A stretch of 64,000 nucleotides of DNA from Leptolyngbya sp. CCY15150 (lineage in GTDB: Bacteria; Cyanobacteriota; Cyanobacteriia; RECH01): positions 186,001 through 250,000 of the forward strand of contig NZ_JACSWB010000278.1 of assembly GCF_016888135.1 (NCBI RefSeq). Reading direction: 5' to 3'. The notes under the pieces were generated by a model. The model saw only the letters and a list, made by a program, of their open reading frames with translations. It had not been told where the DNA came from and searched no databases. Shown here piece by piece: positions 1-64,000 of this stretch. How positions within the stretch are numbered: the first letter of the stretch is position 1; every line of letters starts with the position of its first letter. The position numbers and the translations under genes were made by a program.

Positions 1-1
1 A

Positions 2-31
2 GTGGTGGCGGGCGCAGAAGTCCTCAACTAG
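2..31 (+). CDS. Possible 3' end of an upstream gene (partial)
   Basis: The first ten codons of frame 2 read VVAGAEVLN and then a TAG stop. A terminator-like hairpin follows about 40 bases later, as expected for the tail of a gene entering from the left. The piece is too short to identify, and chance is a real alternative. Confidence 0.25.
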   Translation: MVAGAEVLN

Positions 32-73
32 CGATCGCTGCTTTCTAGACACACCCTTCAGAATCAACTACAG

Positions 74-100
74 CGCAGAATCCCTTGGGGTTCTGCGTTT
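74..100 (+). terminator. Hairpin terminator of the upstream gene
   Basis: Near-perfect inverted repeat CGCAGAATCCC / GGGGTTCTGCG with a short loop, followed by TTT. It sits between the putative upstream gene end and the glcE-like gene. Confidence 0.5.
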
Positions 101-153
101 GTCGTAGTGCCGTATCGTCGTAGGATCAAAGAAACCCTTTGGATAGCTGGATC

Positions 154-1455
154 ATGAGTGCGATCGCCCTTCAAGTAGCGCAGCAGATTGGAGCAGAGCA
201 TGTGGTGCCGTGGGAGTCCCTCGACCCGACTCTGCAGGCTCAACGTCAGATCGCTGCCCCTAACGTTGCGGCGATCGCCTACCCGCCTACCCTTGAGGCT
301 CTTCGTGATCTCGTGGCCTATGCCCATCACCATCGCTGGGCGATGCTGCCCATGGGCCAGGGTACGAAGCTCCATTGGGGGCCGCCGCTGCAGGGGGAGG
401 CGATCGCCATCAGTACGGCGAAGCTCAACCAGGTGATTGACCATGCAGCGGGGGATTTAACCGTAACGGCCCAGGCCGGCGTCAAGCTTGCCGATCTACA
501 GCAACAGTTGGCTCAATCGCGGCAGTTTCTAGCGATCGCCCCCCACTACAGCGCATCGGCGACCCTCGGCGGCATCGTGGCCACGGCGGATACCGGATCT
601 CTGCGCCAGCGCTACGGCGGCGTGCGGGATATGCTCATCGGCATTTCTTTTGTGCGGGCGGATGGCCAGGTGGCTAAGGCCGGGGGACGGGTGGTTAAAA
701 ACGTAGCCGGTTACGACCTGATGAAACTGATGACCGGTGCCTACGGTACCCTGGGCATCCTCACCCAGATGACTTTTCGTCTCTATCCCTTGCCAGAGAC
801 CTCGGAAACGGTGGTGTTGGTGGGCGACTCGGCGGCGATCGCCACGGTGCTGCATCAGATCCGCCAATCCTCCCTCAGCCCCGTGGCGTTGGATGTCCTA
901 TCCCCGTCCTACGTTAGCGCCTTAGGCTTGGGCCAGGGAACGGGGTTAGTGGCTCGCTTCCAGAGTATTCCTGTGAGTGTGTCCCAACAGATGGCCCAGG
1001 TGACAGCGTTAGCCCAAGCGGCGGGTTTAAGCAGCGATCGCTTTCAGAACCAGGACGACGTCAGTCTATGGCAACGATTACAAGAAAAATGGGACGGAGC
1101 CGCCGCTGCATCGGCGATCGCCTGCAAAATAGGAGTATTACCGGCCCATGGGGTGGCTAGCTTGGATGCGATCGCTCAGATGTGGCCAGCCAGTCTAGGA
1201 CTCATCCATGCTGGTAGTGGTCTGGGTTGGTTGAGTGGTGAGATAGACAGCATCACCGCCACGGGAATGACCCAGGTGCGATCGCACTGCGTCGCCCACG
1301 GTGGCTTTCTCTCCCTGCTGTCGGCACCGCCAAGCTGGACAGGCCTCGATCGCTGGGGCTATGCCGGCAATGCCCTACCCCAGATGCAAGCCATCAAGGC
1401 TCAGTTTGACCCCCACCATTTACTCAACCCCGGTCGCTTTGTGGGTGGCCTGTAG
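154..1455 (+). CDS. glcE: FAD-binding glycolate oxidase subunit, GlcE-like
   Basis: About 433 residues. It has the FAD_binding_4 (PCMH-type) fold signature: PMGQGTKLHWG near residue 70, then GGRVVKNVAGYDLMKLMTGAYGTLG near 180, which is typical of GlcE. The C-terminus HHLLNPGRF is the usual end of this oxidoreductase family. It should act with the iron-sulfur subunit encoded 29 bases downstream to oxidise photorespiratory glycolate to glyoxylate. I chose ATG 154; a TTG at 139 in frame would add five residues and is less likely. The catalytic GlcD subunit is not in the window, so it is either just upstream or elsewhere. Family assignment is firm; the exact subunit role is inferred. Confidence 0.85.
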   Translation: MSAIALQVAQQIGAEHVVPWESLDPTLQAQRQIAAPNVAAIAYPPTLEALRDLVAYAHHHRWAMLPMGQGTKLHWGPPLQGEAIAISTAKLNQVIDHAAGDLTVTAQAGVKLADLQQQLAQSRQFLAIAPHYSASATLGGIVATADTGSLRQRYGGVRDMLIGISFVRADGQVAKAGGRVVKNVAGYDLMKLMTGAYGTLGILTQMTFRLYPLPETSETVVLVGDSAAIATVLHQIRQSSLSPVALDVLSPSYVSALGLGQGTGLVARFQSIPVSVSQQMAQVTALAQAAGLSSDRFQNQDDVSLWQRLQEKWDGAAAASAIACKIGVLPAHGVASLDAIAQMWPASLGLIHAGSGLGWLSGEIDSITATGMTQVRSHCVAHGGFLSLLSAPPSWTGLDRWGYAGNALPQMQAIKAQFDPHHLLNPGRFVGGL

Positions 1456-1484
1456 CCGCCCTGCCCAACTCGTGAGTGTTCGCC

Positions 1485-2846
1485 ATGACCGCCACCCCCT
1501 CCTCCACCGATCGCCCTGCTCTGAAGCTTGATACCAGCTTCCCCGGTTTTGATGCTCAGGATCCGCCCGAGCAATCCCTGATCGATGCCTGTGTGCATTG
1601 CGGTTTTTGCCTGACCACCTGCCCTAGCTATCGGGTGATTGGCAAAGAGACCGACTCGCCCCGTGGCCGCATCTATTTAATGGATGCGATTAATAAGCAG
1701 GATGCTCCCCTGGCCACAGCCACCTCCCAACATTTCGATACCTGCCTGGGCTGCTTGGCCTGCACCACCGCCTGCCCCTCCGGTGTGCAATACGATAAGC
1801 TGATTGCGGCCACCCGCCCCCAAGTGGAGCGCAATGTGCCCCGCACCCTCAGCGATCGCCTCTTCCGACAGTTAATTTTCACCCTCTTCCCCCACCCCGA
1901 TCGCCTGCGGATGCTGCTGCCGCCGCTGTACCTATACCAAGCCTTGGGATTGGGCAAGCTGGTGAAAGCAACGGGATTGCTGAAGCGGATCTCGCCGCGC
2001 TTGGCTGCCATGGAATCTCTATTGCCAACCGTGACCGCCCAATCGTTTCAAGATACGATTCCTGAGGTGATTCCCGCCCAGGGCGACACCCGCTATCGAG
2101 TCGGGATGATTTTGGGCTGTGTGCAGCGCCTCTTCTTCAGTGATGTGAATGAATCCACGGCGCGGGTGCTGAGCGCCAACGGCTGTGAGGTGGTGGTGCC
2201 CAAGATGCAAGGCTGTTGCGCGGCCCTGCCCCATCACCAAGGCCAGGAAGAAGCGGCTCGGGATCTGGCCCGGCGGATGATCGACAGCTTTGAGGATACG
2301 GGCGTCGATGCCATCATTATCAACGCGGCGGGCTGTGGTCATACCCTGAAGGAGTATGGGCATTTGCTCAAGGATGACCCTGAGTATCGTGAACGGGCGA
2401 TCGCCTTCTCCCAAAAGGTGAAAGACGTGCAGGAATTTTTGGTGGATATTGGGCTGACCGCGCCCCTATCGCCCCTCAGCCCTGAACCGCTGACCATTGT
2501 CTACCAAGATGCCTGCCACCTGCTGCATGGGCAGAAAATTAGCGCGCCGCCCCGCCAACTGTTGCTGAGTATTCCCGGTGTCACGCTGCGGGAGCCGGTG
2601 GACGCGGCCCTCTGCTGTGGCAGTGCCGGGGTGTATAACATGCTGCAGCCTGAGATCGCTGAAGAATTAGGGCAGCAAAAGGTGGAGAATTTGATCAACA
2701 CCGGCGCGCAGTTGATTGCCTCATCCAATCCTGGCTGCTCTCTGCAAATCCAGAAACATCTGGAACACCAAGGCATCGCCATGCCGCTCTTCCACCCCAT
2801 TCGTCTGCTGGACTATGCGATTCGTGGTGTTTCTCTACCTCTGTAG
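1485..2846 (+). CDS. glcF: Glycolate oxidase iron-sulfur subunit GlcF
   Basis: About 453 residues with two [4Fe-4S] motifs near the N-terminus (CVHCGFCLTTCP and CLGCLACTTACP) and two CCG domains, marked by GCCAALPHHQG and DACHLLHGQ...CCGSAGVYN. This is the GlcF/GlpC-like architecture that passes electrons from the flavin subunits to the membrane. The gene follows the GlcE-like gene after 29 bases and is probably co-transcribed. ATG 1485 is preferred; a GTG at 1476 would add three residues. Length matches the family. Confidence 0.92.
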   Translation: MTATPSSTDRPALKLDTSFPGFDAQDPPEQSLIDACVHCGFCLTTCPSYRVIGKETDSPRGRIYLMDAINKQDAPLATATSQHFDTCLGCLACTTACPSGVQYDKLIAATRPQVERNVPRTLSDRLFRQLIFTLFPHPDRLRMLLPPLYLYQALGLGKLVKATGLLKRISPRLAAMESLLPTVTAQSFQDTIPEVIPAQGDTRYRVGMILGCVQRLFFSDVNESTARVLSANGCEVVVPKMQGCCAALPHHQGQEEAARDLARRMIDSFEDTGVDAIIINAAGCGHTLKEYGHLLKDDPEYRERAIAFSQKVKDVQEFLVDIGLTAPLSPLSPEPLTIVYQDACHLLHGQKISAPPRQLLLSIPGVTLREPVDAALCCGSAGVYNMLQPEIAEELGQQKVENLINTGAQLIASSNPGCSLQIQKHLEHQGIAMPLFHPIRLLDYAIRGVSLPL

Positions 2847-2977
2847 CGATCGCTTGCCATCCCCAAATGTTGAGAAAGGTTGCGTTCCTGCTCCCTCCTT
2901 GCCCAAGGGCGAAAACCCTTGCGGTATGGTAATCAAAGTGCCAACACTGCTGTACCTGAATTGAAAGCTGCTTTAGT

Positions 2978-4183
2978 ATGACCTCGGTATCTCCCCAAAA
3001 ACCCCACCAAAAAGCCAGGGCCCTCAAACCCACGAGCCGCCGTCCGGCCAAGGAACTCTGTAGTGAATGTGGCCTATGCGACACCTACTACGTTCACTAT
3101 GTGAAAGAGGCCTGTGCGTTTATTAACCAGCAAATTGCTGACCTAGAGCAGCAAACCCATGGGCGTAGTCGCAATCTAGACGAGCCGGATGATTGGTACT
3201 TTGGGGTGCGCCAAGACATGATGGCGGCACGCAAGACTGAGCCGATCGAAGGGGCGCAATGGACAGGTATCGTCAGCTCCATCGCCATCGAGATGCTCAA
3301 TCGCGGCCTGGTGGAGGGGGTGGTCTGTGTACAAAATACAGCCGAGGATCGCTTCCAGCCCATGCCGGTGATTGCCCGCACGCCGGAAGATATTCTGGCA
3401 GCTCGGGTGAATAAACCGACCCTATCGCCTAACCTGTCGATTCTAGAGCAGGTCGAGCAATCGGGGATGAAGCGGCTGCTGGTGATTGGCGTGGGTTGCC
3501 AGATCCAGGCCCTGCGGGCGGTGGAGAAACAGCTTGGCTTAGAAAAACTCTATGTGCTGGGTACTCCCTGCGTAGATAACGTCACCCGCGCTGGCCTGCA
3601 GAAGTTTTTAGACACCACCAGCCGCTCGCCGGATACGGTGGTGCATTACGAGTTTATGCAAGACTTCCGGGTGCATTTTAAGCATGAGGACGGTTCGGAA
3701 GAAACCGTGCCTTTCTTTGGGCTCAAAACCAATCAGCTTAAGGATGTGTTTGCTCCCTCCTGCATGAGCTGCTTTGATTATGTGAACTCCCTTGCCGATC
3801 TGGTGGTGGGCTATATGGGTGCGCCCTTTGGCTGGCAGTGGATTGTGGTGCGCAATGAGCGCGGCCAGGAATTGCTAGACGTGGTGCAAGATCAGTTACA
3901 AACCCAGCCGGTGATGTCCCAGGGCGATCGTCGCGCTGCAGTGCAGCAAAGTATCCCCGCCTACGATAAGGGCGTCACCTTGCCCATGTGGGCGGCGAAG
4001 CTGATGGGCGTGGTGATTGAGCGGATTGGCCCGAAGGGGTTGGAATATGCCCGCTTTTCCATCGATTCCCACTTCACCCGCAACTATCTCTACACCAAGC
4101 GCCAGCATCCTGAGAAATTGGAGGCCCACGTGCCAGACTATGCCAAGCGCATTGTTGACCAGTATGAGTTGCCGCCATCTTGA
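2978..4183 (+). CDS. bciB: Ferredoxin-dependent divinyl chlorophyllide 8-vinyl reductase, BciB type
   Basis: About 401 residues of the F420 hydrogenase/dehydrogenase beta-subunit family. The N-terminal Cys cluster CSECGLCDTYYVHYVKEAC and further Cys (GVGCQIQ, GTPCVD, CMSCFD) suggest Fe-S and FAD binding. Cyanobacterial members with this N-terminus (slr1923 type) reduce the C8 vinyl group during chlorophyll synthesis. The related 7-hydroxymethyl chlorophyll a reductase is the main alternative, but the whole sequence resembles the cyanobacterial slr1923 group. It is 131 bases after glcF and appears to be a separate unit. Confidence 0.85.
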   Translation: MTSVSPQKPHQKARALKPTSRRPAKELCSECGLCDTYYVHYVKEACAFINQQIADLEQQTHGRSRNLDEPDDWYFGVRQDMMAARKTEPIEGAQWTGIVSSIAIEMLNRGLVEGVVCVQNTAEDRFQPMPVIARTPEDILAARVNKPTLSPNLSILEQVEQSGMKRLLVIGVGCQIQALRAVEKQLGLEKLYVLGTPCVDNVTRAGLQKFLDTTSRSPDTVVHYEFMQDFRVHFKHEDGSEETVPFFGLKTNQLKDVFAPSCMSCFDYVNSLADLVVGYMGAPFGWQWIVVRNERGQELLDVVQDQLQTQPVMSQGDRRAAVQQSIPAYDKGVTLPMWAAKLMGVVIERIGPKGLEYARFSIDSHFTRNYLYTKRQHPEKLEAHVPDYAKRIVDQYELPPS

Positions 4184-4500
4184 AGCGGTTCACCAGGGCT
4201 TTGTCCAATCGGGCTGGACTGGATCCGCCAGCTTAGGCTCTGAGATGTTGTCTATGGGTGGGCCTGTTGTGGATGCTGTGTTCTTGTGACCTCTTATGAC
4301 CTCCGATCTGCTGACGCTTTTTGGGAGCGATCGCTCCTGTCTTTTTTCTTTGGTGAGAGTTTTTTTGATCTCTCAACATTTGTGGGGAAAACAGAGTGAA
4401 TATACGGGTTTATAGGTCAGATTTAGACGTTTAGAAGCCTGAAGTTCGGTAGAAGTTGGGACGCTTTTCACCTCTATTCGATAGAGAATAGATTCAAATC

Positions 4501-4624
4501 TGGAGAACGCACCAAGCGAAGCAATAACCAGGGGGCATTTAGGTTATTGCAACTCAACTGGAAAGCTTCTCTAATTCAATTCATGCCTGACCTTGGGGGC
4601 TTATGAGGTCAGGCATTTTTTTTG
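4501..4624 (+). ncRNA. Candidate small RNA with two hairpins
   Basis: In the 520-base gap between bciB and dapB there is a perfect 9-bp hairpin, GCAATAACC (4521-4529) with GGTTATTGC (4542-4550). A single-stranded stretch of about 33 bases follows, then a perfect 9-bp terminator stem with a T-run. A weak promoter (TTTCAC, 17 bp, TAGATT at 4489-4494) would start an RNA of roughly 124 nt. No open reading frame explains the structure. The hairpin / linker / terminator layout resembles Yfr-type RNAs, but the Yfr1 core motif is absent. The 5' end is inferred. Confidence 0.5.
4584..4624 (+). terminator. Strong Rho-independent terminator
   Basis: Perfect 9-bp stem TGCCTGACC / GGTCAGGCA with a 14-base loop and a run of nine T. 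It ends the candidate sRNA (or a long bciB 3' UTR). It lies 80 bases beyond the dapB stop, which is on the other strand. Confidence 0.85.
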
Positions 4625-4705
4625 TTTGATGATCGGTCTATGGCTATCGATTGTGATGGAATGAAGCTGCATTTAGGATAAATTGACCGCCCATTCATCA
4701 TGGCG

Positions 4706-5533
4706 TTAAAGGATTTTTTCTAACCCATAAACCAGGGATTTAAGCTGGATGACGGCACGAATGGCGAGCAAGACACCGGGCATATAACAGACGCGATCGC
4801 TGGTGTCGTGACGTAGGGTATAAACTTGCCCTGGTGCGCCAAACATGACTTCTTGGTGAGCAATTAAACCCGGTAGGCGAATGCTGTGAATGCGAATATT
4901 TTCGTCGGCAAGACCGCCCCGTGCGCCAGCAATGGTTTCAGTTTCGGTGACCTTAGGAGGATTAAAAGATTTTCCTAACTCGGCCAGCATTTGAGCGGTT
5001 TTAATAGCTGTGCCACTGGGGGCATCGGCTTTTTGGTCGTGGTGGAGTTCTAAAATCTCGACGTGGTCAAAATACTTTGAGGCTTGGATGGCGGCCTGTT
5101 GCAGCAGCACCATGCCAATAGAAAAGTTGGGAATCACCAAGCAGCCGGTGCTGGCCTTGTCGGCAAAGTCGGCTAGATCCTGCAACTGCTGATCCGATAG
5201 TCCCGTTGTGCCCACCACGGGCCGCACTCCGTAGGCGATCGCTGCCCGCACATTCTCATATACCGACTTGGGATGGGTGAAATCGACCATCACCGGCAGC
5301 TGCTTTTCCTGAGCTGCCATGGCACAGGTGGCTTCCATATCGGGCAGGATGGGAATTTCTAGCGCACCGCAGCCTGCGACCTCGCCGACATCTTGCCCTG
5401 TGAGGCTGGGATTGCGGTCAATGGCACCGATGAGGGTCATGTCGTCGGCCTGGGCGATCGCCTTAATGACTTCGCGCCCCATTTTGCCGGCTGCGCCATT
5501 TACGATTACGGGAATTGGAGCTTGTACGGTCAT
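4706..5533 (-). CDS. dapB: 4-hydroxy-tetrahydrodipicolinate reductase
   Basis: 275 residues. It has the N-terminal Rossmann motif [10 protein letters not shown] for NAD(P)H and the catalytic/substrate motif [15 protein letters not shown], both diagnostic of DapB. It reduces the DapA product in lysine and diaminopimelate synthesis, supplying peptidoglycan. Length is normal for cyanobacteria. It lies downstream of the TVP38-type gene on the same strand with a 134-base gap that contains an 11-bp triplicated repeat. Confidence 0.97.
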
Positions 5534-5585
5534 TGCTGAATGCCTCTACCCAAACACAACAGTGGAGATTGCTCGCACAGTTCTA

Positions 5586-5618
5586 GACTATGCCGTGACT
5601 ATGCCGTGACTGTGCCGT
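5586..5618. repeat. Three tandem 11-bp units upstream of dapB
   Basis: GACTATGCCGT occurs twice exactly and a third time with one change (GACTGTGCCGT). The array lies 53 to 85 bases upstream of the dapB start, in its likely promoter region. It may be a slippage array or a repeated regulator site. Confidence 0.7.
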
Positions 5619-5667
5619 GATGCGATCACCCAATGGGCATTGTAAGACAGAGTGGGGGTAGCTTGCC

Positions 5668-6336
5668 TCAGCGGGGTGCAGAACCTCGGCGCTGCATCCA
5701 GAGGGGCAACAGGGATAGACCGGCTAGGGCTACTAAGGCGGCGATGAAGGGTCGTAAACTGCCACCCTCTAAGGCGGTATGTCCTGTCACGCCCAGCCAG
5801 GTGTAGGCGAGGGTGCCGGGGATGATGCCAATCAGGGTGCCGAAGGCGTAGGGTTTGAGGGATAGTGGCGTTAACCCCAGAAGAAAGTTGACCAGGCAAA
5901 AGGGAGAAATCGGCGTGAGGCGCAGGGCTAGAACGCAGGAGAGGGCCTGGCGATCGCTGAGTCGATCAAACCAGGTGAGCAGCTTGTGCTGACCGACTCG
6001 TCGCATCAGGCTATCCCGTAGCAGATAGCGCGCAACCCAAAAGGCAGCGATCGCCCCCAAGGTTGCGCCCATCACAGACCATACCGTGCCCCACAGCACA
6101 CCAAACATGGCCCCACCGGCAATAACCAGGACGGTTCCTGGAATGGAGAGTACCGCCGCGAGAATATGTCCTGCAATAAAGAGTAAAACTGCCCAAGGGC
6201 CTAGATGATTCAACCCATGCACCAAGGCGTGGTAGTCTAGCAAAGCCCCAAGTGGTGTGTGGAGCACTAGCCCAAGACCGACACCAACTCCGATCAAAAC
6301 TATGATCAGCTTTACTAACCTACCCTTTGGCTGCAT
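5668..6336 (-). CDS. TVP38/TMEM64-family (VTT domain) membrane protein
   Basis: About 222 residues with five or six hydrophobic segments. The VTT core is visible: GHILAAVLSIPGTVLVIAGGAMFG, then GATLGAIAAFWVARYLLRD, and the conserved LRLTPISPFCLVNFLLG. Members of this (SNARE-associated/DedA-like) superfamily sit in the inner membrane, and several act as lipid scramblases or transporters; the role here is unknown. ATG at 6336 is preferred over a TTG that would add eight residues. Confidence 0.85.
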   Translation of the reverse strand: MQPKGRLVKLIIVLIGVGVGLGLVLHTPLGALLDYHALVHGLNHLGPWAVLLFIAGHILAAVLSIPGTVLVIAGGAMFGVLWGTVWSVMGATLGAIAAFWVARYLLRDSLMRRVGQHKLLTWFDRLSDRQALSCVLALRLTPISPFCLVNFLLGLTPLSLKPYAFGTLIGIIPGTLAYTWLGVTGHTALEGGSLRPFIAALVALAGLSLLPLWMQRRGSAPR

Positions 6337-6682
6337 CTGAGAGTCCGCTGCTGAATACAAGCTAAGTCAGGACAGTATCTGTACACCCGGGATTGTGGTT
6401 CCCTTGTGTTCGTTTCCCTAGCCTTAGCCTGCCATCGCCTGCAGCCAGACGCATGAGTTTTTAATGAGAAAGCACTGAGTGCATTGCGCGAACTACCGAT
6501 CTATCGATGCGCAAACCGTCATTCGCCTGGGTTGCTTGGGATAGCCAGGGTGAATGTGGTTAGAGCACTAAAAGTTTGACCTATGGAGCACCGGATGATG
6601 ACTAGACATAATCCGTGAATGCCTGAGGTTGCAAATCTTTGAGATGACATAGCGGAGGAAGAGCGATCGCTCTCGGCGCAAC

Positions 6683-6784
6683 CTAAGCGCGAAGGCGGCT
6701 GACCAAACGCAAGAGCAAATAGATAGCCAAAAGATACCCCGCTGCCAAGGCAGGGATGATCAGAGGAACAGTGTTGTAAGTCAT
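6683..6784 (-). CDS. Small single-span membrane peptide, 33 aa
   Basis: ATG to TAG reading frame of 33 codons. It starts MTYNTVPLIIPALAAGYLLA, continues as one hydrophobic helix, and ends in a positively charged tail (LRLVSRLRA). The size and shape match the small subunits of cyanobacterial photosynthetic and NDH-1 complexes (PetL, PetN, PsaM, NdhL/P/Q class). I do not recognise it as any one of them. It is the only coding-looking piece in a gene-poor 1.4-kb stretch. No strong Shine-Dalgarno site is visible. Confidence 0.55.
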   Translation of the reverse strand: MTYNTVPLIIPALAAGYLLAIYLLLRLVSRLRA

Positions 6785-7725
6785 AGCAGTAGCCCGGTAG
6801 CGTCAGAGGAGTTCAGAAGCAGGAAAGCAACCCACGCCCAGAAGACATAGGTGGAAAATAGGTTTTACGAATATGCAAAAGCAGGCGTGGACTGATCAAC
6901 AGCAACAACGCCCAAGGTTCTTAATGCTATGTATATCCAGTACCTAGGCGATCGCCCAGACCGATAAAGTGGGTCGAAACCTGCGCAAACACGGCTCACC
7001 AGCTCATGCCAGGGAGAGTATGCGTCTTCTTCATCTTTTTGAGGCTCCAGCCATCAAAGCTACAACGGAACTGCATCGGTACAAACAAACTGCTAGACAA
7101 ATGTCTTCAGCAATTTATCAGTCCCATAAGTTTTGGGTAGCTCGACCTAACACTGGTATAAAGCTTTTGAATCCTTACTTATTAGGTTAACACAGGATCT
7201 CCGTTGATCCAGGACTCTTTTTCATCTCACTTTACAAAAAGATACAAACCTCGAACAAGACATCTGTTCGGGATCTTGTCGATTTTGCACAGGGGTCTAC
7301 AAGTGATGAGATCCTTGGAAAGATGCGTATAAATACGGAGGTGTGCCAGATGAGTATTTTAGTACTAAAGTACTAATGTCGCTACATGCTGGGTCAGCGC
7401 TGAAGGAGGTGCTTGTGGGGCGGGCGAGAGTGACCTAGGGCGGGACTAGGCGGAGGCGATCGCTCTGGAGATTGGGAGGATCTGGATCGGGGGAGCGATC
7501 GCTGTTTAAGACGATGGGGCTGGGCGATCGCTAGCACCTGAATCTGCATTCTCGAACGATCTATCGAACGATCTAAGGGACAGCATTCGTTGGGTGCTGG
7601 GAGACAGTCAGGGATCCCATAGGACAACTTGGACATCGTAGCTCACGGAAAAACCTTGCCTGGTAATCTCTTCAGCGATCCCTGAAGGGGTGCGATCGCA
7701 GCTAGATCATTTACAACCCGGAGCG
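6785..7725. other. Gene-poor intergenic region
   Basis: I see no convincing gene here. A 73-codon plus-strand frame (6969-7190) has no family resemblance or ribosome site. The region holds an orphan LexA-type box (7361-7374) and several HIP1 sites. Near 7200 there is a short GGATC/GATCC hairpin followed by a T-rich stretch. Confidence 0.5.
7361..7374. promoter_or_regulatory. Orphan LexA-type box
   Basis: AGTACTAAAGTACT fits the published cyanobacterial LexA consensus RGTAC-N3-D-GTWCB at every position and is an exact palindrome in its outer five bases. No SOS gene is adjacent; the next gene on the plus strand is sds, more than 400 bases away. It may be a chance match or may control an unrecognised transcript. 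Confidence 0.4.
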
Positions 7726-7753
7726 TTGACTTAGAATGAGGATAGAATATGTA
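7726..7753 (+). promoter_or_regulatory. Probable sds promoter
   Basis: TTGACT (7726-7731), 16-bp spacer, TATGTA (7748-7753), about 35 bases before the sds start codon. A second -10-like TAGAAT lies at 7743 but is badly spaced from the -35. Confidence 0.45.
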
Positions 7754-7788
7754 AAATTTCGTAACCTAAAGTCAGGTTCAGCCTACCC

Positions 7789-8760
7789 ATGACCTCAGCG
7801 CTTTCTCTCTTTTCCCCCGTCGAAGCCGATCTGAGTTTGCTTTCTGAGAACTTGAAGCAGTTGGTTGGTGCGCGTCATCCAATTTTGTACGCGGCCGCAG
7901 AGCATTTATTTGGGGCATCTGGGAAGCGTGTGAGGCCTGCCATTGTTCTGCTGCTCTCGCGGGCCTCTGCGGCGGATGGATGCATCACCCCTCGCCACCG
8001 CCGCCTTGCCGAAATCACCGAGATGATTCACACCGCCAGCTTGGTGCATGATGACGTGGTGGATGAATCGGAGGTGCGGCGCGGGATTCCCACGGTACAC
8101 AGCAGTTTTGGTAATCGCGTAGCGGTGTTGGCTGGAGACTTCTTGTTTGCCCAGTCTTCTTGGTATTTGGCGAACCTAGACAACCTTGAGGTGGTGAAGC
8201 TGCTCTCCCAGGTGATTATGGATTTGGCGGAGGGCGAAATTCGTCAAGGGCTGAATCGCTTTGAGGTCGATCTCTCCCTCGACGCTTATTTAGAAAAGAG
8301 CTATTACAAAACCGCGTCGTTGATTGCCAACAGCGCCAAGGCGGCGGCGGTGCTGAGCGAGGTGTCTGCAGCTTGGGCCGATGACTTCTATAACTATGGT
8401 CGTCATTTGGGACTAGCGTTCCAAATTGTGGATGACATTCTCGACTTTACCGGCTCTGCAGATTCCCTCGGCAAGCCGGCTGGCTCCGACTTGAAGAGTG
8501 GCAACCTAACGGCTCCGGTGCTCTATGCCCTTGAAGAAAAACCCTATTTAGAAACGCTGATCGAACGTGAGTTTGCTCAGGAGGGCGATCTCGATCAAGC
8601 GATCGCCCTGGTAGTGGCTAGTGAAGGTATTCAGCGATCGCGAGACTTGGCCGCCCACCATGCCCAAACCGCAGTCCAGCATTTAGAATGCCTGCCGGCT
8701 TCCGATGAACGTCAGGCCCTGATGAGCTTGGGAGATTATGTATTGCGACGGCTCTATTAA
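7789..8760 (+). CDS. sds: Solanesyl diphosphate synthase (trans-polyprenyl synthase)
   Basis: 323 residues of the IspA/IspB all-alpha prenyltransferase family. The first Asp-rich motif is DDVVD (88-92) and the second is DDILD (215-219); GKRVRP near residue 45 binds diphosphate. Cyanobacterial orthologues (slr0611 type) make the C45 side chain of plastoquinone. The aromatic prenyltransferase that would use this product (ubiA) is also in the window, about 20 kb away. Confidence 0.93.
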   Translation: MTSALSLFSPVEADLSLLSENLKQLVGARHPILYAAAEHLFGASGKRVRPAIVLLLSRASAADGCITPRHRRLAEITEMIHTASLVHDDVVDESEVRRGIPTVHSSFGNRVAVLAGDFLFAQSSWYLANLDNLEVVKLLSQVIMDLAEGEIRQGLNRFEVDLSLDAYLEKSYYKTASLIANSAKAAAVLSEVSAAWADDFYNYGRHLGLAFQIVDDILDFTGSADSLGKPAGSDLKSGNLTAPVLYALEEKPYLETLIEREFAQEGDLDQAIALVVASEGIQRSRDLAAHHAQTAVQHLECLPASDERQALMSLGDYVLRRLY

Positions 8761-8854
8761 GGCGATGATGGCACCCAGATAGCCATGCTTGCGGTGCGGG
8801 GTCGCTGATGATCTAATCCATCCCCGTTCAAGAGAGCGATCGCTGCAACTTTCG

Positions 8855-8888
8855 CCGTAGTTTTACGGAGATGTCCGTAGTTCTACGG
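8855..8888. promoter_or_regulatory. Tandem palindromic operator, two CCGTA-N4-TACGG sites
   Basis: CCGTAGTTTTACGG (8855-8868) and CCGTAGTTCTACGG (8875-8888) are both perfect 5+5 palindromes with almost the same spacer. Their centres are exactly 20 bp apart, about two helical turns. They end five bases before a well-formed -35 element. The layout is that of a dimeric activator or cooperative regulator; I do not know the protein. Confidence 0.7.
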
Positions 8889-8892
8889 TGAA

Positions 8893-8921
8893 TTGAGATG
8901 ATATGGCTACATAGCTAAGAT
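8893..8921 (+). promoter_or_regulatory. Promoter downstream of the tandem operator
   Basis: TTGAGA (8893-8898), exactly 17 bp, TAAGAT (8916-8921). Transcription would start near 8928 and run rightwards. It would either express a 77-codon frame at 8962-9195 or make antisense RNA to the hypothetical gene on the minus strand at 9017-9490. Confidence 0.55.
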
Positions 8922-9016
8922 GGGGTGTACTACTCTAGTTCCCTGCCCTTAGCTTGCGCTGATGGCCACAGTTAGCCTACCCGATTGCTGTTGGTCAACG
9001 TCCTCTAACCTAGATT

Positions 9017-9490
9017 TCAAGCCAGATCCGGCGGTATGGCTTGGGCATTTTTCCATCGCTGCAATTGTGCCTGAACCAGGGTTTGTAGATCCGATTGGTG
9101 GATCTCTGTACCGGTCGAGAGGTTGCCAGGCTCTTCAAAAAAAACTGTGCTATCTACGGTTTTCATTGATGCAACTTGGAACAGAATATGGATAACAGGA
9201 GTGGGAAATGCCATCAATTGTGGATTTTTAAAGGCAAATGGGGCATTCGCAGCATCATTCAACGTTGGGAATGCGTAAATCACCTTTTTTTCCACAGTGG
9301 GTTCATTTCGACTACTTAGGGTTGTGATAACCCAATTTTGATCCAGGGTCTGCAATACGTAATACTCAGGTCGCTTGAGTCGTTGAGCAAGCTGCTTCAG
9401 TACAGGCGCGATCGCCTCTACCACAGCAGGTGTCTGACCATCCTTAGGAGCTTGGTCAACTAGTGTTTGAATTTGTTGGTCTAAATCCAT
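9017..9490 (-). CDS. Conserved-looking hypothetical protein, 157 aa
   Basis: Soluble 157-residue protein starting MDLDQQIQTLVDQAPKDG, with no membrane span or signal peptide. It reads like a cyanobacteria-restricted family of unknown function; I cannot name a domain. Coding character is supported by a full-length frame with a balanced amphipathic composition. Its 3' part is faced by the promoter at 8893-8921, so antisense control is possible. Confidence 0.7.
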   Translation of the reverse strand: MDLDQQIQTLVDQAPKDGQTPAVVEAIAPVLKQLAQRLKRPEYYVLQTLDQNWVITTLSSRNEPTVEKKVIYAFPTLNDAANAPFAFKNPQLMAFPTPVIHILFQVASMKTVDSTVFFEEPGNLSTGTEIHQSDLQTLVQAQLQRWKNAQAIPPDLA

Positions 9491-10178
9491 AAACGTTTAA
9501 CGGCCTATCCGCAACAGCATCTAACAAGAGCACCGTTTCCCTAGTCTAAACCGTTGTTCCCTCGTCGTTCCGCTTATATTGCCACCATTTGGGGCTAATC
9601 TCCCAGCCAAGTGGTGCAGAAAGCGCTAGACGACTGGCGTGTTTTTCACCAAGGTTTGGATGGGTTAAGCGTGGTTAATTCATCTCAAGCCCGTGATGGG
9701 GGCAGGAATGGGGCTTTTGTCTGGATGGTTTCAGCCGCTTAGCTGGCTGTCGATGGTGCTGGATTTGGGTCGTCCAAGGCTAGGAGGGCGATCGCCATGG
9801 GTTTTGTCACACTCCATATCACCCATACGGGCGTTTCGTCGAATAGTGTTTTATGCTGGATGGGCAAAATGAATGCCGATCTGGGCAGACTGGATCATGG
9901 ATAGATTGCAGGAATACATTGCAGAGATACATTGCCGCATCGATCCATCGCAGCAAGATGGGATGGATCGATGCGGGCAGATGTAGTTTAGCTATGGAAG
10001 GATAGCGGATTGGTGAGAACCAGGCTAGATTCAATCATCAGCGACACTGGTCTAGATCTCTGTCGATGAGTGACTCACTCCAGATCATCTCTGATTCAGC
10101 TAGGTTCTAGCCTATGTCCCGGTGGCTCCTCGGTGGGGCTATCGATGGGATGGGCAGGGTAGATCAGCTCGGTTGTCC
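9491..10178. other. Long hetZ upstream region
   Basis: No convincing gene. It contains a 13-bp direct repeat around 9909-9936 (GCAGGAATACATT / GCAGAGATACATT) and a perfect 15-bp inverted repeat at 9935-9976. The length and structure suggest a regulated upstream region for hetZ. Confidence 0.5.
9935..9976. repeat. Perfect 15-bp inverted repeat
   Basis: CCGCATCGATCCATC (9935-9949) and GATGGATCGATGCGG (9962-9976) are exact complements with a 12-base loop. The element has no T-run, so a terminator is unlikely. It is about 230 bp upstream of the hetZ promoter. Confidence 0.8.
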
Positions 10179-10207
10179 TTGGAGCGGGTCTTGGGAGTGG
10201 GTATACA
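10179..10207 (+). promoter_or_regulatory. Probable hetZ promoter
   Basis: TTGGAG (10179-10184), 17 bp, TATACA (10202-10207). The predicted start near 10214 leaves a leader of about 30 bases containing GGGGAGA as a possible ribosome site. Confidence 0.5.
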
Positions 10208-10243
10208 GTAAACGGTCACTAATCAGGGGAGACCATCTAAAGC

Positions 10244-11353
10244 GTGGGGTCGATTTCTGAACTGCTATTTCAAGAATTCCGGGATGCTACCCAAGCCTCT
10301 GCTCAGAACTGTCGAGAGGTGTCACTTCGTTTAGCTCATGAAGTGAGTCGCATTTGTACCGAGAGCCAGCGTATTCAGCGTTCTGGGGAAGTAGACACCT
10401 GGATGGTGACGCTGGCCCGGCACCGGCTGAATCAATGCCTGAAGTACAACCGTTTGGGGTCGCGGCGGGGACGGGTTGAGCTACACAGCACCCTCAGCGC
10501 TGTGATCTATCGCTACATTACGCCACCCCAGGTGCAGTCTAGCTACCAGGCTCGGCTGACGCTGATTGAAGATTTCCTGCAGGGCTTTTACATCGAGTCG
10601 CTCAATGCCTTTCGTCGGGAAAACCAGGTGCCCAGCGATTATCGGCCGCGTAGCTTGCTGGAGCTGTCGGAATATATGGCGTTTACCGAACGCTATGGCA
10701 AACGGCGCATTCCGCTGCCGGGGCGACGCAGTCAGCAGTTGATTATTCTGCGGGCTCAGACCTTTTCCCAGCAGCAGCCTCCCGAAACCATGGTGGATAT
10801 GGAGCAGGCGGCGGAGGGCAGTAGTCCTGATGGCGATCGCAGTTGGAGTACGGCACCCCTGCAGCAGGTGCGCGAACAAATGGTGGCGCGGGAGCCCGAC
10901 ACGGATGAAAGTTCCCTGCGGCGCACGGTTATTCAAGAGCTAATGGCCTACCTAGAAGAACGGCAGCAGGAAGACTGTGCCAACTATTTTTCTCTGCGGT
11001 TGAAAGATCTGCCAGCCAGCGAGATTGAGGCTATCTTAGGACTAACGCCACGCCAGCGCGACTATTTACAGCAGCGGTTTAAATATCATTTAATTCGCTT
11101 TGCCCTATCCCATCATTGGGAACTGGTGCATCAGTGGCTGGAGGCGGACCTAGAGCGCAACTTTGGTCTGACGCCTCACCAGTGGGCTCGCCTGCAAGAG
11201 CAGATTACGCCGAAGCAGGCAGAACTCTTGCAGTTGAAGCAAGACAAGGTGGAGGATGGGGCGATCGCTCAGATCCTCGGCTGTACCCTCACGCAACTTC
11301 ACAAACAATGGTCAAAACTGCTAGAACTGGCCTGGGAAATTCGCAACAGCTAG
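10244..11353 (+). CDS. hetZ: HetZ-family regulator
   Basis: 369 residues. Long stretches are characteristic of HetZ: the block around RLAHEVSRICTESQRIQ, LARHRLNQCLKYNRLGS, RVELHSTLSAVIYRYITPPQ, and FTERYGKRRIPLPGRRSQQ. In Anabaena HetZ is a DNA-binding regulator needed early in heterocyst differentiation, but it is conserved across filamentous cyanobacteria that make none. The GTG start at 10244 is the first good one. patU follows on the same strand, as in Anabaena hetZ-patU5-patU3. Confidence 0.9.
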   Translation: MGSISELLFQEFRDATQASAQNCREVSLRLAHEVSRICTESQRIQRSGEVDTWMVTLARHRLNQCLKYNRLGSRRGRVELHSTLSAVIYRYITPPQVQSSYQARLTLIEDFLQGFYIESLNAFRRENQVPSDYRPRSLLELSEYMAFTERYGKRRIPLPGRRSQQLIILRAQTFSQQQPPETMVDMEQAAEGSSPDGDRSWSTAPLQQVREQMVAREPDTDESSLRRTVIQELMAYLEERQQEDCANYFSLRLKDLPASEIEAILGLTPRQRDYLQQRFKYHLIRFALSHHWELVHQWLEADLERNFGLTPHQWARLQEQITPKQAELLQLKQDKVEDGAIAQILGCTLTQLHKQWSKLLELAWEIRNS

Positions 11354-11469
11354 CCCTTGAGGCGGTACGGAGCTGGTCTGCTGTAAGGCGTTGGGCGATC
11401 GCTGGATCGTCTGCCTGAAAATTACTCGTGCGATCGCTGATGCAGTATCCGGAGCAACGGGATCAACCC

Positions 11470-12501
11470 ATGAATAAAGACCCAGAAGCGATAAAACATC
11501 TACTTGCATGGCTGTTGCAAGAACCAAGCCTAAGCGCAATGAACCCGTCTGAGATGAATGTGAGCCATGGGGTTGGCTCTGACCCATCTGGGAGTTTGGA
11601 TGCACAGTCTTCAAATCATTTAGACCCCCTCGATTCTGAGGATATAGACCCCACGCTAGAAATCCTTAGTGAATCGAGCCGCCGTTTGTTTGAGCAAACA
11701 TCCTTTGAACTGGGAGATATACCTGTCGTGCAAGACCGTTTCCATGCTCTGTTAAAGCGTCGGCTCCAGTCAGAAATTGAACAGAACCCCCCCCTGTTCC
11801 CCTGGGAGTCCGAACTCTGTGATTATGCCGCTGAGCCTGTAGACTTAGCTACTCCAGCCCTAGTTCCCACTGGGTTTTGGGAGGCTCAGCTCAAAGACCG
11901 TCTCAATAGTCCCGTAGCCCTGCCCGAGGGAGTGCTGGCTACCCTGCTCAGCCAATGCCAAGCGGTGGTGCAACTCTCGCTGCGGGAAGGTGCCAAGCTG
12001 GTGCAGGCTGTAGAAATGCTGTTTCCCGGCGAAGCCCGAACCCTCAATCAACTGGCTGGCTTGGTGTTAGCGCCTCCCACCCGGTCTGAGTCCATGACCT
12101 TGGTCAATCAAACTGGATTGCCGAAAAGCTATGAAGCGGCGACCCAGCCCCAGCAGATGGCCCTGTCGCTGTTGGCAGCGCGGGAAATTTTGAGCCTGTT
12201 GACCTTAGATGTGTCGGCTAGCCAGCCCACCGCTACCCGTCAGTGGCTCACCCCCATGGGCGTGCTCACCCTGACGACGACCTATCAGGCGGATATGGAA
12301 CAGATCCGTATCCAAGGGCAGTTGCCTTGTCAGGGTAGCCTGACGTTGCAGGGGGGAGATGCCCAAGCGACGGCTCAACGGTCTAGCGAAGGCCGTCTGG
12401 GCGTGGAGTTGTTTGATATTACACCAGGGCAAACCTATACGCTGACCATTAATGCAGCCGGGTTAACCCAACCTCTCCTCTTTGCCATCCACCCCCATTA
12501 G
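11470..12501 (+). CDS. patU: PatU pattern-formation protein, unsplit form
   Basis: About 343 residues starting MNKDPEAIKHLLAWLLQEPS. The place next to hetZ and the overall layout (short N-terminal segment, acidic linker, then a C-terminal domain) match PatU. In Anabaena this is divided into patU5 and patU3; here it is one frame. ATG 11440 or GTG 11428 would lengthen the N-terminus and cannot be excluded. Identity rests mainly on context and partial recognition. The function in a non-heterocystous strain is unknown. Confidence 0.75.
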   Translation: MNKDPEAIKHLLAWLLQEPSLSAMNPSEMNVSHGVGSDPSGSLDAQSSNHLDPLDSEDIDPTLEILSESSRRLFEQTSFELGDIPVVQDRFHALLKRRLQSEIEQNPPLFPWESELCDYAAEPVDLATPALVPTGFWEAQLKDRLNSPVALPEGVLATLLSQCQAVVQLSLREGAKLVQAVEMLFPGEARTLNQLAGLVLAPPTRSESMTLVNQTGLPKSYEAATQPQQMALSLLAAREILSLLTLDVSASQPTATRQWLTPMGVLTLTTTYQADMEQIRIQGQLPCQGSLTLQGGDAQATAQRSSEGRLGVELFDITPGQTYTLTINAAGLTQPLLFAIHPH

Positions 12502-12871
12502 CCTCCTAGGACTTCGATGTCATCTGCGCCCCAGCGCGGGGCCCAGCGTGAGCGATCGCCATCATTGGGGAGGGCCAGTATGTGTCCTAGGCTAAAACCA
12601 TCACGGCGCGTCTCAAGTATCCAACTTGATGGCGCGCCGTTTGCATGGGGGCTGCGTGACGGATGGGTTGAGGACAAAGGTTGATCCCTAGGATTCACCC
12701 CTGAGCCCGTCCTCAACTGTGTCTAACTGTGCCAAACGGTTAAGAAAAAGGGCGATCGCGATCTACCGGCCCTAAAAACACCGTATGGTTTTTAATGAGA
12801 CGGGTTGTGCTGTAGCCTACGCCTCTATGGTGCGGAGCACAACATACCTTACGCATTGGGAACCTTAAGCT
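12502..12871. other. patU-acs intergenic region with imperfect hairpin
   Basis: No gene seen. An imperfect inverted repeat at 12604-12639 (CGGCGCG...CAAGT / ACTTG...CGCGCCG) followed by TTT may terminate patU. The acs promoter presumably lies in the last 100 bases; TTGTGC near 12807 is the only -35-like motif. Confidence 0.45.
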
Positions 12872-14842
12872 ATGTCAGAATCTACAATTGAGTCGGGTTT
12901 ACAGGAGAAGCGGGTTTTCTATCCCTCGGCTGAGTTTTCGTCCCAGGCGCAGGTGAAGAGCCTCGATGAGTATCAGCAACTCTATGATCGCGCTCAGGCA
13001 GATCCGCAAACATTTTGGGCCGAGTTGGCTGAGCAAGAACTGCATTGGTTCCAGCCTTGGCATACCGTTTTGGACTGGCAACCTCCCTTTGCACAGTGGT
13101 TTGTGGGAGGGCAGACCAATGTTTCGTACAACTGCTTGGATCGCCATCTCACCACTTGGCGGCGGAATAAAGCGGCGCTGATCTGGGAAGGCGAACCCGG
13201 CGACTCCCGCACCCTCACCTATGCTCAGCTTCATCGGGAGGTGTGCCAATTTGCCAATGCGCTCAAGCAGTTGGGCGTGGGCAAGGGGGATGTGGTGGGC
13301 ATTTATATGCCAATGATCCCGGAAGCAGCGATCGCCATGTTGGCCTGTGCTCGGATCGGTGCGCCCCACAGTGTAGTGTTCGGCGGCTTCAGTGCGGAGG
13401 CCGTACGCGATCGCCTAGCCGATGGTAAGGCTAAGTTGGTGGTGACGGCGGATGGCGGATGGCGGAAAGATGCCATCGTGCCCCTGAAAACCCAGGTGGA
13501 TCGAGCGATCGCGGATGGTGCGGTGCCGACCGTGGAGAACGTGCTGGTAGTGCGGCGCACCGGGCAGGACATTGACATGCAGCCAGGGCGCGACCATTGG
13601 TGGCACGATCTCCAGCCCACCGTGTCGGCAGATTGCCCGGCAGAACCCATGGACAGTGAAGACGTGCTGTTCGTGCTCTACACCTCCGGCAGCACCGGCA
13701 AACCCAAGGGTGTGGTGCATACCACGGCGGGCTACAACCTCTACGCCCACATGACCACCAAGTGGATCTTCGATCTCCAGGATACCGATGTCTACTGGTG
13801 TACAGCAGATGTGGGCTGGATTACCGGACATAGCTACATCGTCTATGGCCCGCTCTCGAATGGGGCCACCAGCGTCATGTATGAAGGCGCACCCCGTCCC
13901 TCCAATCCCGGTTGTTTCTGGGATGTGGTAGAAAAATATGGCGTCACCATTTTCTACACTGCTCCCACCGCAATTCGGGCTTTTATCAAAATGGGGTCAG
14001 ACTTACCCCAAGCTCGTGACCTGTCCTCCCTGCGCCTGCTGGGTACTGTGGGCGAACCCATTAACCCAGAAGCCTGGATGTGGTATCACACGGTGATTGG
14101 CAAGGAACGCTGTCCTATTGTGGATACCTGGTGGCAAACGGAGACTGGTGGTGTGATGATTACGCCGCTGCCGGGAGCAACGCCTACCAAGCCAGGCTCA
14201 GCTACTCGACCGTTACCGGGCATTTTGGCAGATGTGGTTGACCTAGATGGTAACTCAGTACCAGATAACGAGGGCGGCTATCTAGTGGTTCGCCATCCTT
14301 GGCCAGGAATGATGCGCACGGTCTACGGCGACCCCGATCGCTTCCGGCGTACCTATTGGGAGCATATTCCCCCCAAAGATGGTCGGTATCTCTACTTTGC
14401 CGGGGATGGAGCCCGGCGGGATGAAGATGGCTACTTCTGGGTGATGGGGCGCGTGGATGATGTGATCAACGTCGCGGGGCATCGTCTGGGCACCATGGAG
14501 ATTGAATCTGCCTTAGTGTCCCACCCTGCCGTGGCGGAAGCCGCTGTCGTGGGGCGTCCTGATGAGGTGAAGGGGAATGAAATTGTTGCCTTCGTCACCT
14601 TAGAGAGCGATCAAGAACCTACTGAGGAATTAGCTAAGGCGCTGAAAAAACACGTTGGGCAAGAAATTGGAGCGATCGCTCGTCCGGGTGATATTCGCTT
14701 CAGTGATGCCTTACCCAAGACGCGATCGGGTAAGATCATGCGTCGTTTATTGCGATCGATTGCTTCTGGGCAAGAAGTGTCTGGAGATACGTCAACCCTA
14801 GAAGATCGCTCGGTGCTCGATAAGCTACGGGGTGGCGCGTAG
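12872..14842 (+). CDS. acs: Acetyl-CoA synthetase (AMP-forming)
   Basis: 656 residues, the usual length. It has the AMP-binding P-loop [19 protein letters not shown], the TWWQTETGG motif, and the C-terminal acetylation/catalytic lysine motif [14 protein letters not shown]. It activates acetate to acetyl-CoA through acetyl-AMP in the cytoplasm. It is a single transcription unit ending in a clear terminator hairpin. Confidence 0.98.
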
Positions 14843-14869
14843 ACTCAACGGTTAAGCGTCAACCTTGAA

Positions 14870-14910
14870 CATCTGAGGGTGGGGAGTTTCCTCACCCTCA
14901 GATGTTTCTG
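14870..14910 (+). terminator. acs terminator
   Basis: Perfect 12-bp stem CATCTGAGGGTG / CACCCTCAGATG with an 11-base loop, then TTTCTGCT. It starts 28 bases after the acs stop. Confidence 0.85.
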
Positions 14911-15012
14911 CTAGTGGTGCTTGTGTCGTGAATAACACAAGGTTAATGACGTCACAACTATGGCAGACTCTACGGCATTTCTGCCGGTGAATGCAACGTG
15001 CTGCAAAAGTTT

Positions 15013-15039
15013 TTCGATTGCTTCGATTGCTTCGATTAT
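15013..15039. repeat. Triplicated TTCGATTGC units
   Basis: TTCGATTGC, TTCGATTGC, TTCGATTAT in direct tandem. The third copy overlaps the -35 of the toxin-antitoxin promoter. It could be a site for autoregulation by the antitoxin. Confidence 0.55.
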
Positions 15040-15059
15040 TGCGTTTGGCGAGCTATACT
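15031..15059 (+). promoter_or_regulatory. Toxin-antitoxin promoter
   Basis: TTCGAT (15031-15036), 17 bp, TATACT (15054-15059), 33 bases before the antitoxin ATG. Confidence 0.5.
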
Positions 15060-15092
15060 GTTGGACAAGAGATGCAAAGCTGGAAGGGTACT

Positions 15093-15581
15093 ATGGCTAA
15101 AAACATCACTAATGCTCAAGCAATGATTGCGCCAACTGCCGCCGATACAGCGCTTGCGCGTGAGTCAAGCCGTCAACTGTCAAAATTTCTAGATAAATAT
15201 TCTCTGGTTGGTAGCCAAGTGCCAGACGTCCGTCTGCTTGTGCAAGCAGATAATGAACCAGAAGAGGTGGTTGTTATTCCAGCTTCTGCCTTTCGCCTTT
15301 TGACGGATATTCTGGCGCAGATGGCTTGTGGTAATGCGGTCACGTTGATTCCTGTACATGCTGAATTGTCTACTCAACAGGCAGCAGATCTGCTAAATGT
15401 ATCTCGCCCATTTTTAATTAGTTTGATTGAGAATGACAAGATTCCGTATCGAAACGTCGGAACCCATCGTCGGATACGCTTTGATGATCTCATGACGTAT
15501 AAGCAGTCCATTGATCAAGCACGACTTCAAACGCTTGAAGAGCTTGCACGCGAGGCCCAAGAGCTTGACATGGGCTATTGA
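15093..15581 (+). CDS. Excisionase/HTH-type antitoxin
   Basis: 162 residues. The C-terminal half carries an excisionase-family helix-turn-helix (LSTQQAADLLNVSRPFLISL, then GTHRRIRFDDLMTYK). The N-terminal half is an unnamed dimerisation-like region. It is followed by a PIN gene with a TGATG stop/start overlap, the usual antitoxin-toxin order. GGAAGG at 15082 places the start at ATG 15093; upstream in-frame starts lack a ribosome site. It should neutralise the PIN toxin and repress its own promoter. Confidence 0.8.
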   Translation: MAKNITNAQAMIAPTAADTALARESSRQLSKFLDKYSLVGSQVPDVRLLVQADNEPEEVVVIPASAFRLLTDILAQMACGNAVTLIPVHAELSTQQAADLLNVSRPFLISLIENDKIPYRNVGTHRRIRFDDLMTYKQSIDQARLQTLEELAREAQELDMGY

Positions 15582-16153
15582 TGGTGGGCAGTCTCATCGC
15601 CTTATTCGATGCATGTGTTCTCTATCCAGCTCCTCTTCGCGACTTTTTGATGCACTTGGCACTAACCGATCTATTTCGTGCAAAATGGACTGACGAGATT
15701 CATGATGAGTGGATTCGAAATTTACTGAAGAACAGAGCCGATCTCACGCAGGAGCGCCTTCAACGCACTAGAAATCTAATGAACAGTCATGTGCGCGACT
15801 GTCTAGTGTTTGGCTATGAAGAGCTGATTCCATCTCTGACCTTGCCTGATCAGAGCGATCGCCATGTTCTAGCGGCTGCAATTTATTCTGGTGCTGATGT
15901 TATTGTTACTTACAATTTATCCGATTTTCCAGCCAATACCCTTAGGCAGTATGGCATTGAGGCTCAACATCCTGATAGGTTTATTACCTATTTAATGGAT
16001 TTGGCTCCAGTAGCAATCTGTGATGCTGCTAGACGACAGCGCATGAGCTTGAAAAACCCGCCTCAAAGTGTTGATACATTGCTCGCAGCTTATGAACAAC
16101 AGGGATTATTTCAGACGGTGGCAGCACTGAGATTGTACAGTGAATTTCTCTGA
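15581..16153 (+). CDS. PIN-domain ribonuclease toxin
   Basis: 190 residues. The PIN acidic residues are visible: D in ALFDACVLYP near residue 8, E in the DEIHDEW segment, D in DQSDRHVLAAAI near 90, and D in YNLSDFP near 110. It is translationally coupled to the HTH antitoxin by TGATG. PIN toxins of this class cleave RNA and are inactive when bound to the antitoxin. The C-terminal 60 residues go beyond the PIN core. Fewer HIP1 sites than in the neighbours fits a mobile module, but is only suggestive. Confidence 0.82.
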   Translation: MVGSLIALFDACVLYPAPLRDFLMHLALTDLFRAKWTDEIHDEWIRNLLKNRADLTQERLQRTRNLMNSHVRDCLVFGYEELIPSLTLPDQSDRHVLAAAIYSGADVIVTYNLSDFPANTLRQYGIEAQHPDRFITYLMDLAPVAICDAARRQRMSLKNPPQSVDTLLAAYEQQGLFQTVAALRLYSEFL

Positions 16154-16220
16154 AACGCTCAGACTTTTGCCAGTTTGATAGTTCCCATGATTTATGGTTC
16201 GCTCCAAGTAAAGTGTGTGG

Positions 16221-16298
16221 TAGCGTGCTGTTAGGCGAAGCCGTAACGCACTGCCTTGAAACGCTGAAATGCATTAGCGATAGCGTAATGCATCCTAC
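16221..16298 (+). repeat. Interspersed palindromic repeat, family A copy 1
   Basis: Core TGCTGTTAGGCGAAGCCGTA followed by ACGCAC, then a second arm ending TAGCGTAATGCATCC. Related copies occur at 42141-42219 and, inverted, at 46283-46350. It lies just after the PIN toxin in a 316-base gap with no gene. Confidence 0.75.
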
Positions 16299-16469
16299 AA
16301 AAATAGAGATTTCTGCTTAGCGATTTCATTCAACGGTGAAAATCAGGGTTGAGCTTTTTGAATCAAAAGATTGAGACTTAATCCATACAAGTACGACTGT
16401 GGATGGGTAGCGTACACTGAAAGAACCAAATGCTGACGATGATGCCTGAGCTTGCTGTGAGGTGGGACG

Positions 16470-17159
16470 ATGCGAATTTTGTTGGTTGATGATGAGCCAG
16501 CTTTGACGGGCCCTCTCAGTCGCGTGCTGACGCGGGAGGGCTACCAGGTGGATATCACCCACGATGGTTTGGAGGGGAGTCAGCTTGCCCAGTCCGGTGG
16601 CTATGATGTCCTGATTCTTGACTGGATGCTTCCGGCCCTGAGTGGTTTGGAGCTTTGTCAGCAGTTGCGGGCGCAGGGTGATACGACGCCGGTGCTGTTT
16701 CTGACGGCGAAAGATACCTTGGATGATCGGGTGGAGGGGTTGGATGCTGGGGCGGATGACTATCTGGTGAAGCCCTTTGAGCTGCGGGAACTGTTGGCGC
16801 GGGTGCGGGCCCTGCTGCGCCGCCCGCCTACCCTTGAGCCCAGTCCTACATCCCGGTTGCAGGTGGATGATCTGGTGCTGAATCTAGCCAACCAGGTTGC
16901 TCATCGAGGCGATCGCTCTATTGATTTATCTGAAAAAGAAAGTCAGCTTCTAGCCTACCTCATGCGTCATGCTAATGATGTATTGACCCATGAACAGATT
17001 CAGCAACACCTTTGGTCTGCCGATGAACGTCCGAGCAGTAATGCCCTGGCTGCCCAAATTCGTCTGCTGCGCCGCAAGATAGAGCATGATGGTGAACCAC
17101 AGCTTATTCATACAGTCTATGGTAAAGGCTACCGACTGGGGGAGATGTCTCCTGGCTGA
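16470..17159 (+). CDS. rppA: OmpR-family response regulator, RppA-like
   Basis: 229 residues. The receiver domain has acidic DDE (7-9), phosphoacceptor D51 in LILDWMLP, T79 and K101 (DDYLVKPF). A winged-helix effector follows (about 125-225) with ELSEKESQLL-like and IRLLRRKIE motifs. Overall it resembles the cyanobacterial RppA group, which controls photosynthesis-related genes. The usual RppB sensor kinase is not next to it: uvrB converges only five bases away. The name is therefore provisional. Confidence 0.8.
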   Translation: MRILLVDDEPALTGPLSRVLTREGYQVDITHDGLEGSQLAQSGGYDVLILDWMLPALSGLELCQQLRAQGDTTPVLFLTAKDTLDDRVEGLDAGADDYLVKPFELRELLARVRALLRRPPTLEPSPTSRLQVDDLVLNLANQVAHRGDRSIDLSEKESQLLAYLMRHANDVLTHEQIQQHLWSADERPSSNALAAQIRLLRRKIEHDGEPQLIHTVYGKGYRLGEMSPG

Positions 17160-17164
17160 GGGGT

Positions 17165-19180
17165 TTAGTCTTGGGTGGGCGATCGCCGTCCTACTAGCTT
17201 ATCTCGCAGTTGACGGATGCGATCGCGGAACTTGGCTGCTTCTTCAAACTCAAGATTTTTAGCTGCTTCTTTCATCTGTGTTTCTAGTTTGACAATGAGG
17301 CTGGGAATATCTTCTAGGGGTAGATCATGGGCTTGCTCATAGAGTTCTTCTAAGTCTTGAGCGTTGATGCGTCGAGATACTTCTAGGAACGATAAGATAG
17401 AATTGCCTTGCTTTTTGATAATAGGTTTGGGCGTAATTCCGTGTTTTTCGTTGTAGGCTTGTTGGATGGCGCGGCGGCGTTCTGTTTCGCTGATGGCATA
17501 GGCCATGCTATCGGTTAAGTTATCGGCGTAGAGAATAGCTTTGCCGTCAATATGTCGTGCTGCCCGACCGATGGTTTGGATGAGCGATCGCGCTGCTCTG
17601 AGGAAACCTTCTTTATCTGCATCGAGAATGGCAACTAGGGATACTTCTGGTAAATCCAGCCCTTCCCGCAGGAGGTTGACGCCGATTAATACATCAAACT
17701 GACCGTTGCGTAAATCCTGAAGAATTTCAATGCGCTCAATAGAATTAATTTCTGAATGGAGGTATCGTACCCGCACGGCGCGCTCTTGAAAGTAGTCTGT
17801 CAGGTCTTCTGCCATACGTTTGGTCAACGTGGTGATCAGCGTGCGTTCCTGTCGCTCCACCCGTAGCCGAATTTCTCCCAGAAGGTCATCGACCTGCCCT
17901 TCGGTGGGGCGCACAAAAATTTCTGGATCCAGGACGCCAGTGGGGCGGATAATTTGCTCCACCACCTGACCCTCGGAGATTTCTAGTTCCCAATCCCCTG
18001 GGGTTGCTGAGACAAACACACATTGCTTGGCTTTGTCCCAGAATTCCTCGGCCTTCAGAGGACGGTTATCCGCTGCGCTGGGCAGCCGGAAGCCATGGTC
18101 TACCAGGGTCATTTTCCGAGAGCGATCGCCATTGTACATGCCTCGGATCTGGGGAATAGACACATGGGACTCATCAATCACCAACAGCCAGTCGTCTGGA
18201 AAATAGTCGATTAAACATTCCGGTGGTGATCCGGCAATGCGGCCGGCTAGGTGCCGGGCATAGTTTTCCACGCCGTTGCAGTAGCCCACCTCTCGCAGCA
18301 TTTCTAGGTCATAGCGGGTGCGCTGTTCGAGGCGCTGGGCTTCTAGGAGCTTATTCTCAGACTCTAGCTCCGCCAGCCGCATCTTAAGCTCTTGCTCAAT
18401 GGCATCACAGGCTTCATCGAGGCGATCGTCAGGCGTGACAAAGTGGCGAGCTGGGTAGACGTTCAGAGACTCCAAGCTCTGCAGGGTTTCGCCCGTGAGT
18501 GGATCAATGTAGCGAATGGCGTCAATTTCGTCGCCAAAGAACTCAATGCGAATCAACCGATCTTCGTAGGCCGGGCCAATTTCCAGCACATCGCCCTTCA
18601 CCCGAAAGCGACCGCGCCCCACATCTAAGTCATTGCGCTCATACTGCACCGAAGCGAGATCCCGTAGGATCTGCCGTTGATTGACCTCCATGCCCACGCG
18701 AAATGGTAGGGCGGCATTCAAATATTCCGACGGAATACCCAAACCATAGATACAGCTAATGGAGGCTACGACAATCACATCCCGCCGCTCAAAGAGCGAT
18801 CGCGTTGCGGAGTGGCGCAGCATATCAATTTCTTCGTTGATGGAGGCTGTTTTGGCGATGTAGGTATCGGTGACGGGAATGTAGGCTTCGGGTTGGTAAT
18901 AGTCGTAGTAGCTAATGAAATATTCCACGGCATTGTCCGGGAAAAAGTCTCGCAGCTCGTTGCAAAGCTGGGCGGCGAGGGTTTTGTTGTGGGCGAGCAC
19001 TAGGGTTGGACGTCCCAGTTGCTCGATTACTCGGGCCATGGTGTGGGTTTTGCCCGTGCCCGTTGCGCCCAGAAGGGTTTGGTAGCGATGTCCTGCCTGA
19101 ATCCCTTGCACCAGTTGAGCGATCGCTTTCGGTTGATCACCGGTTGGTTCAAAGGGAGCTGTTACCCGAAACTCAGCCAT
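17165..19180 (-). CDS. uvrB: UvrABC excinuclease subunit B
   Basis: About 671 residues. Walker A GATGTGKT, the damage-clamping beta-hairpin [12 protein letters not shown], the helicase motif [11 protein letters not shown], and a C-terminal UVR motif ([20 protein letters not shown]) are all present. It acts in nucleotide excision repair. ATG 19180 ([10 protein letters not shown]) is preferred to a GTG five codons upstream. No cyanobacterial LexA box was found in the 690-base upstream gap. Confidence 0.98.
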
Positions 19181-19874
19181 GCTGCTACCTCGCACACCAC
19201 TAAATCACACTGTTTCTATGATGGCGAATTTCTGACCATTCGGGAGCAATCCAGAGCACAAGATCGGGTTGCATATCTGTATGCCCTAAGGTCTTGATGT
19301 TTCGTTAGCGGTTCTCCATCGGCTAGATTGATTAAGGATTTAACCGATGTCTGAAAGGAGACTAGGCAAGAATTGTAGGGCTTGTCTCCCCAGCATTTGG
19401 ACTAATAGATCGCCCCGGAAGATGGGGCTGGGGGGAGGGTCTTCGAGGTTGGTTCGGTAGCCAGTATTCTGATGCGGACGTAACCCGCCGATTTCCTAAG
19501 GCGGAAACCCTTATGCGTCCTGGACTTCCGTTTCGTTTTTCTGTCTTTGTTCGTCTATCTTGCGATCCGAAGAGCCAGGAGAGCGATCGCGTAATACTTG
19601 GACATTTTATATTTTGAAAGTCTTTAGTATTCAATGAACTTTCTTCAACTTATGCGTTGAACTGCTTCATGGTGGTGTGAATGCGATCGCTTCCTAGAAA
19701 CATTGCGAAACACCTTGCTGATGAAACCTAAGAAAGAGTGAAGTCTCAGCTTTTTAACGGGAAAAAGGCCTTACTTTTGAGGAAGCGAAAAAGTCGCTTG
19801 CTCTGGGACTTGTACTCACCAAACCAGCTTTAAGACGACACGATAATAGTTCCGGCTGGAATTCTGGGTTGATC
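19181..19874. other. uvrB upstream gap containing an interspersed element
   Basis: No gene seen. It holds the uvrB promoter region and a degraded copy of the 109-bp element (19462-19570). A 90-codon minus-strand frame inside the element is not considered real. Confidence 0.5.
19462..19570 (+). mobile_element. 109-bp MITE-like element, copy 1 (degraded ends)
   Basis: Shares the internal sequence GCGGACGTAACCCGCC...GGAAACCCTT.TGCGTCCTGGA...TTTCGTT...CTTGCG with copies at 46165-46273 and 63655-63763. All three have the same 109-bp length. Its termini are diverged from the TAGTACT repeats seen in copy 2. It encodes no protein. Confidence 0.75.
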
Positions 19875-20276
19875 ATGAAATTCTCACAAAGCTATGTTCT
19901 AGTGCTGGATCATCAACGGGATGATGTCCAGCAGTTACGCTCGATTCTCAAACGATTAAGATGCCCAGTTGTGATTGTTCGATCAGTCGAACAGGCGATC
20001 GCCACTGCGCTAGAAACGCCACCCTATTTGATCATTTTGGCGGGCAGTCATCAGACCTGGCCCGAGCATTTGGTCAACGATCTTCGGCGCATTCATCAAC
20101 AGTGCAGCATCACCATTGTGGCCTTAACTGACTGCAATGCACCTAGCTGGTTGCCCCAGGAAGAAAATCCAGGCTTTGATGGATTTTTGGTGAAACCTCT
20201 GAATGGGGACGTGATGGTGTCTTTGGTGCAATCGGCTTGGGCCCGTCAAGCCTGTTGCTCAACTATGCTGGGTTAG
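19875..20276 (+). CDS. Degenerate CheY-like (pseudo-)receiver protein
   Basis: About 133 residues starting MKFSQSYVLVLDHQRDD. The CheY fold pattern is clear: beta-1 YVLVLD, beta-3 YLIIL, beta-4 ITIVALTD, and FLVKPL with the conserved Lys (about 107). However, the phosphoacceptor position after YLIIL is Ala (about 56) instead of Asp. It is therefore probably not phosphorylated in the usual way and may be a pseudo-receiver used for protein binding. No effector domain or kinase is adjacent. ATG 19875 is preferred over the TTG two codons earlier. Confidence 0.75.
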   Translation: MKFSQSYVLVLDHQRDDVQQLRSILKRLRCPVVIVRSVEQAIATALETPPYLIILAGSHQTWPEHLVNDLRRIHQQCSITIVALTDCNAPSWLPQEENPGFDGFLVKPLNGDVMVSLVQSAWARQACCSTMLG

Positions 20277-20351
20277 ATCTACATGGCTTGATAGCTGCCA
20301 GGATGGGTGGTGCTGCCTAGATTCCTTAGATTCCTCTCTGAAGGGATATCT

Positions 20352-21044
20352 TCATTCCCCGGCCTTTTGCAGCAGACCCAGTTGTTGCAGGGCTGCTGCT
20401 GCTGCTGCTTTCTCGGCATCTTGCTTGCGCCGTCCTTTGCCTTCCCCAAAGGTGCGGCTGCCCACCTGCACCACAGCGGTGAACTCCCGGGCGTGGTCGG
20501 GACCAGACTGATGCACGATGGTGTATTTGGGATTTTTGCCATATTCCGCCAAGGCCCATTCCTGGAAGCGGCTTTTCATGTTGCCCATGGGAGCAGCGAT
20601 CGCTAAATCTTCCACTTCAGCGGCAAATAACGGTTCAAGATAGGCCCGCACTGCCTCAACATTGGAATCACAATCTATAAAATAGGCCCCAATCATGGCT
20701 TCAAAGGCGCTGCTCAGCAGGTTGGGATTGTTGCGCCCTCCATCTCGTTCCGCCCCGCGCCCCAACCGCATCATGTTGGGTTGATCCATCCCCAAAGCCA
20801 GGGCAAACCGTGCAAGCTGAGTTTCATCGACAAGCGCCGATCGGAGGGCGGTCAAGTCACCTTCGGGCTTATCGGGATAGCGCTTATACAAAAAGTCGCC
20901 GCTCAGAAAGTTGAGCACGGCATCCCCCAAAAATTCTAGACGTTCATTATGGGAGCCTGCCGATGGATGCTCGTTGACATAGGAGCGGTGGGTCATGGCT
21001 TGTTGGAACAGAAGCATGTTGCGGAAGGGAGGAAGTGTGGGCAT
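20352..21044 (-). CDS. rnc: Ribonuclease III
   Basis: About 230 residues from MPTLPPFRN. The catalytic signature NERLEFLGDAVL, the second acidic site SSAFEAMIGAYFID, and a C-terminal double-stranded RNA-binding domain ending KGRRKQDAEKAAAAAALQQL are present. It processes rRNA precursors and structured RNAs; with hfq 0.7 kb away this stretch is rich in RNA metabolism. A TTG 15 codons upstream could extend it. The alanine run is encoded by a GCA/GCT-rich repeat. Confidence 0.95.
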   Translation of the reverse strand: MPTLPPFRNMLLFQQAMTHRSYVNEHPSAGSHNERLEFLGDAVLNFLSGDFLYKRYPDKPEGDLTALRSALVDETQLARFALALGMDQPNMMRLGRGAERDGGRNNPNLLSSAFEAMIGAYFIDCDSNVEAVRAYLEPLFAAEVEDLAIAAPMGNMKSRFQEWALAEYGKNPKYTIVHQSGPDHAREFTAVVQVGSRTFGEGKGRRKQDAEKAAAAAALQQLGLLQKAGE

Positions 21045-21759
21045 AACAATGGGATAGAACGCGTAAGGTAAAAAAGGTTCAATAGACAAGTCACATCTCG
21101 CTAGGTTGTTCCTAGAGGTTTATTGATGAAAGTAGAGTAGGATTAGGGCGTAATCTCTATGGTTCGACAAGCTTGCATCAAGAGCTGTGTCTGGCTCTAG
21201 CCATGACTTGAAAGCATGAGCATGCTTGATCTTGAGGTTATGCCATGTAGGTATGAAGCAAAGGCTTACTTACCCGCGATAGAGGTCGAAGATAAACGAG
21301 ATAGCGCTATCGATGGTGTAGGTATGCTAAATCGTTGAGCTAGTTGTAGCGTATGTTAGGGCGTAGCTAGGTCAGAGTTTGATTCATGGTTACCTACTCA
21401 TTAAAGAGGCACAGAAAGAGCAAGAGAAACGCATTTGACCACCTGAAACGAGAGTTCACATGCGGGATGGAACATGAAGGAAGACAACGCCGCCCAACTT
21501 GACAGCCTAAACATTAAATTTTACGGCTTGTCTGGTCAAAATGTGGAGAAGCGATCGCAAACTATAACTACGGAAATAATTGCGATCGCCCCCGGGGCTG
21601 TTCCGCAGGGGCCATGGTGTTGGTCTGAGCCGATCAACCAGCACTCCTAAGCCTGCCTAGTAGGAGTAGCATGGTGTCTTAACGCTGTCTTCCCAATGCC
21701 GTGTTAGGGTAGACGAGCATGACTGCTGCATTGATCATGGATACTTTCTTTCTATACCT
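21045..21759. other. rnc-hfq divergent intergenic region
   Basis: No gene found in about 715 bases. It should hold the divergent promoters of rnc and hfq. A self-complementary GCATGAGCATGC lies near 21214. A GC-rich imperfect hairpin (CCCCGGGG...CCGCAGGGGCC) lies near 21591-21613. I see nothing that identifies a known RNA. Confidence 0.4.
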
Positions 21760-21975
21760 ATGAGTACCGAACTGGATACGGGCCTACCCAGCATTCGTCT
21801 AATTCAATCTCTTATTAAAGATTCCAGCGAAGTTGAGCTGAAAATGGTCACCGATGACCTATTGGTGGGCAAAATTCTTTGGCAAGATCCCCACTGTGTA
21901 TGTCTGGTTGACCACTATAACCAACAGACGGTGATCTACCGTCATGCCATTGTCTTTATGAAGCCCAAAGCCTAA
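21760..21975 (+). CDS. hfq: Cyanobacterial Hfq-like RNA-binding protein
   Basis: 71 residues matching the short cyanobacterial Hfq (ssr3341 type): GLPSIRLIQSLIKDSSEVELKM forms Sm1, and VCLVDHYNQQTVIYRHAIVFM forms Sm2. Cyanobacterial Hfq lacks the classical RNA-binding residues and in Synechocystis works with the pilus ATPase in motility; that role is inferred here. It converges with flv1, with a shared hairpin between them. Confidence 0.9.
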   Translation: MSTELDTGLPSIRLIQSLIKDSSEVELKMVTDDLLVGKILWQDPHCVCLVDHYNQQTVIYRHAIVFMKPKA

Positions 21976-21982
21976 ACCGAAA

Positions 21983-22024
21983 CCCAGGAGGGGTGCGTAG
22001 ACTGTCGTCTCGTCCTCTCCTGGG
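21983..22024. terminator. Shared hairpin between hfq and flv1
   Basis: CCCAGGAGGGG and CCTCTCCTGGG pair over 10 of 11 positions around a 20-base loop. It lies between two convergent genes and could terminate both; T-runs are weak on each side. Confidence 0.6.
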
Positions 22025-22070
22025 TGCTTTCGGGATACTTGGCTCAGGATATTCCCTGGCCTCGTTATGA

Positions 22071-23840
22071 CTAGTAGTGGTTGCCAGATTTGCGGTGGTG
22101 TACGGCTGTTTTCACGTCCGGATTCATCACCTGCCCTTGCTCCACAACGGCATAGACCACCCAATGGTCGCCGCATTCCATCCGGCTAGCGACCCGGCAT
22201 TCTAGGTAGGCCAGGGCGTCTTTTAAGATGGGGCAGCCATGGTCTGATTCGGTGATGTCAACGGAGTTGAACCGATCTTCGCCCGGCGAGAAGGGCTTGA
22301 GGAAATGCTTCATCAGCCCTAGGTAGTTGTTCTCGGCCAAAATATTTAGGACGAAGGGGCGATCGGGGTAGAGCAAGGACTCGATCGCTCGGTCTTTGGC
22401 CACAGCTACGGTAAAGCCTGGGGGGCTGAAGGTGGCTTGGGCCACCCAGGAGGCCAGCATGGCGCTGGACAGGTCGCCTTGGCGGGTGGTAACGACGCAG
22501 AGGGAGCCCACCATCCGGCCCATGGCTTGCTCTGTGGGGGTGACGGTGGAGCTGCTTTGCAGGGCAGAGACCTTGGGCGATCGCCGCTTTTTAGCCTTTT
22601 TCAGCGCTTGGACAAAGTCAGTGCCGGCTTCTTCACAGGTTTTGATCACCACATCCGTGGGTTTGAACTTCACCCGCATGGTTTCAAATCCAAAGCTATA
22701 GCCCGCATCCCGTAGTTTGTTTTCTAGGAGATCAATGGCTTCTCCACTCCAGCCAAAGGAGCCAAAGACGCCGGTGAGCTTATCCTTGGGAACGGTGGAT
22801 AGGGCCACCCCCAGCGCCGTTTGGATCTGGGTGGGTGCATGGCCGCCGAGGGTGGGTGAGCCAATCACAAAGCCATCGCACTTTTCTAGGATGGTTTTGA
22901 TTTCATCCGGTTCTGTGCTTTCGCAGTTCACCGATTCCACCGCTACGCCCGCCTTGGTCATGCCTCGGGCGATCGCTTGGGCTACGGTGGCTGTGTTGCC
23001 ATAGGCGGAGGCATAGAGCAACGCCACCATCATCTCTTGGCTGCGCTGCTGGGTTAGCCACTGGCGATAGGACTGCAGCAATTCCGTCGCGCTATAGCGC
23101 ACCAAGGGGCCATGGGCCGGTGCATAGAAGGTCATCGGCGCGAGGGCTTCCATTTTGTCGAGGGCGGTGGTCACCTGACGGGCATGGGGAGCCATGAGGC
23201 AGTCGAAGTAGTAGCGCCGATCCTCTAAAAAGGCCGTCCAACCTTCATCAAAGATTTGGTCACCGCAGATGTGGGCTCCGAAGAACTTATCGGTGTAGTG
23301 AATCTTGGTTTGGGGATCGTACATGCAGAGCCCGTCGGGGTAGCGCGGCGTGGGAATGGGCGCAAACTGCAGGCGATGCCCTTGTCCTAGGTCTAGCACC
23401 TCATCGACATTGCCCTTGATCACCCGCAGGTTGGGGGGTGTGTCGCTGAGCAGATTTTTCAGAGCTACGGCGGCTGGATTAGAACAAACCAGAGTGGCTT
23501 GGGGAGCGCGCTCTAGCAGCACTTTGAGGGTGGCGGCTCGGTTGGGGTTGATGTGACCAAGGATGATGTAGTCGAGTTGGCGTAGATCAAACCGTTGCTC
23601 CAACGCATCAAGGAAGGTGGCCGTAAACGACTCTCCCGGTGGATCGATCAAGGCGCTTTGGTCGGCGGTGATCAAGTAGGAATTGGCCGTGGTGCCCCGT
23701 TCTAGGGCGTATTCAATTTCAAAGCGCAGACGGCTCCAACTGCGCGATCGCATCACTTTGGTGTGATCAGCGATCGCCAACACTTGGACATCCCGAGGCG
23801 GATGGGTGGCGATCGCAGATTGAGATACCGTTTCAGGCAT
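22071..23840 (-). CDS. flv1: Flavodiiron protein Flv1 (non-canonical di-iron site)
   Basis: 589 residues: metallo-beta-lactamase-like domain (about 30-260), flavodoxin domain (about 270-410), and a C-terminal flavin-reductase domain (about 435-589), the cyanobacterial three-domain layout. The canonical HxExDH di-iron motif is replaced by LGHINPNRAATLK, as in Flv1/Flv2-type proteins. It forms a heterodimer with Flv3 and uses NADPH to reduce O2 to water under fluctuating light. It lies 104 bases downstream of flv3 on the same strand. No sll0218-like gene is between them, which favours Flv1 over Flv2. Confidence 0.9.
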   Translation of the reverse strand: MPETVSQSAIATHPPRDVQVLAIADHTKVMRSRSWSRLRFEIEYALERGTTANSYLITADQSALIDPPGESFTATFLDALEQRFDLRQLDYIILGHINPNRAATLKVLLERAPQATLVCSNPAAVALKNLLSDTPPNLRVIKGNVDEVLDLGQGHRLQFAPIPTPRYPDGLCMYDPQTKIHYTDKFFGAHICGDQIFDEGWTAFLEDRRYYFDCLMAPHARQVTTALDKMEALAPMTFYAPAHGPLVRYSATELLQSYRQWLTQQRSQEMMVALLYASAYGNTATVAQAIARGMTKAGVAVESVNCESTEPDEIKTILEKCDGFVIGSPTLGGHAPTQIQTALGVALSTVPKDKLTGVFGSFGWSGEAIDLLENKLRDAGYSFGFETMRVKFKPTDVVIKTCEEAGTDFVQALKKAKKRRSPKVSALQSSSTVTPTEQAMGRMVGSLCVVTTRQGDLSSAMLASWVAQATFSPPGFTVAVAKDRAIESLLYPDRPFVLNILAENNYLGLMKHFLKPFSPGEDRFNSVDITESDHGCPILKDALAYLECRVASRMECGDHWVVYAVVEQGQVMNPDVKTAVHHRKSGNHY

Positions 23841-23944
23841 AAGCTAGCTCCCGTGATTGGTCTAGGCCGTTGGCTGGGTCGTGGTTGGTTGTAGTCGGTG
23901 GATGCCCATGGATGGATGTCCACCGACTACCGACTGGGCAGGGT

Positions 23945-25672
23945 TTAGTAATAGTTACCAATTTTGCGATGGTGAACAGCGGTTTGGGCATCGGGGGTGG
24001 CCACCTTGCCTGCATTAACGGTGCTGTAGACAATCCAGTGGTCGCTACATTCCATGCGGCTGGAGACTTCACATTCCAGGTAGGCTAGGGAATCGGCAAG
24101 GATCGGCGAACCGTTCTCCGCCGTGCGGGTTTTGACACCAGCAAAGCGATCGGCACCGGGGGGAAATCGCTTGAGGAAGTGCTTCATCAGCGCCTGGTAG
24201 TTGTCTTCCGCCAAGATATTGAGCACAAAGCGATCGCCCACCTGCATCAGAGATTCAATCGCCCGATCCTTGGCGACCGCCACCGTAAAGCCTAGGGGTT
24301 GGAAGCTAGCTTGGGAGACCCAGGAGGCCAGCATCGCCCCGTTGACTTCGCTCTTGCTGGCGGTGATGATGTATAGCCCGGTGCTGATGCGACCGAGGGC
24401 TTTTTCTAGCTCATTGTCGATCGCTTTCACTTTCTTGATTTTGCGATCGCGGCTGAGGAGCTGTCCGAGGTCAGTACCGGCTTCATCACAGAGCTGGTAG
24501 ATTTGCTCGGAGGGCACGTCTTTCACCCGAATGGCGGGGAAGGCCTCGGTGAGATTCAGTTCCTTAAAGCGGCTGAGGAGCGGATCCACGGGTTCGTCAT
24601 CACCGCCGTAGGATTCAAACAAACCCACCACTTGCTTATCGTGAACTGCCGCCAAGATGGTGCTGATAGCCGCCCGGGCCACGGCGCTCATGGGCCCAGA
24701 GCTAGGCGGTGCGGCAATCACCAAGGCAGATGCCATACTCACCAACTCGTTCACTTCCTGGGGATCGGCTACCCGTAGATCCATCATGTCTACGGCCACG
24801 CCGGTTTTGGTAATCCCCCGGGCGATCGCTTGGGAGAGGCGATCGCTATAGCCATAGTCCGATACGTAGAAGACCGCTGCGGTGGTCTCCGCCTTGGTTT
24901 TGGCCTGGCTCCATTCCTTGTAGCGACGGGTGAGTTCCTGCACGTTGTGGTAGAGCAGCGGGCCGTGCCCCGTGGCAATTTGCTTAATCTCGCCCAGATC
25001 CGCCATGCGCTTCATCGCCGACAGCACCGAGCGAGCATTGGGGGCCATCAGGCATTCGTAGTAGAACCGGTAATCGGCTTCGATGGTGGCTAGATTTTCG
25101 TCATAGGTAGCATCGCTGCAGAAATGCATCCCAAAGGCATCGCAGGTGAACAGCGTTTGGGTGCCGCCATCGTAGGTAAAGATGGTGTCGGGCCAGTGTA
25201 GGTTGGGAGCCATAACGAACTGCAGTTCATGCCCCTTACCCAAGTCTAGGGTATCGCCGTTTTTGACAATCTTTTGCTTAAACGGTGTATGGGTCAGACC
25301 TTCTAAAAACTGTAGCGCTACCTTAGAACCCACCACGGTAATGTCGGGGGCGAGGGCCAAAATATCGGGCACCAAACCGCTATGATCGGGCTCGGTGTGG
25401 CTAATAATCAGGTAGTCAAGGGTGGATGGATCGACAGCTCCCTTGAGGGTATCGAGGTAGAGATCCCGAAACTTTTCGTGGGAGGTATCGACCAGGGCGG
25501 TCTTGTCACCGTAGATGATGAATGAGTTGTAGGTGGTGCCGTTTTGTAAGCCAAACTCAATATCAAAGCGATCGCGATCCCAGTCTAAGGAGCGAATCGT
25601 CACGGTATCGGGCGCAATCTCTGCGGTCTGGGTGGTCAATCGTTTTTGAACTGGGTTTACTACAGCGACCAT
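23945..25672 (-). CDS. flv3: Flavodiiron protein Flv3 (canonical di-iron site)
   Basis: 575 residues with the same three domains as Flv1, but with the intact SHTEPDHSG iron-ligand motif. The N-terminus QKRLTTQTAEIAPDTVTIRSLDWDRDRFDIEFGLQNG is close to known Flv3. A perfect AGGAGG ribosome site precedes the ATG. It is the first gene of a flv3-flv1 unit acting as an electron valve downstream of photosystem I. A palindrome, GACAAAGTTTGTC, lies about 62 bases upstream of the start. Confidence 0.93.
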   Translation of the reverse strand: MVAVVNPVQKRLTTQTAEIAPDTVTIRSLDWDRDRFDIEFGLQNGTTYNSFIIYGDKTALVDTSHEKFRDLYLDTLKGAVDPSTLDYLIISHTEPDHSGLVPDILALAPDITVVGSKVALQFLEGLTHTPFKQKIVKNGDTLDLGKGHELQFVMAPNLHWPDTIFTYDGGTQTLFTCDAFGMHFCSDATYDENLATIEADYRFYYECLMAPNARSVLSAMKRMADLGEIKQIATGHGPLLYHNVQELTRRYKEWSQAKTKAETTAAVFYVSDYGYSDRLSQAIARGITKTGVAVDMMDLRVADPQEVNELVSMASALVIAAPPSSGPMSAVARAAISTILAAVHDKQVVGLFESYGGDDEPVDPLLSRFKELNLTEAFPAIRVKDVPSEQIYQLCDEAGTDLGQLLSRDRKIKKVKAIDNELEKALGRISTGLYIITASKSEVNGAMLASWVSQASFQPLGFTVAVAKDRAIESLMQVGDRFVLNILAEDNYQALMKHFLKRFPPGADRFAGVKTRTAENGSPILADSLAYLECEVSSRMECSDHWIVYSTVNAGKVATPDAQTAVHHRKIGNYY

Positions 25673-25734
25673 CTGTAACCTCCTAGCTTGTCATTAAGGG
25701 TTTGAATAAGAGTTTTTACCTATGTCTATGATGC

Positions 25735-25747
25735 GACAAAGTTTGTC
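25735..25747. promoter_or_regulatory. Palindrome upstream of flv3-flv1
   Basis: GACAAAGTTTGTC is a perfect 6+6 palindrome with a one-base centre. It sits where an operator for the flv3 promoter would be. The bound regulator is unknown. Confidence 0.45.
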
Positions 25748-25867
25748 ACATTAGTTATAGTGATCCTAAACATAAGTTTTTCTAACCTTGGGAAGACTCT
25801 TTCATAAGGGGCGATCGCTGCCCCCTAGCCCTACCATAGCGGCGATCGCCCCTGAATGACCTAGGAG

Positions 25868-26120
25868 ATCAATTCGAATCCCTAAACAGACTCATTGGCA
25901 ACGCTGACGGATTTGGTCTATTCACGAGAGGTTGCATGATTAGGATTGGTGACGCGCTAACCCAGATAGGGATAGGTATTGCCGTCGGTCATCATCGAGG
26001 GAATCCATTCAGATCCCTAAACAGATCCATTGGCAACGCTAACGGGTCTGGGCTGATCAAGAGAGGTTGAACTGGATGGGCAACGCGCTAATCTAGATAG
26101 GGACAGGCGTCGTCATAGGC
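25868..26120. repeat. Two diverged tandem copies of a ~120-bp unit
   Basis: Shared blocks TCCCTAAACAGA, CATTGGCAACGCT, AAGAGAGGTTG-like, ACGCGCTAA and AGATAGGGA recur in the same order with an offset of about 130-135 bp (first copy from 25868, second from 26003). The pair lies in the gap before the SUI1-type gene and has no coding content. It could be a duplicated promoter or leader. Confidence 0.75.
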
Positions 26121-26130
26121 AAGGTTTTCG

Positions 26131-26490
26131 ATGGGCAAGCAAAAAAATACTCCAATCAACGCGAAGGGCGATCGCTTGGTCTATTCCGATTTTGGCGATC
26201 GCCAATACACCGCCGCCACGGAACGCGCCGTTCCCGATCTGCCCCCTCAGCAGCAAGATCTGCGCATCCAAGCTTCGCGCAAAGGCCGCAAGGGCAAAAC
26301 GGTCACCATCGTCAGCGGCTTTCAATCCAGCCCTGCTACCCTCGCCACTCTGCTCAAAACCCTGAAGTCTCAATGTGGTGCGGGGGGAACGGTGAAAGAC
26401 AATACCCTGGAAATCCAGGGGGATCATGGGGATATGCTGCTGCAGGCCTTGAGTAAGCTAGGCTATCGCGCCAAAAAAAGCGGCGGTTGA
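26131..26490 (+). CDS. SUI1/eIF1-type translation initiation factor (YciH family)
   Basis: 119 residues. The N-terminal half is a lineage-specific extension (LVYSDFGDRQY). The C-terminal SUI1 fold reads GKTVTIVSGFQ...LLKTLKSQCGAGGTVKDNTLEIQGDHGDMLLQALSKLGYRAKKSGG. Bacterial SUI1 proteins can influence start-codon choice in vitro; the role in cyanobacteria is unclear. A duplicated 120-bp unit lies directly upstream and a strong terminator lies downstream. Confidence 0.9.
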   Translation: MGKQKNTPINAKGDRLVYSDFGDRQYTAATERAVPDLPPQQQDLRIQASRKGRKGKTVTIVSGFQSSPATLATLLKTLKSQCGAGGTVKDNTLEIQGDHGDMLLQALSKLGYRAKKSGG

Positions 26491-26679
26491 TGAGAAAGGT
26501 TCAACTAGGGGCGATCGCCATCCTAGAAGAACAGCTACCGATCATGCTCTTATCATCGCCAAGGCCGTCCTTGTCCTCTTCCCGGCGGCGTACCCATCGA
26601 TGGTGACAGCGGAAGATGCTCGGATCCCCGGCAACATGTTCTAGCCGATGGGATATTGGCTCGTAGGATCTGCTCATGG

Positions 26680-26718
26680 AAAGAGGGATGTTGCTTACAT
26701 TGCAACACCCCTCTTTTT
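26680..26718 (+). terminator. Terminator downstream of the SUI1-type gene
   Basis: AAGAGGGATGTTGC / GCAACACCCCTCTT stem with one mismatch and a TTTTT tail. It lies in a 328-base gap with no other feature and may also stop transcripts from the opposite CURT1/CAAD gene. Confidence 0.85.
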
Positions 26719-26818
26719 GGGTTGAACGATTGTTGAACGATTATGGTTAAACGATGAGCTACCTGTCTGAAGTTGTTTCCCTCGACGCAGGCAACTCATG
26801 GATTCAATCTCGACACCC

Positions 26819-27298
26819 TCACTTCATTGAGGTTTGTCCTAGCACCTGCTCTTTTAAGCTGGTGAAATCCTCCGCCAATTCTTTGCGGCTGGAGGCTTGT
26901 AGCAAATAACGGTAGACGAACCAAGCGGAATATCCCAACCCGACCAACTCAAAAAGTGGGGAGAGTAAAGGAATATCATTAATGGCACCTAGCACAGCTA
27001 GAACCAGCTTGACCGAAACGATCGAGCCAGTGATGATGCCTACGGTAATAATGGGGCGCTTGTATTCCCCAAAAAATTCGCTCAAATAGGCGGGCAAATC
27101 TGCGAGAAATGCCGACACCTTGTCAACGATGTCTTGCCACTGTTCTTGAGACTCATTAGACGCCGAAGCAGTAAGCTGAGCCAAATCACCCGACTGCTCA
27201 CCATTGATGTCAACATCAACATCAACGGTCGTTTGTTCTGTTTCTTCCACCATAGTCTCCAAGCTCCTATCTTTTTGTGTAACGTCAAAATCCATCAT
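26819..27298 (-). CDS. curT: CAAD-domain / CURT1-like thylakoid membrane protein
   Basis: 159 residues. An acidic N-terminus is followed by a CAAD domain (about 55-155): amphipathic SAFLADLPAYLSEFFGEYKRP, a TM helix IITVGIITGSIVSVKLVLAVLGAIN, then SPLFELVGLGYSAWFVYRYLL and a C-terminal amphipathic helix. Cyanobacterial CurT bends thylakoid membranes; the same domain is appended to some cyanobacterial aminoacyl-tRNA synthetases. The GluRS encoded 3 kb away has no such appendix. MM at the start leaves the exact ATG open by one codon. Confidence 0.88.
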   Translation of the reverse strand: MMDFDVTQKDRSLETMVEETEQTTVDVDVDINGEQSGDLAQLTASASNESQEQWQDIVDKVSAFLADLPAYLSEFFGEYKRPIITVGIITGSIVSVKLVLAVLGAINDIPLLSPLFELVGLGYSAWFVYRYLLQASSRKELAEDFTSLKEQVLGQTSMK

Positions 27299-27497
27299 GA
27301 CACCTCAAAACACCAGACTCAACGATGTTGGCTAGAGCATATACCAGGCAGGAGCAAACTACTCACCTAATGACGAGGGTCATGTTTCCTAAGGATTCGA
27401 ACATAATTGACACTAAAGCAGACGCTTAAGAATTGCAAGATACATCCTAGGTACTCTTCTTGAAGCAAGAAACGCTGGAGGAAGTAGACCAGAGGAA

Positions 27498-27890
27498 CTA
27501 GACCATGCGTTCGGATGAACTGTCTAGCTGGCTATCGGGCTGCAGGAAGGCTGGTAACGGTTGCCGCCGCAGGGTCAGCGCGGTGACGCTAGGGCTGCGC
27601 AAACTCACCCAAATACTGCAATGGGTATCGGATGCGGTAACCATGACATTATCCCGCTGCCCTAACCTACAAGCATAGTGATAGAGCTGGGCTCGTAGAT
27701 GGAGCGGCGTGGTGTGTAATCGATAGAACAGCTCGTTTTGATGGTACATGCCATCTTGAACGGTGCTGTTAAACCAAAACTTGAAAGGGAAGATTTTCCC
27801 TTCGTTGACAACTGGCGGTAACACTGGAATGCTTTCGTGATAAAGGTGGGTTTGAAAACACGAAGATGCAAGACCCCTAGCTTCGTCCAT
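27498..27890 (-). CDS. Conserved-looking hypothetical protein, 130 aa
   Basis: Soluble protein. The central block PPVVNEGKIFPFKFWFNSTVQDGMYHQNELFYRLHTTPLHLRAQLYHYACRL... ends in ...THCSIWVSLRSPS. It reads like a small cyanobacterial family without known function. No signal peptide or membrane segment. The first 25 residues are less convincing and the real start could be internal. Confidence 0.6.
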   Translation of the reverse strand: MDEARGLASSCFQTHLYHESIPVLPPVVNEGKIFPFKFWFNSTVQDGMYHQNELFYRLHTTPLHLRAQLYHYACRLGQRDNVMVTASDTHCSIWVSLRSPSVTALTLRRQPLPAFLQPDSQLDSSSERMV

Positions 27891-28656
27891 AGTTCAAATA
27901 CATGTAGAAACGTTGGTCACCCTGAATGATGGGTTCAGATAGCTGGATCATGATGATGCATGAGCACTCATGCCAGCAGACCTGAAGGCGGAATCATTCT
28001 TATTGTCAGCAAGGTTGCCAGACTCAGGATCAGTTAATGCCAGCAGGTGGAATGCTGCGCGTCAAGAGTCAAGTAAGACCGATGGATGGTACGACGCTGA
28101 GAATGAAACGTTCGGTAGAGAACACAAGGAGGAAGCGTTTTCGTAAGAGGACGCGGCGCAACCCTAGCTACCTCTGTAGTGTTTCAAGGGTAGCTTAGGT
28201 GCTAAAGCTAGATCTGAAGGCGGGCGTGCCAGCGTTTGTTGGGTGACTCATGCTGGACGATGATGTGTATGGATGACCACTGGGGTTGGGGCTGCCTGTT
28301 GTACAACAACGGTTAACCCGGTTCTTGAAGCCTAGATGGTAAGACTATCTGGCGATCGCGACCCCCTGCACCGTGACACCCGTCTATACTGCTTGAGCCG
28401 GAGTCTCCCTCATTCTACTCAACTCGCCTGGGGCGATCGCTGGTTTTTTCCATAATTTCACATAGATGGAATAGCTAAAATGTATCCTAAGCAGCAATAT
28501 TTTAGGGTGGCAAGACAGGATTTGAACGCAGCGATATGCTAGACAGTGAGCCTAAACGTATATCCTAGGGGGCGATCGCTCCCTGGAATGTAGGGCTGGC
28601 TGCCTTGACCTTTCGATCGGGCCGCATCATTCACCATTGTTCCTGTATCAACTCCT
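27891..28656. other. Gene-free region before ubiA
   Basis: About 770 bases with no supported gene. A 125-codon minus-strand frame (28539-28916) mostly shadows the start of ubiA. No strong hairpin or repeat was seen. The ubiA promoter is presumably in the AT-richer part near 28470-28510. Confidence 0.4.
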
Positions 28657-29574
28657 ATGCTGACCGAGCAACCCCAGCAACCCCACCAACCTCCGTCGAA
28701 TAAATCCACGTGGAAAGCCATCCTTCGGCTGCTGCGCTGGGATAAACCCACCGGCCGCTTGATCTTAATGATCCCTGCCCTGTGGGCGGTGGTGCTGGCA
28801 GCCCATCGCCAAGTTCCAGGACAGTTACCGCCTTGGCCCTTGGTGGGGGTGATTATTCTAGGTAGCTTGGCCACCAGCGCGGCGGGCTGTGTGGTCAATG
28901 ATCTCTGGGATCGCAATATTGACCCGAAGGTGAGCCGAACGCGCGATCGCCCCCTAGCGTCCCGTGCCCTGTCGATTCAAACCGGCATCGGGGTCTTGCT
29001 GGTGTCGCTTGTCTGCGCTTGGGGCCTATCGCTATACCTCAATCCGTTTAGCTTTTGGCTTTGTGTGGCGGCGGTGCCGGTCATTTTGTTCTACCCCTCC
29101 GCCAAGCGAGTGTTTCCTATTCCCCAATTGGTGTTGTCCATTGCCTGGGGCTTTGCGGTGTTGATTAGCTGGAGTGCGGTGACGGCGGGGCTAGAGCCAG
29201 CGGTGTGGCCGCTCTGGGGCGCTACGGTGCTGTGGACGCTGGGCTTTGATACGGTTTATGCCATGGCGGATCGGGAGGATGATCGGCGCATTGGGGTGCG
29301 ATCGAGTGCCCTATTTTTTGGATCGCGGGCGGCGGCAGCGGTGGGCATCTTTTTTGCTGGCGCGGCTATACTGCTGGGGATCACGGGCTGGATGCTGTCT
29401 TTGGGTATTCTGTTCTGGATCACCTGGGTGTTGACCCTGCCGGTTTGGGCTTGGCACTATTGGGAACTGCGCCGCACGAAGCCCCACCCGTCCCTCTATG
29501 GTCAGGTGTTCCGCCAAAATGTGGGACTGGGATTTTGGCTGCTGGCGGGGATGGTGCTGGGCAGCCAGATTTGA
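28657..29574 (+). CDS. ubiA: UbiA-family 4-hydroxybenzoate polyprenyltransferase (plastoquinone pathway)
   Basis: 305 residues with eight or nine hydrophobic segments. It has the two Asp-rich motifs of UbiA: NDLWDRNID with KVSRTRDRPLAS nearby, and YAMADREDDRRIGVRS. Cyanobacterial orthologues (slr0926 type) prenylate 4-hydroxybenzoate in the first committed step to plastoquinone. The side-chain donor would be the sds product. The Pro/Gln-rich N-terminal 15 residues are likely disordered. Confidence 0.93.
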   Translation: MLTEQPQQPHQPPSNKSTWKAILRLLRWDKPTGRLILMIPALWAVVLAAHRQVPGQLPPWPLVGVIILGSLATSAAGCVVNDLWDRNIDPKVSRTRDRPLASRALSIQTGIGVLLVSLVCAWGLSLYLNPFSFWLCVAAVPVILFYPSAKRVFPIPQLVLSIAWGFAVLISWSAVTAGLEPAVWPLWGATVLWTLGFDTVYAMADREDDRRIGVRSSALFFGSRAAAAVGIFFAGAAILLGITGWMLSLGILFWITWVLTLPVWAWHYWELRRTKPHPSLYGQVFRQNVGLGFWLLAGMVLGSQI

Positions 29575-29600
29575 GTGTTTGCAGCAGCGCTCTACCCGCA

Positions 29601-29701
29601 ACGTCAATTCGGGTTAAGGGGATTTTCCAGCTTGTTGGACGAAAGAATCAAGCTCTCAGTCCACGAGAGAATAAGGCTTTCAGCTTATCCCGAACTCAGG
29701 T
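29601..29701. mobile_element. 101-bp MITE-like element with 8-bp target duplication
   Basis: The ends ACGTCAATTCGGGTTAAG and (reverse complement) ACCTGAGTTCGGGATAAG match at 14 of 18 positions. The element is flanked by exact 8-bp direct repeats TACCCGCA at 29593-29600 and 29702-29709. It contains a small internal hairpin (CTCTCAGTCCACGAGAG) and no coding frame. This is the form of a non-autonomous transposon left between two convergent genes. Confidence 0.75.
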
Positions 29702-29735
29702 TACCCGCAGGTGAGCATCGGGAAGACGGTAGGGA

Positions 29736-30296
29736 TTAGCGCTGGAGTTGCGGGATCGTGGAAGGGCTCACAGGATTGGCGGCGGTTTCCGGTGTTTCGC
29801 TCAAGGTAATCACGTAGGGAGCAGACTGACGGGGTGAGATGCCGCCTACCCAGATGCGATAGGTGCCTGCCGCCCATTCGCCAATGATGGCGGGGCTGAA
29901 GGTTTGGTAATTATCGTTGCACCAGGTATTGCCATCTTGATCACGGACGATCAGGGTCGTGTCTTGCCGGCTCTGCACTTGCAGGCTGAGGTAGGGAAAT
30001 GGCTGGGTGAGCACCATGGTGTGGTCGGGCTGGTCGTTGATGAAGCCGTTGCATAGACCCGTGGAGCTTTGGGTACTTTGAACCATATCACTGGCGGCCT
30101 GATTACCGCCGCTCAGCCCCCGAACGGTGGCGGGGTTGGGGGTGAAATTGGGGGTGAGGGTGATGTCTTCAAACAGGGTGACGCCGGAACTGTAGACCAC
30201 AGGATTAGGGCGAGCTTGGGCGATCGCTCCTGAGGATACCCACAGGGGCATGAGGGCAGCGATCGCGCCGAAGGTGAGGATAGGGCGGGGGTGCAT
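29736..30296 (-). CDS. Secreted or periplasmic hypothetical protein
   Basis: About 186 residues. N-terminal signal peptide MHPRPILTFGAIAALMPLWV...AIAQA, likely cleaved after AQA. The mature part ends in a domain with QVQSRQDTTLIVRDQDGNTWCNDN and GEWAAGTYRIWVGG, resembling bacterial pre-peptidase C-terminal-like beta-sandwich domains. Two Cys (GLCNGF, WCNDN) could form a disulfide. ATG 30296 gives the signal peptide; the longer frame upstream is not needed. Function unknown. Confidence 0.75.
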   Translation of the reverse strand: MHPRPILTFGAIAALMPLWVSSGAIAQARPNPVVYSSGVTLFEDITLTPNFTPNPATVRGLSGGNQAASDMVQSTQSSTGLCNGFINDQPDHTMVLTQPFPYLSLQVQSRQDTTLIVRDQDGNTWCNDNYQTFSPAIIGEWAAGTYRIWVGGISPRQSAPYVITLSETPETAANPVSPSTIPQLQR

Positions 30297-30407
30297 AGGC
30301 GGGTGGAGAATGACGACGGGCTGGAACGAGGCTCCTTGACCACGATGGTCAGACCTGCCGAAATGTTCCATGCCGCTATCTTAGCCAACCCGCAGGTGGA
30401 CGTTAGA

Positions 30408-31865
30408 CTACCCAGCCTGGGCGATCCCTAGGGCTGCGGTTAACCGAGCTTGATCGACACCCTTGGCATGGAGCAAGACCCAAGACTGGATCAGGTCGGG
30501 GCCATGCATGGCGCAGGTGAGGGCCGCCCGCAGCGATCGCATCACCAATCCTTTTTTCACCCCAGCGGCCTTGGTGGCTTGCTTGACGATATCTTTGGCG
30601 CTGTCTTCGGTGAGGGGTACGGTTTGCTCTGCCAGCAAGGTTTGCACCGCTGCTAGCAGATCGGCCACGCCTGCCTGCTGGAGCTGGGCGATCGCTTCCT
30701 CGTCGTGGGGCAGGTCGGCATCAAACAGATAGCGGGTCATGTCGGTGGCGTCGCTGAGGCGGACGAGGCTTTGCCCTACTAGGGTGGCGACTTGCTCCAA
30801 CCAAGGGCGATCGCCTGCCAGATCAACGGCGTAGCCTGCCTGTTGCCAGTAGGGCACCAAACCCTGCACCAAGTCTTCACTGGGCATGGCGTGGAGATAT
30901 TGACTGTTCAGCCAGTTGAGCTTATCCCAGTCAAACTTTGCGCCGGCCTTGTTGACCCGGTCAAAACTAAACTGCTGAGCGGCCTCTGCCAGGAGAAACT
31001 GTTCCTGGGTGGCATCCGGCGGCGACCAGCCGAGCAGGGTCATGTAGTTCACCAAGGCTTCGGCGGTGTAGCCCATGGCCTGAAAATCGGAGATAGACGT
31101 AACGCCATCCCGCTTCGATAGTTTTGCCCCCGCTTGGTTCAAGATTAGGGGTGTATGGCCAAACTCCGGCACGGTAGCGCCGAGGGCTTCGTAGAGCAAA
31201 ATTTGCTTGGGCGTGTTGCCAATGTGGTCTTCTCCGCGAATCACGTGGGTGATGCCCATGTCGATGTCATCGAGCACCACTACTAGGTTGTACAGCGGTT
31301 GACCAATATCGTCTTGGGAGGCCGCGCGGGCAATCACCATATCGCCGCCGAGGTCACGTCCTTTCCAGGTCACTGTGCCCCGCACCAAGTCTGTCCAGGC
31401 AATCTCGCGATCGTCGTCAATTTTGAAGCGAATCACTGGCTGGCGACCCTCGGCCAGGAAGGCTGCTTCCTGCTCAGGCGTGAGGTGGCGATGGCGGTTA
31501 TCGTAGCGAGGGGCATCGCCTCGGGCCTTTTGCTTAGCCCGCATCTCATCGAGTTCGTCCGGGGTGCAATAGCAGCGGTAGGCCAATCCCTGGTCTAACA
31601 AGCTGTGGATGGCTTGACGGTAGAGATCCAGCCGCTGGCTTTGGTAAAAGGGGCCTTCATCCCAGGTCATCCCTAGCCAGGCGAGACCCTCCAGAATATT
31701 CTCGGTAAATTCGGGTCGCGATCGCTCTAGGTCAGTGTCTTCAATACGCAGGATGAACTGCCCCCCGTGGTGGCGGGCAAAGAGCCAGTTAAAAACGGCC
31801 GTGCGAGCCGTACCAATATGCAAATTTCCCGTAGGACTAGGGGCAATACGAACGCGAACTGTCAT
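30408..31865 (-). CDS. gltX: Glutamyl-tRNA synthetase
   Basis: 485 residues, class I. The HIGH motif is [14 protein letters not shown] and the KMSKS motif is KLSKRDG. It charges tRNA-Glu, which also feeds tetrapyrrole synthesis in cyanobacteria. A tRNA-Asp gene lies 256 bases upstream on the same strand. There is no C-terminal CAAD extension, unlike some cyanobacterial GluRS. Confidence 0.98.
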
Positions 31866-32078
31866 ACACCAACCACTTGTGGAACAACATTGAATTCATA
31901 CCATATGGGGGCGATCGCAGCGTTGAACCGTCGCGTTCAACGCTCAGGAGACACCGTCGGCTGGCCCATCCCCACCCCCAAGAGATCAGCAGGAGTAGGG
32001 GCTGAGCGGCAGCCCACCCAAGATCTTTCTCAAGATCCCTGATGATCTCATATACCAATTCTCATATACCAATAAAGA

Positions 32079-32102
32079 AGAGAGCCAGAATTAGCTCTCT
32101 TG
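32079..32102 (-). terminator. Terminator after tRNA-Asp
   Basis: AAGAGAGC / GCTCTCTT stem of 8 bp with an 8-base loop, read on the minus strand and followed by a T-rich stretch. A 14-bp direct repeat TCTCATATACCAAT lies just beyond it (32048-32075). Confidence 0.7.
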
Positions 32103-32121
32103 GTTTTCTTCTTCAGTTTAA

Positions 32122-32195
32122 CGGGACTGACGGGGCTCGAACCCGCAACTTCCGCCGTGACAGGGCGGTGCTCTAACCAATTGAACTACAGTCCC
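32122..32195 (-). tRNA. trnD: tRNA-Asp (anticodon GTC)
   Basis: 74-nt cloverleaf on the minus strand: acceptor GGGACTG / CAGTCCC with discriminator G, D arm GTTC..GAGC, anticodon stem CCGCC / GGCGG with loop CTGTCAC, T arm GCGGGTTCGAGCCCCGT. The anticodon GTC gives Asp. CCA is not encoded. Confidence 0.97.
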
Positions 32196-32433
32196 CTATA
32201 TGGGTCGCTCTTTCTTAAGGGCGATCTTGATTATGCCGATTCCAAACTCATTTGTCAAATAAAAGTTGTGACTAAGAAATGACAAAGTTGGAAGGCGATC
32301 GCTGTCCTGAGCTTAACGCTAAATTAACGTCTAGCGCTGAGACTTAATCATAGCGGAATCATGCCCCAGTTTTGCACCGATGGGATAGATTTCTAGTAGA
32401 TTTCCACGACTCAAGGTTGATGTCAGGTCTGTC
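32196..32433. other. tRNA-Asp to glpQ intergenic region
   Basis: No gene seen. It contains the divergent promoters for tRNA-Asp and the glycerophosphodiesterase gene; no clear operator is visible. Confidence 0.4.
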
Positions 32434-33417
32434 ATGGCTGCTTGGATGACCCTAAACGGAACACCGCCGCTGGTGATTGCCCACCGAGGTGCGAGTGGCG
32501 ATCGCCCCGAACATACCTTAGCGGCCTATGAGCTGGCGATCGCTCTGGGGGCAGATTACGTAGAGCCGGATCTGGTGCCTACCCGCGATGGGGTGTTGGT
32601 GGCTCGCCATGAAAATAACCTGATTGATACCACCGACGTTGGCGATCGCCCTGAGTTTAGCGATCGCTACACCACTAAACAGATCGATGGCCAGACCTGC
32701 TCGGGCTGGTTCACCGAAGATTTCACCCTGGCGGAACTGAAAACCCTGCGGGTGCGGGAACGACTCCCGTTTCGGGATCAGAGCTTTAACGATCAGTTTC
32801 AGATTCCCACCTGGGAGGAGATCCTAATCTTAGTGCGCCAAGCAGAGCAAACGACCGGGCGCACCATCGGCATCTATCCCGAAACCAAGCATCCCAGCTA
32901 TTTTCAATCCATGGGTCTGCCTATCGAAGCTCCGCTCCTCCAAGGGCTGACCCACTATGGCTATGGACATCCTGACGATCGCATCTGCATTCAGTCCTTT
33001 GAAACCCAGAATTTACAGGATCTGCGATCGCTGACGGCGTTGCCGCTGATTCAGCTCATTGGCCAAGCGACGGAGATCCAGGTAGACAGCGATCGCCCCT
33101 ATGCTGACCTGCTGACCCCGGAGGGATTGGCCGCGATCGCCCAGTATGCCCAGGGGATTGGCCCCGATAAACGCTGGATTGTGCCCAGCCATCCCACGGA
33201 TGCTGGTCAACTGCTGTCGCCCACAGACGTCGTAAACCGCGCCCATGCCTGCGGCCTCTGGGTTCATCCCTACACCTTTCGCAACGAGCCGCAGTTTCTC
33301 CATCCGGCCTACGCCACTCCTCGCCAGGAGTATCAGCAGTTTTTTCGGCTGGGTGTGGATGCTGTGTTTAGTGATGCTCCTGGGGAAGCGATCGCGGCTC
33401 GGGAGGCATTAGCTTGA
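32434..33417 (+). CDS. glpQ: Glycerophosphodiester phosphodiesterase
   Basis: 327 residues of the GDPD TIM-barrel family: IAHRGASGDRPEHT (catalytic His and Arg), then DYVEPDLVPTRDGVLVARHE with metal ligands, and a GlpQ-type insertion. It hydrolyses glycerophosphodiesters to glycerol-3-phosphate. No signal peptide is visible at either candidate ATG (32434 or 32446), so a cytoplasmic location is likely, unlike E. coli periplasmic GlpQ. Confidence 0.92.
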   Translation: MAAWMTLNGTPPLVIAHRGASGDRPEHTLAAYELAIALGADYVEPDLVPTRDGVLVARHENNLIDTTDVGDRPEFSDRYTTKQIDGQTCSGWFTEDFTLAELKTLRVRERLPFRDQSFNDQFQIPTWEEILILVRQAEQTTGRTIGIYPETKHPSYFQSMGLPIEAPLLQGLTHYGYGHPDDRICIQSFETQNLQDLRSLTALPLIQLIGQATEIQVDSDRPYADLLTPEGLAAIAQYAQGIGPDKRWIVPSHPTDAGQLLSPTDVVNRAHACGLWVHPYTFRNEPQFLHPAYATPRQEYQQFFRLGVDAVFSDAPGEAIAAREALA

Positions 33418-33575
33418 GATGAACGGGACGTTGGCCGCTAGACAAGGCAGTTGAGCAGATGTCTGGAAACCCATCGTTTCGAGAAGACTGGGTTCTGAGA
33501 AGACATTTCATGGATCTTGCAGTATCATCACGGGCAGTTTCCTAGACCTGTTGCTCGCCTTACCTCGTTAATTCC

Positions 33576-33932
33576 ATGCAAATTTGGACGGTTTGTTTTC
33601 TGATATTTTTCCTGGCTACCCAGGTGTACCAAATGGTGAAAGAGGTCTCGCTGCCGCTGCCGTTGGCGATCGCTGGGGGCATTTTGTTGGCGATCGCCTC
33701 CAATATCCAGCGCAGGTCAACGCTGTCCTCGTCTTCATCCGTGACGCCATCTGTGACACCGCCTGTGACGCCATCTGTGACGCCATCTGTGACGCCATCT
33801 GCACCACCGGCTAACCCCAGCTCTGAAACGATGTCGCTCCGATCTGCCGAGACCTTAGCCCATCCGCCGATTCCACCTTTCTCAGTGCCTGCGTCTAACC
33901 CTTTCTTCCCTCGCCCTCAGGAAAAATCCTAG
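33576..33932 (+). CDS. Small membrane-anchored protein with VTPS repeats
   Basis: 118 residues. N-terminal hydrophobic segments (IWTVCFLIFFLATQVYQM and LPLPLAIAGGILLAIASNI) are followed by a Ser/Thr/Pro-rich low-complexity tail containing five VTPx units. Function unknown. It lies 80 bases before lexA, but LexA has its own promoter in that gap. The repeat part may vary in length between strains. Confidence 0.65.
   Translation: MQIWTVCFLIFFLATQVYQMVKEVSLPLPLAIAGGILLAIASNIQRRSTLSSSSSVTPSVTPPVTPSVTPSVTPSAPPANPSSETMSLRSAETLAHPPIPPFSVPASNPFFPRPQEKS
33741..33800 (+). repeat. Five-unit 12-bp coding minisatellite
   Basis: GTGACGCCATCT repeated five times, with three changes in unit 2. Each unit encodes VTPS (or VTPP). 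It lies in frame in the small membrane protein gene. Confidence 0.9.
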
Positions 33933-33951
33933 ACAATACGGGTGTTTTGTT

Positions 33952-33965
33952 GGTACAGTTGTTCT
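33952..33965 (+). promoter_or_regulatory. LexA box in the lexA promoter
   Basis: GGTACAGTTGTTCT fits the cyanobacterial LexA consensus RGTAC-N3-D-GTWCB at every position. It overlaps a -35 (TTGGTA, 33950-33955) that is 17 bp from a -10-like CATAGT (33973-33978). The site is 48 bases before the lexA ATG, consistent with autorepression. Confidence 0.75.
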
Positions 33966-34012
33966 TATGGATCATAGTGTCCGCCCTATTCCTTTGAGAG
34001 GCTGAGAAGGTC

Positions 34013-34624
34013 ATGGAAGCCCTGACAGAAGTCCAACAACAGTTATACGACTGGCTGATCGACTACATCCGCGAGAACCAGCATTCCCCATCCATCCGTC
34101 AGATGATGCGAGCCATGGGGCTGCGATCGCCCGCTCCTATCCAGAGTCGTCTAGAGCACCTGCGCAACAAAGGGTACATCGACTGGACGGAGGGCAAAGC
34201 CCGCACAATTCGCATCCTCAAGTCGCTGAATCCTGGCGTGCCGATTATGGGTGAGATCGCCGCTGGGGGCTTGATTGAACCCGTTACCGACGACGCAGAA
34301 GCAGAACATCTCGACATTTCCGGCGTTCAGCTCAAGCATAAAGACTACGCTCTGCGGGTCACGGGCGACAGTATGATCAACGCCATGATCGCCGATGGAG
34401 ATATCGTGATCATGCGCCCAGTGTTTGAACCCGATCGCATCAAAGATGGCACCATTGTGGCCGCTCGGGTAGAAGGCTTTGGCAACACTCTCAAGCATTT
34501 TTATCGCCGCGATAACCACGTCACCCTAGAAGCAGCGAACGACAACTACAAGCCCATTCATGTACCCGCCGATGCTGTACAGTTGCAGGGTGTTTTAGTT
34601 GGGGTTTGGCGGCAGTATCTCTAA
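34013..34624 (+). CDS. lexA: LexA repressor with intact self-cleavage residues
   Basis: 203 residues. N-terminal winged HTH (SPSIRQMMRAMGLRSPAPIQSRLEHL). The cleavage region GEIAAGG has an Ala-Gly bond at 84-85. Catalytic Ser120 is in RVTGDSM and Lys161 in GNTLKHF. Some cyanobacterial LexA proteins have lost these residues and do not run an SOS response; this one keeps all of them. A consensus LexA box in its own promoter supports an SOS-type circuit. Its 3' end overlaps convergent rnhB by 30 bases. Confidence 0.96.
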   Translation: MEALTEVQQQLYDWLIDYIRENQHSPSIRQMMRAMGLRSPAPIQSRLEHLRNKGYIDWTEGKARTIRILKSLNPGVPIMGEIAAGGLIEPVTDDAEAEHLDISGVQLKHKDYALRVTGDSMINAMIADGDIVIMRPVFEPDRIKDGTIVAARVEGFGNTLKHFYRRDNHVTLEAANDNYKPIHVPADAVQLQGVLVGVWRQYL

Positions 34625-35296
34625 TGGGTTACTGCTGGGTTCTAGATGACCCGATGTAGAACCAGCATCTGATGAGAGCGGTTGGCAGGGGCGGAAGGAT
34701 CGACGGTGTTGGGGAGAAATGCCCAGGGTCTGGATAGCTTGGCGATGCTTGGCGGTGCCGTAGCCTTTGTGAGCGGCGAGACCATAGCCTGGATATCGAG
34801 CGTCAAGGCGGGTGATCAGCTGATCTCGCCATACTTTGGCGACAATGCTAGCGGCGGCGATCGCTAGACAGGTGCGATCGCCTTGAATGATCGTGTGCTG
34901 CGGCAGGGTGAGGGTGGAAATTTTACGGTTGCCGTCAATCAGGCATAGCTCAGGGGTGGGGGACAGGCGCATAATGGCCCGCTGCATGGCCAGCAGGGAG
35001 GCCTGGAGAATATTCAGGCGATCGATTTCCTGAACCGACGCTAGACCCACGGTACAGGCGATTGCCACACGGCGAATCTGGGTATCCAAGGCGGTGCGCT
35101 GGGAGGCAGAAAGCTGCTTACTATCGGTGACGCCTTGCTGAATCAAGTCGTCGAAGCAAGCTTCAGGAAGCATGACGGCAGCGGCAACCACTGGGCCAAA
35201 CAGGGCTCCGCGTCCTACTTCATCGACGCCAGCAATCTTTCCCCATCCAGGGGATGGCCCAGACCAGTCCAACAGGTTAAGCTGCTGATAGAGCAT
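34595..35296 (-). CDS. rnhB: Ribonuclease HII
   Basis: 233 residues. Catalytic acidic residues are in GVDEVGRGALFGP (Asp25, Glu26) and CLIDGN, with the HKGYGT motif near 175. It cuts RNA in RNA-DNA hybrids and at misincorporated ribonucleotides. The last 30 residues (SSDAGSTSGHLEPSSNP...) are a low-complexity tail beyond the family core, and part of it is encoded opposite the end of lexA. Confidence 0.95.
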   Translation of the reverse strand: MLYQQLNLLDWSGPSPGWGKIAGVDEVGRGALFGPVVAAAVMLPEACFDDLIQQGVTDSKQLSASQRTALDTQIRRVAIACTVGLASVQEIDRLNILQASLLAMQRAIMRLSPTPELCLIDGNRKISTLTLPQHTIIQGDRTCLAIAAASIVAKVWRDQLITRLDARYPGYGLAAHKGYGTAKHRQAIQTLGISPQHRRSFRPCQPLSSDAGSTSGHLEPSSNPLEILPPNPN

Positions 35297-35375
35297 GGTT
35301 TAACGGGCTGTTCGTCGAACAGTCGGTATGGTTGGTACAGGGTTGGGTATACGTTTGGGTATACGTTATAGAGCT

Positions 35376-36617
35376 ATGTGGCATATTGGGCAACATTGGA
35401 TGGGTAAGGCTGGAGTCGCGATCGCTGCCCTGGTGATGATGGGCAGTGAAGGTCGGCTCAGCCGTGTTCCTGTGTTGGCAAGGTCGGCTCAGTTCAATAC
35501 TCCGCTTGCCTCCACGGCTCCGTCTATCTTAGATCGAGATGACTTGGATCAAGATGGCTTGGAGCAAGAGCCGGGGATTGATGGCCCAGATCAGCGCGAT
35601 CGCCGCCAGCGCACGGTCTATATCTACGACTTTCCTAGCTTCCACAGTCAGCGACTGGATGAACAACTGGCCCAATACACCGCTTATCTAGCAGACCATG
35701 GCCCGCCCGATGTGTTGATTCTGGGCAGTTCGCGATCGCTGCAGGGAATTGACCCCCAAGTGTTGGCGGCGACGCTGCAGGATGAAGGCTGGGGCGAGGT
35801 ATCGGTCTACAACTTCAGCATCAACGGCGCTACAGCCAAGGTTGTAGACGTGATTTTTCGGCAGGTACTGGATCCAGAGCATCTGCCGCGCTTGGTGATT
35901 TGGGGGGATGGTTCCCGTGCGTTTAACAGCGGCCGCCCCGATGCCACCTATGAGCGGCTCAAGGCCTCGCCGGCCTATGCGCGGCTCATCACCGAGGGCG
36001 ATCGCCCTATTCAAAGTGTCGTGCTGCCGTCATCGCCACGCTTATTGCGGCGATCGGTAGAGCAAGCAGATCAAGTCTGTCCCCCTGGGGCAGAGGCTTC
36101 AGAGGCAATCTATGCTTGGCAAGTATCGATCGACTGGTGCGCAGCGGTGGCCCCTCCAACCCTGGCCACTGACCTCACGCCTCAAGGCTTTTTACCCATT
36201 GCCGATCGCTTTGACCCAGCCGTCTACTATCAAGACTTTCCCCGGGTTTCAGGCCAGTATGACGGTAGCTATGTACCGTTCCAACTGCAGGGAGAACAGA
36301 CCCAAGCCTCGGTGGCGATCGTCAACTATGCCCGCCAGCAAGGAATTCCCCTCGTGCTCGTCAACCTGCCCCTGAGCCAAGACTATCTTGACCCGGTGCG
36401 CCAGAGCTATGAACAGCAGTTTCAGCTACACCTACGGCAGTTGGCGATCGCCCAAGGGTTTACGCTCGTGGACCTAAACCAGCCCGACTTTCAGCGCAAT
36501 GACCTATTTGCCGATCCGAGTCACATTAACCAAGTGGGTGCCGTGCTCGTGTCGGAGGCGATCGCCCGAGATCCGATGGTGCCGTGGGAGGTATTGCTAG
36601 AGCCAGAGCTACCGTGA
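35376..36617 (+). CDS. DUF1574-type SGNH-hydrolase-like secreted or anchored protein
   Basis: 413 residues from MWHIGQHWMGKAG. An N-terminal hydrophobic segment (AGVAIAALVMMG) may be a signal or anchor. The SGNH pattern is visible: VLILGSSRSLQGIDP with the nucleophile Ser, and DPSHINQVGA with Asp-x-x-His near the C-terminus. The cyanobacterial DUF1574 family is of unknown function; the fold suggests an esterase or O-acyl-type hydrolase on polysaccharide. An earlier in-frame start would add 16 Gly/Arg-rich residues and is less likely. Confidence 0.75.
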   Translation: MWHIGQHWMGKAGVAIAALVMMGSEGRLSRVPVLARSAQFNTPLASTAPSILDRDDLDQDGLEQEPGIDGPDQRDRRQRTVYIYDFPSFHSQRLDEQLAQYTAYLADHGPPDVLILGSSRSLQGIDPQVLAATLQDEGWGEVSVYNFSINGATAKVVDVIFRQVLDPEHLPRLVIWGDGSRAFNSGRPDATYERLKASPAYARLITEGDRPIQSVVLPSSPRLLRRSVEQADQVCPPGAEASEAIYAWQVSIDWCAAVAPPTLATDLTPQGFLPIADRFDPAVYYQDFPRVSGQYDGSYVPFQLQGEQTQASVAIVNYARQQGIPLVLVNLPLSQDYLDPVRQSYEQQFQLHLRQLAIAQGFTLVDLNQPDFQRNDLFADPSHINQVGAVLVSEAIARDPMVPWEVLLEPELP

Positions 36618-37139
36618 GGCCGCCGTTTCTTGGGCATCACTGGGCTTTGCGGCTCCATCTTCAGGAACTTGAATGGTTAGCGTGGAGCAAGGTGCGTGAT
36701 GCAGCACATAGTTGCTGACGCTGCCCATGAGCATTTCTCGAATGGCAGACAGCCCTCGTCGTCCCATGATCACCAGATCAACGCCGGTCTCCTCGGCCAT
36801 GGAGCAGATGATCCGGCCTGGGCTACCTGGAATTTGTCGGTAGGTGGTGGTGACGCCGTGGGATTGGGCCACATCGGAGAGCGATCGCAGCATATTCAGC
36901 CCCCGTTCCTCAAATTCTTGCCATTGCTCTCGATACACCTTCAGCATGGCATCGTTGACCACGGGATAGTAGCTGAGTCCTGGGCTGACAAACATATCAG
37001 GGCTACCCGATTCCTCCGCTGTTAAAACATGCAGCAGGAGTAGCTCGGCTTGGATAGGCTTCGCTAGGGATAGGGCGTGGTTAAAGACATGTCGCCCCAT
37101 TTCAGAGCAATCAACCGCGACAAGAATTTTTTGAAACAT
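36609..37139 (-). CDS. Universal stress protein (UspA family)
   Basis: 176 residues, single Usp domain. N-terminal KILVAVDCSEMG and the ATP-binding motif GRRGLSAIREMLMGSVSNYVLHHAPCS (G-2x-G-9x-G[S/N]) are present. It lies 74 bases downstream of ppsA, separated by a hairpin, and its end overlaps the convergent DUF1574 gene by nine bases. Role in the stress response is inferred from the family. Confidence 0.92.
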   Translation of the reverse strand: MFQKILVAVDCSEMGRHVFNHALSLAKPIQAELLLLHVLTAEESGSPDMFVSPGLSYYPVVNDAMLKVYREQWQEFEERGLNMLRSLSDVAQSHGVTTTYRQIPGSPGRIICSMAEETGVDLVIMGRRGLSAIREMLMGSVSNYVLHHAPCSTLTIQVPEDGAAKPSDAQETAASR

Positions 37140-37175
37140 AGTGTTTACCCACTGTGAATGTTATGAGGAGGGAGT

Positions 37176-37203
37176 TGGGATGGGAGCGATCGCCCCCATC
37201 CCA
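37176..37203 (-). terminator. Hairpin between ppsA and the Usp gene
   Basis: Perfect 9-bp stem TGGGATGGG / CCCATCCCA with a 10-base loop containing a HIP1 site. No T-run, so it may be a processing or partial-termination hairpin after ppsA. Confidence 0.55.
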
Positions 37204-37213
37204 GATGCTGGCC

Positions 37214-39721
37214 CTAGGACTGAGTTTCCTCAACCTTAGCGATCGCCAACAGGGTCTTCATCACCGAGTCTGGGTTGAGGCTAATGGAGTCAATGCCTTG
37301 CTCAACCAAGAATTCAGCAAATTCTGGATAGTCACTGGGAGCCTGGCCGCAGATGCCAATCTTGCGATGGTTGCGTTTAGCCGCCTCAATCACCATTCGC
37401 ACCATGTGCTTCACCGCCTCGTTGCGTTCATCAAAGATGTGCGCCACCAAGGATGAATCGCGATCGAGACCAAGGGTGAGTTGGGTCAGGTCATTGGAGC
37501 CAATGGAGAATCCATCAAACACCTGACTGAAGGCATCCGCGAGGATGACATTGCTGGGAATTTCGCACATCACATAGACTTGCAGACCGTTGTCACCCCG
37601 CTTGAGTCCATGTTTTTCCATTTCTGCCAACACCTTACGACCCTCATCTGGGGTGCGGCAGAAGGGAATCATGGGAATCACGTTGGTTAATCCCATGTCA
37701 TCCCGGACTCGTTTGAGAGCCTTACATTCCAGCCCATAGGCTTCGGCATAGCTAGGGTCGTAGTAGCGTGATGCGCCCCGCCAGCCAATCATCGGATTTT
37801 CTTCCGACGGTTCAAACTGCCGCCCACCGAGCAAGTTGGCATATTCATTGCTCTTGAAGTCAGACATGCGAACGACCACCGGCTTGGGATAGAAGGCTGC
37901 CGCAATCATGCCGATGCCGTGAGCCAGCTTATCGACAAAGAAGTCAGGTTTGTGGTCATAGAGTGCCGTCAGCTCAGCAATGTCGCGTTTGGCAGCCTCA
38001 TCTTCCAGGGTATCAAAGTGCAGCAGGGCTAAGGGATGGGCCTTGATGTGGTTGGCAATGATGAACTCGAAGCGGGCTAGACCAACGCCATCACAGGGAA
38101 TGGACGATAACCCAAAGGCTTCATCCGGGTTGCCCACATTCATCAAAATCTGAGTGCGGGTGCGCGGGAGGTTATCCAACTGGGTTTCCTGCACCTCAAA
38201 GGGCACGAGACCGGCATAGACTCGACCTTCCTCCCCTTCCGAGCAGGAGACGGTCACGGCTTGCCCAGTTTTGAGGACGCCGGTGGCATTACCGCAGCCG
38301 ACGATCGCTGGAATACCCATTTCCCGAGCAATAATCGCGGCGTGGCAGGTGCGTCCGCCTTGGTTGGTGACGATCGCACTGGCGCGTTTCATAATCGGTT
38401 CCCAGTCGGGATCGGTCTTGTTGGTCACCAAGACTTCACCGGGCTTGAACTGGTCGATGCCATGGACATCCAAAATCACTCGGGCATCGCCCTGGCCAAT
38501 CATTTCGCCCACGGCTCGCCCGGTGATCAACACATCGCTGGTACCCTGGAGGCGATAGCTGCGGAGAACATTGCCAGCTTTTTGCGACTGTACGGTTTCT
38601 GGACGGGCCTGCACGATGAACAGCTCGCCGGTAATCCCATCTTTCGCCCATTCAATGTCCATGGGCGTATACATGCCGCGGACGTTGGAGTAGTGATCTT
38701 CGATGATGCAGGCCCATTCAGCCAGCTTGAGAATTTCATCATCGGTGATCGCATATTTACAGCGTTCACTGTCTGACACCGTCACATTTTTGGTGAGCTT
38801 CGAGCCGCCCGTGTCATAAACCATCTTGATTTCTTTGCTGCCCAAGCGTTTTTCAAGAATGGGTCTAAAGCCTTGCTTGAGGGTGGGCTTGAAGACAAAG
38901 TATTCGTCAGGGTTGACAGCACCCTGCACCACGTTTTCGCCCAGACCGTAGGCTGCGGTCACCAGAGCGGCATCCTTGAAACCTGTTTCGGTATCGATGG
39001 AGAACATCACGCCCGAGGAGGCTAGGTCAGACCGCACCATTTTTTGCACGCCCACGGAGAGCGCCACTTCAAAGTGGTCAAATCCCTTGATGGTGCGATA
39101 GGAAATGGCGCGATCGGTAAACAGAGAGGCAAAGCACTTGTGGCAGGATTCCAGCACGCCCTTGACGCCATGGACATTCAGATAGGTTTCTTGCTGTCCA
39201 GCAAAACTAGCATCGGGCAAGTCTTCGGCGGTGGCGCTGGAGCGTACTGCTACGTCTACATCGCTGCTGTAGCGTCGGCAGGCTTCCCGTTCTTCTCCTT
39301 CAAAGCGATCGCACAATTCACCATTGACGCCATAGCGTTCACAGAGGCGCAGGTAGGCAAGGGCGATCGCTTCTTCGAGATCCTTTGGAAAGGGCGTATT
39401 TAAGATCAAACCTCGGGCTTGCTGACCGCGTTCCCGCAGGTTGGGCATGTTTTCCACATCGAGATCAGAAAAGAGCGATCGCAGTTGTTCCTTCAGCCCA
39501 GCTTTTTCAATGAAGTAGCGGAAGGCATAGGCTGTCGTGGCAAAGCCTGTGGGAACACTCACCCCTTTGGGCATGAGCTGCTGGATCATCTCTCCTAGGG
39601 AGGCATTTTTCCCGCCTACATACGGAATATCTGCAATGCCAACCTCTTCAAACCAAAGAATCAATGCATTGTCTTTGGTATGTCCGGAATCACTTCTTGA
39701 TGCGAATGGTAGGTTAACCAT
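37214..39721 (-). CDS. ppsA: Phosphoenolpyruvate synthase
   Basis: About 835 residues from MVNLPFASRSD. The order is: N-terminal ATP-binding domain (GGKNASLGEM, then VAVRSSATAEDLPDASFAGQQ), swivelling phosphohistidine domain (GGRTCHAAIIAREMGIPAIVGCG), and C-terminal PEP/pyruvate barrel ending GICGQAPSDYPEFAEFLVEQGIDSISLNPDS. It makes PEP from pyruvate and ATP. ATG 39721 is chosen; an upstream TTG would add 13 unlike residues. Confidence 0.96.
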   Translation of the reverse strand: MVNLPFASRSDSGHTKDNALILWFEEVGIADIPYVGGKNASLGEMIQQLMPKGVSVPTGFATTAYAFRYFIEKAGLKEQLRSLFSDLDVENMPNLRERGQQARGLILNTPFPKDLEEAIALAYLRLCERYGVNGELCDRFEGEEREACRRYSSDVDVAVRSSATAEDLPDASFAGQQETYLNVHGVKGVLESCHKCFASLFTDRAISYRTIKGFDHFEVALSVGVQKMVRSDLASSGVMFSIDTETGFKDAALVTAAYGLGENVVQGAVNPDEYFVFKPTLKQGFRPILEKRLGSKEIKMVYDTGGSKLTKNVTVSDSERCKYAITDDEILKLAEWACIIEDHYSNVRGMYTPMDIEWAKDGITGELFIVQARPETVQSQKAGNVLRSYRLQGTSDVLITGRAVGEMIGQGDARVILDVHGIDQFKPGEVLVTNKTDPDWEPIMKRASAIVTNQGGRTCHAAIIAREMGIPAIVGCGNATGVLKTGQAVTVSCSEGEEGRVYAGLVPFEVQETQLDNLPRTRTQILMNVGNPDEAFGLSSIPCDGVGLARFEFIIANHIKAHPLALLHFDTLEDEAAKRDIAELTALYDHKPDFFVDKLAHGIGMIAAAFYPKPVVVRMSDFKSNEYANLLGGRQFEPSEENPMIGWRGASRYYDPSYAEAYGLECKALKRVRDDMGLTNVIPMIPFCRTPDEGRKVLAEMEKHGLKRGDNGLQVYVMCEIPSNVILADAFSQVFDGFSIGSNDLTQLTLGLDRDSSLVAHIFDERNEAVKHMVRMVIEAAKRNHRKIGICGQAPSDYPEFAEFLVEQGIDSISLNPDSVMKTLLAIAKVEETQS

Positions 39722-40265
39722 AAGTGTATTCCTCTGGCTTTTATAACAGCCTATTAACAACAGATGATGAGATGATTGTGGACTTGTCTTTTGAGGCGGA
39801 ATAAACTCAATCCTTAATCACCCCACTCTCATCATAGTGTGCTCCAAAAATGATAATGATTAAGAGTTTTTGAATTGCTTCTAAAGCCTAACGCAACCTA
39901 AATCGAGTGGAAAATTAGTTATGTTTCTTAATGGATTAGGTTAGCGTCTAAACCGTTGATGAGCCTGTGATCTGGCTATCGATTAAAGGGTGGCGATCGC
40001 GTCCTTAATCGCTTAAGCTAGGATTAGAGATCTATCCAGGATCTAAACGAGATCGTTCAACGCTTGTAAAAGTTAATATCTTTCAACAAAATCTAACGTT
40101 TTTAGGTCTAAGTCTGTGCCTAAAATATCGGTAACGCTTCAAGAAACTCAATATTTAATGGTTTGATCCTAGATGAACATCCAACGTCTGGATTGATCGA
40201 ATCCTTAAACAATCCATAGGTTGTATTAATCAGAAATCCCTATTGATGTATGGGACGCGATCGCA
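39722..40265. other. AT-rich region upstream of ppsA
   Basis: About 540 bases with no supported gene, more AT-rich than its neighbours and with few HIP1 sites. It should hold the ppsA promoter. I see no known riboswitch or RNA. Confidence 0.4.
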
Positions 40266-41051
40266 TCAATAGGAGCGGTTCAAAAAAGATTGGATCTGCT
40301 GCATCAAGCCTTCATGTTCAGCTCGCCCAATGCCGTAGTAGGGGGTGAGGGGCAGGTAGGTGGGCACATCGGGCGGTAGGTCTTGGGACTTAAAGCGTAG
40401 ACAGACTCGATAGACTGAACCAGCACTGCCATCGGAGGTTTCAAGCTGGACGGCGGCGATCGCCGCCAGGGGATAGGTTTGCTGCTGTTTCTGCCATACG
40501 CCCTGCTGGCGCAAGGTAAACTGCCCAGTTTGCTTATCAAAGGTGCCGGTCACTACCTTGCCATAGAGCACACTCAGGGAAATGCCCATCAGGGCCAGGG
40601 CCCAGCCAACGCCATAGGCAAACCAGCGGTTATCGCTGACCCATTCTAAAGATCGCAGGTCTGGATTGTAGAGAAATCGCTGGATGCGTCCGGCGATCGC
40701 CAGTCGTTCTCGGTCGTTGAGCGTAGCGTAGATCTGGATGGGAAGGTAGCGATCGCCCATATGCAGCCAAATGGCATGACTGGGGGTTGAGACGGCCTGG
40801 GGTGGATAAAGCTGCACCGTTTGCAGGTGATCCACGGGGAAGTAGATCGTGCTGGAGCGGAGTAGGTTGGCCTGGGTGAGTGCGCAAAAGCCATCCCCTT
40901 GTTCCGTGCGATCGCACATCAGCCGTGATGATTGCCCTAACAGCACCATGATGATCAAGCCCATGGTGACCCAAGCACCACTCAAGATCCATAGCAACCA
41001 AGGTCGAGCAGTAAAGACAAAGCTACGAGACGTGAATTCCTGCACAGTCAT
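40266..41051 (-). CDS. Hypothetical membrane protein with PH-like domains
   Basis: 261 residues with two clear transmembrane segments (WLLWILSGAWVTMGLIIMVLLG near 20-40 and WFAYGVGWALALMGISLSVLYG near 145-165). Each is followed by a soluble beta-rich region; the second (GTFDKQTGQFTLRQQGVWQKQQQTYPL) looks like a bacterial PH domain. No catalytic motif is visible. Probably a cyanobacterial family of unknown role. Confidence 0.7.
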   Translation of the reverse strand: MTVQEFTSRSFVFTARPWLLWILSGAWVTMGLIIMVLLGQSSRLMCDRTEQGDGFCALTQANLLRSSTIYFPVDHLQTVQLYPPQAVSTPSHAIWLHMGDRYLPIQIYATLNDRERLAIAGRIQRFLYNPDLRSLEWVSDNRWFAYGVGWALALMGISLSVLYGKVVTGTFDKQTGQFTLRQQGVWQKQQQTYPLAAIAAVQLETSDGSAGSVYRVCLRFKSQDLPPDVPTYLPLTPYYGIGRAEHEGLMQQIQSFLNRSY

Positions 41052-41250
41052 AGACTGGATGGCTCAAGGGAAACAGATGATGGAATCAAACACAAACCCT
41101 ATCTCCAATGTTCTGTCATGGCCTATGCCATCCGGAATCTCGCCCCATCCTGTTGAAACTCAAGATATCTTCAGATATTTTCTGACGAGAGATTAATATC
41201 GCCCCCGGCGTTCTGCAACTACTCAGGGATCTTCTTCTGCATCGATACCC

Positions 41251-42075
41251 ATGCTGTCCCCCTATCAAGAGCTAGAGACTATGGTAGACCTAGACTATGC
41301 CCAAGCCGTCACCTGTGCGCTCTTATCCAGAGACATTTATGAAGACTTTGCTAGCCCGCGTCTCAATGGATTTGAGAAAACTCACCCCTACTATGTATTA
41401 GACGATCCAAGCACCGATACCCAAGGAGCCGTGATCGTTGATTCAGATGCTTCAACCATCCATATCGTGTTTCGCGGCAGCTCCCATGAAAAAGACTGGG
41501 ACATCAACCGCAGCTTCAGTCCCACCGTTGCTGAGTTCAAGCAAGAGGTGATTCAAGGGGAAATTGTGGAGGAACAGGAGAAGACCTATCCCTATGCAGA
41601 AGGCAGTTCATCGGGGTCGATGATGCACTCTGGGTTTGTGAAGGCTTATATGGCTGAGAAGATCCGACCGGCCATACACCAATACCTCAACGACCACATC
41701 ACCGCCGCCCCACCCCGAGTTATTGTGACCGGGCATAGCCTAGGGGGAGCGATCGCAACGCTCTGTGCTGTCGATATTCAATATAACTTCGAAAGTAAGA
41801 TAAGCAGCATTGAACTCTACAGCTTTGGTGCGCCCCGCGTCGGTAACCGCAACTTTCAAGAGTCCTTCAGTCGTCGAGTACCCCAAAGCTATCGGTTTAT
41901 CTACGGCATGGACATGGTGCCAGCCCTACCCAGACCCTGGCAAGGCTACGTTCATACAGACCATGAGTACCGTTTAGGATCTCGGTTTGGCTGGCAGTTT
42001 CTATCTCGACGCTTCAAAGACCATAAAATTGACAACTATATTGAAGCCCTGCAGAGCAAGCTGTCCAAGTCCTAA
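41251..42075 (+). CDS. Class 3 lipase-family alpha/beta hydrolase
   Basis: 274 residues. Nucleophile elbow GHSLGGA with Ser163, preceded by IHIVFRGSS (oxyanion-side strand), followed by FGAPRVGN and a catalytic Asp in YGMDMVPALP; the His is likely in HTDHEY near 245. It has no signal peptide, so it may act on membrane lipids from the cytosol. ATG 41281 is an alternative start. Confidence 0.88.
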   Translation: MLSPYQELETMVDLDYAQAVTCALLSRDIYEDFASPRLNGFEKTHPYYVLDDPSTDTQGAVIVDSDASTIHIVFRGSSHEKDWDINRSFSPTVAEFKQEVIQGEIVEEQEKTYPYAEGSSSGSMMHSGFVKAYMAEKIRPAIHQYLNDHITAAPPRVIVTGHSLGGAIATLCAVDIQYNFESKISSIELYSFGAPRVGNRNFQESFSRRVPQSYRFIYGMDMVPALPRPWQGYVHTDHEYRLGSRFGWQFLSRRFKDHKIDNYIEALQSKLSKS

Positions 42076-42140
42076 TCCCTCGTGGGTCAAAGGTGCGGGA
42101 GTTCATCCTAAAACCTTCTCTTCTCCGCAGTGTTGTACCA

Positions 42141-42219
42141 GTAGGGTGCTGTTAGGCGCAGCCGTAACGCACCGTCTCGCCAGGCTTTGATGCGTGAGAT
42201 AGCGTAACGCATCAAAGCT
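42141..42219 (+). repeat. Interspersed palindromic repeat, family A copy 2
   Basis: Core GGTGCTGTTAGGCGCAGCCG then TAACGCACC, second arm TAGCGTAACGCATC. It lies in the 419-base gap after the lipase gene and shares sequence with 16221-16298 and 46283-46350. Confidence 0.75.
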
Positions 42220-42397
42220 ATCCATTAGATGGGCTGCTCATCAGGTGTGGTTTAAGCCTAGGGTGATTGTCCGGGTTGGATAGGGCGCTGAACTCAGGCT
42301 GACCACTGTTCCGTCTTGGATCGATCACGCCTCTGACGTCATGCCAACAGCGTAATTGATCTAAAGATCACCATGATTTGGGGGTTGTGTGCTAGGG

Positions 42398-42426
42398 TTA
42401 ATTTGGTAATTATTTTCGGGTATAAC
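42398..42426 (+). promoter_or_regulatory. Probable promoter of the RRM protein gene
   Basis: TTAATT (42398-42403), 17 bp, TATAAC (42421-42426). It leaves a 5' leader of about 60 bases, as is usual for cold-regulated cyanobacterial rbp genes. Confidence 0.45.
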
Positions 42427-42494
42427 TCATTGGTTTACGTGCTGTTGTCTCCGAATCTAATTCTCTACAAACACCTTTGATTTGGAGATGCTGA

Positions 42495-42803
42495 ATGTCA
42501 ATTTACGTTGGTAACCTCTCTTATGATGTTACACAGGAAGACCTGTCTGAAATTTTTGCAGAATATGGGACGGTGAAGCGCGTTCATCTGCCCACCGACC
42601 GTGAGACAGGTCGTCCTAGAGGTTTTGCTTTTGTCGAGCTGGGAACAGACGAAGAAGAAAACGCTGCTATCGAAGACTTGGACGGCGCTGAATGGATGAA
42701 CCGCGATCTGCGGGTCAACAAGGCGAAGCCCCGTGAAAATAACCGCAGTGGTGGCGGCGGCGGTGGAAGCCGTGGTGGCTGGAACAACAGCCGTAGCTAC
42801 TAA
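42495..42803 (+). CDS. rbpA: RRM-type RNA-binding protein with Gly-rich tail
   Basis: 102 residues. One RRM with RNP2 IYVGNL (3-8) and RNP1 RGFAFVEL (42-49), then a glycine-rich C-terminus (about 84-102, [12 protein letters not shown]). The Gly tail marks the cold-inducible type I Rbp class of cyanobacteria. rpsU follows after 378 bases, the same adjacency known from Anabaena. GGAGAT a few bases before the ATG is the ribosome site. Confidence 0.95.
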
Positions 42804-43181
42804 TCGCATCTGAATTGCCAACAAGCAATCTCTAGTATTCGTTGATCGTGATGAGCAGCAGGGTCAAGAGCACAACACTTTACCCTGCGCTCTCACGTTT
42901 AGTCTGATTCAGTGAGTTTGGTTTGGGTTTAGATAGACGCGGCGAGTATAGCTCCCCATCACTGAGCTATACGCCGGTTACTCCAAGACGTTTGCAAAGC
43001 AAGTCAGTTCACAAAAATGCGCAGGTTGGTGAGAGCAGATGAGTCTTTCAGCCAATCCATTTAGGAGTGCATGGGTTGCAGTTGTGGACTACCGTTAAAG
43101 TATAGTTAGGTCGATCTGGCAGCCTGCAATAGGTCGTCAGGTTGGCACCTTTGATGTTGATGTATTGATTGAGGAAATAGT
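42804..43181. other. rbpA-rpsU intergenic leader
   Basis: 378 bases without a gene. A -10-like TATAGT at 43101-43106 suggests that rpsU has its own promoter, as well as possible read-through from rbpA. No strong terminator after rbpA was found. Confidence 0.45.
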
Positions 43182-43370
43182 ATGACCCAAGTAATTCTGG
43201 GCGAAAATGAAGGTATAGAGTCAGGGCTACGACGCTTCAAGCGTAAGGTTTCTCAAGCGGGCATTTTTCCAGATATGCGGAAGAATCGTCACTTTGAAAC
43301 ACCGATCGAAAAGCGTAAGCGGAAGGCGCTGGCCCGTCGTAAGCAACGTCGCCGTCAATCTCGGTTCTAG
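43182..43370 (+). CDS. rpsU: 30S ribosomal protein S21
   Basis: 62 residues of the bS21 family: [45 protein letters not shown], then an Arg/Lys-rich tail. It is part of the small ribosomal subunit. Partnering with an Rbp gene is conserved in cyanobacteria. A terminator hairpin follows. Confidence 0.97.
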
Positions 43371-43480
43371 GGACTAAGCCTCTGAATTTGTAGAACCCTG
43401 GCGGTTCACCCGGTGCCCATGCTCCATGTGGACGGAGGCTAACGTTAACCTAGATGCATCAATGTGCTCAAGTATCATGA

Positions 43481-43508
43481 CCCGCCCCGACATCTGTGTC
43501 AGGGCGGG
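43481..43508 (+). terminator. rpsU terminator hairpin
   Basis: CCCGCCCCGACA / TGTCAGGGCGGG pair with one mismatch and a 4-base loop. There is no long T-run after it, as is common for cyanobacterial terminators. Confidence 0.7.
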
Positions 43509-43694
43509 CAATGTTTGTATGGGCCTATGGTGGATGGGGACTATAGGAATTTAGTCCTTGGTTGCACAGTCGATCAGGTTGTCGTTTTGGCAATCAATGT
43601 TTAGGATTACAGGCACGAAGAATTTTTGACCATGGGTCTACCCCTTGGATGTCATGCTCTGGGGTGGTGATCAACACCGACAGGAGGATTGGGG

Positions 43695-44240
43695 ATGAAT
43701 AGACAACTAGCTGGGATAACTCGTGGAGGGGCGATCGCCCTTGGTGCGGCGGCGATCGCGGTGACCATTGGTATGGCTGAGCCAGCATCTGCCCAGCCTG
43801 CCTATGGCAGCTACGTGGGTATTGGCGGCTCCTTTGGTCTTACGGACGGCGACACTACGGTCTTTGACGAGAGCCGTGAATCGGCAGCCGTGATTGCAGT
43901 GCGCTACAACATTTTGGAGCTGCCCATCTCCGTGCGCGGGCAGGTGCTGACCCTTGGTAGCACAACCGCTATTGTGCCGACGGTTTCCTACGATATACCC
44001 CTCAACTGGCAGACCGATGCCTATATTGGTGCAGGCATTGCCTTCCAAGATGGCGGCAGCGATGGCGATACATCCCCTATTGGCAACCAAACTGCCTTCG
44101 TGATTCAGCCCGGCGTAGACTACAGCTTGCCCTATAGCCGCTTAGTGCTTTTTGGTAATGCCATCATTGCGTTTGACGCCTATGAAGAAGGCGGTGGCAC
44201 AGCTGCATCTCTCCAGGGCGGAGTCGGTCTGCGCTTCTAA
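43695..44240 (+). CDS. Small outer-membrane beta-barrel-like protein
   Basis: 181 residues. Signal peptide up to about ASAQ (residues 1-33). The mature protein is glycine-rich, with alternating strands and a C-terminal aromatic GGVGLRF, the typical beta-signal of outer-membrane barrels. Size fits an eight-strand barrel of the OmpA/OmpW-like type. AGGAGG at 43682-43687 sets the start at ATG 43695. Function unknown. Confidence 0.75.
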   Translation: MNRQLAGITRGGAIALGAAAIAVTIGMAEPASAQPAYGSYVGIGGSFGLTDGDTTVFDESRESAAVIAVRYNILELPISVRGQVLTLGSTTAIVPTVSYDIPLNWQTDAYIGAGIAFQDGGSDGDTSPIGNQTAFVIQPGVDYSLPYSRLVLFGNAIIAFDAYEEGGGTAASLQGGVGLRF

Positions 44241-44424
44241 GCGTTTTTGTCTTAGGTCAATCTGCATCCTCGATCCAGGCGATAGCGATCAGCTCTTCGC
44301 CTATATTTTGCTGGAGATAACAGCATTGTGAGAGAGATTTTGGGCAGGACTCCGTTTCTCCTGTGGGAACAGGGTAAGCTGATGTCAGTCGGGCGATCGC
44401 TCGTTTCGCATTTCTGCCCTTGCT

Positions 44425-46167
44425 ATGCATGACCGGCTTCCTCAGCTTCATAAAGGTCTGATTACCCAAGCCACCCGACCGACACAGGGGTGGTATGTTC
44501 TGTGGTTGGTTCTCAGTTTTTTGATGGCGCTGCTGTTGGGCGGTCTGGTGCTGTATCAGTCTCTCGACAGCGCCTATGTCATTCAGGATGATGCTCGCCA
44601 GCATGTGTTTTGGATGCGGCGTTTTCTGGATGCTGACCTGTTTCCTAATGACGTCATTGCCGACTACTTTCAGTCGGTAGCGCCCGGAGGCTATACCGCC
44701 CTCTATCGTGGTGCTGCTGAGCTAGGTCTTGATCCAGTCCTGCTGAGTAAGATCGTGCCGCTGATCCTCGGCTTGATCACCACGGGCTATTGCTTTGGCA
44801 TTTGCTTAGAACTGTTGCCGCTGCCGGTGGCCGGGTTCACGGCATCGCTGTTGCTAAATCAGATCATCTGGACGCATGATGACGTAGCGTCTGGCACCCC
44901 CCGTGCCTTTGTCTATCCGTTATTCACGGCGTTTTTATACTATCTGCTGAAGCGATCGCTCCTGCCTTGTTGGATCACCATTCTTCTGCAGGGTTTGTTT
45001 TATCCGCAGACCGTGCTGCTCAGTGCCGGATTGCTGGCTGTCCAGGGTCTGCGCTGGTGGCTACGGGTGCCCCACTGGCCGTTTACCCGTCGGGATGCCT
45101 GGCTGTGTGGCGTGGGCATGGGGATTGCGATCGCCGTGACGCTGCCCTATCTGCTCAGTCCGTCGGACTATGGCCCGGTGGTGTCGTTGGCGGAGGCCCG
45201 CAGCCTGCCGGAGTTTCAGGCTGGGGGGCGGGCAGAATTTTTTAGGGATAGCAGCGCCCAATTTTGGCTCTGGGATGGACGCAGTGGCATCTTGCCCCGA
45301 GCTGATCGATTATCGCCTTTGCTCTATGCTGCCCTGCTGTTGCCCTTGATGGCATGGCGATCGCGGTGGTTTCCTCTCTGTCAGCATATCCAGCCCAAGG
45401 TGGTGATCCTTGTGCAAATGCTGGGGGTCTCTCTGGTTTGGTATGGTCTAGCCCATCTGCTGCTCTACCGTCTACACCTGCCCAGTCGCTACACCCAGCA
45501 CACCCTGCGCATTGGCCTGGCCCTAGCCGCCGCGATCGCTCTGATCACCTTGATCGATGCCCTCTTGCACTGGGCTGAGCAAGCCCATCGTCAGCAGAGA
45601 CTGCGATCCCATGTTGGGGTCATAGCGTCCGGAGCGATCGCCCTGGCCCTGCTGCTATTTCCCCTCTGGGTGCAGTTTCCTCGGGTGGGCTATGTCACCG
45701 GTGCCTATCCTGACCTGTATACCTTTTTCTCCCAGCAGCCTGCCGATACCATGATTGCCTCCATTGCCGATGAGGCCAGCAATCTGCCTAGTTTTTCCCA
45801 GCGATCGGTGCTGACGGCGCGGGAATATGGCATTCCGTACCACACCGGCTACTATGACCAGTTTGTGGAGCGCACCACCGCGGTGCTCCAAGCGCAGTAT
45901 AGCGACGACCTCGACATGGTGCGCACCGTCACCCAGACCTATGGCATTGACTTTTGGCTGCTCGATCGCCATGCCTTCCAAGCCAACTACCTGCGTCGAT
46001 CCTGGGTCTGGCAATATGACGATGTTGTGTATCCTATTCAGCGATCGCTCCGCCGAGGCTCTCGTCCCATTCTCAAAACGCTGCATCAAACCTGTCTTGT
46101 GTTTGAAAACTCTAGTCTGTTGGTGCTGGATGCGGCTTGCGTCCTTGAGCAGGGGGATAGTACTTAG
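44425..46167 (+). CDS. Multi-pass membrane protein, GT-C-like (paralogue 1)
   Basis: 580 residues with about ten hydrophobic segments. The first extracytoplasmic loop contains VIQDDARQHVFWMRRFLDADLFPNDVIADYFQSVAP, with a DD pair where GT-C glycosyltransferases carry their catalytic acidic residues. It is clearly paralogous to the gene at 48251: shared GTPRAFVYP, LHLPSRYTQHTLRI and LPSFSQRSVLTAREYGIPYH. The C-terminus stops at DAACVLEQGDST; the TAG is the first three bases of a MITE-like element, so the tail may be truncated compared with the paralogue. Substrate unknown. Confidence 0.75.
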   Translation: MHDRLPQLHKGLITQATRPTQGWYVLWLVLSFLMALLLGGLVLYQSLDSAYVIQDDARQHVFWMRRFLDADLFPNDVIADYFQSVAPGGYTALYRGAAELGLDPVLLSKIVPLILGLITTGYCFGICLELLPLPVAGFTASLLLNQIIWTHDDVASGTPRAFVYPLFTAFLYYLLKRSLLPCWITILLQGLFYPQTVLLSAGLLAVQGLRWWLRVPHWPFTRRDAWLCGVGMGIAIAVTLPYLLSPSDYGPVVSLAEARSLPEFQAGGRAEFFRDSSAQFWLWDGRSGILPRADRLSPLLYAALLLPLMAWRSRWFPLCQHIQPKVVILVQMLGVSLVWYGLAHLLLYRLHLPSRYTQHTLRIGLALAAAIALITLIDALLHWAEQAHRQQRLRSHVGVIASGAIALALLLFPLWVQFPRVGYVTGAYPDLYTFFSQQPADTMIASIADEASNLPSFSQRSVLTAREYGIPYHTGYYDQFVERTTAVLQAQYSDDLDMVRTVTQTYGIDFWLLDRHAFQANYLRRSWVWQYDDVVYPIQRSLRRGSRPILKTLHQTCLVFENSSLLVLDAACVLEQGDST

Positions 46168-46273
46168 TACTGCAAGATAGAAGAACGAAGACAGAAAAAC
46201 GAAGAGGCAGTCCAGGACACACAAGGGTTCCCACGTTAGCACCTAGGTAGGTTACGTCTGCCTCAGAGTACTA
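46165..46273 (-). mobile_element. 109-bp MITE-like element, copy 2 (intact ends)
   Basis: Both ends start TAGTACT (TAGTACTGCAAG at one end and TAGTACTCTGAG at the other, read inwards). The interior matches copies at 19462 and 63655. Flanking TA dinucleotides would fit a TA target duplication of the IS630/Tc1 type, which is inferred. It overlaps the stop codon of the preceding membrane-protein gene. Confidence 0.8.
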
Positions 46274-46282
46274 GAAGACTAT

Positions 46283-46350
46283 GAACGCATCCAAGCCGGT
46301 GCGTTACGGCGTTGCCTAGCAGCATCTGACGCTACGGTTGATGGATGCCC
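46283..46350 (-). repeat. Interspersed palindromic repeat, family A copy 3
   Basis: On the minus strand: TGCTGCTAGGCAACGCCGTA then ACGCACC, followed by GGATGCG. It matches the family A core at 16221 and 42141. It sits ten bases from the 109-bp element, so two repeat families are stacked in one gap. Confidence 0.7.
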
Positions 46351-46423
46351 ACTGTTCGTCGTCTGCTCATCTCGCCACAAAACAGCGTAGGATGAATGGA
46401 AAAATCGTGGGTGAGCGATCGCA

Positions 46424-48040
46424 ATGGTAGAGCAAATCCAAAACGTTGAGATCAAGCGCCAGCGCTCCAGTTCCTGGCTGAGATGGCTTGTGATCGGGCT
46501 CCTCATTGTGGGCGTTGTGTTTCGCCTCTATCAGCCGGGGCATAAGGTCTACTGGTTTGATGAAACCATGACCTCCCTACGCATTGCTGGCTATACCCAA
46601 GAGACGCTGGTGGCGGCGGCGGTCAATCAACCTCCGATCACCGCAGAGGATTTTCTTGAGCGCTACCAATACCCCGACCATCAGCGCACCCGAGCCGCTG
46701 CCCTGGCCGCCCTAAAGACCCATCCCGAACATTCCCCGCTGTACTATGTGATGGCCTGGGGCTGGCTATACCCAGCCGGGCATTCGGTGGGCAACTTGCG
46801 GCTCCTGTCGGCGTTATTTGGACTGGCGACCATTCCTGCCGCCTATTGGCTTGGGCGAGAGTTATTTCAGGCTGCCGAGGCGGGGTGGGCGATCGCTGCC
46901 GTTGTGGCCATATCTCCGTTCCATGTGCTGTATTCCCAGGAGGCGCGGGAATATAGTTTGTGGACGTTGGCGATCGTGCTATCTAGTGCGGCGCTGTTGT
47001 GGGCGAGGCGGCGCAATACCGTACCAGCCTGGAGTCTCTACGGCGTGACGCTGGCTCTCGGGCTGTATTCCCATGTGTTCTATGGATTTGTGGTCATGAG
47101 CCATGGGCTCTACATGATTCTGGCAGAAAGCTGGCGTCCAACTCGGCGACTCTTGGCCTATGGTGGTGCTGTTCTGCTGGGATTGGCCCTCTTTGCGCCT
47201 TGGCTGATGGTGATTCTGGACAATTGGGATCGACTGCTGGGCAATACCGTGGGCATGACCCTCGATCGCCAAGGATTTTTGCCCCTCTTTTGGCTGCTGA
47301 ACCTCAGCCGCCTCTTTTTTGACCTCAATCAAGGGCCCAGCGCCATCAATCCAGCTCACTATCTTCTGCTTGCCCTCTGCGCCTATGCCCTGTGGTATCT
47401 CTATCAGCGCACGCCCCGCGTCACTAGCCTGTTTGTATTGACCCTGATTGGCGTGACGGCGATCGCCCTCATGGGCTCCGATCTGCTGCTGGGGGGACGG
47501 CGATCGACCATTACCCGCTATCCCATTCCTTGCTACGTGGGACTGCAGGTGGCCGTGGGCTATCTCCTTTGGCGAATGCTGCAGGATCCAGATCAGAGTC
47601 GGCGGGCCTATCGACGCTGGCGGGCAGGGGCGATCGCCCTGGCCTTGTCCGGTGTGCTCTCCGTTGCGGTGAATGCCCATCATGCTCTGTGGTGGAACAA
47701 AAGCTATGCGGTGAGTCGTTTTAACCCTGCCGCTGCCGAGATCATCAACCAAAGCGATCGCCCCTTGATGATCACCGATCGCGATCCCAGTGAAGTGCTT
47801 GCCTTTGTGCATCGGCTGGATGCTGACGTGCAGGTGCAGCTGATTGCCCGACCCAATGCGCCCGACCAACCGCCCGACCTGCGACCGATCGTCCCCGATA
47901 TTCCGCCAGCGACCTACAGCGACGTCTTTCTCTACCAGCCCTCCCAGGGACTGCGGCTACGGATGGAGCGCCGAGGTATGCCCAGCAGCGATGTAAACGG
48001 CGGTGGCTGGCTTTGGACGGTGAGCATTCCATCACCCTAG
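46424..48040 (+). CDS. GT39-like (ArnT/PMT family) glycosyltransferase
   Basis: 538 residues with about eleven hydrophobic segments. The first extracytoplasmic loop has the GT-C acidic motif YWFDETMTSLRIAG, and a second conserved point is HSPLYYVMAWGWLY. SPFHVLYSQEAREYSLWTL is typical of the family. These enzymes transfer sugars from polyprenyl phosphate donors on the periplasmic side. It lies between two related GT-C-like paralogues. The acceptor cannot be told from sequence. Confidence 0.82.
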   Translation: MVEQIQNVEIKRQRSSSWLRWLVIGLLIVGVVFRLYQPGHKVYWFDETMTSLRIAGYTQETLVAAAVNQPPITAEDFLERYQYPDHQRTRAAALAALKTHPEHSPLYYVMAWGWLYPAGHSVGNLRLLSALFGLATIPAAYWLGRELFQAAEAGWAIAAVVAISPFHVLYSQEAREYSLWTLAIVLSSAALLWARRRNTVPAWSLYGVTLALGLYSHVFYGFVVMSHGLYMILAESWRPTRRLLAYGGAVLLGLALFAPWLMVILDNWDRLLGNTVGMTLDRQGFLPLFWLLNLSRLFFDLNQGPSAINPAHYLLLALCAYALWYLYQRTPRVTSLFVLTLIGVTAIALMGSDLLLGGRRSTITRYPIPCYVGLQVAVGYLLWRMLQDPDQSRRAYRRWRAGAIALALSGVLSVAVNAHHALWWNKSYAVSRFNPAAAEIINQSDRPLMITDRDPSEVLAFVHRLDADVQVQLIARPNAPDQPPDLRPIVPDIPPATYSDVFLYQPSQGLRLRMERRGMPSSDVNGGGWLWTVSIPSP

Positions 48041-48250
48041 TCGGCGGTACAATGGCGTCACCGGTGGAGCTATCAAGCCAGATGGGCCGTCCAAGTGGTA
48101 AAACTGATGTGACGTGCGATCGCCCTGTGATTGAGACCGACGCTGTTGTAAGACCGATCAAGCCAAGATGCTCTTGGTCTGCCGTCTGTTCCAGCCCTCG
48201 GCGCGATCGCCCACCCTTTTGCCGAGTCGTCTCATCCTGCTTCAACCACC

Positions 48251-50101
48251 ATGCTTGCTGCCCGACTGCACCACTTCCTGGCCTCTCCCACCGCCAAATC
48301 TGAAGGGAACCGAGTCTTTTGGTTCACCCTCGGGCTGGTCTTTTCGCTGCTATTTTCCTATCTGGCCCTGAAAGAAGCCTTTGCCGGCGACTACATTGTG
48401 CAAGATGATGCGCGGCAGCATGTGTTTTGGATGCAGCGCTACCTCGATCCGGCGTTATTTCCAGGCGATCGCATTGCTGACTATTTCCAATCCGTCGCGC
48501 CCTATGGCTACAAAGCCCTCTACCGCATCTTGATGGCGGGCGATATCAGCCCTTGGTGGATTCATAAGCTGTTGCCCCTGGTCTTAGGCCTGATCAGCAC
48601 CTGCTACTGCTTCGGCATCGCCATGCAAATCTTGCCCGTGCCCATGGCGGGCTTCTTGGCCACGCTGCTGCTCAACCAAAGCCTATGGATGAAGGATGAC
48701 CTGATTTCCGCCACGCCCCGCGCCTTTGTCTATCCTGTCTTCCTGGCCTTTTTGTTCTACCTCTTGCGGCGATCGCTCCTCGGTACGGCACTTGCGGCTG
48801 TCTTGGTGGGCCTGTTCTATCCGCAATATAGCTTGATTGTGATTGGGCTTTTGGTGCTGAAACTTCTGCGCTGGCAGCCCTCCCCTACTGCCACCAACTG
48901 GACGCGCTATGTACCCGTGCGACTGGTGAGCGATCGCCCTGGGTATTGGATCTACGGCGTGGCCCTAGGCTTATCTATTGCCATTTTGGCGCTCTACGCC
49001 TCCAGCAATTCTGACTTTGACCCGGTGATCAGCGCGACCAGCACCCGTGAATGGCCAGAACTTTTGCCTGGTGGACGCTCTACCTTTTTCTACCCCAATC
49101 CCCTAGAGTTCTACTTCACCGGACAGCGTAGCGGCTTATTAGATGTCGGTCTTGTCCGTCCTGCCAGTCTCCTCTTTGCCCTGGCCCTGCCTGCTCTGCT
49201 CAAGTGGCGCGCCAACTTCCCGCTCACAGCGCGACTCACTAAAAAACTCTGGCTGTTGCCGCAGATCCTGGGCGTCTCGGTCTTTTGGTTTATCGCTGCC
49301 CATGCCACCCTCTTTCGGCTACACCTCCCCACCCGCTACACCGAACATACCTGGCGGATTGTCTTCGCCTTGGCAGCCGCGATCGCCCTGGCCATTCTCG
49401 TCGATCGCCTGTTTCAATTTTGGGAACCCACCCAGCCCCCAGCTCCCGTTGCGGTTCAGTGGGGCGGTATGTTCTTGATGGGAGCGATCGCTGTGTTGAT
49501 CGTCATCTATCCCCGCTTTGTGGTTGATTTTCCTAGCACGAAATATAAAGTCGGCGAGGCACCGGAACTGTATGAGTTTGTGCGCCAACAGCCCCTGAAT
49601 ACCCTGGTGGCATCTCTCAGTGAGGAGGCGGACAATCTGCCGAGTTTTTCCCAGCGTTCGATCTTAGTGGGGCGAGAATATGCCATTCCCTACCACTGGG
49701 GCTACTACGGCGAGTTTCGCGATCGCGCCACGGCCCTGATCAATGCCCAGTACACCCCTGAGTTGCAGGCCGTCAAAGACTTTATCGAAACCTACGACAT
49801 CACCCTGTGGTTGCTCGATCCCAACGCGTTTCAGCCAGGCTACGTGAGAGAGGGTTGGTTCAACCAATATCAACCGCCCACCGAACGCGCCCTGCAGTAT
49901 TTGCTGGAAGGTACCGTCCCTGCCCTAACTCGCCTGCCCGATACCTGCACCGTGTTGACCGCTAACCGAATGCAGCTTCTTGATGCTGCTTGTATTTTGC
50001 AACTGGAAGCGCTGGAACCCTTAGAGACAGAGGAGGATGCAGATCCAGAAGCAGAGACAGAGTCTGAGGACAGCGAGGACGACGATGCAGCCGATGCTTA
50101 G
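48251..50101 (+). CDS. Multi-pass membrane protein, GT-C-like (paralogue 2)
   Basis: 616 residues. Same layout as paralogue 1: IVQDDARQHVFWMQRYLDPALFPGDRIADYFQSVAP, SATPRAFVYP, LHLPTRYTEHTWRI, LPSFSQRSILVGREYAIPYHWGYY. After DAACILQLEALE it has a 30-residue acidic tail (Glu/Asp-rich, ending SEDDDAADA) that paralogue 1 lacks. It is 210 bases after the GT39-like gene. It probably glycosylates an envelope component, but this is inference from fold. Confidence 0.75.
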   Translation: MLAARLHHFLASPTAKSEGNRVFWFTLGLVFSLLFSYLALKEAFAGDYIVQDDARQHVFWMQRYLDPALFPGDRIADYFQSVAPYGYKALYRILMAGDISPWWIHKLLPLVLGLISTCYCFGIAMQILPVPMAGFLATLLLNQSLWMKDDLISATPRAFVYPVFLAFLFYLLRRSLLGTALAAVLVGLFYPQYSLIVIGLLVLKLLRWQPSPTATNWTRYVPVRLVSDRPGYWIYGVALGLSIAILALYASSNSDFDPVISATSTREWPELLPGGRSTFFYPNPLEFYFTGQRSGLLDVGLVRPASLLFALALPALLKWRANFPLTARLTKKLWLLPQILGVSVFWFIAAHATLFRLHLPTRYTEHTWRIVFALAAAIALAILVDRLFQFWEPTQPPAPVAVQWGGMFLMGAIAVLIVIYPRFVVDFPSTKYKVGEAPELYEFVRQQPLNTLVASLSEEADNLPSFSQRSILVGREYAIPYHWGYYGEFRDRATALINAQYTPELQAVKDFIETYDITLWLLDPNAFQPGYVREGWFNQYQPPTERALQYLLEGTVPALTRLPDTCTVLTANRMQLLDAACILQLEALEPLETEEDADPEAETESEDSEDDDAADA

Positions 50102-50163
50102 GCTGGCTCATCGTTGCCGACCGATATATTGCCCACCTAACCCTTGTCTTGATGGGGCTACCC

Positions 50164-50751
50164 ATGCATGAATCTCCAGCGTTGCTTAACCTCGCCCAGT
50201 GGTTGGCGGGCGAGTACGAAAACCCAGTCCAATCCCGCGATCAGCCCATCTGGTTTGTGCATCTCCGCCTGTGGTATCGACCCGTGCCCCAGCGGATTGC
50301 TGGCAAGCTGGCTCTGTTTGCCGAACAGGCACCTATCCTCAAGCCAGAGCAAGCCTATCGCCAGCGGGTGCTGACGCTGTGGGACGGCCCAGAGGGGCTA
50401 AAGGGCAACTATTGGGCTATGCGGCAGCCCGATCGCTGGCGTACGGCTGGGGCTAATGGTGACCTACTGCGATCGCTCTCGGAGGATGATCTAGAGCTGC
50501 TCCCCGGCTGTTGCTTGGATATTCAATCCCAAGGCGATCGCTTCATGGGTGCGCTTGAACCCGGTGCCCGCTGCTGTTTTGACTATGCAGGGCAGACCCG
50601 ACAGGTGGTTTTGGGCTTTGAAGTCTATCGCGATCGCCTCCTCAGTTTCGATCGTGGTGTGGATCCAGAAACCGGGAAGGGGTTGTGGGGAGCCTTGATG
50701 GGCCCCTACGAGTTTCAGAAATGTCGCGATTTTGCTAGTGACTGGCGCTGA
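50164..50751 (+). CDS. cpcT: CpcT/CpeT-family chromophore lyase
   Basis: About 195 residues from MHESPALLNLAQWLAGEYEN. Family blocks: WFVHLRLWYRPVPQRI, EQAPILKPEQAYRQRVLTLW, CCLDIQSQGDRFMGALEPGARCCFDYAG and LWGALMGPYEFQK. CpcT attaches phycocyanobilin to Cys-153 of the C-phycocyanin beta subunit; CpeT-like relatives handle phycoerythrin. Phycocyanin genes are not nearby, which is usual for cpcT. Starts at 50149 or 50152 are possible. Confidence 0.9.
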   Translation: MHESPALLNLAQWLAGEYENPVQSRDQPIWFVHLRLWYRPVPQRIAGKLALFAEQAPILKPEQAYRQRVLTLWDGPEGLKGNYWAMRQPDRWRTAGANGDLLRSLSEDDLELLPGCCLDIQSQGDRFMGALEPGARCCFDYAGQTRQVVLGFEVYRDRLLSFDRGVDPETGKGLWGALMGPYEFQKCRDFASDWR

Positions 50752-51120
50752 ATGGCATGAATGGATAGCCTGATCGCCGTCGAACTCGCGGTGGGCGTAA
50801 CCCCTTGGGCTAAAGAGATGTTAAAGAACATCGAGAAATGTGAGGGAAGTTCACCGCTCTCTGGAGAGGTGCGATAAAAATAATGAAGATGATCCAAGGA
50901 TCAAGAACTATCAAATCCAGTTAGACAGACTATTGATGTAGGGCTCGGGCCATATCCGGACGTTGTGTCCCCCGTAGTAAGGGAACGGCGAAGCCAAGGA
51001 TCGAAGGCAGTTCCAGCCATGCCCCTGCAACCGGATTTGATATCAGGATAGCTAGAGAACGAGGACGTCCTGCACGGATTGGGTGCCTCGTGTTGATCAC
51101 CCTAAGCGGCCGGTGCTGTC
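50752..51120. other. Intergenic region after cpcT
   Basis: 369 bases with no supported gene. No strong hairpin or repeat seen. Confidence 0.4.
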
Positions 51121-52053
51121 ATGGATTCATGGACGATGTCTAGCCATACCCTCATACCGGAAACGACGGGACAAACCTCGTCTTCCTCCCTCCATGACCA
51201 GGTTCAGATTGCCTTGGCGATCGCCGATGAGACCTTGCTCAAATCGCTGCTGCTCAACTGCACCCCTCCCATTGCCCAGCCCCACTTTCTAGGGTCAGCC
51301 ATTTCCCGCATTGGCATTCCCACCCCCGACGGGCGATCGGTGGATGGCGTTATTCAGTTTGAGCTGGTGCATTGCCGTTTGGCCGAGTCCCAAGATGACA
51401 TTGAACGCCAGTTTGCCATCCGGGGCGATCGCGATCGCCGTGAACGTCACTATGCCCAGATCACCCGCTGCGAATCGGAAACCCAAATTCTGGGGCAGAG
51501 TATTTCCCTGGCCCAAGCCCTAGGTCTGCTCACTCAAGCGGGCTTTCAGTTTGACCAAGTGCAAACGATCCTCAACCTACCCCATGAAGCTTGTCATAAA
51601 TCATGGTGGTATATGCTCGATGCCCATGGGCACTTTTCGCTGCCCTTCCGCCGCGTTCTGCGCACCCGCCGCTATGCAGACGGCACCTTTACCCTGAACT
51701 ATAAGGATCATTTCCTTCAGGACAAGCCGCCCTGCTTCACCAGTCGCCACGAGCAGGTGTTGATTGAAATCAAGTCGCCCCGCCAAGGCTTTAGCAAAAC
51801 CCTAGAGAAAATCAATCGCCACCGCGAACAGCTTGGCATCCATGCCGCTATTTTAATTAGCCATGCCATGGGCGATCTGGAAGCCCAAGGGTTTATCAGC
51901 CAAGGCGTCAGCGTCTATGCCGCCCAAGATTTTTTGCTGCCCACCCGTGCCGACTGTCAGCACTGTGCCAATGACGCCTGTCCTCTGCAAGGCAATGGTC
52001 AATCTCCGGTGCGCTCCTGCCAACAGTTTTGCCTCAACGGGCAGGTGTGTTAG
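51121..52053 (+). CDS. Hypothetical protein with ExK nuclease-like core and Cys-rich C-terminus
   Basis: 310 residues. A central block (about 155-245) has TRRYADGTFTLNYKDHF and then HEQVLIEIKSPRQGFSKTLEKINRHREQL. The strand ending in E-I-K, with acidic residues before it, resembles the PD-(D/E)xK nuclease core. The last 35 residues hold six Cys: CQHCANDACPLQ, then CQQFCLNGQVC. Their spacing could bind Zn or an Fe-S cluster, as in some RecB/Cas4-type nucleases. I do not recognise the family; nuclease activity is inference. Starts at 51121 or 51136 are possible. Confidence 0.65.
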   Translation: MDSWTMSSHTLIPETTGQTSSSSLHDQVQIALAIADETLLKSLLLNCTPPIAQPHFLGSAISRIGIPTPDGRSVDGVIQFELVHCRLAESQDDIERQFAIRGDRDRRERHYAQITRCESETQILGQSISLAQALGLLTQAGFQFDQVQTILNLPHEACHKSWWYMLDAHGHFSLPFRRVLRTRRYADGTFTLNYKDHFLQDKPPCFTSRHEQVLIEIKSPRQGFSKTLEKINRHREQLGIHAAILISHAMGDLEAQGFISQGVSVYAAQDFLLPTRADCQHCANDACPLQGNGQSPVRSCQQFCLNGQVC

Positions 52054-52327
52054 GAACCTAGGATGACCGATTGGGCAGGCGATCGCTCTTCCCCACCTAC
52101 GATCCCTGTATGAACATGATCTCTGAATGAACGGGGGGCGATCGCGTCCGTCTCGTACCGAAGCAAGCGATAATAGATTGATATAGATGCAAAAGCTAAA
52201 GCCTCGACAGCACCGTAGCGGTCGTTGGGGCTGGGGTCTAGGCAGGAGCGATCGCGCCTTGATCGATCGGTAGCTCTGCTGTCAGCCATGGATTGCGACC
52301 AGACATTATGGAGTGGATTTCAGGGGT

Positions 52328-52903
52328 ATGCTAGGCAAAACCTCACTAGGTAGTATCGGACTTGTGATTGGCGGCATTCTATCCGTCATAGGATTCACCG
52401 CGTACTTTTTCTCAGACAATGCCACCTTAAACCTAGTTGGTTTTTTCTACGGTATTCCTATTCTTCTCGGTGGTTTTGCCCTAAAAGCAGCGGAGCTGAA
52501 GCCGGCACCGTTTGCTGAACCCACCACTCCTCAAGTGCTGCAACTGCGGGAGCAGAAAGCCACCGCCACCCAAAACCAAATCCGCAAAGATGTGACCCGC
52601 TATCGCTATGGTCAGGAAGTCCATCTCGATACGTCCCTCGAACGCTTAGATCTATGCCCCTCCGATGAGGAACGCCCTGTTTTGATTGGGGTGCGGGAAG
52701 CCGATGTTGAGGGCGAATATGCGTTGGTTCTACAGTTTTTATCGCCGCTGATTTCCCTAGAGCTATGGCTGGAAAGACGGGAGAAAATTGAGCGGTTCTT
52801 TGGCCCCGGCATCCGGGTTGAGGTCACCCAGACCCAGGATGAATACGTTGAAGTGTCGTTGATTACCACTGCTTCCACAGCTCCCTTGTCCAGCGCTGCT
52901 TAG
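52328..52903 (+). CDS. DUF2854 membrane-associated protein
   Basis: 191 residues from MLGKTSLGSIGLVIGG. Two hydrophobic segments at the N-terminus (SIGLVIGGILSVIGFTAYFF and LVGFFYGIPILLGGFALKA) are followed by a soluble domain (LREQKATATQNQIRKDVTRYRYGQEVHLDTSLERLDL). This matches the DUF2854 family shared by cyanobacteria and plastids, of unknown function. A GTG at 52313 could add five residues. Confidence 0.82.
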   Translation: MLGKTSLGSIGLVIGGILSVIGFTAYFFSDNATLNLVGFFYGIPILLGGFALKAAELKPAPFAEPTTPQVLQLREQKATATQNQIRKDVTRYRYGQEVHLDTSLERLDLCPSDEERPVLIGVREADVEGEYALVLQFLSPLISLELWLERREKIERFFGPGIRVEVTQTQDEYVEVSLITTASTAPLSSAA

Positions 52904-52952
52904 GGATTCTCGGAGATTCCCGGCCATTATTCAAGTCTGCGTAAATCTATTG

Positions 52953-52987
52953 AGGCGATCGCTTAAACCAGCAGCGATCGCCTTTGT
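52953..52987 (+). terminator. HIP1-based hairpin terminator
   Basis: AGGCGATCGCT / AGCGATCGCCT is a perfect 11-bp stem built from two HIP1 octamers, with a 9-base loop and a T-rich tail. It is 50 bases after the DUF2854 stop. The rest of the gap up to 53384 shows no supported gene. Confidence 0.65.
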
Positions 52988-53384
52988 TGTTGAGCGTCAT
53001 CGCTTCGATGTTGCATCTTGAGCGCGAATATTCCATCCATGAGCAACTCTTGTCATTTGTCATCGTTAATCTTCCGGAATTTTGCTGAGCTTCACGAAAA
53101 CCTTACTGAAGCAGCGCAGCGCGATCGCGGATCTGTTGTAGATCATGATGACCTTCTAGCCAGCAACCGTGTAGAGCCTCACTCAGGGGCGATCGCCGTC
53201 TCAGGAATTAGAACCAAAGTCTCTTCCTGACAGGCTTGAAGCAATCCCACCGTCGGTTTGAAATCCATCCTGATAGATAGACAACTCCGCGTATGGTCTA
53301 AGCGTATAGCTGTGTGAGGAATCATGAGCATGACACGCATGGGTGTTGCTCGATTTGCTCAATGCGATTGACTTAAGCACGGAG

Positions 53385-54515
53385 ATGATGGATATGGTAG
53401 CAGCAACAGTATCGCGTGTTCAGGAGAATCATCTGGACGTCGTTGTGCCCCAAACAGAGTTGAAAGCCTTGTTTCGTCAAGCGGAGCAAGAACTATATCG
53501 CAGTAAGGCATTTCGCCAGGCCTTGAAGGCCTTACAGCGGGAAACCGAAGAGCTGTCTGAAATTCAAGGTTCCTTGCAACAGGCCTGCAAAGAGGCTATC
53601 CGTCTTACGCTGCGACAGGTTTTTGTTGCCTCTAAGGATTTGTTGGAACAGGTGGTGAAAGGGCAGTCGGTGGCAGAGGAGCCCAGTCTAGCGATCGCTC
53701 CCGTTGTTTCCCTACCCGATCCAGGTTCACAGGCGGAGCCGGACGTTGGAGACGATGAGGAAGATTCGATGCTCGATCCATTTCCGCTCCTAAAGCAGGC
53801 TGCCGAAACCACCCATCTGTCCACGCCTATCAAGCCCATCAAAGCATTGGCTACCCCAGCCTCGTCACGGCTGCGGGCCAAGAACGCTCAGCAGGCCCAG
53901 CAGGTGCAACTGGAGCGCAAGGAAAAGCATAATCAAATCTTGACGCAACTGGGGCAAGAGCTGAAGCAGATGCGCGAACGGCGATCGCTCTCGGTGGCAG
54001 AACTGCATCAGCGCACCCTGGTACCCATGCACCATATTCACGCCATTGAATCGGGCCAGGTTGAGCGCCTACCGGAAGACATCTATGTGCGCGGCTTTGT
54101 TCGCCAAATTGGAGATGCGCTTGATTTAGACGGGGCAGCGATCGCCCGCTTGCTGCCCTCCAGCGCCGATTTGGTCAATCCTGTGCCTTCCTGGTATCAC
54201 GAGGAAGAGCAGAGCGCCCTGCATCCCATGCATCTGTATGTGGGCTATACTGCGCTGATTGCTGGCACCATGGGCAGCTTGGTGTGGATGAATCAGCAGC
54301 CCTTCGATCCCATGGCGTTTCAGCAAGATTTTGAATGGCTGAATGTGTTCCAGGTTTCCGATCGCCATTCCGCCGATGCCTTTGAAGTTACGCCCATTCC
54401 AAATATGACCGGCGTTGATGCGATCGCCCCGCCCGATCGTTCTGCTCCCGAGTCGTCGTCCTTTAATACACCAGCCTTTGTGCAATCGTCAGAAGCATCT
54501 CCCGTATCGCGCTAG
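53385..54515 (+). CDS. RodZ-like HTH membrane protein
   Basis: About 376 residues. The N-terminal 100 residues form a helical region; a disordered acidic linker follows. An HTH_25-type helix-turn-helix lies at about 190-260 (LGQELKQMRERRSLSVAELHQRTLVPMHHIHAIESGQVERLPEDIYVRGFVRQIG). One TM segment follows (LYVGYTALIAGTMGSLVWM), then a Ser/Pro-rich tail. The HTH-TM order is that of RodZ, which links MreB to the cell wall. The N-terminal extension is unusual. GTG 53343 or ATG 53397 are other possible starts. Confidence 0.75.
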   Translation: MMDMVAATVSRVQENHLDVVVPQTELKALFRQAEQELYRSKAFRQALKALQRETEELSEIQGSLQQACKEAIRLTLRQVFVASKDLLEQVVKGQSVAEEPSLAIAPVVSLPDPGSQAEPDVGDDEEDSMLDPFPLLKQAAETTHLSTPIKPIKALATPASSRLRAKNAQQAQQVQLERKEKHNQILTQLGQELKQMRERRSLSVAELHQRTLVPMHHIHAIESGQVERLPEDIYVRGFVRQIGDALDLDGAAIARLLPSSADLVNPVPSWYHEEEQSALHPMHLYVGYTALIAGTMGSLVWMNQQPFDPMAFQQDFEWLNVFQVSDRHSADAFEVTPIPNMTGVDAIAPPDRSAPESSSFNTPAFVQSSEASPVSR

Positions 54516-54625
54516 GCTGCTGACGGCTAGGTTGCTCACACCATGGGTTTGCTCTCCTCCATGGGTTTGATGCCATGGAGGAGTTCCACGTTGGCTCTTA
54601 TCAGGTTGGCTCTCATCAGCTCCAA

Positions 54626-55195
54626 CTAGGCTATGGGACGGGCCTCGGGTTCGAGTAAACAGACCCGGTAAAACAAATCCTGATAGGCGATCGCAAAGTC
54701 ATCGAGGGCTTGCAGCGAGAGCTTATTGGCTAAATCTAAGACCTCGTTGGGATCATCGGTTTCACGAAAAATACTGAAATATCGCGTCCCGATTTGCAGG
54801 GCCGGAACAGGTTTATCCAAATCGGGTACGCGAACCAACGTCTGTTGATACTGAGCGGGCGACGATAGCATTTGGCACGCCGGTACTAACTTCAAGGCTG
54901 CCGCCTGGGTAGGCTTGGGCGATCGCACTGGCGTAGCTTCATGCTCCCAAATCCATATTTGATGGCCCTTGGGTGCTCCAATCACCACCATGTGATCTCC
55001 ACGCTCTCCCAGCTTAAACACCATCTTCAGGACTGTTTCAGCATCTGTCACCACCTTAAAAAAGCTGTAATATTGCCCATCAAGGGACACCGCCGCAATA
55101 TGGCGTTCAAAATCGGGGACATGCACCCGACAGGCTCGATATTGTTGACGTGAGGTCAAAAACTTACACACACCAGATTCCACGGGTTGATTCAT
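54626..55195 (-). CDS. Hypothetical protein with two tandem ~80-residue repeats
   Basis: 189 residues made of two related halves. The first (about 18-87) reads YRACRVHVPDFERHIAAVSL..., QYYSFFKVVTDAETVLKM; the second (about 115-182) reads YQQTLVRVPDLDKPVPALQI..., RYFSIFRETDDPNEVLDL. Both end in an aromatic strand followed by EHEA or EPEA. It has no signal peptide or membrane span. The family is not known to me; it is probably cyanobacterial. Confidence 0.7.
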   Translation of the reverse strand: MNQPVESGVCKFLTSRQQYRACRVHVPDFERHIAAVSLDGQYYSFFKVVTDAETVLKMVFKLGERGDHMVVIGAPKGHQIWIWEHEATPVRSPKPTQAAALKLVPACQMLSSPAQYQQTLVRVPDLDKPVPALQIGTRYFSIFRETDDPNEVLDLANKLSLQALDDFAIAYQDLFYRVCLLEPEARPIA

Positions 55196-55781
55196 CTCAA
55201 TTAATCGTCACAGTTCTAACACAGCAGGCTCAGCCCATGAACTCTGTTCATTCCAGTCCACTTCAGTACCTGGCTCGACTTGGTCAATAAGACATGAATC
55301 TTGACATAATTCATGCTTACGTCGATCGATGATCGCACACAGCTTAGTTCAATCGCGTAGGGTCTAGGCGATCGCCCCCAGCCCCAAACCCACGATCGTT
55401 GATGGATGGCATGGTGGCATAGATCCTTGGCTGCGACTAGGATCTACGGGTCTCGTCTTCCATGGGCCAACGCGCACCATGCGGGATGCTTCTTACCAGT
55501 CCACTTTAATTGTAAAGATCTGTCAGTCGTTTATGACACAACATTAATTCCGGCAGAGGGGGAACTTTTCTGATAAAACAAAGTCGTGGGTGTCCTAGGC
55601 CGTCCCATACTTTCCTTAGACATGTGGATCAGTGGGCAGTGGGCAAACATTGCACGCACTAGTATGATGGACTCACTCAAATTCTCGCCTGACGGTCTGT
55701 GGTGATGAGAGATTGACGTCATCAGTGGTGCACCACCCAACGCTACCGAGCGATCGTACAGTTTTGTGAGGAGATTGAACA
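55196..55781. other. Upstream region of the SLH porin gene
   Basis: About 585 bases with no gene. It contains an inverted repeat CATGAAT (55293-55299) / ATTCATG (55309-55315) enclosing a TTGACA hexamer. The GAGGAG ribosome site of the porin is at 55768-55773. Confidence 0.45.
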
Positions 55782-57770
55782 TTGATAGCATTATCATTCG
55801 CCTTGAAGTTTTTTCGGTTCAACCATTCAGCACCTATGCTGCTCGGGCTACTCGCGGCAGCCATTGGGGGGCTGACCGTTGGAGTTCCCACTGCCCAAGC
55901 ATCTTCTGATGTCTTGCCATCCAGTTCTGAAGCTAATGTGACGGAAGCGATCGCTGATCCTCTATCCTCGCTTGAGGTTGATCCGATCACGGATGTTGCT
56001 GATGCTGATACGACTGTTGATACGACTGATACGACAGAAGCGATCGCCGATCCTCTGGCATCCCTTGAGGTTGGCTCTGGTTCTGAAGCTGAAGCCGCTG
56101 ATCTCACCCTTGCTGATGAAGCATCGGTGGATTCAACCTCTGTCAATCGTCTAGCGGATGCTGAGACGGATGTAGAGCTAGCCGATAGCCAACCTGACGA
56201 CTTTCAGCTCGATGACGCTGCTCTACTGCCTGAGGATGTAGACGCGCTCACGGTTCTTGAGATTCACGAAATCGGCATCGACCAAGACAGCATGGCTCAG
56301 GTTACCTCCGTAACCCAGCTATCCGATGTACGTCCCACCGATTGGGCTTACCAAGCGTTGCTAGGGCTCATTGAGCGGTATGGATGTATCGCCGGATATC
56401 CTGATGGCACCTTTCGTGGCAACCAACCCCTGAGCCGGTATGAGTTTGCCGCCGGCCTCAATGCCTGCCTGGAAAGTGCAGCTCTCACTATTTCCCCCGA
56501 TGATGCAGACACGTTCTCTCGCCTTCAGCAAGACTTTGCAGGTGAGTTGGCTAGTTTGCGTGGACGGGTCGATTCCTTAGAAGCTCGGGTCTCGACGCTA
56601 GAGGCTAACCAGTTTTCCACCACCTCGAAGCTCTTTGGGCAAGTTGTGGTTGGGGTGCAGGGACGCAACGACTATGAGTTTTCCCAGTTTCGAGATGTGC
56701 TGGACAATGAAAGCGAACCTAACCTCGTTACCAATGTTCAGCTCAACCTACTCACTCAGTTTGATTCCCGCAGTATTCTCCTCATCGGTATGCAGGGTGG
56801 CGATGGCAACACCAGCAATACGCCTGGGCTCAGCGACTTTACGCGCCTAGCCTACGAAGGTGATACCGATAACGATATTGAACTCAGCGACATTAGCTTC
56901 CGGCACCTGCTGACCCGAGATATCGCTCTGATCGTTGGGCCGCGGGGTGTCAACGCCGTCAACACCTTCCGGGGTATCAACCGGGTTGAAAGTGCTGGGT
57001 TTGGGCCTCTGTCGCGTTTTGCTCAGCGTAACCCCATTATCGGCATTGGCTCTGGCGGTGGTGGCGTGGGTCTGGATTGGCAGCTTGCTAACTGGGCTAG
57101 CTTCCAAGCCGTCTATTCGTCGAGTTCCGCATCCGATCCTAACAATGGATTTTTTGGTGGAGATAACGGCATCACAACCATCGGTGGACAGTTGGTGCTA
57201 TCTCCTAGCCGAGATATTGATATCTCGGTGCAATATCTCAATTCCTACTCACCCTTTGGTCGTCTCTTTAGTGGCGTAGGTGATGACCAGGTTGCTGTCA
57301 TTGACGGGTTAACGGGGCGTGCTCCTATTCAAACCAATGCCTTTGGTACAACCCTGGAATGGCGAGTGGCAGAATCCCTCACCGCAGGTGGCTGGGTTGG
57401 CTACACGAACTCGAACCTGCTTGGGGAAAGCGGAGATATCGAAACGTTCAACTGGATGGCATTCCTAAACTTCCCTGATTTCTTGGGTGAAGGCAACTTG
57501 GCTGGCATCTATGTGGGACAACCACCGAAGATTACCTCTAGCAACCTGCCGCTGAACCGCAATATTCCGTCTTTGATTAATGAAGGAGAATTTCCTTCTG
57601 GGGAAGGCGGTCAACCCTCCACCACAACGCATGTGGAAGCGTTTTATCGCTGGCGGGTGAGTGACAACATCTCCGTGACGCCTGGGTTTATCTTGCTCTT
57701 TAACCCAGGACACAATTCTGACAACGACACCATCTTTATTGGCGCGTTGCGCACAACGTTTACGTTCTAG
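55782..57770 (+). CDS. SLH-domain outer-membrane porin (cyanobacterial SOMP/iron-uptake porin type)
   Basis: 662 residues. A hydrophobic signal region (LLGLLAAAIGGLTVGVPTAQA) is followed by an unusually long acidic Asp/Ala/Thr linker (about 41-175). An SLH domain follows (about 180-235, VRPTDWAYQALLGLIERYGCIAGYPDGTFRG), then a short coiled coil (ELASLRGRVDSLEARVSTLEAN) and an OprB-like beta barrel ending TTFTF. The SLH and coiled coil span to peptidoglycan; the barrel forms the channel. A TTG start is chosen because GAGGAG lies eight bases before it; the next ATG would remove part of the signal region. Confidence 0.88.
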   Translation: MIALSFALKFFRFNHSAPMLLGLLAAAIGGLTVGVPTAQASSDVLPSSSEANVTEAIADPLSSLEVDPITDVADADTTVDTTDTTEAIADPLASLEVGSGSEAEAADLTLADEASVDSTSVNRLADAETDVELADSQPDDFQLDDAALLPEDVDALTVLEIHEIGIDQDSMAQVTSVTQLSDVRPTDWAYQALLGLIERYGCIAGYPDGTFRGNQPLSRYEFAAGLNACLESAALTISPDDADTFSRLQQDFAGELASLRGRVDSLEARVSTLEANQFSTTSKLFGQVVVGVQGRNDYEFSQFRDVLDNESEPNLVTNVQLNLLTQFDSRSILLIGMQGGDGNTSNTPGLSDFTRLAYEGDTDNDIELSDISFRHLLTRDIALIVGPRGVNAVNTFRGINRVESAGFGPLSRFAQRNPIIGIGSGGGGVGLDWQLANWASFQAVYSSSSASDPNNGFFGGDNGITTIGGQLVLSPSRDIDISVQYLNSYSPFGRLFSGVGDDQVAVIDGLTGRAPIQTNAFGTTLEWRVAESLTAGGWVGYTNSNLLGESGDIETFNWMAFLNFPDFLGEGNLAGIYVGQPPKITSSNLPLNRNIPSLINEGEFPSGEGGQPSTTTHVEAFYRWRVSDNISVTPGFILLFNPGHNSDNDTIFIGALRTTFTF

Positions 57771-58270
57771 GATTCGTGCAGACTCAGAGAGTACGGATCT
57801 ATGCAGGCGATCGCACTCATTTATTAAGGGCGATCGCTTGTTTGCAGGAACTATTGACGTCGGGGTGCAGTCTTGGGGGTTAGGTTTACCACGATCTTTT
57901 AAGGAGATCGGGCGATCGCCTACCATGCCCCCTGTGCCTATCGCACCTTGTTGATATTGCATCTATTACGACTTTGATCTTCATCTTTCACGACGGGCCC
58001 CCTCCAGTCCGGATGATTGTTCAAGATCTACAAAAATTGACATTCTCGTGCCTGATGTCCAAGGACAGCTTTCAACTGGATGACCCCTTGTACATAGGTC
58101 TTGATGTATTGGCCCCACTATCACTCTCTTGAGTCTGTAGCATCCCCACGACTGGATGGTTCACATGATTTGATGCACTCAATGTCTGCATTCTTTGTGA
58201 ATCACAACTGCACATGGTCACGCTGACGATTGAGTTCACCTGTTTTTTATACCGCAAAGGAACAACTTGC
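57771..58270. other. Gap between the porin and the Asp-rich protein gene
   Basis: 500 bases with no gene. Two HIP1 sites near 57808 and 57830 form a possible weak terminator hairpin. AAAGGA nine bases before 58271 is the next gene's ribosome site. Confidence 0.4.
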
Positions 58271-60508
58271 ATGAAAAAGAGTCACACGACACCCTATTTC
58301 TTGGGTCTAGGGTTACTGGCTGGCAGCCTAGCGATCGCTCCAGTCGCAAATGCACAAATTCAGGTTGAAGGTGGAGAAATTGGCGGGCAGGCCTCTTTCT
58401 TTGTGCCGGAAGTTGATCCAGAAGGCAACGTTCGTCTATTTGACGTTGGTATTCAAACCCTACGCCTTGAAACTACCAGCGGCGTTACAACGACCTCTAT
58501 CTTTACGCCCGATGCCGCTGCCTTTGATGATGCCAACAGCGATGGCCTTCCCAACGCAGGGGATACCGGCACATTGCAGGGTGGCCTAACAGGTATTGCT
58601 TTCACCTCTGAAGGAACACCGGTTCCATTTAGCGGTCGCCCTACCCTGCTGAACTTCACGCTGGATAGCTTCGATACCAACATTGGGACTCTAGACGGTA
58701 CCCTGCTGCGTCCAACTGAAGCTGGTACTGCCCCCTTAGTTTTCTTGCCTGGCATTGATAGCAATGCAATCACTTTAGTTGAAGACAGTGGCATCGAAAA
58801 CATCGGTGGACAGCTTCAGCTTGGCGACTTTGAAGCATCTGTCGATGACGGGATTATTGCTCTTCCCTCTTCTTTCCAATTCCGTGAGAGCCTCAGCGAA
58901 GTTCCGGTTAACCTCACCCCCACCTTCCTGTCTCGCCGAGTCAAGTTTGAATTCTCCGGCAGTGATGTTATTCCGTCCGTAGGTACAGACTTCAACTTTT
59001 TGCCTGAGGAAGTTGCTGTTGATGATGATGATGATCTCGACGATGATCTCGATGATGATCTCGATGATGATCTCGATGATGACCTCGACGACGACCTTGA
59101 CGATGATCTCGATGATGACCTCGACGATGACGATGATGATGATGACGATGATGTAGGTTTTATCCTCAATCAAGGCATTCGGTTCGTGGGAGCGGTTAAT
59201 GACCGTTTCCGCATTCAGAGCATCGGAACGAGTAGCTCTCAGGAGTTTCAAATTCGTGGCGAGTTAGGTTCTGTCGATATCTCCATCGATACCGAAGATG
59301 CTGATATTAAGCGCGACGATGTTCTTTCAGAAACAGGTGTCACCTCCTACCGGATTCGTGGCGAAAGTGACGGGGTCTTTAATTTCTACAACTCGAACCT
59401 GTATGGTTTTGCCAGCACGGGCGAAAGTCGCACTGATTTCAAATTTGAGCAAGGCAGCGGCAGCGATCGCCTTCGTCTAGAAGGACGCAGCGAGGGCCCA
59501 GTCAGCTTCTATGCTTTTGCTGGTGCTCAAGATGTGTTGTTTGACTTTGACGAAGTGAACTTCACCGATGATACCGAGTTCATCTTCATCGATACCAGCA
59601 CTGGTTCTGACTTTACGTGCAACTTCTGTGGCGCAAGTCTAGAAACCAACCGCCGCATTGTTGTTGAGAACAACGTTATCCAGGTTGGTCAGCCTATCAC
59701 TGTGAGCGTGATCACGCCTCCACCAACACCGACAATTGTTGGACAACAAGGCAACTCGGTGACGGTTCAGACCTCTCAGGTGACAACCACGTCAATTACG
59801 TTCAATGTTGCGTCAAGTGTTGGTACTTCACTGTTTAGCCTATGCGGCCCCTCTGAAACTGCTATCTACCAATATGGTTACCTAGGAGGCTATCGGTACC
59901 TATCGTTCGCTAATCTGAGTACTCAGTACCAACAGGTTGCTACGAGTGGTACTCGTATTGAGGTTGTGAACCAAGGACGCGATCGCTACTATGTGGTGAC
60001 TCGCCCTAGTTCTTCTCCTGGTTTAGGTCTGGGTCTAGGCCGTGAAGCTCTGGTTGCCTACCAACAAGTGGGCCCCAGCGGACGCATCTTCCCTGGGCTT
60101 GTCGGTCTACGTGAAATCGCTGTCGATGATCTTGACCTCGATGAGGATGAGTACGAAGTCGATGATGATCTAGATCTCGATGATGATCTGGATGACGACG
60201 ATCTAGACGATGATCTGGATGACGATGACGACGACGATGATGATGATGATGACGACGACGAGGAAGATGGGGATGACGACCTAGATGATGATCTAGACGA
60301 CGATCTCGATGATGACCTAGACGACGATCTCGATGATGACCTAGACGACGATCTCGATGATGATCTAGACGACGATCTCGATGATGACCTAGATGATGAT
60401 CTCGATGATGATCTAGACGACGATCTCGATGATGACCTAGATGATGATCTCGACGACGACCTAGATGATGATCTCGACGATGACCTAGACGACGGTCTTG
60501 ACAGCTAA
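58271..60508 (+). CDS. Secreted protein with two Asp/Leu-rich (DLDD)n blocks
   Basis: 745 residues. It has a signal peptide (MKKSHTTPYFLGLGLLAGSL...VANA, cleavage likely before QIQVEGG). Residues about 25-250 are a beta-rich domain. Block 1 (251-294) contains only Asp and eight Leu at four-residue spacing. Residues 295-618 are a second beta-rich domain with Thr/Ser/Gly, two Cys-containing points (CNFCG, SLCGPS) and a Pro linker. Block 2 (619-745) is 127 residues almost entirely Asp with regularly spaced Leu, ending at the C-terminus. The whole is extremely acidic and likely binds divalent cations outside the cell or in the periplasm. I know no family for it. Confidence 0.85.
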   Translation: MKKSHTTPYFLGLGLLAGSLAIAPVANAQIQVEGGEIGGQASFFVPEVDPEGNVRLFDVGIQTLRLETTSGVTTTSIFTPDAAAFDDANSDGLPNAGDTGTLQGGLTGIAFTSEGTPVPFSGRPTLLNFTLDSFDTNIGTLDGTLLRPTEAGTAPLVFLPGIDSNAITLVEDSGIENIGGQLQLGDFEASVDDGIIALPSSFQFRESLSEVPVNLTPTFLSRRVKFEFSGSDVIPSVGTDFNFLPEEVAVDDDDDLDDDLDDDLDDDLDDDLDDDLDDDLDDDLDDDDDDDDDDVGFILNQGIRFVGAVNDRFRIQSIGTSSSQEFQIRGELGSVDISIDTEDADIKRDDVLSETGVTSYRIRGESDGVFNFYNSNLYGFASTGESRTDFKFEQGSGSDRLRLEGRSEGPVSFYAFAGAQDVLFDFDEVNFTDDTEFIFIDTSTGSDFTCNFCGASLETNRRIVVENNVIQVGQPITVSVITPPPTPTIVGQQGNSVTVQTSQVTTTSITFNVASSVGTSLFSLCGPSETAIYQYGYLGGYRYLSFANLSTQYQQVATSGTRIEVVNQGRDRYYVVTRPSSSPGLGLGLGREALVAYQQVGPSGRIFPGLVGLREIAVDDLDLDEDEYEVDDDLDLDDDLDDDDLDDDLDDDDDDDDDDDDDDEEDGDDDLDDDLDDDLDDDLDDDLDDDLDDDLDDDLDDDLDDDLDDDLDDDLDDDLDDDLDDDLDDDLDDDLDDDLDDGLDS
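59021..59152 (+). repeat. 12-bp coding minisatellite, block 1
   Basis: 44 codons encoding Asp with eight Leu at every fourth position, built from GATGATCTCGAT-like 12-mers. Leu is almost always CTC here. An opposite-strand Ser/Arg frame is a by-product. Confidence 0.95.
60125..60505 (+). repeat. 12/24-bp coding minisatellite, block 2
   Basis: 127 codons. From 60281 to 60499, 19 Leu codons occur at exact 12-base steps. From the second one on they alternate CTA, CTC, CTA, CTC, giving a 24-base higher-order unit. It shows repeated tandem duplication with strong conservation of Asp and Leu. Confidence 0.95.
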
Positions 60509-60528
60509 GTCCCGGATCTAGTCGATAT

Positions 60529-60554
60529 CCTCGGGAGCCGTGAAGCCCCCGAGG
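60529..60554 (+). terminator. Hairpin after the Asp-rich protein gene
   Basis: CCTCGGG / CCCGAGG with a 12-base loop, 20 bases after the stop codon; no T-run. Confidence 0.5.
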
Positions 60555-60564
60555 AGTCTCCCAA

Positions 60565-60605
60565 GTAAAAAACCGCGATCGCTCCTAGGGGCGATCGCGG
60601 TTTCT
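60565..60605. terminator. Bidirectional terminator with HIP1 stem
   Basis: AAACCGCGATCGC (60570-60582) and GCGATCGCGGTTT (60591-60603) are exact complements with an 8-base loop. Read on the minus strand it ends in TTTTTT and fits trpB; read on the plus strand it ends TTTCTTG. Confidence 0.85.
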
Positions 60606-60653
60606 TGTAACGGCTTCAAACTAGGCAATAGGACGCAGGCTCATCGCATGAGT

Positions 60654-61913
60654 TTAGTCAAACTGCAGCTTCTTGGCCACGGTTTGTACATCCTTGTCTC
60701 CCCGGCCTGAACAGTTGATCACAATCCGAGGACTGCCTGACACCTGCGGACAAAGGGTTTCGAGGTAAGCGATCGCGTGGGCGGTTTCTAGCGCTGGAAT
60801 GATCCCCTCCAGTTGCGAAAGCAGTTGCAGGGCATCTAGGGCCTGCTGATCGGTGACGCTGTAATATTCTGCCCGTCCTAATTGTTTTAGATAGCTATGC
60901 TCTGGGCCAACACCGGGATAGTCTAGACCAGCACTGATGGAATGGGCCTCGACGACTTGCCCATCCTCATCTTGCAGCAGGTAGCTCATGGCTCCATGCA
61001 ACACACCAATGCGTCCTTGGGTGAGCGTAGCCGCATGTTTGTCGGTCTCCACACCTTCACCGGCAGCTTCCACCCCAATCAGGCGAACGGAGGGTTCTTC
61101 CACAAACTCGTGGAAAAGTCCCATGGCATTGGAGCCACCACCCACGCAGGCTAGGAGGATATCCGGCAAACCGTTCCACTTTTCTAAACACTGGGCACGG
61201 GTCTCTTCCCCGATCACCGCATGAAAGTCTCGCACCATCATGGGGTAGGGGTGGGGGCCAGCGACGGATCCTAGAATGTAGTGGGTGGTTTCAACGTTGG
61301 TCACCCAGTCGCGAATGGCTTCAGAGGTGGCATCTTTGAGGGTGCCGGTGCCCGCTTCCACAGGACGCACTTCTGCTCCCATCAAGCGCATCCGAAAGAC
61401 GTTGAGGGCCTGGCGCTCCATGTCATGAACGCCCATATAGATGACGCAGTCTAGACCAAATCGAGCACAGACGGTTGCCGTTGCTACGCCATGCTGACCC
61501 GCTCCCGTTTCTGCAATAATCCGCTGTTTGCCCATCCGTTTGGCCAACAGCACTTGCCCCAAGGCATTGTTGATTTTGTGCGCACCCGTATGGTTAAGGT
61601 CTTCGCGCTTCAGATAAATCTGAGGGCCTGATCCGTCAGGGCGCTGGTAGTGCTGGGTGAGCCGCTCTGCAAAGTAGAGGGGGGTGGCTCGTCCGACATA
61701 GTCCCGCAATAATCCCTGCAGTTCCGATTGAAATGATGCATCGTCGCGGTATTGGTAAAATGCCTGTTCTAGCTCGCTGAGTGCGGGCATCAAGGTTTCG
61801 GGAACATACTTACCACCGAACTGGCCAAACCGACCCAAGGGATCAGGCCGCTGGGATAGAGGCGGCATGGTTGGGCGGTTGTCTGGGTTGGGATGAATAG
61901 GGGTGCGTGTCAC
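60654..61913 (-). CDS. trpB: Tryptophan synthase beta subunit
   Basis: 419 residues. N-terminal [22 protein letters not shown] lysine in [13 protein letters not shown], phosphate loop [10 protein letters not shown], and C-terminal CSGRGDKD are all present. It condenses indole and serine to tryptophan with TrpA. trpA is not adjacent, which is common in cyanobacteria. The GTG at 61913 gives the usual length; ATG 61868 would shorten the N-terminus by 15. Confidence 0.98.
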
Positions 61914-61994
61914 AGAGCCTCAGCACGAATCAAAGGTACTTCCCCCATGATAGAGAAATTTCTTCCGCACTCCACGGCTGATTCAAAATTCCCC

Positions 61995-62543
61995 TCACAT
62001 TTCTCCTGCACAACAGGACTCTAGGGGAGGCGATGATGGGGCGATCGCGGCAGGAGGTTCAGCAGAAGCGATCGCCCAAAATCGAACGGGATCGCTAGCC
62101 TGCTCTTCCAACAATGGTGCAAACTGCGATATTTTGCTCATCACCCGATCGGTCACCCATAGCACCAAGGGCACGGGCGGAGTCCCTGGATAGGTCTGGT
62201 ACTCCAGCTCGAAGGCTAGCAAGACGCGGTTGAGAGCAGCGATCGCATCTAATCCTAAGATCATTAACGCGCCGTTGGCCGGATAGGTCATCCCTTGAGA
62301 ATGCAGTTCTCCGTAGAGCGATCGCGTTGAGGCAGGTAGCTTAACTGCCTGCAGTGGCAGAGCGCAATGGGCACGCAATTTGCGAATAATGGCTCCATGC
62401 CAGCGAACATCGTTACAGCAGGCTAGGATGAGCGATCGCCGCTGCTGGCTCTTGTGCAGTAACGACGACAAGAGCTTCATTGATTGGCGATTGTGAAGGG
62501 CGATCGCCCCTGGCGAATAGTTCACCATAGTGCATGACCTCAT
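61995..62543 (-). CDS. Hypothetical protein, possible N-terminal fragment of a larger family
   Basis: 182 residues. The segment QQRRSLILACCNDVRWHGAIIRKLRAHC...VKLPASTRSLYGEL resembles the N-terminal segment of large cyanobacterial ATPase/TPR proteins, but nothing follows it here. ALMILGLDAIAALNRVLLAFE and VPLVLWVTD could be Rossmann-like strands. No catalytic motif. It is either a small stand-alone protein or a remnant. The start is uncertain between 62543 and an ATG at residue 22. Confidence 0.5.
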   Translation of the reverse strand: MRSCTMVNYSPGAIALHNRQSMKLLSSLLHKSQQRRSLILACCNDVRWHGAIIRKLRAHCALPLQAVKLPASTRSLYGELHSQGMTYPANGALMILGLDAIAALNRVLLAFELEYQTYPGTPPVPLVLWVTDRVMSKISQFAPLLEEQASDPVRFWAIASAEPPAAIAPSSPPLESCCAGEM

Positions 62544-62946
62544 CTTAAAATTGGGGGCTGGTCGATGATTGTTGGTTTCAATAGTTTCAATAGTTGGTTT
62601 TCAAGGGTATGCGCCACATGAACCCAACCAACAACATCCAACATGGATGGTCAATGAATGCAAAAAGGCGAAACCATTCACCTATGGATCGCCTGGGGTG
62701 TGCGATCGCGATGGAATGCTTCGCCTATGACCCGAGCCTTACGGAATAGCTCGACGTCAATTAGTTTTTAGATAGTGGCCAAGATGGCCGCCTCGTCTAA
62801 CAATCACCATGATTAGAATGGCAACTTTATGCAAGACGGTCTCTTGGAAAGGAGTCAGGCTTGAGGTCTCAGGTATTCAATCCGTCATGGCATCTAGCAC
62901 CTAAGACCTAGCTCCCAAACATGTCTTAACAGACAATGGCAGCTCA
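62544..62946. other. Intergenic region
   Basis: About 400 bases, no gene seen. A short TTTCAATAG direct repeat lies near 62576-62594. No strong hairpin. Confidence 0.4.
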
Positions 62947-63252
62947 TTATTTCTCAGAGTTAAAGGCAGTTACAGCCTTGTCAAACGTCACCGTTAAGTC
63001 CTTCCAAACGGTTTCAAGACCGGCCTGAACTTCCTCAACAGCGGACGCACTAGACTCTTGAAACTCAGTCAGTTTAGCCTGCATGGCCTGCTGCTTCGCC
63101 TGCAGTTCTTCCAACTGGTTGTTGTATTCAATCTTAGCATCAGCTTTGGCTTGATCGGCTTTGGCTCGAAGCTCATCAATTCGAGCGCTAAGCTTATCAA
63201 ACTCAGCTTGTACCTTCTCTTGGTAGGCTTCTTTCTGGCTTAGCGTAGTCAT
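62947..63252 (-). CDS. Small coiled-coil protein
   Basis: 101 residues from MTTLSQKEAYQEKV. It is almost wholly helical, with heptad-like charged repeats (DKLSARIDELRAKADQAKADAKIEYNNQLEELQAKQQAMQAKLTEFQE). AAGGAG nine bases before the ATG supports this start. It resembles a group of small cyanobacterial coiled-coil proteins of unknown role. An upstream in-frame start would add nine residues. Confidence 0.8.
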   Translation of the reverse strand: MTTLSQKEAYQEKVQAEFDKLSARIDELRAKADQAKADAKIEYNNQLEELQAKQQAMQAKLTEFQESSASAVEEVQAGLETVWKDLTVTFDKAVTAFNSEK

Positions 63253-63789
63253 AGGATTGACTCCTTTTTTCAACATCATGATTGTGAGGTTGCTCGGCTC
63301 ATAACTCGTTCTTAGAAAAGCGATCGCTTTCTGAGGTTATGACCAAGAACCGGACTAATTGCTATAGATGCCCTGTAGCCCTAGTTGCCTTGGCAGAATC
63401 TCAATGAGTTATGTCACGAATGAACCTACTCTGATCTAACGTCAAGACCTATGGGTTTGTAATCTATCTTTTGCTGTATTATCAATCGCTTCATCTCATT
63501 CCTACGGAGGATTTATGGAGGATTTACGAGACAGATCAGGCGCTTGAAGTACAACGTGAGGAATCAAGTAGACACGATAGATCAAGGACTGACAGGAGTC
63601 ATGACATTGGCTGATCCAAGACATGATCCCATTGCCTAAAGCCTCTAGTGCCTCTAGTACTCTGAGGCGGACGTAACCCGCCTAGTTGCTAAGGCAGGAA
63701 ACCTTGTGCGTCCTGGATTCCTTTTCGTTGTTATGTCTTCGTTCTTCTACCTTGCGGCACTAGTCTCAAGCGATCGCCCTTTCGATTCA
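63253..63789. other. Intergenic region with a MITE-like copy
   Basis: No gene. It holds the upstream region of the coiled-coil gene and the third copy of the 109-bp element at 63655-63763. Confidence 0.45.
63655..63763 (+). mobile_element. 109-bp MITE-like element, copy 3
   Basis: Left end TAGTACTCTGAGGCGGACG; right end, reverse complement, CTAGTGCCGCAAGG, a slightly decayed form of the TAGTACT terminal repeat. Interior as in copies 1 and 2. A short direct repeat CCTCTAGT lies just before it. Confidence 0.8.
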
Positions 63790-63993
63790 CTAGCTCTGCC
63801 GATCGGTCAACAAATCACTCAATTGACTAACATCAATTCCCATATCCCGACAGGTATCTTGAAGCACGCGACCAAATTGATCGGTATTTTCTCCATAGCC
63901 ACATTGCTGGGCTGCCACCTTTAATCCAAGCCTCGCATTGGCTTGAGCACAGGAAATTAAATCAACACCTTGAAGAGGTTTTAATGCTGCCAT
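63790..63993 (-). CDS. Small conserved-looking hypothetical protein, 67 aa
   Basis: MAALKPLQGVDLISCAQANA at the start, then LGLKVAAQQCGYGENTDQFG and a C-terminal helix DVSQLSDLLTDRQS. Two Cys (residues about 15 and 31). It reads like a small cyanobacterial family. Its ribosome site would be outside the window. The 109-bp element is 27 bases beyond its 3' end. Confidence 0.6.
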   Translation of the reverse strand: MAALKPLQGVDLISCAQANARLGLKVAAQQCGYGENTDQFGRVLQDTCRDMGIDVSQLSDLLTDRQS

Positions 63994-64000
63994 CGGTAGC

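Follow-up and report, generated by a model that had tools for sequence, protein, structure and literature searches.

What do two closely spaced, matching palindromes do in the gap between two convergent gene ends? The window is the analysed stretch of 64,000 nucleotides from Leptolyngbya sp. CCY15150. The preliminary description of this DNA had placed two activator sites and a good promoter in the gap. The gap is convergent, as described there; it lies between the sds 3' end at 8760 (plus strand) and the end of the 157-aa gene at 9017 (minus strand).

Locus and neighbouring genes

7789–8760, plus strand: sds, solanesyl diphosphate synthase (TIGR02749, 545 bits, cut-off 383); convergent neighbour upstream
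9017–9490, minus strand: gene of a 157-aa protein, family unknown; convergent neighbour downstream, conserved in many cyanobacteria and often convergent with sds

The 157-aa protein has no Pfam or NCBIfam match. Convergence of the two genes is widespread in cyanobacteria, with gaps of 26 to about 2000 bp, although the element described below is restricted to one genus. Codons 67–118 of the 157-aa gene (9137–9289) are nearly identical in three congeners, even at synonymous sites; sds codons are 64% identical overall in the same comparison. An overlapping element or a recent exchange is possible there. A HetZ-type protein is encoded at 10244–11353 (NF037963, 652 bits, cut-off 550) in this Leptolyngbya-like genome.

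Description of the paired palindromes

8855–8868, no strand: palindrome 1, CCGTAGTTTTACGG, centre 8861.5; 12 of 14 columns invariant
8875–8888, no strand: palindrome 2, CCGTAGTTCTACGG, centre 8881.5; 11 of 14 columns invariant

Both CCGTA-N4-TACGG palindromes are present as claimed, with centres 20 bp apart. The 14-bp sites have the consensus MCGTAGWTYYACGG, lie in the same orientation and are separated by about two helical turns. They form the only tandem palindrome of their class (arms of 5–7, spacer of 2–8, the same arms again within 45 bp) within the 64-kb window. In forty order-2 Markov surrogates the mean number of tandems per window, all designs counted, is 0.025, and the 5-4-5 design is absent from all 40. 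The tandem exceeds the chance expectation for the window.

Conservation within the genus

The comparison covers three species of the genus, that of the window included. The tandem, at up to three mismatches, is present in both other genomes of the genus examined (one of them Leptolyngbya sp. DLM2.Bin15), at the orthologous position downstream of sds. The surrounding non-coding island, 8825–8935, keeps 76 of 111 columns, against 51 of 145 in the rest of the gap (Fisher p 1e-7). No indels occur in it among the three species, and no reading frame is shared by them on either strand. Besides the two sites, the island holds three conserved blocks.

8826–8844, no strand: block 1, GTTYAAGAGRGCGATCGCT; 17 of 19 columns invariant; includes the HIP1-type octamer GCGATCGC, of a kind common in cyanobacteria
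8900–8912, no strand: invariant block GATATGGCTACAT, 13 of 13 columns; with A8913 it forms TATG-N4-CATA
8923–8935, no strand: invariant block GGGTGTACTACTC, 13 of 13 columns

The stretches between the blocks vary, with 3 of 11 columns kept at 8889–8899 and 3 of 10 at 8913–8922. The two sites together keep 23 of 28 positions at constant spacing; in the 6-bp spacer (8869–8874) a single column of six is invariant. In the same species, 524 of 753 columns are invariant in the intergenic DNA that separates the 157-aa gene from hetZ, and the island's overall conservation is therefore ordinary for the genus. The stronger point is the pattern (sites kept, spacer free) rather than the amount of conservation. 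This selective retention in two congeners supports the proposal that the palindromes function as protein-binding sites; their most likely role is to bind a dimeric regulator within a genus-specific cis-regulatory island.

Distribution of the single site and of the tandem

The exact single site occurs six times in the genome, two of these at the focal gap, against 13 for a reversed-pattern control. The other four lie inside ORFs (two), past a gene end (one) and in a gap (one). The genome-wide search for further CCGTAN4TACGG copies, proposed earlier, thus yields numbers at or below the control and no preference for positions upstream of genes; since the single site is not enriched, no regulon is apparent. 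The tandem occurs once in the genome. No copy with up to two mismatches occurs in the 385 remaining genomes of the 388 of the class searched. A looser tandem of variable spacing is matched in 8 of the 388 genomes, in unrelated sequences and not above control. Downstream regions of sds in 30 genomes carry the tandem in the three congeners only; among 53 loci of the 157-aa gene it is found only in Leptolyngbya sp. DLM2.Bin15. Single sites in orthologous intergenic positions of the genus (e.g. loci L153/L037, L155/L019) are never tandem. No similar DNA is found in plasmids and phages, no tandem pattern in viral contigs, and nothing relevant to the motif in a literature search.

Proposed promoter and reading frame

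8893–8921, plus strand: proposed sigma-70 promoter TTGAGA-17-TAAGAT; in the window, hexamers not conserved, not supported
8962–9195, plus strand: 77-codon frame; not conserved in the congeners, no gene on present evidence

The hexamers TTGAGA (8893–8898) and TAAGAT (8916–8921) do stand 17 bp apart on the plus strand, starting four rather than the reported five bases after palindrome 2. Their rating as a good, textbook promoter is not borne out. The corresponding hexamers are CTCAGA/TAAGAG in one congener (G003) and TTTGAG/TGAAGA in the other (G002), so that only one of six columns of TTGAGA and two of six of TAAGAT are invariant in the three species. The match of the pair is at chance level (1 found, 1.2 expected in shuffles). 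Degraded in the congeners, the hexamers are species-specific or a product of chance. No TANNNT near the proposed start is conserved on either strand; this pattern is kept in all three species only at 8858, inside palindrome 1, and at 8950. The comparison splits the supposed textbook promoter into a real part, the sites, and a chance part, the hexamers. The 77-codon frame likewise exists in the window, and its expression as a product finds no support.

Interpretation and alternatives

The region 8825–8935 is read here, tentatively and as plausible rather than probable, as a genus-specific island of cis-regulatory DNA whose tandem sites and blocks would control a short plus-strand RNA. Dimers of a regulator would sit side by side on the two MCGTAGWTYYACGG sites. 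Together with the blocks at 8900–8912 and 8923–8935, which could be a core promoter, further binding sites or the transcript start, these sites would set the start of that RNA. The product may be a small untranslated RNA or an antisense transcript that enters the 157-aa gene at its 3' end. Control of such an RNA is the most plausible purpose that we can infer for the island, the transcript, its direction and its function all being predicted. The DNA-binding reading is preferred because the sites are kept, the spacer is not and the spacing is constant. Against the island stand the lack of conserved -35 or -10 hexamers and of a second target, the single sites being fewer than in the control and the other orthologous intergenic copies single; the equal conservation of the region before hetZ, in a comparison of three species, also counts against it. 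A more specific form is decidedly unlikely: a genus-specific small or antisense RNA switched by an undescribed regulator at the tandem, from a non-standard core promoter made of the blocks 8900–8912 and 8923–8935. If real, the island would place an unannotated, regulated transcript in a gap that is empty in the annotation and adjoins a plastoquinone side-chain gene; the tandem sites would serve as bait sequence for finding the regulator.

The main rival to DNA binding acts at the RNA level and is rather unlikely: the palindromes would fold as one long hairpin in the 3' UTRs of the sds mRNA and the convergent mRNA, as a stabiliser or a non-canonical bidirectional terminator. In the window this hairpin reaches -25.1 kcal/mol (z -7.1 on the plus strand, -6.4 on the minus strand), a very stable fold and stronger than any other structure in the gap. 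A convergent gap is an expected place for such elements, and no canonical terminator, that is, a G+C-rich hairpin directly followed by a U-run, is found in 8761–9016. However, two identical palindromes necessarily give one larger hairpin, and the congeners' z scores are weak (-1.0 and -1.5 on plus; -2.3 and -2.1 on minus). Of the 17 pairs, seven are lost in one or both congeners; a single one of them is compensated in the other congener, and no U-tract follows. With one compensatory pair and several broken ones in three species, the pattern falls short of that of a conserved structural RNA. The sequence, with the GTTT that separates the two arms of palindrome 1, survives better than the pairing does, and little of the hairpin remains in the congeners; constraint thus appears to act on the sequence rather than on RNA folding, which favours protein binding to DNA. 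The hairpin also leaves the blocks 8900–8912 and 8923–8935 unexplained. No Rfam match is obtained at two thresholds, even with E values up to 1 in 8700–9600. The terminator scan has matches at 9319 and 9623. A possible terminator around 9049, which overlaps the 157-aa gene's end, is unconvincing (z -1.0, -2.6 and -0.5 in the three species). A conserved plus-strand hairpin with a T-run, GCGCTAGACGACTGGCGTGTTTTTC, lies at 9623–9640 between the start of the 157-aa gene and hetZ and is a candidate terminator for antisense transcription.

Absence of any special function is unlikely. The gap would then be slowly diverging intergenic DNA, its palindromes derived from a small duplication and retained by chance; the equally conserved neighbouring intergenic region, the limitation of the tandem to one locus of one genus and the unenriched single sites agree with this, but the contrast between sites and spacer and the much lower conservation of the remainder of the gap do not. 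The model of the preliminary description, a CRP/FNR-like dimer at the tandem activating the sigma-70 promoter from a start near 8928, is quite improbable: its layout is present in the window, but both congeners retain the sites and have degraded hexamers. Operators of CRP, FNR and NtcA read TGTGA-N6-TCACA or GTA-N8-TAC. The focal sites, CCGTA-N4-TACGG, read GTA-N4-TAC and do not belong to these operators; a CRP/FNR-like regulator is accordingly not indicated. Control by Rre1, a heat-stress regulator of the NarL/LuxR type, is very improbable. Its proposed motif is GTNCGGK (review PMC13421787), and the focal half-sites, (T/C)TACGG(A/T), have the TNCGG core in common with it; GerE/LuxR-type DNA-binding matches number 17 in the genome. 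Inverted arms also face each other between the palindromes (TACGG-N6-CCGTA). The inverted repeat GTTCGGGAAACCGTAC, with two GTNCGG-type halves that fit the proposed motif, is conserved upstream of groES/groESL in all three congeners (loci L133, L134, L135). However, the first G is missing from the focal half-sites, the facing arms are 6 bp apart where those before groESL in this genus are 4 bp apart, and the motif derives from a review.

Comparison with other systems

The island, read as cis-regulatory DNA, resembles several known arrangements in part. The RpaB HLR1 consensus is KTTACAWW-N2-KTTACAWW (review PMC13421787). The focal sites likewise repeat a TTAC-like core in direct orientation, but with a period of 20 bp and without ACAWW, and do not match that consensus. 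Tandem in-phase operators of dimeric bacterial regulators likewise consist of identical palindromes about two helical turns apart with an unconserved spacer; the focal pair differs in lying in a convergent 3' gap, not upstream of a gene, and is linked to no regulator, promoter or target gene. Cyanobacterial intergenic small RNAs in Rfam are likewise non-coding, lineage-specific and situated in gene gaps; the focal region differs from them in having no Rfam match, and its RNA is a predicted one.

Other palindromes of the genus

Two further palindromic elements occur in the genus. CGTAGGTTTACGG lies within a long inverted repeat, ACAAGACA...TGTCTTGT (locus L153 around 900, locus L037 around 1500), and is kept in two congeners, in DNA that appears to be non-coding. 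A near-perfect palindrome of 35–36 bp, CGTAAAGTTACGCCCC...GGGGCGTAACTTTACG, is repeat-like and present in four copies in three species of one genus (loci L176, L177, L178 and L182).

Follow-up and report, generated by a model that had tools for sequence, protein, structure and literature searches.

The gene under study lies on the forward strand of the window, by which we mean the whole stretch of 64,000 nucleotides of Leptolyngbya sp. CCY15150 that was analysed. The features of the locus are as follows.

55782-57770, + strand: SLH-OprB porin gene, directly upstream (Pfam OprB 5.4e-31, SLH 9.5e-08).
58271-60508, + strand: gene for a secreted protein of a porin-linked family, 745 aa, with the ATG at 58271 and the stop at 60506-60508.
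58271-58354, + strand: Sec signal peptide, read from the sequence, with predicted cleavage after ANA (aa 28; MKKSHTTPYFLGLGLLAGSLAIAPVANA followed by Q).
58358-59017, + strand: N-terminal all-beta domain, aa 30-249 (alignments A1 and A3; AlphaFold2).
58529-58564, + strand: candidate Ca2+-binding loop DANSDGLPNAGD, aa 87-98, with EF-hand/thrombospondin-3-like spacing.
59021-59152, + strand: acidic linker (block 1), aa 251-294, (DDDL)8 followed by D10.
59156-60124, + strand: middle and C-terminal region, aa 296-618, beta-rich by sequence (alignment A4).
60083-60109, + strand: near-invariant RIFPGLVGL motif, aa 605-613, where the tail begins.
60125-60505, + strand: block 2 (aa 619-745), the acidic tail at the C-terminus.
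60570-60603, no strand: perfect 13-bp inverted repeat made up of HIP1-like GCGATCGC, with flanking A and T runs.

An earlier note on this DNA had described the same reading frame, a signal peptide, two beta-rich regions and two Asp/Leu blocks of 44 and 127 residues, the latter ending the protein. We confirmed the frame and, by composition, both blocks, and the signal peptide, as read from the sequence, has the stretch GLLAGSLAIAP, which sequence comparison finds kept among relatives. The beta-rich character holds for the N-terminal domain, which AlphaFold2 modelled as all strands (mean pLDDT 77), while the model of the middle region was unusable (pLDDT 41). The N-terminal domain is also the best conserved part of the protein (alignments A1 and A3), and aa 296-618 are conserved only weakly (alignment A4). 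Searches for the fold of the N-terminal domain gave no confident PDB match with Foldseek (best E 0.025 with a TM of about 0.1) or VIA-align (best Z 3.7). For the mature protein we computed a pI of about 4.05 and about -168 charges at pH 7, about -36 of which remain when both blocks are removed.

Block 1 consists of 36 Asp and 8 Leu (charge about -36), and block 2 contains 91 Asp, 26 Leu and 5 Glu (about -96 charges). The proposed Leu at every fourth position is found exactly in block 1 until the run of ten Asp and across aa 668-741 of block 2, though not in the opening of about 50 residues of block 2, where the spacing is irregular. Both arrays score far above chance in Tandem Repeats Finder (175 and 319). 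In block 2 the Leu codons alternate between CTA and CTC, giving a 24-base higher-order unit, which shows that duplication, too, has lengthened this block. An alignment of 26 units of 12 bases shows no change at any of the 208 first and second codon positions, and the third positions all vary among synonyms. Synonymous change is thus free and coding change absent, which points to purifying selection on the encoded peptide and substantiates the polyanion as a real, selected feature. It should be noted that duplication of the array copies its variants, so that the changes among units are non-independent events. An assembly error is ruled out as the source of the blocks, because the independent sister genomes G001 and G002 carry both.

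The earlier note further suggested that Leu every four residues could form a hydrophobic stripe on a helix. This fails on geometry; a spacing of four residues corresponds to 40 degrees per repeat of an alpha-helix, hence 18 Leu are spread evenly around it. The Leu resultant on an alpha-helix was 0.00 (18 Leu) and 0.12 (8 Leu), compared to 0.80 for a heptad control. An alpha-helical Leu stripe, a coiled coil and an amphipathic helix are all ruled out, as the period is 4.0 and these would need 3.5-3.75. The Leu residues could align on a pure 2-residue strand or on a 4.0-residue helix. At neutral pH, however, disorder is what one would expect of poly-Asp.

When 390 genomes were searched for DDD[L/F] arrays, six more genomes proved to have them, in unrelated proteins. 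In four of the six (L075, L076, L077 and L078) the DLDD/DFDD array lies in the central linker of a helix-turn-helix protein, expected to be cytoplasmic, whose N-terminal helix-turn-helix and C-terminal domains are conserved. Another array, (DFDD)n, ends a PPC-like protein (L074:1027-1557; E 0.0033, below the curated cut-off) as a convergent acidic tail, and the sixth is in another protein. The motif has therefore arisen repeatedly as an acidic linker, whether cytoplasmic or not. An ortholog of the helix-turn-helix protein is also found in the window's own genome (G000:C240:15019-15990).

No significant match to the 745-aa protein was found in Pfam, NCBIfam, PHROGs or the PDB sequences, and a literature search gave no description of the porin-linked family, in agreement with the earlier view, borne out by the empty Pfam and NCBIfam results, that no named family has this layout. 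When related genomes were searched with each folded region separately, clear homologues were detected for both, and a class-wide search with an alignment of the N-terminal domain found this domain in 39 of the 390 sampled genomes, some of the matches being distant or partial. Judged from sequence, the protein is a member of an uncurated cyanobacterial family, with an N-terminal beta domain, the FPGLVGL motif, a low-complexity tail and an SLH-OprB porin encoded directly upstream. Two distant N-domain relatives of about 490-510 aa (L055 and L056) adjoin the same type of porin; they carry an FPGL(T/S)G motif in mid-protein, have no low-complexity tail and form a second subfamily.

The acidic blocks are not a constant trait of the family, as homologues of both folded regions mostly do not have them; by the standard that the earlier note itself set, this largely counts against its interpretation. 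In the two sister genomes the folded parts are 95% and 81-86% identical to those of the 745-aa protein. The tail of G001 has ten DDDL repeats followed by VSDDSVDD units, and that of G002 (Leptolyngbya sp. DLM2.Bin15, locus L057) runs off the contig end. In DLM2.Bin15 the fourth position of block 1 alternates between Phe and Leu, so between members of the genus this position is kept as Leu or Phe while the length and letters of the flexible segments vary between close genomes. Plain acidification does not require that Leu or Phe be kept at every fourth residue. Within the family, only this genus shows long arrays in which every fourth residue is Leu or Phe, and only here is block 1 acidic; elsewhere it is missing, with neutral Thr/Gly repeats near the same site in two relatives. 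Beyond the near-invariant motif the tail is of low complexity; one clade and two further lineages have Asp-rich tails, and 18 of 27 scored tails are rich in Thr, Ser, Pro, Asn and Gly. The tail types outside the genus comprise Ser/Asp (L058), Ala/Asp (Kastovskya, L059), Thr/Pro, Asn/Ser/Thr, Gly/Thr and Pro/Ser, and Lys and Arg are nearly absent (26 in the 2438 residues of the 27 tails). Conservation hence extends to where the flexible segments lie and to their lack of positive charge, but to neither the acidity nor the Leu period, and the acid form is a lineage-specific version of a generic hydrophilic tail.

The porin link is strict. All 14 named family loci that extend far enough have a porin homologue immediately upstream in the same orientation, and in the complete genomes G020 and G189 trpB, a neighbour in the window, is far from the family gene, so the link is more than general gene order. 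From this synteny we infer that the 745-aa protein probably partners the SLH-OprB porin. The two genes are separated by 500 bases and may have separate promoters. Pfam finds SLH and OprB domains in the neighbour at 55782-57770 and neither of them in the 745-aa protein, which is thus a neighbour of a cyanobacterial SLH-OprB porin (a group that includes Synechocystis Slr1841 and Slr1908; PMC8707739) and does not itself belong to that group. In Synechocystis the SLH part of these porins is reported to bind peptidoglycan, the OprB part being the outer-membrane barrel (PMC8707739), and a partner would therefore most likely sit at the outer membrane. We also observed a long acidic low-complexity spacer between the signal peptide and the SLH domain of the window's porin (55782-56330); in most relatives with neutral tails this spacer is shorter and nearly neutral.

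To place the acidity of the tails we compared it with that of other proteins. In the tree of the N-terminal domain, 7 rows with acid tails, from five families, group in a single well-supported clade (100/98), and acid tails occur separately in L031 and L039. The barrel of BamA, encoded by an unlinked gene, has a net acidity of 0.030-0.064 in the 9 acid-tail genomes and of -0.018 to 0.024 in 15 others, with no overlap. Ignoring shared ancestry, the Spearman correlation of tail acidity was 0.73 with the N-terminal domain, 0.75 with the porin barrel, 0.80 with the BamA barrel and 0.69 with the porin spacer (12 loci). The spacer acidity is 0.16-0.26 in the acid clade (0.26 in the window's porin) and 0-0.09 in most others. 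The cytoplasmic TrpB shifts slightly (0.020-0.038 versus 0.013-0.028; Spearman 0.60, again ignoring shared ancestry). The tree offers two independent acid/neutral contrasts only. Both go the expected way, but with so few the co-variation could stem from shared ancestry, and the statistics are suggestive at best. L039 (G162) differs in the expected direction in both tail and BamA acidity from its near relative L038 of the same genus (G236).

Acidification of extracellular proteins is a familiar mark of salt adaptation. The habitat is known for few of the compared genomes: the nearest named relative, DLM2.Bin15, comes from an alkaline salt lake, CCY15150 was obtained from a North Sea beach (PMC8619395), and the terrestrial FACHB-321 (PMC8619395) has a neutral tail.

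Taken together, we favour the following explanation, to which we give about an even chance. The protein would be exported to the envelope and act together with the SLH-OprB porin of the neighbouring upstream gene, and its optional linker and C-terminal tail, both flexible, would serve as a disordered, hydrophilic, non-sticky spacer or brush free of Lys and Arg. Salt adaptation would have acidified these two segments along with other envelope proteins in a clade whose habitats are at least partly saline or alkaline waters, and slippage of the 12/24-bp unit would have expanded them to (DDDL)n in this genus. The layout resembles that of the Sdr/Clf surface proteins of staphylococci, whose stalks are low-complexity Ser-Asp repeats: here too a folded domain is joined to a long repetitive hydrophilic segment of variable length, and the relative L058 even has a Ser/Asp tail. 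Unlike in Sdr/Clf, the repeat ends the protein without a cell-wall sorting signal, the host is Gram-negative and the composition changes entirely from lineage to lineage.

The earlier note favoured a dedicated device for mineral binding or cation-triggered folding, in which the Asp blocks would hold divalent cations or carbonate nuclei. The charges of the blocks, the candidate Ca2+ loop in the N-terminal domain and the salt-lake source of the nearest relative speak for such a Ca2+- or mineral-binding surface protein, and mollusc Aspein and Asprich, Asp-rich biomineral proteins, likewise have very long Asp-dominated secreted segments. This likeness is compositional only, however, and the acidic part of our family is not conserved; a biomineralisation protein would be expected to have a conserved acidic domain tied to mineral formation, and most homologues here are neutral. 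As Leu at period 4 gives no helix stripe and helix-turn-helix proteins carry the same kind of array, the device finds no support and we regard it as improbable. With most tails neutral and their acidity tracking that of BamA, an unlinked gene, the pattern looks like salt tuning rather than a mineral-binding device; the broader proposal of an envelope-charge role is compatible with our data. If the family binds Ca2+ specifically, the N-domain loop DANSDGLPNAGD would be a better candidate than the tail. It lies between two predicted strands in a reasonably confident part of the AlphaFold2 model, and its EF-hand-like spacing is present in 17 of 28 homologues, without a Pfam match. EF-hand-like Ca2+ loops are known from thrombospondin type 3 and dockerin repeats, with which its DxNxDGxPxxGD pattern shares the Asp/Asn spacing, but here a single loop sits within a beta domain and the Pfam models are silent.

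Neutral slippage of a microsatellite, leaving the tail with no role beyond hydrophilicity, would account for the 12- and 24-bp units, for the alternating CTA/CTC codons as a sign of array expansion and for the differences in length and letters between close genomes. It is hard to reconcile with the invariant coding positions of the 26 units, the near absence of Lys and Arg over 27 tails and the acidity kept over five families of one clade, and we consider it unlikely. We are equally sceptical of a polyanion acting on the porin itself, with acid tail and porin spacer forming a layer rich in cations, either periplasmic or at the mouth of the pore, and of such a layer setting ion selectivity or blocking the pore at low salt. 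The strict synteny and the rise of spacer acidity with tail acidity fit this proposal, but BamA, which is unrelated to the pore, shows the same acid shift. Returning to the proposed salt acidification, we speculate, with some doubt, that the presumably disordered tail of this porin-linked family could be an evolvable charge module, in which fold and porin link stay fixed and the tail chemistry is rewritten with salinity and sets the ionic layer around the pore.

Across the homologues, fold and porin neighbour stay the same while the tail, probably disordered, is polyanionic in some and neutral in others; this natural series makes the role of tail charge and the link to salinity directly testable. 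The uncurated family is an addition to the outer-envelope proteins of cyanobacteria, a poorly understood group, and it cautions that striking Asp repeats need not signal mineral binding.

In the surroundings of the gene, a sigma-70 consensus scan found nothing, Rfam gave no hit near 58271-60508 and plasmid records gave no match. The inverted repeat at 60570-60603 lies between convergent genes, with trpB on the other side, and looks like a two-way terminator, although the terminator scan did not flag it. Elsewhere in the window, 5.5 copies of the 12-base repeat CATCTGTGACGC are found between ORFs at 33736-33801, just preceding a LexA-like gene at 34013.
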